The translations under genes and the position numbers were made by a program. Source: Antedon mediterranea (Eukaryota > Echinodermata > Crinoidea > Comatulida > Antedonidae). From it: a stretch of 64,000 bases of DNA. Shown in pieces: positions 1-64,000 of the stretch. How positions within the stretch are numbered: the stretch's first letter is position 1; every line of letters begins with the position of its first letter. Under the pieces are notes generated by a model. It was not told the DNA's origin. It saw only the letters and a program-made list of their open reading frames with translations, and ran no database searches. The DNA is taken from assembly GCF_964355755.1 (NCBI RefSeq), contig NC_092674.1, forward strand, positions 21,044,001-21,108,000. Reading direction: 5' to 3'.

Positions 1-7894
<7,894 letters not shown>

Positions 7895-9440
7895 TTTCAC
7901 TTGCAATTCAAGAGAGCTGTAGGCTATGAATTTTTCTAACGCAACACAGTTGTACAATATTATGACCTAATAATACATGTACTATTATCAGGATTAAGTG
8001 ATATGGTCTACTGATCATTGAGGCCAGACCGTTATAATTTACTACTGTGGAATAATTGTTAATTGTAGCCTACTTGTTGTCTATTAAGTTGCATTGCCGT
8101 TGAGAGTACAATTTCGGGTGACTTTTTATTGGTATTATTTCCACTTTCAACGCATAAATTGATTATAAACGTCTTTTTTATTGTTTTAAATGTTAATGTT
8201 TGAGTATAAGAAATTATCGTACAAAATGTACGTGTGCTCATATGATTTCCACTTTCCACGCATTGATTATAAAACGTCTTTAGGCCTATATTGGTTTTAG
8301 ATTTATATTGGGATATTTTGTTATATTCGGAGTAGAAATTCAATCGTCAACAACGATAATGTTTTTAATAATAAAAATCCAACTGTAGGTCATGCTGTTT
8401 GAAGAATCAATGGGACACCCAAAACAGTTGGGAGAGTGAAAGTATGATAGTATTGACTCTCTGGCACTATCAGTATGTCATTTAACTTCGACTCAAGAGA
8501 TTGCAGAATAGAGGAAATATGGAGGAAATTTCCATCGCATGGTGTAAATTCAAGAATGTATTATAAATGGAGAGACACATATGGTCTTCTAACCTTTATC
8601 TTTTCGCGCAGCTGCTCCTAGCCAGCTATGTCGAGTCCCATGAGGACATATTCATTAATAAGCTGTTTCATAGCGGTATAGCTTTAGTATCTAAAGCCGA
8701 CAGTTTGGCGAATTTTGAAACTCGACTATAATTTATAGGTCCCAGCTGCGGGACCCAAAAAACGTCTGGGAGAGAGTCTATGAGGGCTCACACGTTAACG
8801 ATTTTGGATTCGAATTGGTTGACGCGAATCAACAGATTGTGGAAGAATTTTCACTTGTACCACACACGTTGTCTCTAGTTGCATGCCTACAACAGTTCAG
8901 GTTGAGGTCACACACAAACAGGCTACAGCACATTAAAGTTCAAAATTGACCATTTTTAAGTGCCATTTTTTAATTAGTAGATTAATATTTGTTGGCAAAT
9001 AATACATTGTTGGAAAGGTACACATGTCTTCTTTCAAATGCTGTGTATACAATTATTAACTAGTGAAAAAATGGGCATGTGATTCATAATTAAAGAACTA
9101 TTTGTATGTATCTTTGCGATTAAAAGACATCTTTTTAATAATTAATCATAAATTAATCAAAAGAACAATGATTAATTTTTAAATGTCGAGCGGCATTTTT
9201 TGTAAGAAATATTTTTTGTTTATTATTTTTATTTATCATTGACAGTTGTCTGAAATAAAAGTTGAATTGAATTGAATACAGGTAATACAATGTACTATCC
9301 TATGGACTATTAAATACATGAACGGCGCCCCCGTGAATTTGGTGGAGCTCGTGACTGGTCATGCGTAAAATTTATTACAAAGTTGTGTTTTTTGAGTTGA
9401 TGATTGCGCAGGCAGTCAAAAAAAGAGATACTAAAGCGAA
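7895..9440. other. Head-to-head intergenic region between ABCC4-like and GRTP1
   Basis: About 1.5 kb separating two divergent start codons, so it should contain both promoters and 5' UTRs. No TATA box or CpG cluster could be assigned with confidence. Two related direct copies of a stretch ending in CATTGATTATAA occur near 8145-8190 and 8245-8290. The stretch 9220-9280 ends in GAATTGAATTGAAT after an AATAAAA-like motif and resembles the 3' tail of a retroelement. Confidence 0.5.
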
Positions 9441-12400
9441 ATGGCAGAAAAGTCGGAAGAACCGAAAGTGGAATCAGATTTATCGTTTAGAGAGTAAGTA
9501 CACTTCATTTAATTACACTATGTTAGTATGAGATTTTAATAATGAACTGTGTATTTTTGTATAAATTGAAATGTTTTCATAATCTTCGTAAACTAAAGAC
9601 TACCTACCTAGGCCTAGGCTAGTCTAAAGCTAGCCTAGCTAGAGCCTAGCTAGGAGGCCTTAGTTAGTACAGTAGCTAGCTATAGCCCCGGCTATGTATG
9701 TAGGCCTAGTAGGGCTAGGCAGGCTACACGATTACGGGGCCGCCTAGTTGCTTGGTCCGAGTGGGCCTAGGCCTAAAATGTAGGTAATGTAGGCCTATTG
9801 CCTATACTAGCTAGGCACAATTGGCACACTGTGTATACATGATCGTTCGACCAATGTAAACAACAATTTAAAAGTGCAGCAAACTTGGTAAATGGTATTT
9901 TAGTTTAGGGCTAGCCAGGCTATTGCTGCTTGCTTACCATACCATCCTTTTATACTTATATTAAAATTAATAATGAGTTATTTTGATACTGTAACTTGTT
10001 AAGATAGGAGCTGCCTCCTCATTTATTTTGTATTATGTGCTAATTAATGTACCAAGAATTAATGAAGAGTAGTTACAGTATGTCAAGTACCAGATTTTGA
10101 ATAAACCTCAACAAGCTCTCACTCCCCGCACCAAGACTCTCAAATCTAATTTTTTGGGAGTTTCAAGTCAGGAACATTTCGCCTGTGATCATTTCGACCC
10201 AGCCATCTAGGGCATTTCTTCCTATCTATACTTATATAATGGGAATCTAAAGCCAACAGCAAGCTTAAACGGCGCTAGTTCCGTTTCGCACCTGTTTTTA
10301 TTTCGACTTCCTTTTGACTCCAAATTGTTAAGCAACTTATTGTGAATACCACACCTTAAAATTGGGCCTCATAAGTACTTTTATGAAGAACAATCACATA
10401 AAAGGTAACAAATATTAAATCCTTAAATTGATGATTTTACAGACATGTTTCTCGCATAGCGTTCGCGAATTTAGCATACTCGAAGTTCAATATTTTCGTT
10501 TCTATGGAGCGCCAAAAGAGCAACAACAATAGATGGTTAAAAACTCAGTGGAATGCGTCTTCTTTTAATGCATTTATTATTGAAATACACGTTTAATTTT
10601 AATATATTTTGTCAATAAAAATGCTGTAACATTTTACTGCTAATAATTTGCTGTTTTTAAATAGCAACCAACCCTAGGCCTAACTAAGAGTAAGACTATA
10701 GACTAAGAGGAATATTATCAGGTATACCCCTACAGTACATGTAATATGATGATGAATTTGTCGATTTTCATTCCTAAAAGTTCCTGCAAAAACCATGTAC
10801 AGTATCCAGGGAAAAATTTCATTTAACATTTTCTTTAGCAATATTGCTAATCAAACTGATTTTTTAGTCGAGAAACATAGTTTTGTATTGTATTTTTTGC
10901 TACACGATATCAGAAATGTGTAGCAATAAGGATGTTTTGTATAGCTTTTTGCTATGCTACACTGGCGAAATTATGGGTATTGCTAAACACCGCAAACTCC
11001 CGCAAACCCCCGCAAACCTCCAAAAAAACATAGCAAACCCCATCGAACCAACACTACATGATTCAATCACTTTTATGTTGGTTCGATGGGGTTTGCTATA
11101 TTTTTTTGGAGGTTTGCAGGGTTTAGCAATCATTTTTGACCAAAAAATGATGTTTTACCCCAAAAATAATTAGTTAACAGTAAAAATGTATTATTTTTTT
11201 TACATGGATATACCCAGTGGGTTGTACACTACATGATTCAATCACTTTTATGTTGGTTCAATGGGGTTTGCTATGTTTTTTTGGAGGTTTGCGGGGGTTT
11301 GCGGTGTTTAGCAATACCCGAAATTATTCCTTGGTATCAACAGTAATATTTTTGTTGCATTGACATTGACAAAATATGATAAAATTGAACGTAATTTTCA
11401 CCAATAAATGCATTAAATATACACAATTTACTGAGTTTTTAGCCCTCTATTATGATTGCTCTTTTGGCGCTCCATAGAAACAACAACATTGAACATGGAG
11501 TATGCGAAATTCACAAACCGATGACGTGTGAGAAACACGTCTGTAAATTCATCAATTTAAAGGATTTATTTTTTACTTTTTGTGTGATCTCCTTCGTAAA
11601 AGTATTTTTGAGGCCAAATTCTAAGGTGTGGTACTCACGATAAAGTTACTTAACCAATTTTGAGTCGAAATAAACGACAGGTGCGAAACGGAAATAGCGC
11701 CGCTTAAACATGATATGTGTAAGTATTACAGTACATCTTTTCCTACATATTATAAGTTGGTGACCTGTTGTAATAAACATAGTATTATGTATCAGAATCA
11801 AGGTGAAAAACTTGGTTGGATTCACTTTCTCAAAACCATATTCAACACTATCTAACTAAAGAATGTCTTTAACCTCTAGAAATTGATTTTAATGTTTAAT
11901 TGTAATGATATCACTCAAATATAATCTTTTTTACAATGAGCATGCCTTCGCACGGGGACAAACGTGCCTTACTGTACTTAGGTAGACCTAGGCTGATCCT
12001 CGTCTGACAGAACCATTTCAACTGTACTGTAGATAACTGATGAGTAGAGATCTATAATACATTCAATATGGGACGTTGCAATATGCTTAATTGACAAATT
12101 AAACATTAGAATGTAACAAATGAATTGCGTTTGGCATGTCATGTTAAACTACTGTGATAATAAAGGATTATTTAAATTAAACAAAAGGTTACATTGAGTA
12201 TGTTTGTCAGGTACTCTATGTTAATACTATGGTTGTAAGTACTGTAGTTGAAGTGGGTATACTCAAGTACTGACAGTATCTTCAAGTACTAACTATTTAT
12301 TAAATATAGTCATGGTATTTTACAGTACTGTATGTGGCAGATTTCAAAGCACATAATTTTAGATCTAGTCTAGATCTCCTAATTAGCCTACATATTAACT

Positions 12401-15400
12401 AAAAACAATAAAAATACAGTCCAAATTGTACTGAAATTGTAAAATTAAAATCTAGTATTACTCCATAGGAATTAGTAAAAAATACTACCGTAATCATTGT
12501 GCTGAAAACATGGTATGGTATCAGTAACGCTGTATAAAGGCAAATTTAAATGAGCGCTAATCTTGCACATCAATCAAGTCGAATAAAAAATTATGGCATA
12601 ATATTTTGAAAAAAATAAAATCTGTTTCTTTCCTCTTAAACCCCTGTCTGTTTCGCTTTCTGTGAAAATGGCCATAAGAAATAAAATACTGTAGATTTTA
12701 TACTTTTTGTTTTCTGCTTACTGTTAGCACACTGTTACCGCTCGTCTGTGTAAATTGGCCTTAAGGCCCAATTCTACAGAAAATTGAACCTACAGTATTC
12801 ACTGAGAACTGTACCTCCTAAAAGAAATATTTGAAACTTAGTGCCATCACATAGCATCAAACATTTGTTAGAGGATGTTTAAATACTCAAATCAATCAGG
12901 AACTGTTACCAATACAGTATCATTTTACACAGTAGATTATGCAAACAATAAATAAAATGAAATTAGAAACATGAATAAATTTAGCTTTTGTAAAGTGAAG
13001 GTAACTCAGACTATTCGAATGGTTATTTGGACTTTTTCTGTGTTAATTTAAAGTTTAATTAACGTTTCAATGGTGAATTAGTACAAAATACATGTAGTAC
13101 CTTTTAAATTGAAAATTATCCTATAAGATGTGGACATACGTAATCCTCAACCAATTGACAAATCGTGGTCTCTGGTAAGTTTCTATTTTTAGTGTGGGCA
13201 TCTATAAAATCATTGTGATTATTTGATTTAAATTCTGTATAGATCTATTTTCAGATTCTGTTTTTGTTTATTTTAGTTTTTTTTTGTATTTAAATAATAA
13301 TATTTAAAAAATAATACATACTGTAGCTACCATTGCATGAACAGACAAAATTACTAAAAGGCAACCAGTTGTTCCAAGCCATCCACTAACACATTAGTTT
13401 TAAAGCTCAGGTACAGGCATGAATTTTAAATATAATCTGGTTAATTGTACATAAATCAAATATTTGTAACAGAAATCAAGATGAAAAAACATGAATTAAC
13501 CTTAATATGGTCAAATACAAAATTTGGCAAAATTCTGCCATAAAAACCAGAAAGACTTTTTTTCAGTAGTTAAGTAGTTTAACCTATTGTAATAACATGT
13601 CTGGTGACTCCCTAGAAGGTGAAAAAAGATGGTGGATATACGGTGGATAATTTTTGCTATACCATGAAAATAAAAATCTGAAGTTGAATAAAAGTACCAG
13701 AAATGTAAAATTAAAGTTATATTACCTATATTTAGTCATCTGAAAACATTTTTTACCACACCATTTATTTTTCATAGCATTTTAAAATGCCTCTCTATTT
13801 ACAAAATGTGTGTACAAAAGAATAGAGATTTTACTGCGTAATTTGAACTATCCCCCCACTGATAAGAAAGTGCTTATTTTCAACAAGCTCGTGTAACACA
13901 AAAAAATCCAACAAATTATGAAACATACAGTACAGGGAAACTATTGATCGATAATTATTGGAGTGTATGATCAATAGAAATGGGCTTACTGTAAATAGGC
14001 CTACTGTAAACATTTATTCAAGCTAAAAGCCTACAACTTTACTGTACGGTATTACAATAGAATTTATAAGATAATTTAAAACAATTGAGGTACTGTTTTA
14101 CACTTTTTTTTGTCTATTACTAATACTAGCCTACATGGTTTAGGCTATATCTTATGTTCTGCATACCAATTTATCACCATACTGTATGCAGTTTCTCTTT
14201 ATCCTTATAATTCTATCATCCTATAATATTTGGTCCTAATTTGGTCACGGTCATTGAATTTTATTAGATTTCCCATTCTAGATACTAGGGGAAAATGTTC
14301 AGGAGAAAAACATCAGAAGTGTGTTCCCATCATTTTAATATTTATCACATTTTACACTATAGTAGCATAACAAAAGTAGAAGTATTAGAAAGAAGAAGAA
14401 AATCATTCTTTTTTTTTCAATTGTATTATTTTAGTGAAATTGATCCTTATGGATTCAGAAGATCTGCAGATTTTGATTATGATTCATATGAAGCCTTTAT
14501 GTCTGACTATTTAGCAACTTTAACAAGAAGAGCCATCAAATGGAAAAAAGTACTCAAAACAACAAAAGCAATATCAAAATCAAGAAAAGGTAAAAGAATC
14601 AAAGTTCTTTACATTTTTGTTACTGATATGATTGAATAATTATGATCATGATGTACACATTATACGCATACAGTATTCCAAATGATGCTTTCACATTACA
14701 GTATTACCCTGGTTATTTTTATCAAACACGTGTATAAAAATATTCTTCCATAATGTCGCCAGTAATCAGCACAGTCGGTGTTGACCTAACCAGGTTCCCA
14801 TATTTGTCACCCTTGGTCGAGGGAGGAAAATGTAAGTTACTGTAAAGTCTTGCCTAATATATGGACACAAGCAATGCAACGAGCATGCATATGACTCAAA
14901 CTCACGATCAGAAGTCCAACTTCTAACACTCTCAAGAAGCTCTTAAATCTTAATACCATATTTAAAAAAAAGGAAGTACCTTGCCGTAATTACACGCTTC
15001 CCTCAATCATTCGCCAGTGGCAAACATTGCTCACTCAATTAAGAAATGACAATCTCTCTTTACTCGGAAAATTTAAAAAAAAATTGAATAATGAAAAGTA
15101 CTAAAAATTGTACTGAAGTCTGCGAGTGCAATATTCACATGGAAAATCAATGATTGTTTTTCTAAATTTAGATTATTGATACAACTTTAAATACTAATGC
15201 AAATTTGATTACATAATTTATTTTATTCAGTCATCTCTGTGAACTCAATTAAACTTGCCATCTGGAATTGTACTTTAAATATAATATTGATATTTTAATA
15301 ATAGTCATACTGTAGTGTATGTTTATTTTGTGTGCGTGACACTTATGCATTTCATTTTATTAACACTTTCACCGCCAGGCATTCAATAAAGGAAGTACCC

Positions 15401-18400
15401 CTCACCGCCAGCCATTTTAGATAAATTTACCTGTTTTTCAAAGCTCATAGCAAGGGTGTTTGTAATCAGAATAACATGCAATATACACTCAAATAATGAG
15501 ATAGAAATAAACTTTCCAATGGTACCAAACACTTTATTGAAATAAAACTGTAATACCACATAATTGTACAAAGAACTTGGCTCACTTTTAGCACTTTAGG
15601 CTCAATCGGAGAACAAAGCAGAGATAGGTTTCACGTTTCTCAACCTATTCTACAAACTAGCCTAGGCCAGGCTAGCTAAATTATCTCTTATTATTTATTA
15701 CATTTTATAAACCAGATTTAGGTACAAATATGCAGTACCTTCATCATCTGGGGATAATAAATACTCATTTTCAGAGTCAGAGTCGGCAAATATTTCTGCA
15801 ATTGATTCGTCCGCGCGCAGTAAGCACATTATGTTGTTTACGGATAGGACGCGATGTAGGCCAGCTGGGCCAATGGCACTAGGAGTTAATAAAGTATCAA
15901 AATATTTGCGGTCCAGATCGACTTGGATGTTGAAATTTCTACATGCGGTCCATATATACCTGATCTAACAAATTGTGCAATAAAAAGCCAAAGACGAAAA
16001 TTTCCGTCTTTGGCGGTCTGGCGCTGGGCATCGAAAGACGGAGATTTCCGTCTTTGGCGGTGAAAGTGTTAAAAGACATGTGGTGCGTTTCATCGTACGA
16101 AACCAAACAATTTTCTAACTGTTTTTTTTGTTTTGAATCTATCATATATATTATATGCAAAATATAAATAAAAAATAATAATATTGATATACTGCACGAA
16201 AAAGTCATATCCACCCTTTTGGAAACAGTTGATGTTTGTTTGTCTTTGTGGAATAATAGTTCTGGCAAAAGAAAGAGAAAGCTATTCATAAACTTGTAAA
16301 AAAAAAACTGCATTCCATTTCAGTACCAGCAATTTAAGATGCACATACCGGCTTATAAAATAGTTCTCCGTTATGTAAGTAGACAAATTAAAAACAAAAA
16401 TCAAAAATATTGGCAAAAGCATTACAATAAAAATTCAGAAATTAAGACATCTACTGTAAGCATTCTCGCATTGTTAAAGTATTATTGCTGTGCGAAGTAA
16501 TATTCTATAAGTTAATTCCACGTTTATTATTACATTGAATGGTAAAATATTTGTTCGTGCCATGCCTTTAGCATTGCAAACCTCAAAGCACGTCTGGGAA
16601 AAGAGTGTTGAGATGTATGCAGAGAATAGTCTGTAAGACTTGTGTAATTAGTACAATGTTTTCATTTTGCCTGTTTCTTAAATTATTAAATAGAATATCA
16701 ATTTTAAAAAAAGCATCAGCATTTTAATTAACTCTTACAGTACATCAAAAAGTTGAGCCACGTTTTTAAAAAGAAATATTTCTTGTTTTATTCTTCAGTG
16801 AAACGATATGTTAGAAAGGGCATTCCAAGTGAACACAGAGCTGATGTATGGATGACGGTTAGTGGAGCAAGTGGACGAATGGCCAATAATTCTGGCCTTT
16901 ATCAACGATTACTAAATGGACCCCAAAACGAAACTCTCTGTGAAACCATTAAAATAGGTACAGTATGACCAAAAGAAAAATATTTAGATTAGTGATAAAG
17001 TATTTTAAACAATTGTGAAATTATGTACAAATGACAATAATGTTTGTATTGTACTGTACATTTGAATACTGTTTTTATAACAAAGAAAAAAACTCTGAAT
17101 ATGATACTAAAATGCTGATTCCAGTATACATTTTTGAATACATAATATCATTGACTTCATACACTCAACGGGCTGCATTGTAGAATACATTAGTGGTGCA
17201 TAACCTAGTCTTTAAACTGTGTACCTGATGTGATTCAGATATTCGATGGGGTGTATGGTAGCTCACTTTTTGAGCTGTGATTGTGTTAAAGTCGACTTTC
17301 TAGTTGTAATATAATAACTCTATGATTATAATACATTTTTTTTAAAGACCTTCACCGAACATTCCCTGAAAATATTTTCTACTGTAATGATGCTACAAAC
17401 AGTAAACGTCCGTCCTTAGAAAACGTTCTGACCGCGTATGGACATCACAACACGAAAGTAGGTTATTGTCAAGGAATGAACTTCATCACAGCTCTCATGT
17501 TAGTCATTGTCAAAGATGAGGAGAAATGTTTCTTTCTACTTGATGCCCTCCTTGATGAACTGTTGGAGCCAGGTTCGTATTTATAAATTACACAGTTGAG
17601 CCATTTGTATTAAGCGGACACTTTTGGCATCAGAGACATTTTTCTTACAAGAGGTGTCTGCAAATGAAACTTATTTGAAGAATATTCTGTACACTGAAAA
17701 GTTTATATAGGCTGAGTTTACACAATTGTAAGCATGTTTCTAAGCCAAAAGAATCAGGACACCCTGATTGTTGATTGTAACGAGATAAACAATGACAGTT
17801 TTTGTAGAAAGTCACACAGTTTGCATATAATTCTCATAAAATTCTTTGTTTAACTGAAAATCACTACACAGTCACACAGTCCGAAATTTGTCATGTCAAT
17901 TCTGACCTATTCTAAAGCCAGACGGTCAGAGAGCCATTAAAAACTTGAAATGAATGAATATTACTGACAGAGTTTTCTGTTCTCTGGAACTAAAGAAAAG
18001 AAGTATGTGGTACAATATATAATTTCCTTTAAAAAGGAAGTACAGTAAGTAGGATTAAGAATTTTTCTCATGTACTGCAACCATCTTTGCCATTTTAATC
18101 CAGAAGATGTAACATCATGTAAAAAGATATTCTCAACTTTGGTACATTTGATAGAGGTTTATAGAATAAAATTCCATGAGCAAATTCTAAAGGTGAATAT
18201 TTCTTATGAAAAAACAGGTTATTACTCTGAGGATCTTATTGGTACTAAGGTAGAGCAAGGTGTTCTAATGGAGTTACTGAAACTGAAGATGCCAGAGATA
18301 GCTGCTCACATTCTGAAGCATGACTTAGAGTTGTCACTTCCTACAACTAAATGGTTTATATGTCTCTTTCTTGATGTATTGCCTATTGAGGTAAGTTATT

Positions 18401-19865
18401 ATTTTCAACAATTTTTTTTTAGTTGAGTTGCCATGCAGTAAGGCGATGAGTACCATTGTCATAAAATCAGCACAGTGTCCACTCGACCATAGTTCTGGTG
18501 CTAGAACAAGTCTTCTCAGATAAGGACTTAAAACTGGAGATCAAGTGTACAGTACACATTGGCTCAGTGCATGTTTCAGAAGAGTAAGGGGTTACTCTGG
18601 TGTACTTGTCCATCTCAGCCCCTGGCCTTGTGAACAGACGAATTGACGCTATTTCTTGGCTACTCAACACAAAGAGACGCTTGATAGATGAATGTACAAA
18701 TATTGTTGTTGTATGTGACATCCACACTTGTGTGCAATTCAGACCAGTTACATTACATATTCCGAACATTTCACAATTTTTTACATGTCAATACATGGAA
18801 TAAAAAATAAAATCTGCTTTTTAAAGTTGTATAATTTTATTTCCACAGACAGTGCTCCGGATTTGGGACTGTATGTTCTACGAGGGGTCAAAGATCATAT
18901 TCCGTGTAGCTTTAGGTCTTATCAGTCGCAATGCACAAACAATTATGAAAGCAAACAGTTTTACAGCATTGATAGAAGCATTTAGGGAATCTACTCAGAG
19001 TTCAGCCAATTTAGACTGTCATGAATTCATGCAGGTAATAACCCAATACAAATTACTCTTACACTTTTTACAAGGAAACATTAAACATAACATAAAGCTT
19101 ACAGCAGTCTACTATAACAAAGTCTTGTTTAAAACTGTTGGGAGAAGTTTGTGATTCCTGTCTAGACTAGTACTGGAGGCTGTCATTTTGTCTATCTGGA
19201 CAAACACATGACTGCAAAGAACCCAAAGAATGATTCACAAACTAGTTTGTCAAAATGGTGCACTGCCTAACTTCTGAAACCAAGTTTACAGAATCTTTTT
19301 CTTGCCAAACTCTAGAGTCTTTCTTCCTGAGTTTTTAAACAAAATTTTACTAGTGCAGACTAGGCTTCAGTTATGTACACTGTTGTATCCCAAAGACGTC
19401 CTTATAAGGTATGAGCTGTGTAGAAGTAGTTTTAGATCTTCATTGATGTTGAAACAATGCTTGACACCTCAGGAGATGGGAAATACTGTATTGTCGATGG
19501 TGTGGGGTCAAAAGGTTATAACCTCCTTTTTATTAGCAAGAGATCATTTTTGGCCAGAACGAACTTGCAAGCTGCATATGTGCAGGAGACTGCTTAACCC
19601 CAAAGTTGTATATTACAGATCTACTCTAGGATCTGGACAGCATGTTAGTTTATTTTTCAAATTATACCTGAATAGAATTTTTCTAATATTGTTATTCCCC
19701 ACAGAAAATTGAAATTAGATTTGTTAATGTTTATAACAAAAAAATAACAAAAAAAGTAATATATTTTTACTTCTTTTACAGCTTGCCTTCCAAGATTCAC
19801 TCACACGAGATACAATAAACAGATTAAGGCAAGATGTGAGAGATAAGCTTCAAAAGGAACAGTAA
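9441..19865 (+). CDS. GRTP1: GRTP1-like TBC domain Rab GTPase-activating protein
   Basis: Growth-hormone-regulated TBC protein 1 family: TBC proteins act in the cytosol and on membranes to speed GTP hydrolysis by Rab GTPases. Seven exons join in frame: 9441-9493, 14435-14589, 16799-16957, 17348-17572, 18218-18390, 18849-19034 and 19782-19865, giving 344 residues (human GRTP1 is about 336). The N-terminal block DPYGFRR..DFDYDSYE..F and TLTRRAIKWKK match the family. The TBC domain starts at VKRYVRKGIPSEHRADVWM. Both catalytic fingers are present: the arginine finger in DLHRTFP (Arg about 126) and the glutamine finger in GYCQGMN (Gln about 164). The later blocks WFICLFLDVLPIE, TVLRIWDCMFYEGSKIIFRV and the short C-terminal exon ending LQKEQ complete it. 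The ATG at 9441 has a purine at -3 and G at +4. No damage was seen, so an active enzyme is expected; its Rab substrate cannot be read from sequence. Confidence 0.95.
10269..11703. mobile_element. Foldback DNA element flanked by TTAA, host of a nested element
   Basis: Two arms of about 250-270 bp, 10269 to about 10535 and about 11450 to 11703, are imperfect inverted copies. One end reads CGGCGCTAGTTCCGTTTCGC and the other is its near reverse complement. TTAA stands immediately outside both ends (10265-10268 and 11704-11707), compatible with a TTAA target-site duplication as in piggyBac or Kolobok elements. No transposase is encoded. A second element (10807-11333) is inserted in its centre. It lies in GRTP1 intron 1. 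Confidence 0.7.
10807..11333. mobile_element. CAGGG-ended MITE with internal hairpin repeats (long copy)
   Basis: It starts CAGGGAAAAATTTC and ends GAAATTATTCCTTG, an inverted pair, and is bracketed by GTATC at 10802-10806 and 11334-11338, a perfect 5-bp duplication. The first 110 bp match the short copy at 41681-41803. Inside, a segment containing TAGCAAACCCCATCGAACCA near 11030-11050 is repeated in inverted orientation near 11074-11098 and 11254-11276, so the single strand can form alternative long hairpins. No protein is encoded. Confidence 0.8.
15364..16068 (-). mobile_element. Internally deleted piggyBac-like element with transposase N-terminal remnant
   Basis: Inverted ends CACTTTCACCGCCA and TGGCGGTGAAAGTG are flanked on both sides by TTAA (15360-15363 and 16069-16072), the piggyBac target duplication. 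The right end carries two subterminal copies of a unit containing TTTCCGTCTTTGGCGGT. On the minus strand, 15829 down to about 15737 reads MCLLRADESIAEIFADSDSE followed by NEYLLSPDDEG, an acidic leader typical of piggyBac/PGBD transposases. No catalytic domain remains, so this is a non-autonomous relic in GRTP1 intron 2. Confidence 0.75.
17590..17670. mobile_element. Tc1/pogo-type terminal-repeat relic
   Basis: The sequence around 17593-17625 reads GTTGAGCCATTTGTATTAAG followed by CGGACACTTTTGG, with a partial inverted echo (CTTACAAGAGGTGTCTGC) at 17645-17665. This pattern is common in pogo-like miniature elements. It is short and degraded and lies in GRTP1 intron 4. Confidence 0.4.
18425..18640 (+). 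mobile_element. SINE copy (same family as 33930-34240), degraded head
   Basis: It matches the body of the better-preserved SINE at 33930-34240 through the stretches ATAGTTCTGGTGCTAGAAC, GTCTTCTCAGATAAGGACT, CAAGTGTACAGTACACATTG and AAGGGGTTACTCTGGTGTAC. The tRNA-like head is poorly preserved. It lies in GRTP1 intron 5 in sense orientation. Confidence 0.7.
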
Positions 19866-20309
19866 CATCAAGTTACAGAATAGTAAAATTATATATATTC
19901 AATACAACCAGTACCAGCAACTATGTAGATTGCATTTTTATAAGAAAGTCATTGGAGAAACCCTATTTTACACATTAGGTACATTTGACAATTACTGTTA
20001 TGAAAAAACAAAAATATACATTCTTTTTTTTCCAAGCCATGAGCCATTCATTTCAAATTTTGCAGTTTTTTATGTTTTTTTTCTTCCATTTTAAAAACTC
20101 TTGCTTGTACAAAAGGTTTGTCACTTTCTCTATGTAATAGTGAAAATTCTATTCAATCAGTTTCTTGTTTTTTAAAGCAATTGTTGTATTAATTGTATTT
20201 CTACAAAATTAAATTAACTACAAACTACAACTCCTAGGTTGTGCAGTGGGAATTGCATGCATGAGTGATTTCACAGCAACCTCTATTATTTTCTTTTATA
20301 TAACACCTA

Positions 20310-20315
20310 AATAAA
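20310..20315 (+). terminator. GRTP1: Candidate polyadenylation signal for GRTP1
   Basis: An AATAAA hexamer about 445 bp after the GRTP1 stop codon, just before a repeat begins. The placement is plausible for a 3' UTR of this length; there is no transcript evidence. Confidence 0.35.
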
Positions 20316-20319
20316 TTCC

Positions 20320-21010
20320 TGTCATTTGATTGGACGATTGTGGGTCACATGGCGTGCAATAGTACGCACTATTAAACGATCGTTTAATAGTACTTTTTGA
20401 AACATTTTTGTGTACGAAAAAAAAAACGTCTCGCGGATCAAAAAAAACCATAATTAGCTTAGATAAGTTCCAATTGTCTGTCGAAGTTTTGCCTTTCAGC
20501 CAAGCTAGTACTACTAGGCTACTAGGTCTAGCCTAGGCCATGCTAGTATTAGGCTAGACCTAGCCTAGGCGTGTTAGCCTTGCTAGGCCTAGGATTGTTT
20601 GGTCGTTTGTTGACATAATTAACACAAAAGTAGGCGTGTTTACGAAATCCATATAAATATAACATTTAATATAAAATTATTAAAAACCAAATGTTACTGT
20701 TTTTAATCAATGTGTGTGAATGAAATGTAGTAAGCTTTGGCTAGGGCTACCTTTTATTTGATTCAAATAACTAGAATTTATTTAGATGTTATATAAAACA
20801 AATAATGAATGTTTTGTATTCGTGTAATGGTACAAATAATGGCACTTGGTGAATGATGAAAGGTTATATAAACTCGGCGTTGCCTCGTTGATATAACCTT
20901 TCATCATTCACCTCGTGCCATTATTTGTACCATTACACTCATAAACATTCATTATTTGTATATTAGCAAACATTTATCAACCAATTACAAATGAGTGCTG
21001 TGGTTGGCCA
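20320..21010. mobile_element. Dispersed repeat with a large palindrome
   Basis: At 20799-20958 two arms of about 70 bp form a near-perfect inverted repeat (CAAATAATGAATG ... CATTCATTATTTG) around a short loop near 20870-20892. Upstream sequence (AACCATAATTAGC, GATTGTTTGGTCG, TTGACATAATTA) recurs in order at 39345-39650, so this is a dispersed family. The exact element ends are not defined. Confidence 0.6.
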
Positions 21011-21527
21011 ACCATATTGGTTCAAGATGGAATCCAACATGTGATCTATCTGTATTCCAAAATGATCTATTTTATGAATATTGCTGGTTACTTATGGCAC
21101 GTTCAGGCTTAAATAATGTATCCAGTTAAGTTGGTTACCTACCTACCATTTGGCGATTATTGGTCTATGAAGCCCTTAGCGGGTAAATTCACTAAACTCA
21201 TAAACTAACTAGGCCCCTAGAGTTATGTTCGATTAATTGAATTCACTATGAAGCTGAATTGCTTACATTTTGTTTGGTGGCATGTTTCGTCTTTTATATG
21301 TTGTAAAGTGCAATATCTGTAATATTGTAGTTAGAAAAGAGGTATTACGTGATAACAGATTTCCTACTACTACTCCAAATGTTCAGACCAAAATATATAA
21401 TAAAGAATTTGGCTTTTCTTAATAGAGTTGGAGAATCAATCATTTTTTCATAGAAAAGCCTTCAACCTATAAAATGTGAATATTTTTTTAAAATTGTAGA
21501 TATAATACTTTTTTATTCAAAGATGTT

Positions 21528-21830
21528 TTTGTCCCCCAAAAACATGAAAAATGAAGATTAATAAAATCAGATTTTAAATATGCCATTTTAAGTTAAACGC
21601 GACTCTACAGCTCACTGTGTCGGTGGGTAAACACTAACTTACATTTGTGCACACGACTGCAACCATGCATATGGCCTAGTTTGCTTTAAATTACATTTTT
21701 TCAGGTAAATCATTTTTTTAGGTAAATCTTTTTTTTTTTTTCAATTTGTTTCCAAAGTGAATAACTATTATGTGACTAAAATGGCATATTAAAAAAAAAA
21801 TGTTTAAAAAATTGTTAGGGGGACAATATA
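21528..21830 (+). mobile_element. TTGTCCCCC-ended repeat, copy 1
   Basis: It begins TTGTCCCCCAAAAACATGAA and ends with TTAGGGGGACAA, giving a short inverted terminus. Related copies lie at 49183-49505 (same strand) and 58722-58915 (opposite strand), sharing TTCAGGTAAATC and AAAATGGCATATTAA blocks. This copy has an interior stretch (AACGCGACTCTACAG) also found near 4198. No coding capacity. Confidence 0.6.
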
Positions 21831-23167
21831 TCAAGAATGAATTTTACATGTGATCAATGGAGTCAATGTGTGAACATATAACTTCACTTAAGTGTGTGTG
21901 CCTAAAGTAAGCCACACGCAGATGCCCAATGGTTGATCATCTGCATACATTTGTTATAAAATTTCAAAGGATTGTATTGAGTTTTAAAACCAAAATGTGT
22001 TACAAAGCCTAGTCCAAAGCTGTACAGTAAATAACGAGAAAATTGTTATGGAATTGTTAATAGCATAATATAGTCCTTTCCATTAAAATAAATAGATATG
22101 TATTTTTAGATTTAAACATTTATTTTGTTTATTCGAATTCCAAATTGCACCAAATACCAAAAGCAAATAATTATAGTCAATATTTAGTTTAAAACGTTTT
22201 ATTTGATATTCGTGAATAAATATTTATAGTTTTGTATCTGTACAGTACATTCATTGTAATTATTATCATTAAGTTCCTCCTGCTTATAGAAAACCCCTCC
22301 CCATTAGTCCACTTTGCACGCAAAGTCCAATTTTTCCTGAACCAAATGTTTGTTCATTTAATCCAATGTGCATTCCACAATGTATTTGTATAAATAATTT
22401 TAGACATTACTATTAAAATAATTATATAATAATTAAAATAAATACAACAACCAATATTTATCAGCTGCAAATGTTTCTTTATGGTACTTAACACTGAAAA
22501 AACAACACAAACAAAGAACACATACCAATATACAGTAATTGTACAGACTATAGATCAAATATAGTCTAGATTAGCTGACTTGTTTAACATTATATGGTAT
22601 GTGTTTTATATTTTCCTTAGAATAATCTATTATAAGATTTAGCCAGTTACATGTATGTTTTCCGTGATATTTTATAAATGATGCCGAAGTCATTACGCTT
22701 ACATATTTTTTGTTCTAATAAATTAATATGAGCATTATTATTCCAACAATCCTGGGTTTGTCCTTCTGTACTTGGTACTCCATGTGTTTGACGTTACCCA
22801 TGTTATCATTAGTGTTGTCATAAGTGGCTAATTATGTATACGTACTATATCTACTGTACAAATGAAAATGTAAAAATAGTATTTGTACCTATTATGTACT
22901 TTGATAAACCATATACTTGCCCGATTTAAATGTTAAATTTTTTTTTTTCAAATGGTATTTTTGCACACAAAAAAATTGTCCAATTAGAAGCAATAATGTA
23001 AACATTTTAACTGTATCTGATTATAAACGTGTATACATTTAATCCTAATTATGAATATTAATAACAAGACAGTTATAAATAAAATATTTGTTAATGAATT
23101 AGTATTACAGTTTCAGTATTTAGCTGTTTTTATATAAAGCATATTGGTTTATAATAAGTAATTAAAC

Positions 23168-23975
23168 AGGTGTATAGTGCACCTGGGAGTAAACATGGAC
23201 TTACATGTGTATATGTGTACCTGGGAGTAAAGATGGACTCACAGGTGTATATGTGTACCTGGGAGTAAACATGGACTCATAGGTGTTTATATGTACCTGG
23301 GAGTAAACATGAAATCACAGGTGTGTAGTGTACCTGGGAGTAAACATGGACTTGCATCTGTATATGTGTACCTGGGAGTACACATGGACTCAATGTGTAT
23401 AGTGTACCTGGGAGTAAACATGGACTCACATGAGTAAACATGGACTCACATGTGTATATGTGTACCTGGGAGTAAACATATACTTACATGTGTATATGTG
23501 CACCTGGAAGTAAACATGGAATCACAGGTGTATATGTGTACCTGGGAGTAAAGATGGACTAACATGTGTATATGTGTACCTGGCAGTAAAGATAGACTCA
23601 CAAGTGTATATGGGTACCTTGGAGTAAACATGGACTCATAGGTGTATATGTTATACCTGGGAGTAAACATGGAATCACAAATGTATATGTGCACCTGGAA
23701 GTAAACATGGACTCACAGGTGTATAATGTAGCTGGGAGTAAACATAGACATACAGGTCTAATGTGTACCTGGGAGTAAACATGGACTCACAGGTGTATAT
23801 GGGAGTAAACATTGACTCCTAGGTGTATATGTGTACCTGGGAGTAAACATGGACTCACAGGTGTATATGTGTACCTGGGAGTAAACATGGACATACAGGT
23901 CTAATGTGTACCTGGGAGTAAATATTGACTCACGTGTGTACACTGCATGTGCACCTGGGGTAAACATGGAGCTGT
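23168..23975. repeat. 38-bp minisatellite
   Basis: About 20 tandem imperfect units built on GTACCTGGGAGTAAACATGG followed by ACTCACAGGTGTATATGT. Units vary by single substitutions and a few deletions. It lies between GRTP1 and FMR1. The open frames seen on its minus strand are generated by the repeat. Confidence 0.95.
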
Positions 23976-26900
23976 ATCCACATTATACACCTCACAAATA
24001 GTACTGTGTTTTCACAACATAACATTTCATTTTATTATGTATCTTGTAATTTAATACATGACCTATGACATTAGCTTTGCATTACTTTTCATTTGTTTAT
24101 GTATCAATGTTATTTTGTATTAATACACTCAAATACAAGTCAATCAGGGCTGCCTGTTTATTGTTTAGTTTATTTTTTTTTAATATCACCAATTAAATCA
24201 CAATTGTTTTGTAGTAAATTAGATATAAACATGATGTATACGACTATACATGTGTATTTCTTTTTTTATTTACTTTTTCTTGATGCATTCCATTTCATTT
24301 TGTCATTAAATACTTTTATTTTAACCAAAAATCTGTAATGAAATCTTTATTTTTTAACAGAAATGTATTCACATTCAAGAATCTTGTTTCAGGCTTTGTC
24401 AACAAAATAAGATAATAACACACCAGGGCATCAACACCTGCATTGTTTGGTGTGAATTAAAAAATCAAAAAGTGTGTGTTTAATGTGAAAGGGTGTAAAT
24501 GGCGTGAATTGAATACCTGATGGATATCCTCCAGAAAATCCTGGGCCTCTGGAATGGGAGAATTTGAGGTACACATGACAGTTTGCTTGACAAAAAGCAC
24601 AAAGATAAACAAAGGAAGTTTATTATTGTATGAAACTTATTGTTAAACATAATAATGTTAAAATATATACAATTATCTTGATACAGAGTTTAAATGATTG
24701 AGAAGAATTTTGTTTCGTCAAATTTATCAAATGCAGTATAAAGCAAACCAAACGCTGAGATCCAAGGGTTAATCTTTGGCTGGGACACAATCAGTTCCAC
24801 GCCTCTGCCTCATTATATAGTGTGTACACTGTGTCACAAAGAATGTGCAGTTGGTATTTGTCACAGTCAGACATAAAATCAAAGGACTGTTACAATATTG
24901 GTAAGGCGAGCAGTGTCCTGTTAGATTTCCTTGGTAAGTGGATTTGTTACAATTGAGAACTTGAAGACCTTAAAAGGTATAAAGTTGGGTTCATATCAAC
25001 ACATGTAGACCACCAATATTTAAATTGTAAAGACAAACACACAGATATAAGATCAAGTTCAGAACTTAATATCACAATTTTAATCTCAGCTCAAAGTGAT
25101 GATGCAGACAGTTATGATACATTTTTTTTCGTCAACATATAGGTCATAGGTTAAGGTACAAATTGATACACTATTCACAACCTACAGGACTAATACTGTA
25201 CCTTTCCCTATGATCTAGATATTAACATGTAACTTATCTCTCTGAATGAATACCACAATTACAGTACCTAAATTTCTATGTTTAACCCTTGTCAATAAAA
25301 GCCTCTACAGAAGAATCATGCTAAAGATTTAACCCAAGATATGAAATCAACAATAAGTATTGGGTAAGTGAACATTATTTTGTTTGATAAAAGGGCATTG
25401 CATAGCTGCCTTGATTGAGGAGATCACAGAGCAATATATAGTTTAGGGTTATGGCAATGTGCTACCAAAACACACTTATGTAAATACCCAAGACCCAAAA
25501 TACTGTGGATGACACAGATTATTTAATAATGAAAAGCAACACGCTCTTGGATACCCTATCTTTACTGAACTGACAACATGCTATGTAGAATGGACACACA
25601 ACTGCATTATTTTCGAGCATTTGTGGTCTAATTATTTTACAACTAGACTGAGAAACTTAACAATAACAAGTCTTACATTAAGTCATATGTATAGTTCAAT
25701 CTAATCAACTGCAAAAGAATAAAATTTAAATGTATAGCATTCATAGTGCTGTGCAGAAATTGAATGAATGTTGTTACCTTAAAATACCCAATGCACACAT
25801 ACTGTACACCACAAATGTAACACATTGTTTTCACACTATTTTGGCACAGTAATTGTTTTGTTTAAAAACTCAATAGAAAGATATGTGTGAATGCGTGTTA
25901 TCACTGTGTTATATCAACGACTTATTGCAAGATTTTGTTTTCCTAGTTCATACCAAGGAAACAATTTATTACAATATGTAGTTTTGTACATTGCTGTACG
26001 TGTGAATCAGGTATTAATATCATATTATATAATTATTGTCTTAAGACATACCCTTGTTACATAGAATAAACATATTTTGTATTTGCCACAATTATAAACC
26101 CTCATTTGGAAATTTTAATGATAAATAATTTCAGTTATGATCAGCAATTGTTAATTGCTGAAGTGTTATTTCAAAAGCATTTGGAATACAACATTTCAGT
26201 GAATTTATTTATTAAACATAACAGTATAAGGCAACTGGAATTTCAAACATACATATCCAACTATATTTTTAACATACCTATACAAAACAAAATAGATCAA
26301 ACTTAAAGATTGTGATTTACTTGTGTAAAATGTTACCATACTGACTCTTAAGACAAGCCTACCTACCCATGTTGACCACTAAACGTACCATAGCCAACTA
26401 AAAAGAAAACCAAACATTTGTAAAGTAGGAGTAGTTATTATAAATTCTATTTTCTAGAGAATTATTGCTCTTAAATTTAAAAAAAAAATGAAATTAAAAT
26501 TAATGAATATTCTGCATGTTTCTGAAAATGTAGATCCAGAGAAATGTGGGTATAATCATAAATTAATTCATTTAAAAAATGTTTTGCGACTTATCCATAC
26601 ATCTTTTTGCTTGGCTTTGCCACAAATTGAAATCAGTTTGGACTGCAATAGATTGGTTAGTCGGTTGATAATATTGCTTAAAATTACTGACAAAATTAAT
26701 GATAATTTTCAGAAATGATTCTATGCATTCGCAAAGCATCAGCAACCATTGAGATAAGGTGATAGGAATATACATGAATTTTAATGCACTAATATTTTTC
26801 TCACTTTGTAGATCAATGAAGATGTGAGGGTACTTTATCTTGTTGTCAGTATGGTACTTACACACAGTATAAATCTTACTATTTATGATTTTCATAAAGT

Positions 26901-29095
26901 GCTTTTAAAATAAACAAAACAAAACAAACCAATTAAAAGTTAATTATTCAATATGAACCTTCAGTAATTTTTTAGGTAAGTGAAAAATAAATAAGAATTG
27001 AAAAATGGATTATTTAACATACTGTATGATGGCAAAATACAAACAATTTATTTTCACAATGTATCAAAACCTAAACTAACAATCTATACAGTTATGTTCA
27101 CAAATACTCAAGAAATGTTTAAAAATATCAATACTAATAAATATTTATGAATTTTTCTTCTTGGCACAAATTAAAAATAACAAATCTAATTACAAGAATA
27201 CCCAATAAAGAATAAATATTTGGTATGAAAATGAAAATTCCAAGCTAATTAGTACTAATAAAAGGTTTGGGATATTGACCATTCTGTAATGAAACTTCAC
27301 TTTAAAACATTGTAAACATTTAAAGATCACATAAAATATGTGTTATGGTGGAATTATGAAGGGACAGTGATGGCACTTAAATTGTACTACTAGCTGTCTA
27401 TTACAAAAAATCTATTGCTAAAGTGGAGGTGTATTTAACTGCATGAAGTTTTCTGATATTACTGTAGGGACCATGTCATTACCATTCTACTGCATTTGCT
27501 GCAGTAACTACATTTTGCTTACCTGCTTTAATTATTTAGCAAGAATTTTTTCAATCAACATTACTGTTTATTTCAGTGAATGACTAATAATAAAAGTTTA
27601 CATTTGAAACAAATAAACAGTAAAAAATGTAGATACTGCAGTAACTGCAGTAGAATGGGATTTACATGATCCTTAAGGCTATAAGAAGTGATTTCTATAT
27701 TAGCAAACTATTCACTTCTTCAATTTTAAGAAGTTTATACAGATTGATCAATTAATCTGAAGTAAAAAATTATTGGTTTTTCTGGGAGACAATACAATTA
27801 TTCATAATATATTTCATCAGTGGGCAAATTATATTATTGAATGTTGTTAATACATTTGATAATTATTGCAGCAGAGATTAAAATTTAAATTTGGTATTAT
27901 TTCATTAGAAATTAAACTTGATTTGCTATTATAAAGTGATTACAGCGTCAGTGTTTTGGCACCATCATTTACAAATGTTAACATATAATAAAATAAAAAA
28001 CATATTTTTATGAATTAATTTAGCAAGTTTTATCTTATTCACAAAGTAGTGGGGTATGTTTATACACTTTGTTCAGTTATAAACACAGGTACTGTGTCTG
28101 AATACAAAGTTAGTTGATTGAAGTTAATCTAATAAGTGAATTAAACTTACATAGAAGTAAGCAAGTTTAGAGTAAGGATGTGAACCATACAAACAAAATA
28201 ATTCCCTTTTAGTTTATCATTCATAAACATTATCCTTACATTGTAATGTACTGTCACCATTAATTGGTATAATGCAGGCTGTTGCTATGACATTCAGACC
28301 AATATCGTTGCATATTATATACTTAGATGAATGGTAATATAATATGAACAATACAGTAGATTTTGTAGGAGGCATATTCCTGAATATTAAGTATTGATTA
28401 GGAACGTGTAGTAATAATTCAGTAGTATTGGGCAATATCTATGAATATTCCCTAGACAACATTCATCACACAGAATATCATCCAGATAAACGTTCATATG
28501 GATATAACAGTAACTTGCGCAATCTTCCTACAGATCTAGACAGCAAAATGTACTATTATATGTGCAGTAACATTTGGTATTATTCCAGCATGTTAAGTAA
28601 AGTAGGGCTGCATACATACAATAATACAGTAAAAGTTGAAAGCATTGTCCCTGCATATTAAGTAGATTAAAGTTTGTATACATCACTGGATAACTATCAA
28701 GGGTCAGGTTATGATAATACAACACCTAAAAATGGCTTTATTTCAGGAGAAAGGTTAAGAACCATGTAGATACTAGATAAATCCATCAATTTTATTCATT
28801 TATCTAGATCAAGAGTTGCTACTACAATTTTAATAATAAAGGCATCTTTCAACTACATATGGACAATGGTAGATAATACTAAAATGCATTATGTGCAATT
28901 AAAGTAGTTAGAATGTTTCACAAAATATGAAAGGTGATTAAATGCAAGTATTGCACATAAAGGTCCTTTTACTACATAACATCAAACCGAATAAATGAAA
29001 AGTTTGAATCTCAAATAAAATGAAAACTTGGATCGGATAATTATTCACACTACTTACAATTTTAATGATTTACAATGTGACAATGATGGTCACTG
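23976..29095 (-). other. Fmr1: Probable long 3' UTR and 3' flank of FMR1 homologue
   Basis: Five kilobases of AT-rich sequence downstream of the FMR1 stop with no convincing exon on either strand. A minus-strand AATAAA occurs near 24345-24350 and could be a distal poly(A) signal; others occur, so the UTR end is unknown. One palindromic MITE (27466-27673) lies inside. FMR1-family mRNAs often have long regulatory 3' UTRs, which makes the assignment reasonable but unproven. Confidence 0.4.
27466..27673. mobile_element. Palindromic MITE
   Basis: The left end (AGGGACCATGTCATTACCAT, TCTACTGCA..TGCTGCAGTA, CTACATTTT) is mirrored by the right end (AAAAATGTAGATACTGCAGT, AACTGCAGTAGAATGGGATT, TACATGATCCTT), giving terminal inverted repeats of about 55 bp. 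A related half-copy starts at 30848. No coding capacity. Confidence 0.7.
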
Positions 29096-32000
29096 TTATG
29101 CATCGCCATTTACCATTTTTACCGTTTCTTCCACCTGTTGAGAATTAGTTTCTTTTGGTTTGGCCTTACTATGTTTGTATTCTTCAGTGGTGACCCCATT
29201 CACCCTCTCTCCATTTGATTCTTTCTGCTTTCTATCTTGCCTAGGCGGACGAGGATCTCTCTGTTGCCGAGGTCCATTTGAAATGGTTTTACCGGACGGT
29301 GGTTTGCTGTTATCATTCACTGCATCACTTGATTCCTCGTTTCTCTTACTATCCTGGGATGGCTTTTTAAAAGAGTCTCTACGGGGTGGCCTATTATCAC
29401 GAGGTGGCCTATCACCGCGGGGTGGTCTGTCATCGCGGGGGGGTCTATCATCACGGGGTGGCCTATCATCGTGAGGTGGCCTGTCATCGCGGGGTGGCCT
29501 GTCATCGCGGGGTGGCCTGTCATCGCGGGGTGGCCTGTCATCGCGGGGTGGCCTATCATCGCGGGGTGGCCTATCATTGCGGGGTGGCCTATCATTGCGG
29601 GGTGGTCTTTCATTGCGAGGTGGCCTGTCGTCACGGGGTGGCCTATCGTCACGGGGTGGCCTATCATCACGATTCGACCTATCATCACGTTTAGCATTTC
29701 CATCTTCACGTTTAAACGAGCTACCACTCCTCCTGTCGCGATTATTAAAGTTCTTGTTCTTATTATCATCTTTGGAAGCTTCAGTCTCCTCACGACTGTT
29801 AGGTGGCGCCACTCCATTAGTTTCTTCCTTTACTTCTTGCATAGTATTATTATTCCGGTTTCTATTACTATTACTTCTCTTAGGCTTTCTCTTTCTTCTG
29901 CCTCTAGAATTATCTGAGAGAAATTATTTTAAAAATATGATAATGGAAATGACAAAATGAAATTCAACCTGCATAATTATAACGAAATTGGTTTTTGAAT
30001 ATCATGTGACCCACAATCTACAATCTGCAAAAGCTCTGTCTATACTATCAAATGTTATGTGACAACAAAATGTAATGTGCCCATATATGGACATGACGAC
30101 ATCATATCACTACCATATTTGGGCACATCACACATTTTTTGTCAAACTAGCTGTCATTGAATGCTCGTAAGTATACAGTGCGAGAGTGATGTGAAACTTG
30201 TAACTGTTTTTGTTTGTTATTTATCTGTTTTTGTATATCTCAGAGCAAACACAATTTCTAAGTATATTTTATTATGCAGATGACAATAAATGGAAGTCAT
30301 TTTCCACTGATGAATGAATGAATGAATATAGTGAAGACAGAAAGTGTGTTATACAAATAAAAGAGCTTTACCATCAGTATTTTTAGCATCCTCATCAGCT
30401 GTTCTATCTTCCAGTATTGTTTCTTCATCAGCATACTGTCGACGATTCTCAGTATAGCTATTGGCATCATCGTCAGTTTCTGATGGTAGTACCCTTTCAT
30501 TCCCACCTTACAAATAGGAGAAAACAAATAAGAAAGGTGTAACAACAATTAACCCTTTAAAGACGTTGCCCATATCCCATACGGGGTAATTTACTGTCCC
30601 AGGACGCGATGCCTGTATACATACAGGTTGACTTTTTAATCACTGAATCGCACTTTTTGAGCATTTGAACTTTTTTTTCGAAAAGCCAAAACATTTCACA
30701 TAACAATAAAACCAACAATTGAAGAAAGTTACAGTCATTAAAATTTAATTTGCTTTTTTCCTAAACCTATCAAAAATACCTGATTTAGCCTCAGTCACTT
30801 GGGGTAGAAACCTCATGTCTTCAAAGGGTTAAATTGAATACATGCTTAGGGATCATGTCAAAATTATTCTACTGCAGTTATTGCAGAACTATTTTTTAAA
30901 TCAATCAATCAATCTAACTAAATCAATATGATTTTAGTTAGTGTGTTTCAATGTATCTGTTTAAAAAAAACAATATAAAAATGTAGTTCAATGTTGCGAT
31001 GTACGCAAAGCAAAAAACGCTGTTGAATAATCTACGACACTGTGCTTATGTTGTCGGTTCCGAGTTGTGACACAGTTTATGTTCATATTGTACTTTGCAT
31101 CAATATGTTGCAGGCATACGTCCTTTTGTTGCATCCTAGTGGGAACCAAGCATGAATAGATTACCACCTTACAAACAGACGAAAACAAAATTTGATTCAA
31201 GCATTTAAAATGTAATGCATAGTTGTATCATAAATTGTCTACCTGAATTGTATCTTGTACCAGATATCAAAGGATTTCTCCTGTTTCCTCTTCCCCTCCC
31301 TCGCCCTCTTCCTCCTCTACCCCTTGCCATGCCAACACCTCTTCCACTATATGATGATGAATCACTTTGGTTCACCTGGTCTGCCCAATCTCCTGTTCGG
31401 GACATTCCAGAATCCCTCTCAGAACCGCTATACGCTGAATCTAACGGGAACCAATTCACATTACAAGTTGTATCCAAAATCCATGCAATTATAATGCTAA
31501 TACAGTTAGAACCCCTCCCTCGGGACACCTCTATATATTTTGTTTTTGTCGTCGTATCTGTTTCTGTATATTGCAACAGTGTAGTGGGTGTGTTGTTACA
31601 GGAGATACTAAATGTACAAATTATATAGAAAGAACAGGATTTTGAATCAGTATTCATTAATACCAGATGTCCTCAAAAAAGTATATTAAACTGGTCATAT
31701 ATGTTCTGTTCCTGTATACATCGCAAAAATTGGAAAAAATAAATAAATTTTAAGTAAATATTTTGTGCATACCGTATCTATCATTATTATATCGTCCACC
31801 TCTGGAACCACGCCCTCTACGGCCACCTCTGTTGCCTCCTCTGCTCGATGTACTATCTTCTGAAAAATCTGAACCATACCCACGGTCTCCTTTTCTTTCT
31901 CTGGGAGGGGGAAAATACGGTCCAGGGATGTAGACAGCACCAAGACTTCTTAGCTGCTCGTCAATCTGTAGTTTTTCTAATCGAATTTGTTCTACTTCCT

Positions 32001-35000
32001 GTATTAAAAATGTTAAAGTGTTAATAAACAGTACTTCAAAAATGAACAACACATGCAAATCCAGATGCGTTGTTACTTGGGTTTCTGTATGGATATAAGC
32101 TGTATATTTGCTGTTAGTATGGGCTAAAATGCACGAGGCCCTTACCACTTCATAGATGTTCTCCCCTAAGGGCCACATCATGTCAGTGTTGCCAATTCAG
32201 GCACTCTCTTATCTGTCTATGACAGTGGCTGTGTGAGAAGTACACTGGAGTAACCCTCTACTCAACTAGGTTCTTTAAAGTAAACACAAGCATTTGTGTA
32301 CACTGGACCTATGGTTTAAAATATAGTCCTTGTTCTACCACAAGAACCATTGATGATATTATGTAAAGGTATTAGAGTTCCACAGTCTAAACCACTCAGC
32401 CAGCCACTCACTCACCATACTATATGATACCGTATGTTTGCTAAACATAAAAGGAAGAGGGTCTGGTCTCCCTAATGTCATGTTGGGTAAAATGTTACAA
32501 TATGTTACAAATTGCAAATGACAATGGCCCTGTTTCTGCTGCCAACTAAATACCGTATATTATACGGTATTTTTTGAATACCGTATATATACGGTATATT
32601 TTTGGCAGCAGAAACTGCGCTCATAAAAAATATACCGTATTTTGTATACCATATTTTCCCCACAAAATTTGTGGATAAAATACGGTATTTACAAATTAAT
32701 ACCGTATTTTTTGTACCCGTTTCTGCTGCCAATAAAAAATACCGTATTTTTTTTTTACATGACAAAAGGTCACCATTCGTGTTTTTATTTTCTGTCGCTG
32801 TTAGCTGCTTTACACACATGTATAGATATATTCGGCGAAAATGTGGAGCGAATACGTCACAGTTTTACTAAATAAATGTGTGTGGGGAAGCTAAAATGTC
32901 TGACCAACTAAAAGGTAATAAAAGGGACAACCACATTTATAAAGACATTTCTAAAAAAATAAAGCAGGAGTATGGAATAAACTTGTCTCCAAAGCAAGTA
33001 AACTCAAAGCTGAAGAGCCTGCGAAAGCAGTACAACATTGCAAAATACAATAACTCGGGGAGGGAACGAATTAATTGTCCCCATTACGATGTTTTCTGTG
33101 CTCTCAACATCTCTATCACTAGGGCTAGGCTGTTGAAAGTGAGACGTAAAACTTCCTTTATTGCGACTTTTAATTATCGATCAAATAAATGAATGGCAAT
33201 TTGGGTAAAAAAGATGAAATTTAACACGACCACCCAAGAAGTATTGTTAGCAGAAACGGGGTACTAAAAAATACGGTATAAAAAATACCGTATTTTATAC
33301 CGTATTTTTATACCGTATTTTGAGCAGTTGCAGCAGAAACAGGCCCAATGTGGCCTGACCATTCATTTTATGAAAAATATAATGTTACATTATGTCATGG
33401 GTAGTATACTATTATAAATCTACTTTTTTTAAAATTACTTATAATTAATTCTATGCATCAAATCGTAAGAACAAAAAATGTACAAACCTTAAGATGGCTA
33501 ACATGATATTCTAACAGCACTTTGGCATTGCTAATATTTTCCTTAGTTCCTACAAACAAGAATGGTACTGTACTGCAATTGTCAGTACTCCCACGTTCAT
33601 TGTCTCCTTCTATCTTGATGCGTACAACCCCAGACTTGTCAACAATTTCTTGTATAACTCGTCCATTCCTTCCAATTACTTTACCTAAAAAGTACAACCA
33701 CACATAAATGAACAAGATGATACTTCATACTCGTACTGTAGATCAGAACAGTACAAGTTATACAGTTGAATATAAAAATAATCATGAACAATGTATATAC
33801 TACTTATTGGTGATCTAGGGATGTATGCACACCAGGTTTAATAGTAATGTGGAGTTTGTAATTTCAATCGCACCAGAGAATTACTTTGCAGTATTCCCAT
33901 TGAGCATCTAACCATCAGTATTTAGTGAGTGAGTGGCCGAGCGGTTAAGACAGTGGAACCGTAATCACGTAGCCATAACATCGGCAGAGGTTCGAGGCTC
34001 ACTCACTCCATGGTTCTGGTGGTAGAACGAGTCTTCTCGGATAAGGACTATAAACCGTAGGTCCAGTGTACACAACTTGCTCGTGTGCACTTTAAAGAAC
34101 CTAGTACATCTTTCGAGACGAGTAGGGGGTTACCCCGGTGTATTAGTACATTACAGCCACTGATCATCAACTGGGCCCTCTGGGAGATCAGTCTTTGACT
34201 GAAGAGGTCACCCAGTATAAAGATAAAACAAACAAACAGTATGAGCTTAGTGGTCTACAGATGTTCTTTGCAGTATTCCAAATGTTCTAAGCCATCAGTA
34301 TACCTACAGAGAAGGGCATCTAACCATCAGCATGAGCTTCGTGATCTAGCAGAATTCATGACATGCTATACTGATCTGTGGTTCGATTCCAAACCAAGAA
34401 TCATTATTTTGTTGAAATAAAAAGTGGATATTCATTTCTCGTTAATATTAAACGGAAAAGAAAACATTCGTGTAGTGACTACTGGTGTTATCAAATCAAT
34501 GTTAAACTGTATTCTTTACCTATAAGATCTCTTGGTACTTCAAATTTATCTTCAATAAATTCTAACTTTGCTCTAGCAACTTGGACAGCTTCTTCCGTCT
34601 ATGAAGTTGGGAAAATGTTAATAATATTAATTCTTTAAAGTAATATTTATACTGTACGATACAAAATGTGAAAGAAATTGGAAGTGAACCTCTATATGTA
34701 CACTCTAAATGTACAGGTATGTTCATCAAGGTATATTCTTTACCACCTATACCTATCATGGTCTTTATTTGGAAGTGCTATTACTGGTTTATCAAAGTTT
34801 TTGCATACTATTCTCATCATGGTCCTTATTTGGAAGTGCTTACTGTTATTAAGGGCACATAGAGGTAAACTGACATCACCATATATTCTAAAGGTACAGG
34901 TAGGTTCATCAACATGTTTACAAACTATTCCCATCATGGTCCTTAATTGGAAGTGTTTACTGTTATTAAGGGCACATAGAGGTAAACTTAAAGCACCATG

Positions 35001-38000
35001 ATAATTCTAAAGGCACAGGTAGGTTCATCAACAGTTTTACCAAACTACAGTATTCCCATCATGGTCCGTAATTGGAAGTGGTTACTGTTAGTTTGGTCCT
35101 AAAATGGAGGTAAACTTACATCACCATATATTCTAAAGGTACAGGTAGGTTCATCAACATGTTTACAAACTATTCCCATCATGGTCCTTAATTGGAAGTG
35201 GTTACTGTTATTAAGGGCACATAGAGGTAAACTTAAAGCACCATGATAATTCTAAAGGCACAGGTAGGTTCATCAACAGTTTTACCAAACTACAGTATTC
35301 CCATCACGGTCCGTAATTAGAAGTGCTTACTGTTATTAAGGGCACATAGAGGTAAACTTAAAGCACCATGATAATTCTAAAGGCACAGGTAGGTTCATCA
35401 ATATTTTTAAAAACTACAGTATTCCCATCATGGTCCTTAATTGGAAGTGGTTACTGTTAGTTTGGTCCTAAAATGGAGGTAAACTTACATCACCATATAT
35501 TCTAAAGGTACAGGTATGTTCATCAAGGTCTATTCTTTTAACACCTGGCATATTACGAGCATCTGTAATATTGCTACCATGTGCTCCAATGGCAAGCCCC
35601 ATTAGGTCTTCAGACACAACAAACTCTTCCATACAACTCTCCGTTTGCTGCTTTGTCACCTGCATATATTAAATCAATCAAGATAAACAAAATCATATAC
35701 TTAAACAAAATTAATTGCCAAAAAAAGTGAATAAATTTATGGTTATTGTTGATTGACAATTCAATTTCATTAAATACCATTTTTAAACTGTGTTGGGATC
35801 TTTAAAAAAATAAATGTTTTCAGTACTATATCAAATAAACAAATATAATAATATGCAAATTTAAATTTCAGGCAATCTTGTCAAAGGTCAAATTCTTAGC
35901 CTGCCATGTTATGTGTTTCAATATTCAATATTTAACTTGACCTCATTATACAAATACTGACCTCTAGTTGCAAAGCTGCTTCTTCAGTTCGTTGCACTAA
36001 CATAATTTTTGTACGTAGACTACGAAAATGCATCTCACTTAAAAGTTCAGCTTTCTTTACGGATTGGGCAGCTTTACCCTAATAATGAACAAAATATATT
36101 TGGATTATGAAGCCAATCTTAAATAATTAAACATATTCTATAATTATATTAAAGCGATAAAGATGAGGAAATCGGTGAGAATGGGAAAAAGACAAGCCAA
36201 GATTCGGTACCTTTGTATTTTGTGTGTTAATTCTATTGTTAATCTAAGGACATTATATAATATACTGTAGATTTATAATAGAATAATACATTAGAACCCA
36301 TTTAAAGCTCTGTCTACCAAACTGTATGTGACAAAAATATGTGATGTGCTCATATATGGAAGTGATGTCATCACTACCATATTTGGGCATATCAATACCA
36401 TATTTGGGCATATCACTAACACATTTGTCAAACTAGTTTGATAATATAGACAGAGATTTAGACACACCAATTCACGGAACACTTTTGTTGTGTTCACTTT
36501 GTTGGGATTTTATTGTAAATAAAGTTTCAGAAAATGAACTTACAATGACTATTAGAGATTCAGTTTTGTCGTCATAATGTACAGACATTACCCCAGAAGA
36601 TTTGACTAACTCGCGATGATGCTGATCATTTTGAGAACTGGAATGAAACAACAGAATTAATTGCAAAATAATCACAAAATAAACACAAAATAATCAAAAG
36701 AATGAGATAATTACTACTAATGTGAAATAGATTGAAACTAAACCCAGGGCTAAAATTTGTAATTTCATCTAATAATTACATGTTCAATCAATTATTTCAT
36801 TGAGTAAATAAATTTACTAAATAATTATTCAAGTTTTATCATTTTTTTTGTAATAATTCACAAGTCAGATAATGAATTTTTAATTCCAGTAGATGACATT
36901 CCTCTACATACAAGTACTATATTAAAATCATTGACTTGCCTCTGATTTCTATCAATTTATAATGAAAATACATCACTTACTATGTTCGCAAGTCTTGCGG
37001 TACACTTATGGTAGCTTTGGTAAATGCATCGTTAGTTAACGGTGGACTGTAAAAAAAAGTGTAAATTAGGTAATAATGATGAGGTTGCTATTTACTTTCA
37101 AAATACCTCAACAATGAACAGGAAAATATCATTATAACTACACAATACCAACTATATATCACCAAACAGACTATTAACGCTTAAATATCACCACAACTAT
37201 CATCAACACCACTATAATTTAACACCTAACAATCACCACTAACTATCAACACCAAAATAACAAAACTGCTGTATCATACACCACTACTGTATATTTCAGT
37301 GTATAAGTCGCACCCCTAACTGAGAGTAAAATATCGGTATTTTTTATATCGTCGATGTATAAGACGTATTTTATATTTCAACAATGTTTTTTTAAAATTG
37401 TAATCAATATTATTGTAATAATATATTGTTATATCTACAACGGAGTCCTTTAGTTAGGGTTTTTCTTACCTAGGCTCGACCACTCCCAGCCTCAACAAGT
37501 TCTTTCTAACTTGTTATTCATGAGTTTCGCACCCGCAACATCGAGTGCATGACCGTGTGTGTAACATGCACGTATGTGGGCTAGCCTTGCTCGATCATTT
37601 CGAGAGGGCGCACGTTTTCACGGACAATCGTATTCGATTAGTATCAATGTATCCGAGAAGTGTATACGCTAGGTCCATGCTATAATCAACTGGAGAATAT
37701 ACTAGTCGAATACCATAGACCATGTGGCCGCCAAGAAGGGCTTGCGCTGGGGGTACGGCGGTCGGCGATCGTGCGTATAACTACAAATAAATACTATTCC
37801 AATCGTAAACGTTTACAAATGAAATTTTATCGGAGCGCCTAAAACAGCTCCATAATGAACAAATCTTTTCATCATATTTAGTATAACATCACGCTAAAAT
37901 GCCTGGAAAACTAGGCAGAAGCAGGTTGCCGTTACGTTAGTACACTGTAGCTAGCCTAGGCTAGGCCTAGCCAACGAGGTGACGATATGTACAATCTGTG

Positions 38001-41000
38001 TCGTGTGAGGCATAATGTTCGGTGTATAAGACGCACCCTTAATTTAGAGGTCAAATTTGCGTGTCAAAAGTGCGACTTATACACCAAAATATACGGTAAA
38101 TTACCAATCCATATAACTATAATTTAACAATGGGTCAGATGTTTCACTCGGACAATTGACATAATTTTGTAGTTTATACTAAGTACATTGAGAACAAGTA
38201 ATTCTCGGGTGGGACTCAAACCAATGACCTCGCATTTCGTATTCTCTAGACCACTAAGCTTGCGCTGATGGCTAGGGGTTACATTTTAACACTAATAATA
38301 TCATAACTAATAAGACCAAAATATCACAACTACTGTAATCAAAACCAAAATATCTAATACCAAAAAAATCACCACAATTTTCAACACCACAATGTCACAA
38401 CTACTGTAATCAACACCAACATTATTAATACCAAAAAAAATCGCCACAATTATCAACACCACAATGTCACCACAATTCTTGTTATCACTGTGAGCAACCA
38501 TCATCAATCAGCCTGTGGGTTATGTCCATCCACTGTGAATAGTGCAGAATTAGTAGAAACATAATGCTAAATTATGGTAGATGAACATTCTGATTTACTT
38601 AAGATTTAATTTATTTGAAATGACTTACTTTCTATTCTTGGGTCTCAAACGATCTTTTTGCACTATTTCATTGTAGGTGTTATCCCATCCTACATACTCT
38701 ATTACATAAAACTGCAATAAAAAAACAGAACACAGTTTATATAATTTCCATTTCAGCACAATAATGCGTATACTAGATGGTAATACAGTATTAGAAAAAT
38801 ACATCAATTTTATGAAAATGCTAAAATATTTTTTAAGGTACAATTGACATACATAGTGTTGTATACCCTTGTTTTTTTGTATCTGTTTCAGATAAGTTTA
38901 ATACAGTACATTTTATAAACTCTGTTTACTATTAAATTAATTAATAATTAAATTGAAATTTTAAAAATAGCAATGCAGGTATAGATCAGTACATTATACT
39001 AGACATACATTAATGCTATTTCACCTACCTGACTAGACATATTGTAAAACAGCCAACTGACCATTGCCTTAAATAGAGCTGATCAGCTTATTGCTGTTAA
39101 TATAGTAATTTAATTACCAACTCCATATGTTGCTTTGTTAAAAGGTTACACCTGGTTCTAATGACAAGTCCAACCCTTTAGATGAATTATGGGAATGACA
39201 TCCCTATACATTTAGCTAACATTAAAAATAACATTTTGTCATAAAAAAATTAGACTTTACAACACTCAAATTAGCTTTAAATCATTTTTATGATTTTTAT
39301 TAATTTAAGGTCCGAATAAAACAACTCAACAAAACATGGAATCGTTGGAATAACCATAATTAGCCTAGATCAGTTTCAGTTGCCTGGTGATTTTTCATAT
39401 CATTGCCTGCCTAGCTAGGCCTGGGATTGTTTGGTTGTTGTTGACATAATTATAATAGGTGTTAAAACAAATAATGAATGTTTTAGAGAATATTTCGCTT
39501 GTTTGAACAACAACTCCCTGGTTTGAACAATAGACTGGTGTATATTAAACTCATATGGCAGTCAATATTTCAACTAATGAAATATTCTTCACCATCCAAC
39601 TCATAAACATGCATTATTTGTATACTACTAATCAACCATTCAAATTTGCTGTAAAATTAAATAAAAGAAACTTAAGGGCCAGGAATGCAGTCAAATTTAG
39701 AATGAAGGAATTCAGTTTATTATGGTACTTGCTAAGCAAGTTGGTAACATGCCAAGAGGCCCAAAGCGTATTGTTTTCAAAGTTCTTTTATTTGTTTTCA
39801 AATCCATTCATCATTTGTCGCCAGCGTATATTTCAGAGTTAATGAAGTTTCGCTCGGCGACCTCGTTCCCTCCGGTCTACGTCTGACTTAACCACTCTTG
39901 ACTATTATCCACGGTGTAGATTGAAGTCATGTGGGGAGCGATGTTTCGTGGCCGCTGCTCCAAAATTGTGGAACTCTTTGCCTTTGGTGATTCGTGAGTC
40001 CCTCCGTTTCGATCTTCAAAGCTCAATTGAAAACTCACTTGTTTCGTTCTGTGTGAATTCATTTTTTTTTCTCATACATTTTATTCACTTTATTGTTTGT
40101 TAGGCAGGATAGTCAGATGCTCACATCACTATGACACTTGTGAATAAAAACAGTGTGGTGATGTGAGATTCCGTTTTCGGATTTTTCTGTTGTCTTGGTT
40201 AATTTATTCGGTTTTTAGGCTATTTCGTGGTTTACAGTATTTTATATCAAAATTTTTTCATTTTCACACTTGTACTAAACAGCGCATAGAGACTACAGTA
40301 GAACCTCCATTTTACGTACGGTACGGGACCGAAAGGCGTACGTAAAACAAAGGATTCGTAAAATCAAGGTTGACCTTAAATTGACCCCAAATACGTAGAG
40401 ATCGTAGCTATAAAGGCTACCCTGTTTGTCTACTTTATTGAACAGCATGCAGGTTGTCACTAGCTAGGCCCTTGCCTAGACTATTCAGGCCAGGCTAGCA
40501 GGCCTAGCAAGATGTGAGGCCTAACTAGAAAAGTACAGTACTGTACAGTATATACAGGCTGTGAGATGTTTAAATAAAGTGTAAAATATCACTGTTCTTG
40601 TATTTTCTATCAATAAAAACAGTCGCTGCTTAAATGCACGTGCGTAGCTTGACTCAAACACACAGCAGAATTCCACACACAGCCATGATTGTGGCTTTGT
40701 GTGCTTTGTTGTTGTTAAACTGCGCCCTCAATGTAAGAAAATGATGACGTCATCGGTTATTTTAAGCGTACGTAAAATCAAGGGAACGTAAAATCAGGGT
40801 ACGTAAAACACATGTTCTACTGTATTTGTATTTTGCGCTATATAAATTTTAAACCATAAACCATAAACCATGTATAATTAATATTATTAACAGTAGATAG
40901 GGCTCTGGTTTGCCAGCAAGTGGTGTTTTTGTAAAATTATATTTAATGGTTACATTTTAAATTAAATTTATATTTCTATATTATACAATTGACTTGCTCT

Positions 41001-44000
41001 CTGGCAGAACAGCATCTGTATTTGTGCAGAAGACACTACGGTCCACGTATAAAGAATAAATAAGATAAATAGCAAGAGAAGTTAAATGTGTTCCGCTCCT
41101 GGCAAGTCTGTGGTTTATGATGTTGTTGATTATTGTTATTATGAGATATAGAAAATAAATGAAATACCTACCTCTCCCTTCGCATCTTGTACCTTAGCAC
41201 TCCACCAACCACACGGTTCTCCTTCACAAGATCGAGAGTACACCTGTAAATAAAGTAACAATAGCAGCGACATGAAGATTAAGGAGTCTATTGTGTACTG
41301 TCCACATTTTCTAATTAATATTTTAAATAAAAATAACTTTACCTCAACTTCATCGTTGGCCTGAAGTTCACCAAAGTCATCAGTTCCTTCAGGCGGCATA
41401 CGGACATTCGAGAAGAGCACTTGACGTGGAGGAGTCCAACTTTATAAAAAAAACATAAAACTGTATGAGTATGGTATAAAATTATAGTATTTTGGATAAC
41501 AAAAACAGAATAATTCCATAGACTAAATTTGAGTGATAAAAATGTGAGTGACAGTTTCAACACACAAAGTGTGCCTATAGGTCTTTTATAGAGGTGTCCC
41601 ATGATTAGAGGTCTGTACTGTATAATTAAAAGTATATATTTCTCCTTTCCAGGGGAAAATGTCCCCTGAATTGTCTCCTGCAGGGAAAAATTTCATTTTA
41701 AAAATTTATTTAGCAATATTGCTAATCAAACTGATTTATGAGTCGAGAAACATAGTTTTGAATTGTATTTTTTTCTATGCTACACTGGCGAAATTATTCC
41801 CTGTCCTGAATAGAGATTTCCCTCCCCCGAATAGGGATTGCCCTCCCCCGAATAGGGATTGCCCTCCCCCCGAATAGGGATTGCCCTCCCCCCGAATAGG
41901 GATTGCCCTCCCCCCGAATAGGGATTGCCCTCCCCCCGAATAGGGATTGCCCTCCCCCCGAATAGGGATTGCCCTCCCCCCGAATAGGGATTGCCCTCCC
42001 CCCGAATAGGGATTGCCCTCCCCCCGAATAGGGATTGCCCTCCCCCCGAATAGGGATTGCCCTCCCCCCGAATAGGGATTGCCCTCCCCCCGAATAGGGA
42101 TTGCCCTCCCCCCGAATAGGGATTGCCCTCCCCCGAATAGGGATTGCCCTCCCCCGAATAGGGATTGCCCTCCCCCTGAATAGCGATTGCCCTCCCCTGA
42201 ATAGCGATTGCCCTCCCCCGAATAGGGATTGCCCTCCCCCCGAATAGGGATTGTCCTCCCCCAGAATAGGGATTGCCCTCCCCCAGTATAGGGATTACAT
42301 CTAAAAAAGAAAATGTTTTTTTTTTAATTACCAATACTTACTCATTTTCAAATGCTACAGTGACTTCCTCATCATGAATGTCACGAAGAAATCCCTGAAA
42401 AAAAAAGTTGAATCATTATTAATTCAGTAAATAAAATAACTTATTTTCAGGCCTTGTCTTTTGAAAATTATAGGTGTGCTACAAATTGCACTCCTCAATA
42501 CATTCAGGGCTGCTGTACTGTAGTGTGCTGTATATGTTGGTGTGTAGAAGTTTACCAAATTTAAGCATGTTGTAAATCGCACACCTCAAGGGCAGTTTAG
42601 GAGTGTGTTAGGTGAGTGATCGCACTCGACTCGCCTTAAAAGACAAGGCCTGTTATTTTATTAAGCTTTTATATCATTACCGTAGTTCCCCGGGTATAAT
42701 CCCACCCCCTTGCACGTGAAATTTGCCCGAATTTGGGAGGTGGGACTATACCCAGGGTTTCCCGGTGCATGAACTGAAAATGACAATATTTCTTCTGGCT
42801 ACGATTTAGGCTATCTAAAGCTATATTCCGATGTAGGCCTAGACATTAGACTGCCAGTGCCAGGTCATCTAGCTCTGTGCAAATCGCATGTTGTTGCATG
42901 TAACACGAACTACAGTACTGCTCTGGTCGGTATAGAGGGCGGGTTTTTTTTTTATGGTAATCAAGCATGCAGTATAGTGTAAACAAGGCATGCAGAATGT
43001 ACACGGCGAGCGAGTGTGCGGCGAATGCATGATGTGCAGAACGCGAAGATCGGGGCGATGATATTAAGGTTGTATTCAACTTTACGATGGCCAATGTTTG
43101 ATGAGTTTTAAGTCAACCGAATTCAGAGAAATTACTCTATTTTTTGGTGAGAATTTCTTTAAAACAAAATCAATGTCGGCCTAGCTAGCTAGGCCTACCT
43201 CTGTCCTAATGATAAATTATACACTGGGACTTTGCCCGGAGATATGCTTGCGTGCGAAGGTAATCGTAAAGTCGGGGGTGGGATTATACTCGAGGTGGGA
43301 TTATACCCGAGGAACTACGGTAATAGAAAGTCATATAAAGTTCGACAAAGCAATTTCAAAATATCTACATAGAAATCAAATTGAAATTAGGTGAATCTTC
43401 ACAATATTGTTTTCATAACAACAACATAATTATCTGAATTTACATTTGGACAGTTTGTCATTAAGTAAAACTTCAGCCATGAAATCAAATTAACATACTG
43501 TACACACGTATGTGCCTGTTGTTAATGAACTTTAAATGTTAGGATATTATGTGTATAAAACAAACATAACCCATTCCTAACCTAAGCACAAGTCTCACTA
43601 ATGAGGCTTCAAGTCAAAATCATAAGGTATATCATTACACACTAAGAGATCAAGTTGCCTTCCAGTCAAATTCCAATCATAGTTTTTAAAGAGGAAAATA
43701 GTCAACTATTAATTACTGTATGATGTTTGCATTGTGTATTATCATCTACATTATTGAAAATTCGGTAATATTTTGGCATGACTTTCCATATAATAAAATT
43801 CAAATTATTTTTTAAGGCGTCAAGATGGTTTAAATAAATTAGAGAAAAGTTACAGTAATATTAATAAGCCTCTAAAAAAATATAGTACATTTAGTCCTTT
43901 AAACAAGTTTATTTTCGACACTATTAGTATTATGCAATTGTCTGTCAAAATGTTGACACATGAAAATCAGAAATTAGAAGTTTATAATATTTACATTAAA

Positions 44001-46905
44001 TCTGAATTAAAATCATGTTGAAAAGGGCTCAAAACACTAGAGCGGTCGGTGACTTTTCCCATCAAGACCCTCTTTCCCAGTGTTGGAGGGGCCCTTACAG
44101 TAGATTGCCAAAATCAATGGTCTTCAGTTTCTGTGTTATGCCACTCTGCGTAGATAATTAACATGTCATGACTACATCCTTAAGAATGATGTTACAGATG
44201 ATGGGCTCCTCATCAGTCTCAAGACAGTAGACATGGCAAGATCCTCTGGATCACCAACCTGATCATCTTTAGTCTTAAAGATGAGATGAGATGATGAGAT
44301 AGAGGTTGATTTATCTGATCATTCTCTACTAAATCGTATCAATCTGATCATCTACACTTAAACATTGTGCATATGTTCCATGTATGTCATTTAAATTTGA
44401 AATTAATTTATAAATAATAATTAAAAGACGCTGTCACTGAGTTATTTTTAGATAATTTTTAATAAGTTTCTAAATGTTACAAATTTTCGAAGTCATTATT
44501 AAATTTCAGAAAATAATAATCCAAAATAGATTATTGAATTCCTTTTTAGTAACATTATGTTTGCTACCCAAACACGTCATGCTCAACAATTCTCATCCAT
44601 ATTTACATCACAGAGTTTGGTTGTAGGGAGGTCATTTTGCTACCATCAAATATGAATTTTTTGGGATCCTTTTGCCGTCTAGTGGTAGTAAGTTGTGAAT
44701 GTAGCATGCTGTATATTGTAACAATAATATGGTGATGATTTGCAATGTTACCTTCTTTCTAAAAAGGAGATATTAAGAATATTAGTTGCTTAACAAAGGC
44801 GTAGTAGAGGCAGAGTAGCATATTTAAATTTGCATTAAGTTAGGGACTACTGTAGGCCTGGTCACATGATTTTTAGTAGTTTTCTTATTCTTCCTCCCAG
44901 CTGTATAGTAGGGAGTAAGTTACAGCTGGTCTAGACGCAGTCAATTTCATCATTTCTTTTTCGCCGTGGTTAGGATTCCAGCACCGGAACTCAACTGCCC
45001 AGCGTTAGGGAATACGACACGCTATTGCGCATGCACAGAGCGAAGTAATTATAGCTTGCACTGGTGTCACAGACCGCACACCACACCGAGAGTCAGAACG
45101 TTAACTAGATTTAGTCGTCGTGCGAGAGCGATGAATGAAATAATTAAAATAATAATAATAATGCTGTAATTTTATTAGACAGAGAATTGAAAGTATGAAG
45201 TTCGGAAACGGAAAAAACACAGGCCTGCCCTAGTGTCAAAACGAGCGATGCGCCTCATCCTCTCTCTGCCTGTTATGTATCTGTGGTTCACACTACTAGT
45301 ATGTAATGATTATGTACTTGTCAATTGTATGACCCACTATACGACCCCCGCGAGAGGTGCGTCATGGGTGCGTCATTTACAAATAATTACTGACGCAGGG
45401 GTGCGTCAAAAAACCTAGATGGTACGTCACATCAATGAACAAGGTGTGTCAATGTCCGTCACTTTACCACCCACCATATCATAAACAACATGGTCACAGT
45501 GCGTCAAAATGGGTGCGTCATGGTCACCTAAAAGTTAGTCACATTTTTTACACACGGGTGCGTCATGGTATTCAAAGGTCGACGCACATCGGACAAATGA
45601 CGCACCTCTCCCGGGGGTCGTACAGTGGGTCATACAATTGACAAGTGCATTATTTATAATATATGTTTATGTTTTTGTAAATGGAAATAAAGAAACAAAC
45701 AAACATCAAGGTAGAAAGGAATGGACTCTGTACTGTTTTAAGCATATATTCTTGCGTATTTTAAGAAATGTACGAAAGGGAATAGCGTTGCGACCCCGAC
45801 TCCCCGAACAGTTTTGTTTTTTTCGCATCTGCGTCAATAAATCAACTTGGTACGATTGCTGTATGCACAGTATAATGCGTTATATGAAATCTTTTATTTT
45901 GTACTTAAAAAAATCATAAAACTAGTCATGTAATTATAATTCATATATGAATGAAGCAACCACTTTTTTAATTACAAAATAAATAGGCAAATGGTGTGGT
46001 CACATCTAGCTGGTACTACTACTAGTATTACTAGTTAGTAGGCATCTAGACTAGTCCTACTAGCCTAGTAGCTATTTTACGCCGTGGAGGAGTCATGATG
46101 AATGATCCATCGCTGTATAGTCTGTAGAGTAGAGAGGCACCGAATACTCTTCACTCTGCGCATGCGCAATATTGTGTCGGATTCCCTAAAACGACGGGCA
46201 GTCGAGTTCCGGTGCCGGAATCCTAACCACGGCGTTTCTTTTTAGTGAACAAGTTTAATTTGTTGTTAGTTAATTTAAAATAGATTTAGTAGGAATCTAA
46301 GATTAACAGAGTTACAAAGATAACCTAAGCATTGCCTACACTAATTATTGGGATAAATATTTGCTGTGTGAAGCTGCCCTATTCCATATCCACAAACAAG
46401 GAGGGTCTCAACAACCCCAAACAGGCCAGGCCAGACACGTTTTTTTTTTTCAATAAAACAGAAAAGGCGCGACGATCTATTTTGTACATAAAGATATCCA
46501 AACATGCATTCATTAAAAAAAAAACAATGTTTGGTATTGCGTATAAACAATTATTTTATCACAAGATTTGTGAGATATTTATTAAATTTAGCTGTTCTAT
46601 ACTCGTCGATCACCTTCGCTACCGCCACATTTGCTTTTGTAATCTGTAGGCGAAACCGGCCTGCACGCGGCGGTCAGCAACCGAACCGCTCTCTCCTCAT
46701 CACAACGCATCGCCGCCTGCTTCAGATCAAACCCTAAAATCTCAAAACAACAACAACCTTATTGTGTTCTAATTGTTCTAAAAGCTGACAAAATACTTGA
46801 GTTTACAAACAACTTTCTTTAAATATGCAATCTGAATACAATCGTTACAAATACCTTGTAATAAGCTCCGTTAACTCCACAAATTTCTACCGTAGGGTTT
46901 TCCAT
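29096..46905 (-). CDS. Fmr1: FMR1/FXR-family RNA-binding protein
   Basis: Fragile X family ribonucleoprotein, which binds mRNAs and ribosomes and represses translation. Fifteen minus-strand exons join in frame to 818 residues: 46855-46905, 42342-42394, 41343-41439, 41172-41243, 38629-38711, 36981-37046, 36544-36637, 35962-36078, 35489-35659, 34520-34598, 33488-33684, 31773-31998, 31243-31440, 30372-30506 and 29096-29913. Several exon sizes (51, 53, 72, 94, 117, 171 and 79 nt) equal those I recall for vertebrate FMR1, showing conserved intron positions. The start ATG at 46905 gives [20 protein letters not shown], aligned to the vertebrate N-terminus, with A at -3 and G at +4. The C-terminus is longer than in vertebrates because of a hexapeptide array. 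Invertebrates usually have one gene for FMR1, FXR1 and FXR2, so it is named at family level. Confidence 0.95.
29387..29692 (-). repeat. Fmr1: 18-bp coding minisatellite (RDDRPP array) in FMR1 last exon
   Basis: Sixteen tandem 18-bp units encode D/N-D/E/N-RPPR hexapeptides, roughly residues 628-735 of the FMR1 homologue. Variant units read [24 protein letters not shown] and DNRPPR. The array stays in frame because the unit is a multiple of three. The antisense frames through it are also open, which is a by-product. Confidence 0.95.
30028..30160. mobile_element. CTCTGTCTA-ended MITE, partial copy
   Basis: AGCTCTGTCTATACTATCAA, ATGTGCCCATATATGGACAT and ACCATATTTGGGCA match, in order, the complete copy at 36301-36460. 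The right terminus is diverged. It lies in FMR1 intron 14. Confidence 0.55.
30553..30828. mobile_element. piggyBac-type MITE (CCCTTT ends, TTAA duplication)
   Basis: A 276-bp element with inverted ends CCCTTTAAAGAC and GTCTTCAAAGGG, flanked by TTAA at 30549-30552 and 30829-30832. These are the termini and target duplication of piggyBac elements. Non-coding; in FMR1 intron 13. Confidence 0.8.
30848..30910. mobile_element. Half-copy of the 27466-27673 MITE family
   Basis: AGGGATCATGTCAAAATTAT, TCTACTGCAGTTATTGCAG and CTATTTTTTA match the terminal repeat of the palindromic MITE at 27466-27673. The second arm is not recognisable. It lies in FMR1 intron 13 next to the piggyBac-type MITE. Confidence 0.5.
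32200..32417 (-). mobile_element. SINE copy, minus strand, with tRNA-like head
   Basis: Read on the minus strand it starts GGTGAGTGAGTGGCTGGCTG and continues AGTGGTTTAGAC, matching the tRNA-like head of the SINE at 33930-34240. The body then follows in order (TGTTCTACCACAAGAACCA complement, TACACTGGACC, GTTACTCCAGTGTACTTCTC). It lies in FMR1 intron 11. Confidence 0.7.
32526..33346 (+). mobile_element. Non-autonomous Harbinger-like element with ATACCGTAT repeats
   Basis: Termini GGCCCTGTTTCTGCTGC and GCAGCAGAAACAGGCCC are inverted, bracketed by CAAT or AAT on both sides (32522-32525 and 33347-33349 region), consistent with a 3-4 bp duplication. Both ends are filled with ATACCGTAT palindromes. 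Inside is a Myb/SANT-like protein relic (32896-33192). It lies in FMR1 intron 11. The superfamily is inferred from the Myb-like protein and short duplication; no DDE transposase remains. Confidence 0.7.
32896..33192 (+). pseudogene. Myb/SANT-like DNA-binding protein remnant of a DNA transposon
   Basis: An open frame of about 98 residues starts [20 protein letters not shown]. The motif [20 protein letters not shown] followed by LRKQYNIAK and the Pro-His-Tyr-Asp block is the third-helix region of Myb/SANT-like domains encoded by Harbinger-type transposons. The first helix (usually with a conserved Trp) is missing and the C-terminus is unrelated, so it is a truncated relic. It sits wholly inside the inverted termini of the element. 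Confidence 0.6.
33930..34240 (+). mobile_element. tRNA-derived SINE, best-preserved copy
   Basis: The head has a good A box (GTGGCCGAGCGGTTAAGAC) and B box (GGTTCGAGGCT), as in class II (Ser/Leu) tRNAs. A unique body of about 200 bp follows, then the tail AACAAACAAACA. Related copies are at 18425-18640, 32200-32417 and 53988-54050. It lies in FMR1 intron 10, antisense to the gene. Confidence 0.85.
34325..34405 (+). mobile_element. Second tRNA-like sequence (SINE head or tRNA relic)
   Basis: GTGATCTAGCAGAATTCATG resembles a tRNA D-arm and A box, and GTGGTTCGATTCC is a near-perfect B box about 40 bp later. No full cloverleaf could be drawn. It follows the SINE at 33930-34240 and may be part of a composite retroposon. 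Confidence 0.4.
34690..35488 (-). repeat. Fmr1: Tandem partial copies of the exon 9/intron 9 junction of FMR1
   Basis: Intron 9 is filled by about six tandem units of roughly 115-180 bp, each starting with a copy of the last 30-45 nt of exon 9 (minus strand GATGAACCTACCTGTACC, then TTTAGAATATATGGTGAT) followed by the start of the intron. Copies of the exon part lie near 34700-34740, 34880-34917, 34995-35033, 35120-35160, 35236-35275 and 35355-35400. The copy near 35109-35125 keeps an intact GATGTAAGTTT donor. The copy near 34870-34885 has GATGTCAGTTT. The others changed GTAAG to TTAAG and lost the donor. Confidence 0.9.
36301..36460. mobile_element. CTCTGTCTA-ended MITE, complete copy
   Basis: TTTAAAGCTCTGTCTACCAA at the left is mirrored by TATAGACAGAGATTTAGA at the right. 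The middle contains two tandem ACCATATTTGGGCATATCA units. A partial copy is at 30028-30160. Non-coding, in FMR1 intron 7. Confidence 0.65.
37287..38096. mobile_element. Tc1/mariner-like non-autonomous element (GTATAAGTCGCAC type)
   Basis: The ends CTGTATATTTCAGTGTATAA..GTCGCAC and its inverse GTGCGACTTATACACCAAAA..TATACGG are flanked by TA (37285-37286 and 38097-38098). Subterminal copies of GTGTATAAGACGCACCC lie inside the right end. It has a 37930-37975 CTAGG/TAGGCCTA patch and no transposase. In FMR1 intron 5. Confidence 0.75.
38205..38285 (-). mobile_element. tRNA-like SINE head
   Basis: On the minus strand AAGCTTAGTGGTCTAGAGAA resembles an A box and GGTTTGAGTCCCACCC a B box, spaced as in a tRNA. 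A complete cloverleaf is not evident, so a SINE head or tRNA pseudogene is more likely than a gene. Confidence 0.4.
38286..38490. repeat. Low-complexity tandem repeat (ACCAAAAT/CACAACTACTGTAATCA)
   Basis: Degenerate units such as TATCACAACTACTGTAATCA and CCACAATGTCACAACTACTG alternate across about 200 bp in FMR1 intron 5. A similar low-complexity patch lies at 37140-37260. Confidence 0.6.
39340..39660. mobile_element. Second copy of the 20320-21010 repeat family
   Basis: AACCATAATTAGCCTAGATC, GATTGTTTGGTTG, TTGACATAATTA, AACAAATAATGAATGTTTT and ACTCATAAACATGCATTATT occur in the same order as in the copy at 20430-20960. The palindrome arms are separated by other sequence here. In FMR1 intron 4. 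Confidence 0.55.
39760..40295 (+). mobile_element. LINE 3' fragment (CR1/L2-type ORF2 C-terminus), 5' part
   Basis: On the plus strand, 39925-40075 reads [20 protein letters not shown] then [19 protein letters not shown], the conserved GERxFxxAAPxLWNSLP motif at the C-terminus of non-LTR reverse transcriptases. Reading frames before it contain stops. The fragment continues on the far side of the MITE at 40296-40822. In FMR1 intron 4, antisense to the gene. Confidence 0.85.
40296..40822. mobile_element. pogo-like MITE inserted in the LINE tail
   Basis: Inverted ends CAGTAGAACCTCCATTTTAC and GTACGTAAAACACATGTTCTACTG are flanked by TA (40294-40295 and 40823-40824). Subterminal repeats of CGTACGTAAAA and CGTAAAATCA are present. 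CAGTAGAACC termini with TA duplication are typical of pogo/Tigger elements. No transposase. It splits a LINE 3' tail. Confidence 0.8.
40823..40885 (+). mobile_element. LINE 3' terminus, distal part
   Basis: TTGTATTTTGCGCTATATAA followed by repeats of ACCATAA is the usual 3' end of this kind of LINE. Joined across the MITE (after GCGCATAGAGAC) it continues the fragment ending at 40295. Confidence 0.6.
41681..41803. mobile_element. CAGGG-ended MITE (short copy)
   Basis: A 123-bp element, CAGGGAAAAATTTC to GAAATTATTCCCTG, flanked by TCCTG at 41676-41680 and 41804-41808. It matches the ends of the long copy at 10807-11333 but lacks its hairpin block. It directly abuts the 21-bp minisatellite in FMR1 intron 2. 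Confidence 0.8.
41809..42297 (-). repeat. Fmr1: 21-bp G-rich minisatellite in FMR1 intron 2
   Basis: About 23 tandem units of CCCCGAATAGGGATTGCCCTC (plus strand, 20-22 bp, varying in C-run length). On the transcribed-sense (minus) strand each unit reads GGGGGGAGGGCAATCCCTAT, so the pre-mRNA would contain regularly spaced G-runs. It ends about 45 bp from the exon 2 donor. Confidence 0.95.
42680..43320. mobile_element. Tc1/mariner-like non-autonomous element (CCGTAGTTCC type)
   Basis: Inverted ends CCGTAGTTCCCCGGGTATAA..TCCCACC and GGTGGGATTATACCCGAGGA..ACTACGG lie between TA dinucleotides (42678-42679 and 43321-43322). A second internal copy of the GGTGGGATTATAC motif is present near the right end. 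No coding sequence; in FMR1 intron 1. Confidence 0.75.
43321..44952. other. FMR1 intron 1, unremarkable part
   Basis: AT-rich sequence with a short GATGAGAT microsatellite near 44278-44300. No exon, RNA or element with readable ends was found. Confidence 0.6.
44962..46234. mobile_element. Mutator-like non-autonomous element with 9-bp target duplication
   Basis: Terminal inverted repeats of about 85 bp start CGCCGTGGTTAGGATTCC and run through a TTGCGCATGC block. TTTCTTTTT is duplicated at 44953-44961 and 46235-46243. Long inverted repeats with a 9-bp duplication fit the Mutator superfamily. No transposase is recognisable; another palindromic element is nested inside at 45316-45646. In FMR1 intron 1. 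Confidence 0.75.
45316..45646. mobile_element. Nested palindromic element rich in GTGCGTCA
   Basis: Inverted ends of about 50 bp (ACTTGTCAATTGTATGACCC ... GGGTCATACAATTGACAAGT) enclose at least eight GTGCGTCA/TGACGCAC motifs or close variants in both orientations. It sits inside the Mutator-like element. The target duplication is not clear. Confidence 0.7.
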
Positions 46906-47563
46906 CTTGGAAACGTAATGAATTGTGGGAAACATTCAGTATGATTTTTTTTCTTTATTCACACAGCCGCCGTTTTTAGAAATCGTTGGAATACCAAAAC
47001 ACCGCATCATCAACTTGTATTTCATCATAATATTATTGTAATTTATTTTTAAATAAATTAATTTACAGTTTTATAATAAAAGATCCCATTTATTTGCAAT
47101 TTTAAACCTTTGATAAACAATCTGTTAAAATAGTTATCGATGACGTAATTAATTGTTTAGTCAGAAATGTGCATAGGCCTAATTGGGAATTCCCAATTTC
47201 TGACAATCCGGACAAGAAGCAATTCGTGAATCATCAAAAAAGGTTCGACTTCCTTGCTCTGTGCACCATCCAGTATCTACATAATATAAAATAAAATACC
47301 AGTCTATCCTTCAAAATACATCCCTGCGGCCTTGTAGGCCTATTAAACTTTCTAAACATAACTATATTGCGGAGCGCTTGTTTTGATAAAATGTTATGTT
47401 TGTATTTTTAAATGTATTTAAATGACTTGGCAGACGTTTTGACTTCCTTCCTACATTTAATTAAAACGTACTATAACCGATCGCGGTAGGCCTATATAGC
47501 GTAACTGCAAATTTAAAAAAATGTGAATATTATTTGGATACCAAAAAATCCATATTGTGGTAC
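46906..47563. other. FMR1 5' flank
   Basis: The probable promoter and 5' UTR of FMR1 (minus strand) lie here. There is no obvious TATA box. A short GC-richer block (46640-46740) lies just inside intron 1. Nothing else was recognised up to the GPCR relic. Confidence 0.45.
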
Positions 47564-48917
47564 TTAGGTTTTTCTAATGATAAAATGATGTAATTTCCTG
47601 CGAACTTTGATGTAGAAGACGTAAAAAAATGCTTTTCTAAAACTTTCATTTACTACAGATATATCAAAGGATTTACATATGAATTTAGATATAAATCCTA
47701 AACGACAAATATTTAAAAACAACGAAAGTGCAATATCCAAGATTATAAAAAAAAGGAAAAATATCCCTAACATAAACGGTACCATGCAGATAACATAAAC
47801 TGTGACTGTCACAAAAACTGTACAGAATATTTTTCTCTCAGATTTCAAACGTGGATCGGTCTTGAATGAATTAGGCACGGTATTGCGGGAGTTTCTAAAG
47901 AATAGAACATACACGACGAATACAAAACTGCAATAAGTTAACCACAATTTAGTGACAGGAGTAACGTTAAAAATCCAAATAATGTCATACAGTTTTTGGT
48001 AGCTTTTCTATTAAAGGCCAGGTGCGGGCAAAAAAATGCAGTTATTTCCTACTTCATCAACCGTATATGGAACATAAATTATTTCTGCAATGGGTACCAC
48101 AATTACCAAAACAAAGTACAACACAAATCTCAAGAAGAGATAACAGGTTTATTACATGTGTCAGTAATTTTTTATATTTATTTTTTATTTTCTTTAGGCC
48201 CTATTATATTGACAGTATAGTAACACAACACACATTTTAGATTGGGTCTATTATTTCGCTAAATTAATGTACTCTTCAATGATTTACAATAGCAAATGTA
48301 GGTTAAAAACCAAGAGGTCGACTATTATCTTCAAGATAGACATTCATCATAAATGGATTATTATTTTTTAATATATTCTACCATAATGTGTTTCACTGAA
48401 CTGGCGTAATGACCGAATGCAAACGTTTTAAATTCAATTTAAAACTCGTACATAAAAAATATCGGCGGTATCCTGTCGTCAAAGTGTCTTGTCGGCCAAT
48501 AGTCTGTCGGTCAAATGTCTGTCGGCCAAATGTCTGTCGGCTAATTGCCTGTCGGCTAAATGGTTTTCGGCGAAATGTCCTGTCGGCGAAATGTCTTGTC
48601 GGCGAAATGTCCGGTCGGCGAATAGTCCGGTCGGCGAATAGTCTGTCGGTCAGTGGTCTGTCGGCGAAATGGCGTTCGGCAAAACGTCCCGTCACCGTAT
48701 CAGCTACTGCCAAATTGGCTAGATACACGTACGCTGATGTATGTAGTTGTATCACTATTACGATGAATGTCGTCATGTTTCCGACAATTCTAAAGGCGAC
48801 CATAACAGGAATGATATTGTAACGTAAAATCATCTCCCAGTCACTAAAAAGGAACATGTCTATGCAGGAATCATATTCAGTTGTGAAATGTTGAACACCC
48901 GTATTCAGATGCATCAT
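47564..48917 (-). pseudogene. Rhodopsin-family GPCR pseudogene interrupted by a minisatellite
   Basis: Minus-strand pieces in receptor order: an N-terminus and TM1 to TM2 (VAFRIVGNMTTFIVIVIQLH, YVYLANLAVADT) at about 48720-48917; a minisatellite at 48478-48695; TM4 and extracellular loop 2 with its cysteine (VLYFVLVIVVPIAEIIYVPY..NNCIF) near 48040-48145, followed by two in-frame stops; then TM5, TM6 and TM7 (FVFVVYVLFF, IFCTVFVTVTVYVICMVPFM, VVNESFRKAFFY) to the stop at 47564. TM3 and the DRY motif are not found, and NPxxY is lost. The LAVAD motif and NESFRKAF end identify the rhodopsin family. The ligand class is not determinable. Splitting into real exons is less likely because of the stops and repeat. 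Confidence 0.75.
48478..48695. repeat. Minisatellite built on TGTCGGC(G/C)AAATGTC
   Basis: About twelve 15-18 bp units such as TGTCGGCCAAATGTC and GGTCGGCGAATAGTC. It begins directly after the TM2-coding segment of the GPCR relic and on the minus strand encodes Arg/Phe-rich nonsense (FADRxFRR). Confidence 0.9.
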
Positions 48918-49182
48918 AATGATGCATTGTTACCTGAAAGTGACATTTTCTTTGTTTTTTGAAAATATTTCCAAACTAAAAATCGGAAGTAAAATTGTGT
49001 TTCTAATTAATGATACATGTAATCCCTGAGTGGACTGACTGGATCGCAATAAAGAATCGATGCGCTTCCTTTGTGTACGTACACAATTCTGAATTAATTC
49101 TTATTATAAAGATATATATCATCTTATACAAGAATGGGACATTAAAGAGGGCGCTCTAAAAGTATGGAGAGAGATTTGTATT

Positions 49183-49505
49183 GTCCCCCAAAAACATGAA
49201 AAATTAAGATTAAATAAATCAGACTTTGAATAATATTATTTTGTAGTTTTAATAAAGTTAATCATTTCCGTAGGAAAAAAAATAATGGTTTCATGTATGA
49301 AATGACAAAACAACGGTAACATTCAAACAAAAACCATTGGCTGGCAGCTAATAGGCCTATGACCATTTTTTGCTTTAATTTACAGTTTTTTCAGGTAAAT
49401 ACATTTTTTTTCTATCCAATTTTTGGTCAAAGTAACTATTTTGTTACATTAAAATGGCATATTAAATAAAAATGTTGTTAAGAATTATTTTTTCAGGGGG
49501 AAAAT
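49183..49505 (+). mobile_element. TTGTCCCCC-ended repeat, copy 2
   Basis: It starts ATTGTCCCCCAAAAACATGA and ends near TTTCAGGGGGAAAAT. It shares TTGGCTGGCAGCTAAT, TTTCAGGTAAAT and AAAATGGCATATTAAA with copies at 21528-21830 and 58722-58915. Confidence 0.6.
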
Positions 49506-50169
49506 ACGTCTTTAAATAATTTGTTTAAACAGCATTTGCCAATCGAAATGTTTGGTCTAATATTAGTATTATTGTATAACTACAATTATTTGTAAAAATG
49601 TGAATAAGTTTATAATCAAAAACAATTAGGCTAACATCGATTATTTAATTTTGGTTGGACATGGCCCCTCCCCCACATATTTTTTAGTGAGAGATTGTCC
49701 CCCTTACTTTTCCAGCAAAATCATTAAATTGTTGAAATGATATAGAAAGTAAGACTTCTCGACACATCGTATGTAATTTAAGAAAATACAGTATCTACAT
49801 ACACACACAGTATATTATATTTTTCGTGAATATAACCAGTGGTGCATCAGGGCCCGTGCCTAAAAAGTGCGTAACCCAAAATAATTGTTTTTGTCTGGGA
49901 GGAATTTGTATCAGAAATCGATTGAAACGACCTATAAATTACTCAAAGAGCCGAGCTTTGGCGGCCCCTGTATATGATATTACATGTTTATTAAATAACA
50001 ATGTAGAGTGTTTATTTAACCTCATTCAAAGAAAACTGAAATGTTGCCATTCTCCATAGAATAAGCTAGGAATATTCACAAATATAATACTAAATATCCA
50101 ATTTGGTCATGGCAATTTTTTGGACAATACGCAATTAAATTTCACTAGCGTTTCTATTAATTATTACTA

Positions 50170-51055
50170 GATGGTACGCTCGCTTCGCTCGCGTACCATC
50201 TAGGTTGTGTCCACAGATGGTTCTCGAATACACAGTAATTTCAGCGTCAAAAAAACTGGCGATTTCAATTGTACGACTATAAATACATTTTCGTTTTCAG
50301 AAACGAATAAATAGACACGATGATTAATGTGTAAAATTAGCACACTGGGATTTAGGCCTACGTCCGAAGGAGAAACTTGTCTTAAAATGAGTCCAAAAAA
50401 CTAAAACTGTCCCTGTTATAGTCGATTGAAATAGTAAAGTACATGTAACGATACACCACTACGACGTTTATATTTTTTATAATTACTAATTAATACAATA
50501 AAAAGTAACCACATTCACAGTAAGAAAATTTCGATTCAAATGGTGACCAAAAATGGTTATTATACGTACAGTATTTACAATATTGTCAAAGTATTGCAAT
50601 GCTATATCTCAGTTTTAAGTTTACATTTGTATAAACGTATATTAAATCTATCAAAATAGTATTTTTTTAAAGAAAATCGGCCTGTCTTCAACATTATGAT
50701 ACTGTACTCAAGCTGTTCAACCGGTTTTCAGCTATTAAAAACAATTATCGTAGGAGGAGATAGGAAAATGCGAAGCATCCTCGTATTATTGTGTGCAGGT
50801 ATTTTTTAAGAGGACATCCATTAGACAGTGTATACTACGGTCGGAAAACACCCCTATTTGGGGCAAATCGTTCAATCTAAATTCGTTTTATTTGTCAATA
50901 ACTAATTATCTAACTCAATTTAATTAGTAAACAGGGTTACATCTGGTGGTTTAAATCGGTACCGAGATTTTAAACAACTTTATATACCATCGAGTAAACA
51001 TTCTAGAAATAACGCGCGATTTACCGAATGTTGCCCTTACGTCGTAAATTTATAT
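50170..51055 (+). repeat. Dispersed 0.9-kb repeat with terminal perfect hairpin, copy 1
   Basis: The left end is a hairpin, GATGGTACGC ... GCGTACCATC with loop TCGCTTCGCTC. The rest matches 60470-61490 over its length, e.g. CGAATAAATAGACACGATGA, ACGATACACCACTACGACGT, ACCGGTTTTCAGC, GATAGGAAAATGCGAAGCAT and TCTAGAAATAACGCGC. No reading frame is conserved. The class is unknown. Confidence 0.75.
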
Positions 51056-52316
51056 ATAGATTAACATTATACAATACAAAATTTAATTTTGTGGTAGGCC
51101 GCATACTGCCGTTTATACAATAAAACAAGTGTAGGGCCTACTAAACTTGAATATATTGTACCACACTTTTCACACAATTTTCGTATAATATCATTTCATT
51201 TTGAAAACAATGATGAAAAGAACAAAATAGCACATCATACCGACAATCCTGATAATACTATTAGTATAGCTTAGTTCTGTGTTTTTTAAATCCTGTATAA
51301 CTTGTGTTATTTTTTATGTTTTGTACATAATTTAGTTTAAATCCCCTGTAAATAGGCCTGTTTCAAAAGTGTAGTTTCCGGCCAAATAAACTGTGTAGGC
51401 CTAATTATATTTTCTTTACAATTTCCATCACATTCAGGAGAATGCATGGAGTATAATAGTTGATTATTAAAGTCGAACTCCAAAAATCTTACAAATATTA
51501 TATGTGGATTGGTGTTTCTGGCGGACAGTTTAAACACCGCTCATTAGAACACCTTGTTGACATTTATGTTTTGCGCCCTTCTTTCACAAAACCAAAATCC
51601 CAGAGACCCGCCACTGAATCTTCAATACGTTACGTCTTTCTAATTCATCAGTCAATATTGTACTCTCTGGAAAACAGATTCACGCACTTGCTTGTGTAGT
51701 GTAATGTGATGTATGCATTTCATTTATTTTTCTCGGAAGATGTTTTTTGCCAACCTCTAACTTCACGGAAAACAATCGATTTTTCTTTTCTGAAACATAC
51801 TTGCAACGTAGATTTGATGGTTCCTAAATAGAAAAATGCAAAACATTATCATCGTCATAATTATTGTTATCGCCACTATTTTCTGTGGTAAAATCTTTAA
51901 ATTCCAAAATAAGGGCGACAACTTTGTCTGCAGTAAAATGTCTTATTAATTAATAGAGCCCCTAATGATGCTATTAGGTAAAACCTAAACCTAAATCTTT
52001 TCAGTATAACATTCATTCTGTGGAATTTCGCTCACCATTCCACGCCCCTACCACAAAATCTTACATTCGCTTATCGTTGAAAATTAAATTGCATAAAATG
52101 TCCATTAGAATTATATTTTTAAATAAAATCACATTTACCGTTATTGAACAACTTGACCGAGAACCATGTTTTAAAAACGTATTAGGAATGTACATATTAT
52201 GATTTATATTGTTTACGATTTATCTACAAAGTGTGTTAATTACTATAGAAATTTTCGCGATTTTCCAGACTTGTCTACATCATTGTTTGTTGTTGAAATA
52301 ATAGCTTCATTTGTTC
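51056..52316. other. Intergenic, 3' of lectin gene A
   Basis: AT-rich sequence without a supported gene or array. The short frames present have no recognisable domain. Confidence 0.55.
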
Positions 52317-54363
52317 TTATAAATACTTGTAATTGTATCTACTTGTTACACTCGTTTTGGAATCCAGCGTTGGCGTTACGTATTTTACGCTCGTTAGCGG
52401 CTCAACCGTTGGCGTTACGTCTTTTACGCTCGTGAGCGGCTCAACCGTTGGCGTTACGTATTTTACGCTCGTTAGCGGCTCAACCGTTGGTGTTACGTCT
52501 TTTACGCTCGTGAGCAGCTCAGCCGTTGGTGTTACGCCCGTGAACAGCTTCAATGTTGGTGTTACTTCTATTGCATTCGGTATTGTCTCTATTGAATCTG
52601 TTTAGAAAAAAAAAATATTTATGTAGAATAATTATCGTATCTGTTGTGCGCGGCGGAAGTGTAGTGAAATTCTACTGTTACGGCTGCAGTACCCGAAGCT
52701 CAATAGGCAAGTTAGTGATGTGGAGGTGTTCGAGTCCCACAAGAATCACTTTGTGCATCATTGATCATTCAGACACTTAGATAACTATCTGACACAAAGT
52801 CCGCCGATACTGTTATAAACAAACTAAACATAATTTTTAAAACAATTTAGTGTACTTGTTGCTTTTGGCCATATCAATATATAAATCAAAGGGCAAATAA
52901 TAAATGGATGGGTGTTGAAAAAAAAAAATCAAAATAAATATGCATAATATAGGCAAATAATAAATACGATATCATGAGATCATATTTGCTGGACTCTCTT
53001 GATATAGTTTTGCCGACGACTTTAGATAAATAAGTAAACAAGCTTTACCTTTTTCACAAACCGTATATATAGAAATTGACAAAAGATCTAAGCAGATGAC
53101 GTCAATCCACTCTCCTGTTACGCAGCTATAGATTACACAGTTCTCATTAATGAACAAATAATTATCAGGCTGACCACTTTGCCAGTCTAGAATTAGGTTA
53201 AAAATATTAATGTTGGTATTAAAAAAACAATGCCGTGTCGGTTTTTTTGTGTATGTATTTATCAATGATTTTATGTATATAGACTTGCACTGATGAAGGG
53301 TTAGTGTTGCCCGAAAGCTCTGCTAACTTTTCTGGCTGTTTTATATTATCGTTTTGATTTAGTTTTTCGCTTTCTTGGTATCTCCATTTTGAGATCCAAT
53401 CACCACCATAGCATTGTCATTTTTTCAGTAATTTTCCTTGGGATTTATATATATATATTTATTGTTAAAAAGAGAAAAACAGTTCTATAGATTATAAAAC
53501 ATAAATTTGGTTAATTAAATGTATATATAAACGAAATAATATATGTAGAAAATATTTATAAGAACTAACAGGTTTTGAAAATATATTAAAAAAGGATATG
53601 TATAAATATCACAAAAATTATGGTAAGTAATGATACTGGATAAAGAAATGATTAAAACAACAAAATCATGTATGTAAACACATAACAAAGACACAATGTT
53701 AGAAAAAGTATGTGTAAATTACTATTATTTATATGAAAAGTTACAGAAATAAAAGTTGGACGAACCCTACAACAAAAAAACAATACTGTATCAATGCGCT
53801 GTGGACTTAAGATGTTACACTTTTCAACTACGCTTCTCCCTTTATAATTGGTTCCTATTATCAACGCAACGCATCACAAGAGACAGTTTAGGATGATCCA
53901 TCGCTTGTGATTAATTAACTCGCTTAAGTTACGCTTATTATATCCTTGCGATATTCACGGTACTATGTTTTGTGTATACAGAACTTATGGGTTATTAGTC
54001 CTTATCCGACTAGACTCTACCACTAGAACTATGGAGCGAGTGATCCTCGAAGCCTTGCTATAAGTTCAATTATAGGCCTATTATTTGAAACGGTACTATA
54101 CATAGACCTACTTATATAGTTGGTAGATTCTCCTGTAACCCAAACAAACGTATCTTCCACGGCTTTGTCATTCAATCCAATCCAAAAATTCCGACAAGTT
54201 CTGATGCTGCCAACGAAATCATTTTCCTCTTGCGATGAAATAGTGACTAAATGAGCGTCTAAAGTGTTACAGTATATCTCAGCTTTATCCCATGATGTTT
54301 GGTAGTCGAATGATTTGTAACAACTACTTTCAAACAAACTCCACGAAGGCTCACACACACTCG
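52317..54363 (-). CDS. C-type lectin A with mucin-like Thr/Pro tail (first exon not found)
   Basis: Three phase-1 exons, 54112-54363, 53049-53186 and 52317-52597, encode a C-type lectin-like domain and a repeat tail. The domain starts CEPSWSLFESSCYKSF and has the landmarks CNTLDAHLVTISSQEENDFV, FWIGLNDKAVEDTFVW, NWQSGQPDNY and VCEKG. QPD suggests galactose-type specificity, but the usual WND calcium site reads WID. The last exon encodes about five 13-residue units (DVTPTVEPLTSVK) and ends in a polar tail (TSRYNYKYL). All phases match gene B. No signal-peptide exon was identified between 54364 and 56387, so the gene is incomplete, uses a diverged exon, or borrows exon 1 of gene B. Secreted recognition lectins of this sort are common in invertebrate immunity; that role is inference. 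Confidence 0.8.
52345..52555 (-). repeat. 39-bp coding minisatellite of lectin A
   Basis: Five tandem 39-bp units, consensus GTTGGCGTTACGTCTTTTAC then GCTCGTGAGCGGCTCAACC on the plus strand, encoding DVTPTVEPLTSVK on the minus strand. The unit length matches the array in lectin B, and the two consensus units are clearly related. Confidence 0.9.
53280..53440 (+). mobile_element. Retroelement-like fragment (possible Penelope-type terminal region)
   Basis: The stretch with CTGATGAAGGGTTAGTGTTG, CCCGAAAGCTCTGC and TATTATCGTTTTGATTTAG followed by TTTCGCTTTCTTGGTATCTC looks like a dispersed repeat I associate with Penelope-like element termini. That attribution is from memory and uncertain. It is in intron 2 of lectin A. 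Confidence 0.3.
53988..54050 (-). mobile_element. SINE fragment
   Basis: Read on the minus strand, CACTCGCTCCATAGTTCTAG, TGGTAGAGTCTAGTCGGAT and AAGGACTAATAACCCATA match the central body of the SINE at 33930-34240. Only about 60 bp remain, between exons 2 and 3 of lectin A. Confidence 0.6.
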
Positions 54364-56387
54364 CTAAATTTACATAATTAAGAAGAGATCGGTTTTGAAA
54401 CATTCATGATTGTCATTCATAAATATTTTATGGCAAAATATATACATTTCTTTCAATAACATTATTTCAAGAACTTTTTTATTTCTTTAATTTTATTTCT
54501 GGCATTATTATTGTTATTGTTATTATTATTATTGTTTTATCGACCTACAATAAAAATGTAAAAAGAATGTGAAATGATTAGAGAAAGGAAAGTCCTTTGA
54601 CACTTATTAAACCAGGAAAAAAAGTGAATTTAACTCTTCCTTGATTAAACCAATCAAAATTGTAATCAATTTTAGGAATTACCGACTTATTACATTCTGT
54701 ATAGGCCTATTAAAATGTTCTTTATCTATATTATCTATCTCTTCCTTGAATAAACCAATCAAAATTGTAATCAATTTTAGGAATTACCGACTTACTACAT
54801 TCTGTATAGGCCTATTAAAATGTTCTTTATCTATTATTATCTATATGTCTATGTACTATTATTAGTGTATTTGTGTTATTTTAATTATTTAATTTTTCTA
54901 CAAATTTTAGTCTACATGATTATAGTTACTAACTGCGAAAATGTGCTTTTACTTACTTACTCCCACGCTGTTAGTTTCATTGTGGCATTAAAACTACTAA
55001 TAGGTAATGTGTTGTTCAAACCATTTGTCCTTTTGAACAAATGAAGCCAGCAAACATTCACCGTTAGATAACAATTTTATTATGATTATTTAATTTGTTC
55101 AGCAGCTTTTGTGTTTAAATTAAATTTCCAAATTACAATAAATTACAAAATTGAATTATGTGATAGGTCTATACAATTCAATACAAACTTTGATTGTAGT
55201 GCACCACATAATATCATTCATTGTACAGTTATTAAACAAATTTCCATTTTGTCTCTACTGAACAATTCAAAATTAAATCAATATTAAATTTATTAAAAAA
55301 CGATATTGAAGGAGGGATAAATCTCCTCCGCGTTATACCAAAATCATACTACCGTATCTTATTAAAACATACGTTGGTTACTACATTGATTTTTATCTTA
55401 AAAGCTATGTATATAAATTAATATTTTGTTTACAGTGGAGTTATTACTTTATTTCAAAGAATTTTCATAATTAACATTTCATAGATTCCTGTAAAAATAT
55501 AAATTTAATGACGTTTATTCTAAAACATCTACCCTTGTCTTGCATGTACTGTCCGTAATATATTTTCAGGAAAAAGCGTGTGTCATTAATATTCCGCAAG
55601 GGGTCAATTACGTAACTGTTTAACATCTACTTCCTGTTAAAGTCGAAACTCGCGGCCTACATGACATAAAAGAAAGTTTTATTATCTACCGACATAAAGA
55701 CAAGCAATACTGAAGAATGGGGTTGTTTAAATGAATGAACTGAATAACGAGTCGTATACTGTGAATCTTCATCAAAGATCTATTACTAAAAATGTAAATA
55801 CATTTATATCTTCCTTTCTTTCAGTAAAGATTTTGTCAAAATGTTGCTCACAAGACTTACTAGAACTTTCAAATTCTATACCTAATGAGATTCGAGATAT
55901 TTTTGTTAATGGTTCATATTATAAATTATTTTTACAGTAATTTAAATGTCAGAAAGAAGCTTTTTATAAAAAGAGGTTTTTGCTTTGACTACGCTGTTAA
56001 ACCTACTGGCGATATTTCTTTTTGCGTAGACTTGAATTTCAAAATGTTTTGTTTTTCTAACCTTTATCCTTTTCCACAAAAAAAACATTGTAGATAATAT
56101 ATTAATAAAAATTATTGAATTTGGTCAGCAACTTTTCATGTTTATATTTTTTTCCAAGCGTTTCTATTTATTAAATTATTTGATAGACCTATACAATTGA
56201 AATGTGTAATTCGTGTGTAATTATTGCACCATCATTTTTTGTATAACAAAAATCGCTTTTCTAGTCCATCAGTACCACACACTTCAATTGAAGCAAAACC
56301 GTCGACGACAATTAAATGAAATCAAGGATGAACATATCCAAATATTACAACATACGTTGACTACTTCCTTCGTGTAATTTGAAAAGA
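54364..56387. other. Interval between lectin genes A and B
   Basis: No exon was supported. It includes a 105-bp tandem duplication (54634-54843). Sequence at 55050-55230 resembles 56100-56260 (GTTCAGCAGCTTTT / GTCAGCAACTTTTC, ATAGGTCTATACAATTCAA / ATAGACCTATACAATTGAA), a trace of local duplication. A 69-residue plus-strand frame at 55731-55940 has no recognisable domain. Confidence 0.5.
54634..54843. repeat. Tandem duplication, 105-bp unit x2
   Basis: Two almost identical copies, each from CTCTTCCTTGA through AAACCAATCAAAATTGTAAT and ACATTCTGTATAGGCC to TTCTTTATCTAT. Differences are few, so the duplication is recent. Confidence 0.9.
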
Positions 56388-59300
56388 TTAGCATAAAAAA
56401 GTAATACTGATCACAAAAAATGGTATACTTGTTAAGATCGTGGTCGGCTCCATCGTTGGTGTTACGTCTATTACGGTCGTGGTCGGCGCCATCGTTGGTG
56501 TTACGTTTATTACGGTCTTTATGGTCGGCTCCATCGTTGGTGTTACGTCTATTACGGTCGTGTTCGGCTCCATCGTTGGTGTTACGTATGTTACGGTGGT
56601 GTTCGGCTCCATCGTTGGTGTTACGTCTATTACGGTCGTGGTCGGCTCCATCGTTGGTGTTACGTCTATTACGGTCGTGGTCGGCTCCATCGTTGGTGTT
56701 ACGTCTATTACGGTCATGGTCGGCTCCATCGTTGGTGTGACGTTTAACCTCGATGACATGTTTTCTGAATCTGTTAAAACAATGTCGTTTTGTAATGTAA
56801 TTAAAAAATGGAACGACGTAAATTGAATTGTGTTTTTCCCACAAAATAGTATGTAAAACTTGTTTCATAGAACTGAATTGTGTTTTATTCATGTTATAAT
56901 TTCCTATTTATGGCAATATATTTACCTATATATTCTAAATCACTTTAATTAAGGTTTTACCCATTTGAAAACAAAATGGTCATATTTAACAAAAATTCAA
57001 AATAAATATGCCTTATATAAAGTTGTTGCCTTCGGAAAAGAATTGTACTTTAGGCGTCAGGCGTTTTCCATTTTTGTGTTGGAAATGTTTGTATATGTAC
57101 TTGTGTTGCCAAATGTCTAGGAAATAAACAAAATTATTGCGTTACCTTTTTCACACACTGTATCTTTAATGTTCCACGAATGATTAGACGAACAACGCAA
57201 ATCAACCCACTGCCCATTTTGGCATTTATAGTGTACGCAGTCCTCTGCACTGGAATAATCATCAGGCTGATCACTTTGCCAGTCTAGAACGAAGCCAAAT
57301 AATATTAACATTTATATGTCTTATCACTGACCTTGTGAGACATATAGATGAGAAGTCGCAACGACAAGATTATCCGTCAAAACAGATTTTGAAACCCTCT
57401 CATTTAAGCAAGTAAGACAACGTCATAGTGTCCAATTATTGATCACTTAGGCCTACCAACCCCCGTACCAACCCTAACTACCATATTCCCCCCCCCCCAC
57501 ACTAAAAAAATAGGCATCGAGCTTCTCCCACGGACTATGCATTGTAATCGTCAACTGAAATAATTGATTTTCCCCGCAGAGAGCAAACTTAGCCTTGGGT
57601 CATCTTGGGCCAATTGTTTTAGACAATCCATGATCTTCCCCGTATCTGAAAAGCAACGAAGCGTGACATTTTTGTCAAGAATATAAATATTTGCTAAGGA
57701 GCAATAGATTAAATCTTTCAATTGTATCTAAATGGACAGCAAATAAATAATACTAATAATGAAAATATAATTATTAGAAACATCATTAGGTACTTAAAAA
57801 GTTGGTAGATTCTCCTGTAATCCAAACAAACGTATTTTCTACGGCTTTGTCATTCAATCCAATCCAAAAATCCTGACAAGTTTCGATGCTGTTGCCAACG
57901 AAATTATTTTCCTCTTGCGATGAAATAGTGACTAGATGCGCGTCTAAAGATTCACAATATTCTTCAGATTCGTCACATGTTGTGTTGGTGTCGAATAATT
58001 TATAACAACTACTTCCAAAAAAACTCCACGAAGGTTCACATAAACTTTCTGAACATATTATAATAAAGAAAACAGTATTGTCAATACACATAATAAATGT
58101 TAGTATTGTAATTCATAGTTTCAAATTATATACCAAATTTGTAAAAAAGTAGGCCTTAAACTACTTTAAATCATCAACATAGAAATGTCATGTTCAAGTT
58201 CTCCTCAGTGAAGACGTGACCGTCTAACTTGGAAATGAAAATATAGAGGACGCTAAAATGATAAACCAAACCATATATTAAACAACATTAAATAATGGCA
58301 TACTTTCTATTTTCTTACAGTATCTAACTGTATATCTAGAGTAGTATTATAAATGCACACATCGAGATATTGTTTTTATTTATCAAGAAAAAGTGGGAGA
58401 AATAGCATATTTCGTTAGAGTGTGGGAGATGACTCGACAGAATCTTTCAATCGGTAGCAGTGCACAGGAAGTAAAGAAGAGAAATATTTAAAGTACAATC
58501 TATCGTGCAGTATTGAAATTAACATTCAATCAATTAATTCAACTTTATTTCAGACAAACTGTCCATATGAAACACATAAAGTTTACAAAAACAACACATT
58601 ATTATGGCTATACTGATACTAGTTAACACACGTAAAAGTATACATGAGATTAAATATACAAAGGTTCTGTCCATTTTCTATTCAACATGTATTTTAATGC
58701 ATTTTAATGTTTTAAAGATGTATTTTCCCTCCTAAAAAATAATTCTTAAAACATGTTTAATATGCTATTTTAATATCCCATAATAGTTATCCACTTTCAC
58801 CAAAAATTGGATTAAAAACTAAATTTATTTACCTGAAAAAAGGTGTAATTTAAAGCAAGAAAACTGAAATTAGCTGCCAGGCAATGGGTTTTTGGTTGGG
58901 TTTAACCATTTATTTTGTCTTTTTCTAAGTGAAAGCATTATTTTTTTTTTCGTTTTTTTGTCTACGAAAGTGATTAGATGTACCTTGTACAAAGTTGAAA
59001 CAGTAAATACACATATGCTATTCGTATCCTTTTCCATCTTTCTCCTTACTACTCATTTGACTTTTTTTCACTCCACCATTGGTAATACCCTTCCTCTCCA
59101 CACAGATATCGATATCAACTTGGCTGCCTTTTAAAGCTCTCCATATTCTTACTCCTCAAGCTATCTATTACTTGCTAATATCACATCTAATGGGCGCAAC
59201 AGTCTTTTAGATTCAGTGCTCCAACTTTTTAAAATTCTCTTCCTTTAAATATTCGACTTGTTTCATCTTACTCTTCCGTCTAAATTTGGCTCAAGAACGA

Positions 59301-59982
59301 TCTTCTTGTTTCTTCCTTTTCCTCTTTTCTTCTGAGATGGCCAATTTAAATAATTTTTTTGTTCTAATTTTTTTTGCTTTATTTTATCTTTTTTTTATCT
59401 TTATAAATTAATTCTATTTATTATAATTTAATTTTTATAAATTATTATTTTTATTTATGTCTTTCTTGTATTATTTGTTTAGGGTCCCTAATGTTCAGCT
59501 TCGGCTGGATGGACCACCCTCGTAAAATATTGTTGAAAAAAAAACCAAAGCAAAAAAACAAAACAAAAATAAATATATTATATAATATTTAAAAAGCAAA
59601 CATGCTGGCAGTGCAATAATTGTGAAATCAGATACTAAAGTACAGTACTGTCTAATAATTTGAGAAATAACATAATGATGTCTTAATACATTTATAATAA
59701 TGGTATAGATAGAACTAATGCCAACGTATAATCGTCGGACATGTGTTGTTGACTATAATTTATCCTATTCAGATAACGTTGTTTGTATTGGCATTATTTT
59801 CTTTTTATTCTTCCTTACCCGATAATGTGTACCGGCCTACGAGTCTCCTAGATTCTATTCTTATTTGAAATTGAACGAAAATAAATATTAGCAAAGTTAA
59901 AAAAAACAACTAAAATAGGCTTACCTGTATTTGGTGGTTGCCTCATCACAAGTACGGTAATAAATACATGAATGTATAACAT
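56388..59982 (-). CDS. C-type lectin B with signal peptide and mucin-like Thr/Pro tail
   Basis: Four exons in matching phase: 59925-59982, 57794-58048, 57146-57283 and 56388-56770, giving about 277 residues. Exon 1 encodes a short signal peptide (MLYIHVFITVLVMRQPPNTG). The lectin domain runs from CEPSWSFFGSSCYKLF through CESLDAHLVTISSQEENNFV, FWIGLNDKAVENTFVW, NWQSDQPDDY, EDCVHYKCQNGQWVDLRC to VCEKG. The QPD motif is present, while WND reads WVD, so calcium-dependent sugar binding may be altered. The final exon encodes about eight 13-residue units (DVTPTMEPTTTVI), rich in O-glycosylation candidates, then a hydrophobic end (ILTSIPFFVISITFLC) that could serve as a GPI-attachment signal or short anchor. 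It is the duplicate of gene A, 2 kb downstream. A pathogen-recognition or adhesion role is inferred from the family. Confidence 0.88.
56437..56735 (-). repeat. 39-bp coding minisatellite of lectin B
   Basis: Eight units of mostly 39 bp, plus-strand consensus GTTGGTGTTACGTCTATTAC then GGTCGTGGTCGGCTCCATC; one unit has an extra codon. The frame that joins the lectin exons encodes VTPTMEPTTTVID-type repeats. The alternative minus frame (NRRNTNDGADHDR) is also open but does not match the splice phase. Confidence 0.92.
58722..58915 (-). mobile_element. TTGTCCCCC-family repeat, copy 3 (degraded)
   Basis: In reverse orientation it shares TTGCCTGGCAGCTAAT, TTTCAGGTAAATAAAT, CCAATTTTTGGTGAAAGT and AAAATAGCATATTAAA with copies 1 and 2. 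The termini are mutated. In intron 1 of lectin B. Confidence 0.55.
59030..59560 (+). mobile_element. Degenerate LINE 3' fragment
   Basis: With frame breaks, 59205-59330 reads like FSAPTF-NSLPLNIRLVSSYS and IWLKNDLLVSS, matching the C-terminal pattern of non-LTR reverse transcriptases seen at 39925-40075. The end TCGGCTGGATGGACCACCCT followed by CGTAAAATATTGTTGAAA resembles a LINE 3' terminus. In intron 1 of lectin B. Confidence 0.6.
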
Positions 59983-60469
59983 CTTCTCAGTGATTTTCTA
60001 CCGACAGTTCACAACGTTTAAATAGAAAAATAGAAATGATGGATATTGAGTCTATTCACAATAAATGTATTTTATATGTCACTAGTCTGATTGGCTTGTA
60101 AAATGAACCAATAGAAGTACGAATGTGTTTGCGATTGTGTGATAATAGACGAAGGCACCAATCAAATAATTGAATTATCTATTATTTACTTTAATGATGA
60201 AGGAAAAAATAATTTATTTTTAACTTTGGTGAGCAACAGAACACATGTTTTGTTATGTTATGTGTTTCGTACATAAAAAACTGTATAATATTACCACCAT
60301 CCGGTGTTGATTTAAAGATCGAGTTGCTATACAATTAGATTGTAGCTAGCTCAATGATATAGGCCTACATACATTACGAAAGACTGTTTATTCACTTCAT
60401 ATAGGTCTATGTCTTTATATTTATTTACAGTTAAATTTTTTATAATTTGTTTCAACATAAATTAGATAC
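59983..60469. other. 5' flank of lectin gene B
   Basis: Probable promoter region of lectin B (minus strand). No clear TATA box or known regulatory site was identified. Confidence 0.4.
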
Positions 60470-61490
60470 ACTAGCTTCGCTCGCGTACCATCTCAGTCGT
60501 GCCCACAGATGGACGTTCTCGATAGACAGTAATTTCAGCGTAAAAAAACTGGCCATTTCAAAATGTACGTACCACAGGATTATAATACATTGTCGTTTAC
60601 AGAAACGAATAAATAGACACGATGATTTATGTAATCAACTAAAATTAGCACCCTAGGAATTACTTACGAAAGAGAAAGTTGTCACAAAATGTGTTCACAA
60701 TTTTGATTTGGACTCATTTAAACAAACCCAGTTTGTTTTTTGTATGTAACATTAAGGTTGAGGGAAGGTACAAAGAGGAACAGTTTTTAAATATATTCTT
60801 TATCCACTCGGCAACGATTTTTTTTCATGTTTTGTAGGCCTATAAATAATATACCACTAAATACACTAAAACATTTGCGATTTAATACTTTGTTAAAGCT
60901 GTCACTGTCATAGTCGATTGAAATAGTAAAGTACATGTGACGATACACCACTACGACGTTTATATTTTTTGTAATTATTAATTAATACAAACGTTGAGAA
61001 GCAACTGTCAGTATTATAGTTTATTTGTATATTATGTGTTTATAATCTAATAGTAGGGCCTCCCACACTCACAGTATTATAGTTTATTTGTATGTTTATA
61101 ACCAAATACTTTGGAATGTTCCATTCATCGCAAATCATAGTACATTTGTATAAACGTATATTAAATCTAAATAGTATTTTGTAAAGAAAATCGGCCTGTC
61201 GAGCTGTTCAACCGGTTTTCAGCCATTAAAACAATTATCGTAGGAGGAGATTGGAAAATGCGAAGCATCCTCGTATGCGGGTATTTTTCAAGATGGACAT
61301 TCATTAGACAGTGTATACTACGATCGAAAGAAATGCCCTTTTTGAGGCAAATCGTTGAACAGGGTTACAACAGTTGGTTAAAATCAGTACCGAAAGTACG
61401 AACCAACTTTATATAGGCCCTACCATCGAGTAAACATTCTAGAAATAACGCGCAATTTACCGTTATTTGCCCTCAAGTAAATTTATTGAC
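60470..61490 (+). repeat. Dispersed 0.9-kb repeat, copy 2
   Basis: It matches 50170-51055 in order, beginning with GCTTCGCTCGCGTACCATCT (the left hairpin arm is damaged) and ending near TCTAGAAATAACGCGCAATT. It contains a local insertion (about 60980-61130) with two copies of AGTATTATAGTTTATTTGTA. It abuts the tRNA array. Confidence 0.75.
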
Positions 61491-61563
61491 TAAAAGTGAT
61501 TCTTGATAAAGTAGTTGAGGTGCAAATAGACCAACATTTCTAATTTCAAATCACAAAATGTGT

Positions 61564-61671
61564 TCCCCAGTGGCTCAGTCGGTTAGCGCGCCGTACTTAT
61601 AAGCAGTACATGGCTTCGCCCTTACTGGTTTGGTAATGCGGAGGTCGAGAGTTCGATCCTCTCCTGGGGAA
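61564..61671 (+). tRNA. trnI-UAU: tRNA-Ile(UAU), intron-containing, copy 1
   Basis: The acceptor stem TCCCCAG pairs with CTGGGGA, with discriminator A at 61671. The T-arm is GAGAG-TTCGATC-CTCTC. The anticodon stem CCGTA pairs with TGCGG (one G-U), and the loop CTTATA..A gives anticodon TAT at 61598-61600. A 34-nt intron (61602-61635) follows A37 at the canonical place, as in vertebrate tRNA-Ile(UAU), which is also intron-containing. The D-stem has one mismatch in both copies. It decodes the AUA isoleucine codon. Confidence 0.92.
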
Positions 61672-61861
61672 ACTAAATTTTTACCAACAAAATATCGACT
61701 ATCATAATAATAATACATATTACTTATACATTTATGCTAGTATACCAAGTTAAAAGAAGTTGTATATAATAATGTTTTCCAACATTCTGCCTTTAACCAC
61801 CAAATTCGTTTTGAGCTAAACATAGGTATACGGGTACCAATCGAACGTCAGAAGTTGTATT

Positions 61862-61948
61862 GTATTGTATAAGTGGACGTAGTTAAGGCGATAAACTTGA
61901 ATTTAGGAGTTTCCCCGCGGATGTTCGAGTGCTGCCATGCCGACTACG
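61862..61948 (+). pseudogene. tRNA-Ser(UGA)-like relic, copy 1
   Basis: The segment keeps tRNA-Ser landmarks in order: GTAGTTAAGGCGAT (D-arm), ACTTGAAT (loop with TGA), GTTTCCCCGCG (long variable arm), TGTTCGAGT (T-loop) and CCGACTACG (3' acceptor). The 5' acceptor strand and the T-stem pairing are lost, so it should not fold. It is present in each array unit. The assignment is by pattern recognition and moderate in certainty. Confidence 0.5.
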
Positions 61949-62850
61949 AATTAAACATTTATCACAATCTAATATTTATTACTGCTACTACAATACATTT
62001 TTCGTGTAGGCCTAATTTTACGTATCTCGAAGCCGAATTGATGAATTGTACGTGCTGCTCACATTTGGCACACTGATGTTTATTGAGGGGACGCACACGA
62101 TAGGCTACCGTATGTCACATTCCTGAATTTTAAGGATAAACACTAAAAAAAGGCAAAAAATAACAGTAATTTGACATGTTTCATGAGTTGTTACGTCACG
62201 CAACAGAAATTTATAATTCCCAGCAATGTTTTAACTGTATATATGAACTGTTTTATAAGTTGTTTTGTGACTGTGTAATTTGGCAGTAGTCACTCTCATA
62301 CTGTAGGCCTACATTTAAAAGTAACACATCCAAATGCCAACTTCAAGTCAATGGCTACCAGATGTCTCTGTGAGACGGTTATTTGAACCAGTACCAGTAC
62401 CAGTACCATCAACTACGCATCAACCTGATACCACTTAAAACAGTTTAAATTAGAGAATAAGAGTGACTATAAGGAATGGTATGATAAAGCAAAATCAAAG
62501 TCATCCCTAAGTGATTGTGCATTATCTATTTTCGAGTTGTGCACTTTTTGTGTTTAAAAGTCCGTACATTTCTGATGCGCACCCAAGATTAATAATATTC
62601 ACACAGCACAAAGTCCCGTATTCAATATTGCGCTTTTATTAATAACTTAATCATCCTATACGAATTATTATTAAGGCAGGCAAGTGGTGCGGAGCACGGG
62701 TTACTGCTATCCCACAACATTTAATTAAACAAGTTACAGCTAACAAATATCCCACACTCAGATGCATGACTACCGTACTGAAAGTGATTCTTGATAACGT
62801 AGTAGAGGTGCAAATAGACCAACAATTCTAATTTTATATCACAAATGTGT

Positions 62851-62958
62851 TCCCCAGTGGCTCAGTCGGTTAGCGCGCCGTACTTATAAACAGTACATGG
62901 TTTCATCCTTACTGGTTTGGTAATGCGGAGGTCGAGAGTTCGATCCTCTCCTGGGGAA
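62851..62958 (+). tRNA. trnI-UAU: tRNA-Ile(UAU), intron-containing, copy 2
   Basis: Identical to copy 1 in all mature positions; the only differences I see are in the intron (AAACAGTACATGGTTTCATC versus AAGCAGTACATGGCTTCGCC). Constraint on the mature part but not the intron supports a functional gene. Confidence 0.92.
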
Positions 62959-63147
62959 ACTGAATTTTTACCAACAAAATATCGACTATCATATTATAAT
63001 AATACATATTACTTATACATTTATGCTAGTATACCAAGTTAAAAGAAGTTGTATATATTGTTTTTGAACATTCTGCCTTTAACCACCAAATTCGTTTTGA
63101 GCTAAACATAGGTATACGGGTACCAATCGAACGTCAGAAGTTGTATT

Positions 63148-63234
63148 GTATTGTATAAGTGGACGTAGTTAAGGCGATAAATTTGAATTTAGGAGTTTCC
63201 CCGCGGATGTTCGGGTGCTGCCATGCCGACTACG
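63148..63234 (+). pseudogene. tRNA-Ser(UGA)-like relic, copy 2
   Basis: Same decayed tRNA-Ser-like segment as in unit 1, with AAATTTGAATTTAGG in place of AAACTTGAATTTAGG in the anticodon region and TTCGGGT in place of TTCGAGT in the T-loop. It drifts at positions a functional tRNA would keep. Confidence 0.5.
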
Positions 63235-64000
63235 AATTAAACATTTATCACAATCTAATATTTATTACTGCTACTACAATACATTTTTCGTGTAGGCCTA
63301 ATTTTACGTATCTCGAAGCCGAATTGATGAATTGTACGTGCTGCTCACATTTGGCACACTGATGTTTATTGAGGGGACGCACACAATAGGCTACCGTATG
63401 TCACATTCCTGAATTTTAAGGATAAACACTAAAAAAAGGCAAAAAATAACAGTAATTTGACATGTTTCGTGAGTTGTTACGTCACGCAACAGAAATTTAT
63501 AATTCCCAGCAATGTTTTAACTGTATATATGAACTGTTTTATAAGTTGTTTTGTGACTGTGTAATTTGGTAGTAGTCACTCTCATACTGTAGGCCTACAT
63601 TTAAAAGTAACACATCCAAATGCCAACTTCAAGTCAATGGCTACCAGATGTCTCTGTGAGACGGTTATTTGAACCAGTACCAGTACCATCAACTACGCAT
63701 CAACCTGATACCACTTAAAACAGTTTAAATTAGAGAATAAGAGTGACTATAAGGAATGGTATGATAAAGCAAAATCAAAGTCATCCCTAAGTGATTGTGC
63801 ATTATCTATTTTCGAGTTGTGCACTTTTTGTGTTTAAAAGTCCGTACATTTCTGATGCGCACCCAAGATTAATAATATTCACACAGCACAAAGTCCCGTA
63901 TTCAATATTGCGCTTTTATTAATAACTTAATCATCCTATACGAATTATTATTAAGGCAGGCAAGTGGTGCGGAGCACGGGTTACTGCTATCCCACAACAT

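Follow-up and report, generated by a model that had tools for sequence, protein, structure and literature searches.

In the window, by which we mean the whole 64,000-nucleotide stretch analysed here (G000:C5:21044001-21108000), two C-type lectin (CTLD) modules, A and B, are found on the minus strand, and each is joined to an exon of tandem repeats that encodes a putative stalk (Table 1). Each CTLD is split over two exons. In the spliced models of A and B, the two CTLD halves and the repeat exon are connected by GT-AG joins in phase 1 without any stop codon, and every internal exon has phase 1 at either side, which agrees well with the in-phase fusion of lectin and repeat exon proposed in the original prediction. 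Exon A1 was the best-scoring candidate in a scan for signal-peptide exons, and it resembles exon D1 of a paralogue described below (MLHVFITVLVLIHSANT). Exons A2 and B2 share 79% DNA identity, including approximately 80 bp of the upstream intron.

Table 1. Exons of CTLD modules A and B, in coordinates of the window
Exon	Position	Strand	Encoded feature
A1	59925..59982	-	Putative signal peptide MLYIHVFITVLVMRQPPNT; phase-1 donor CAG/GTAAGC
A2	57794..58048	-	CTLD A, N-terminal half; phase 1 both sides
A3	57146..57283	-	CTLD A, C-terminal half; QPD, and WVD in place of WND
A4	56429..56770	-	Stalk A, 8 units x 39 bp (one of 42, last incomplete)
B2	54112..54363	-	CTLD B, N-terminal half
B3	53049..53186	-	CTLD B, C-terminal half; QPD, and WID in place of WND
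B4	52343..52597	-	Stalk B, ~6 units x 39 bp (4 full)
B5	51720..51823	-	Terminal exon, tail (R)TIKSTLQVCFRKEKSIVFREVRGWQKTSSEKNK, then stop; beyond the interval of the original prediction

Tandem repeat analysis (TRF) of the window detected a 39-bp array in one exon of each module, at 52368-52536 (4.3 copies, score 282) and at 56438-56743 (7.8 copies, score 515). The identity at a lag of 39 bp is 0.72 for exon B4 and 0.79 for exon A4, while the maximum reached in 2,000 shuffles of each was 0.39; both arrays, which had been predicted, are therefore real and chance is excluded. The repeat unit of stalk A is VTPTMEPTTTVID (n=8), with an overall stalk composition of 33% Thr and 14% Pro, and that of stalk B is VTPTVEPLTSVK followed by D or Y (n=6, four of them full length). 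The KD and KY units of stalk B alternate, forming a 78-bp higher-order repeat or duplication. Of the predicted contrast of about five versus eight units with differing consensus, the eight units of A and the difference in consensus hold, while B has approximately six. The donors that end A4 (-1.6 bits) and B4 (a GT at 52343, -0.1 bits) are both in phase 1 and both weak, so that A perhaps reads through to the stop after ILTSIPFFVISITFLC. Exon B4 probably ends at its donor; position 52317, where module B had been taken to end, is a read-through stop, and an exon end at 52343, followed by exon B5, has better support.

Other repeats are also present in the window. An ORF at 29096-29923 (-) contains a coding minisatellite of ~16 copies of an 18-bp unit encoding DDRPPR (array 29382-29668) and lies near a sequence at 31205-32196 (-) that by eye resembles an FMR1/FXR-type RGG C-terminus; it may belong to an RNA-binding protein. 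A GPCR-like frame (ANLAVADTVTG) at 48393-48929 (-) enters a 15-bp array at 48473-48668, and an exon may end at this minisatellite. Two further long minisatellites, of 38 bp (23166-23970, 21 copies) and 22 bp (41808-42296, 22.5 copies, 96% matches), are not tied to a gene.

When the genome (354 Mb, 18 contigs; that of an animal, judged from its genes) was searched with the repeat as a protein and as a DNA pattern, the only matches besides weak or single scattered ones were in the window and at G000:C5:30.713-30.714 Mb. This paralogous locus is located on the same contig, 9.6 Mb from the window, and carries two more CTLDs with stalk exons. Cassette C combines a CTLD with a 75-bp array of ~7 copies (unit TTPESTTPIVTTLVETTPLKTTALT) that encodes a stalk of 41% Thr. 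Cassette D combines a CTLD with ~30 units of 33 or 39 bp, and its model is complete and open, with five exons and 519 residues; the acceptor of its repeat exon is shifted by 9 nt with the phase kept. The best CTLD paralogues elsewhere in the genome, analysed with 1.5-kb flanks, possess the same intron splitting the CTLD, and no stalk of the A-D type was detected within those flanks.

CTLD exons are abundant in this genome, with at least 150 matches. At three of the loci (L018, L019 and L022; C1:39.60-39.67 Mb), the split CTLD genes are followed by exons that look HYR-like by eye. Loci L017 (C3:33304807) and L021 (C10:11917152) are on separate contigs, yet their CTLD exons 2 and 3 are almost the same in sequence, which suggests a recent dispersed duplication. 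Three CTLD matches with equal scores and frame lengths lie within 50 kb of one another (G000:C5:30518239, 30547179 and 30566959), ~0.13-0.18 Mb from C, and are likely the product of recent tandem amplification.

Comparison of the four cassettes shows that the heads of A and B have 75-77% DNA identity to that of C and little to that of D, whereas their stalks resemble that of D (up to 80%, for A over 300 bp) and not at all that of C. Similarity to D extends to the signal peptide of A and to the tail of B. Judged from these alignments, A and B are mosaics of C-like heads with a D-like stalk, signal peptide and tail, and the same alignments show that heads and stalks evolved separately. The A/D stalk homology ends 3 bp beyond the donor, meaning that conservation is confined to the exon.

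Within single arrays the units are highly similar (identity 0.94 in A, 0.92 in B and 0.91 among the 39-bp units of D), and they are less so between arrays (A-B 0.78, A-D 0.83, B-D 0.74). Since unit identity is higher within arrays than between them, the arrays bear the signature of turnover, with homogenisation presumably by slippage or unequal exchange. The unit number also differs (B ~6, A 8, D ~30, C ~7), and the suggestion that stalk length is evolving by repeat turnover is thereby supported. In the 33-bp units of D, substitutions are not enriched at third positions, and strong purifying selection on this stalk is therefore not seen.

The four stalks are similar in chemistry, with Ser, Thr and Pro together making up about 0.50, 0.44, 0.56 and 0.48 of stalks A, B, C and D, respectively. 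They contain 18-41% Thr, 10-14% Pro and no Cys, and so have the Ser/Thr/Pro-rich tandem repeats that characterize a mucin-like domain. Only D matches the Pfam Mucin-like family (PF16058, E 4.7e-15), a match that composition by itself could give. N-glycosylation sequons (NxS/T, with no Pro next) number 20 in D, three in A and none in B or C. A comparison of units indicates how this may have arisen: NITLEPTSSVM corresponds to DVTPTLEPTSSVM minus two codons, with Asp-to-Asn and Val-to-Ile changes, and the two-codon loss together with Asp-to-Asn places a sequon in most of the 33-bp units of D. We infer from the units that the change ran in this direction and that the sequons are glycosylated. More tentatively, and with rather less than even confidence, we propose that phase-1 exons swap CTLD heads and glycan stalks between loci while minisatellite turnover resets the length and the glycosylation code of the stalk, a two-codon deletion with Asp-to-Asn having spread through D (DVTPTLEP to NITLEP with a sequon).

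The heads are clearly recognizable. Pfam Lectin_C matched the spliced proteins A and B with E=1.8e-18 and 1e-17, and all four cassettes score far above the PF00059 cut-off of 22.6 bits (A 67.7, B 65.3, C 70.5, D 70.4). The top relatives of head A with solved structures are mannose-receptor-type proteins (LY75, PLA2R, MRC1 and MRC2). The QPD motif is present in A, B and C and is MPD in D, while the WND motif is intact in C and D. In CTLDs, WND contributes Asn and Asp as ligands, and its Asn is a ligand of both calcium and sugar. This Asn is lost in both A and B, each of which thus misses one such ligand, making canonical sugar binding by these heads doubtful; it may have been lost. The description of A and B as QPD-type heads is hence correct for the QPD motif itself, but the set of residues of a canonical Ca-dependent, galactose-type C-type lectin is incomplete, WND being changed to WVD in A and to WID in B. 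Among A, B and C, dN/dS of the heads is 0.31-0.55, indicating that they are under constraint, with no sign of positive selection over the whole domain.

Synonymous differences between A and B are fewer in exon 2 (9/48 sites) than in exon 3 (12.8/23.5; Fisher p=0.003), a contrast that is absent from the other two head pairs. Local gene conversion between A and B that affected the first half of the CTLD, with divergence of the ligand-binding half, would fit this pattern. The head tree is poorly resolved, with D on a long branch and 0 of 200 bootstrap trees uniting A-D alone; the unlike head of D may be due to replacement or to fast divergence.

For the terminal exon, the short frames that follow the four stalks were all compared with one another, which gave mostly noise and one standout pair: exon B5, starting with TIKSTLQVCFRKEK, and a counterpart after stalk D, starting with IIKSTLYVCLKQGK (D5, G000:C5:30714543-30714613). 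Tested alone against background frames after being picked in this way, the pair reached a local score of 41 versus a background maximum of 29, and B5 and D5 also share acceptor position and phase; the alignment indicates that they are homologous. As a genome-search query B5 matched only itself, its likeness to D5 being too weak for that search. No B5-like exon was found after stalk A or stalk C. The terminal exon contains no transmembrane segment; B5 encodes a short basic tail.

We consider it reasonably probable that these genes form a locally duplicated small family, in which a secreted CTLD head is carried on a repeat-built, glycosylated stalk that acts as an adjustable spacer. The protein would start with a signal peptide, followed by a CTLD head split over two phase-1 exons; next would come a stalk that is disordered and rich in Thr/Pro(/Ser), from a single phase-1 repeat exon, and last a basic tail that is short and contains Cys. 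Because they have phase 1 on both sides, head and stalk exons could be duplicated, swapped or skipped without loss of frame, and stalk units would be gained or lost through slippage or unequal exchange. The most likely ligand of the head is an extracellular glycan or protein, and the glycosylated stalk would most likely serve as the spacer within mucus, a matrix or body fluid; O-glycosylation of the stalk and an immune role, both raised in the original prediction, may be supposed.

How many genes are present depends on the ends of the modules. In the window, a signal-peptide exon was found only for A and a terminal exon only for B; the region between A4 and B2 gave no signal-peptide candidate for B, even at relaxed thresholds, with the same scan that returned the expected exon at the top rank in A, C and D. 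Because A has only the signal exon and B only the terminal exon, we favour one transcription unit for cassettes A and B, which would encode a two-headed protein or alternative isoforms with common ends. The two separate genes of the original prediction are unproven, with B lacking a signal-peptide exon and A a terminal exon like B5. Since the A4 donor is weak, there may instead be two genes. Translation of A would then run on to the stop beyond the donor and finish in a short hydrophobic C-terminus, which might be a GPI-anchor signal, and B would begin at an unrecognised or shared exon. Consistent with this, read-through of A4 gives ILTSIPFFVISITFLC and a stop, with an AATAAA ~210 nt further, and C and D each own a signal-peptide exon. 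However, the relaxed scan yielded none for B, and the A/B and A/D homology ends at the A4 donor, so that the hydrophobic tail is not conserved. On balance we find the two-gene reading somewhat unlikely.

Two other explanations concern the nature of the product. The spicule-matrix proteins SM50 and SM24 are secreted and combine a CTLD with C-terminal repeats, and the repeats of SM50 vary in number and sequence between species under concerted evolution (PMC4336488). A-D could similarly be biomineral matrix proteins, like sea-urchin SM50 and brittle-star SM24, with a repetitive low-complexity C-terminus occluded in the skeleton and no function as glycan receptors; the domain order is alike, and repeat turnover is common to both. 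In contrast, the SM50/SM24 tails are rich in Pro combined with Gln, Asn, Arg, Glu or Ala, are not Thr-rich and are described without N-glycosylation sequons (PMC4336488), while the stalks here lack that composition, being Thr/Ser-rich (Thr 18-41%, Pro 10-14%) with sequons in D, and we regard a matrix role as improbable. Still less probable is the reading in which the repeat exons do not code for protein but are minisatellites, or parts of a decaying pseudogene, beside CTLD exons. The arrays read open in several frames, as arrays with a unit divisible by three commonly do, and an open frame by itself is therefore little proof of coding; the donors are weak, and heads A and B are each missing one ligand. 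Against this, four arrays share exon position, phase and a similar composition even though the unit sequence of C is unrelated, the terminal exon is conserved between B5 and D5, and the dN/dS of heads A-C indicates constraint.

The secreted lectin with a repeat-built stalk that we prefer has several known counterparts, and an architecture of CTLD plus repeat region is already established from Rlecs, CLEC4M/L-SIGN, SM50 and Rosetteless. The Rlecs of the prawn Macrobrachium nipponense are multigene C-type lectins with 33/30-bp coding tandem repeats (1-9 copies) outside the CTLD, for which slippage and alternative splicing were proposed, and binding and clearance became stronger as the repeat number rose (PMC7536079). 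A-D likewise form a family of C-type lectins with coding repeats of varying number outside the CTLD; however, the prawn repeats are in exon 2 and those of A-D in the exon after the CTLD, and the available part of the prawn report describes neither a Thr-rich stalk nor a head/stalk mosaic (PMC7536079). The prawn study measured binding and immune effects, which for A-D would be predictions from sequence. CLEC4M/L-SIGN and DC-SIGN also have a lectin head on a repeat-made neck, of 23-residue repeats projecting the CTLD from the membrane, and the repeat number of CLEC4M is polymorphic (PMC2971551, PMC3261175). A-D differ in having 13-, 11- and 25-residue Thr/Pro/Ser units C-terminal of the CTLD, and no membrane anchor was found in them. 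Rosetteless and Rtls-like animal proteins have a signal peptide, two CTLDs and Ser/Thr-rich regions thought to be O-glycosylated (PMC4381721), but theirs are consecutive Ser/Thr runs instead of minisatellite units, and two CTLDs per protein are a possibility here. Across the four paralogues of this one genome, the head, the unit and length of the stalk, and the predicted type of glycan change almost independently of each other. This makes A-D a natural system in which to ask whether repeat-built stalks are tuned as spacers or are free to drift, and how minisatellites can bring about bulk gain or loss of glycosylation sites. Compared with all these precedents, A-D differ in three respects: a Thr/Pro stalk that is C-terminal and encoded by phase-1 exons, mosaics of heads and stalks between loci, and N-sequons gained via unit turnover.
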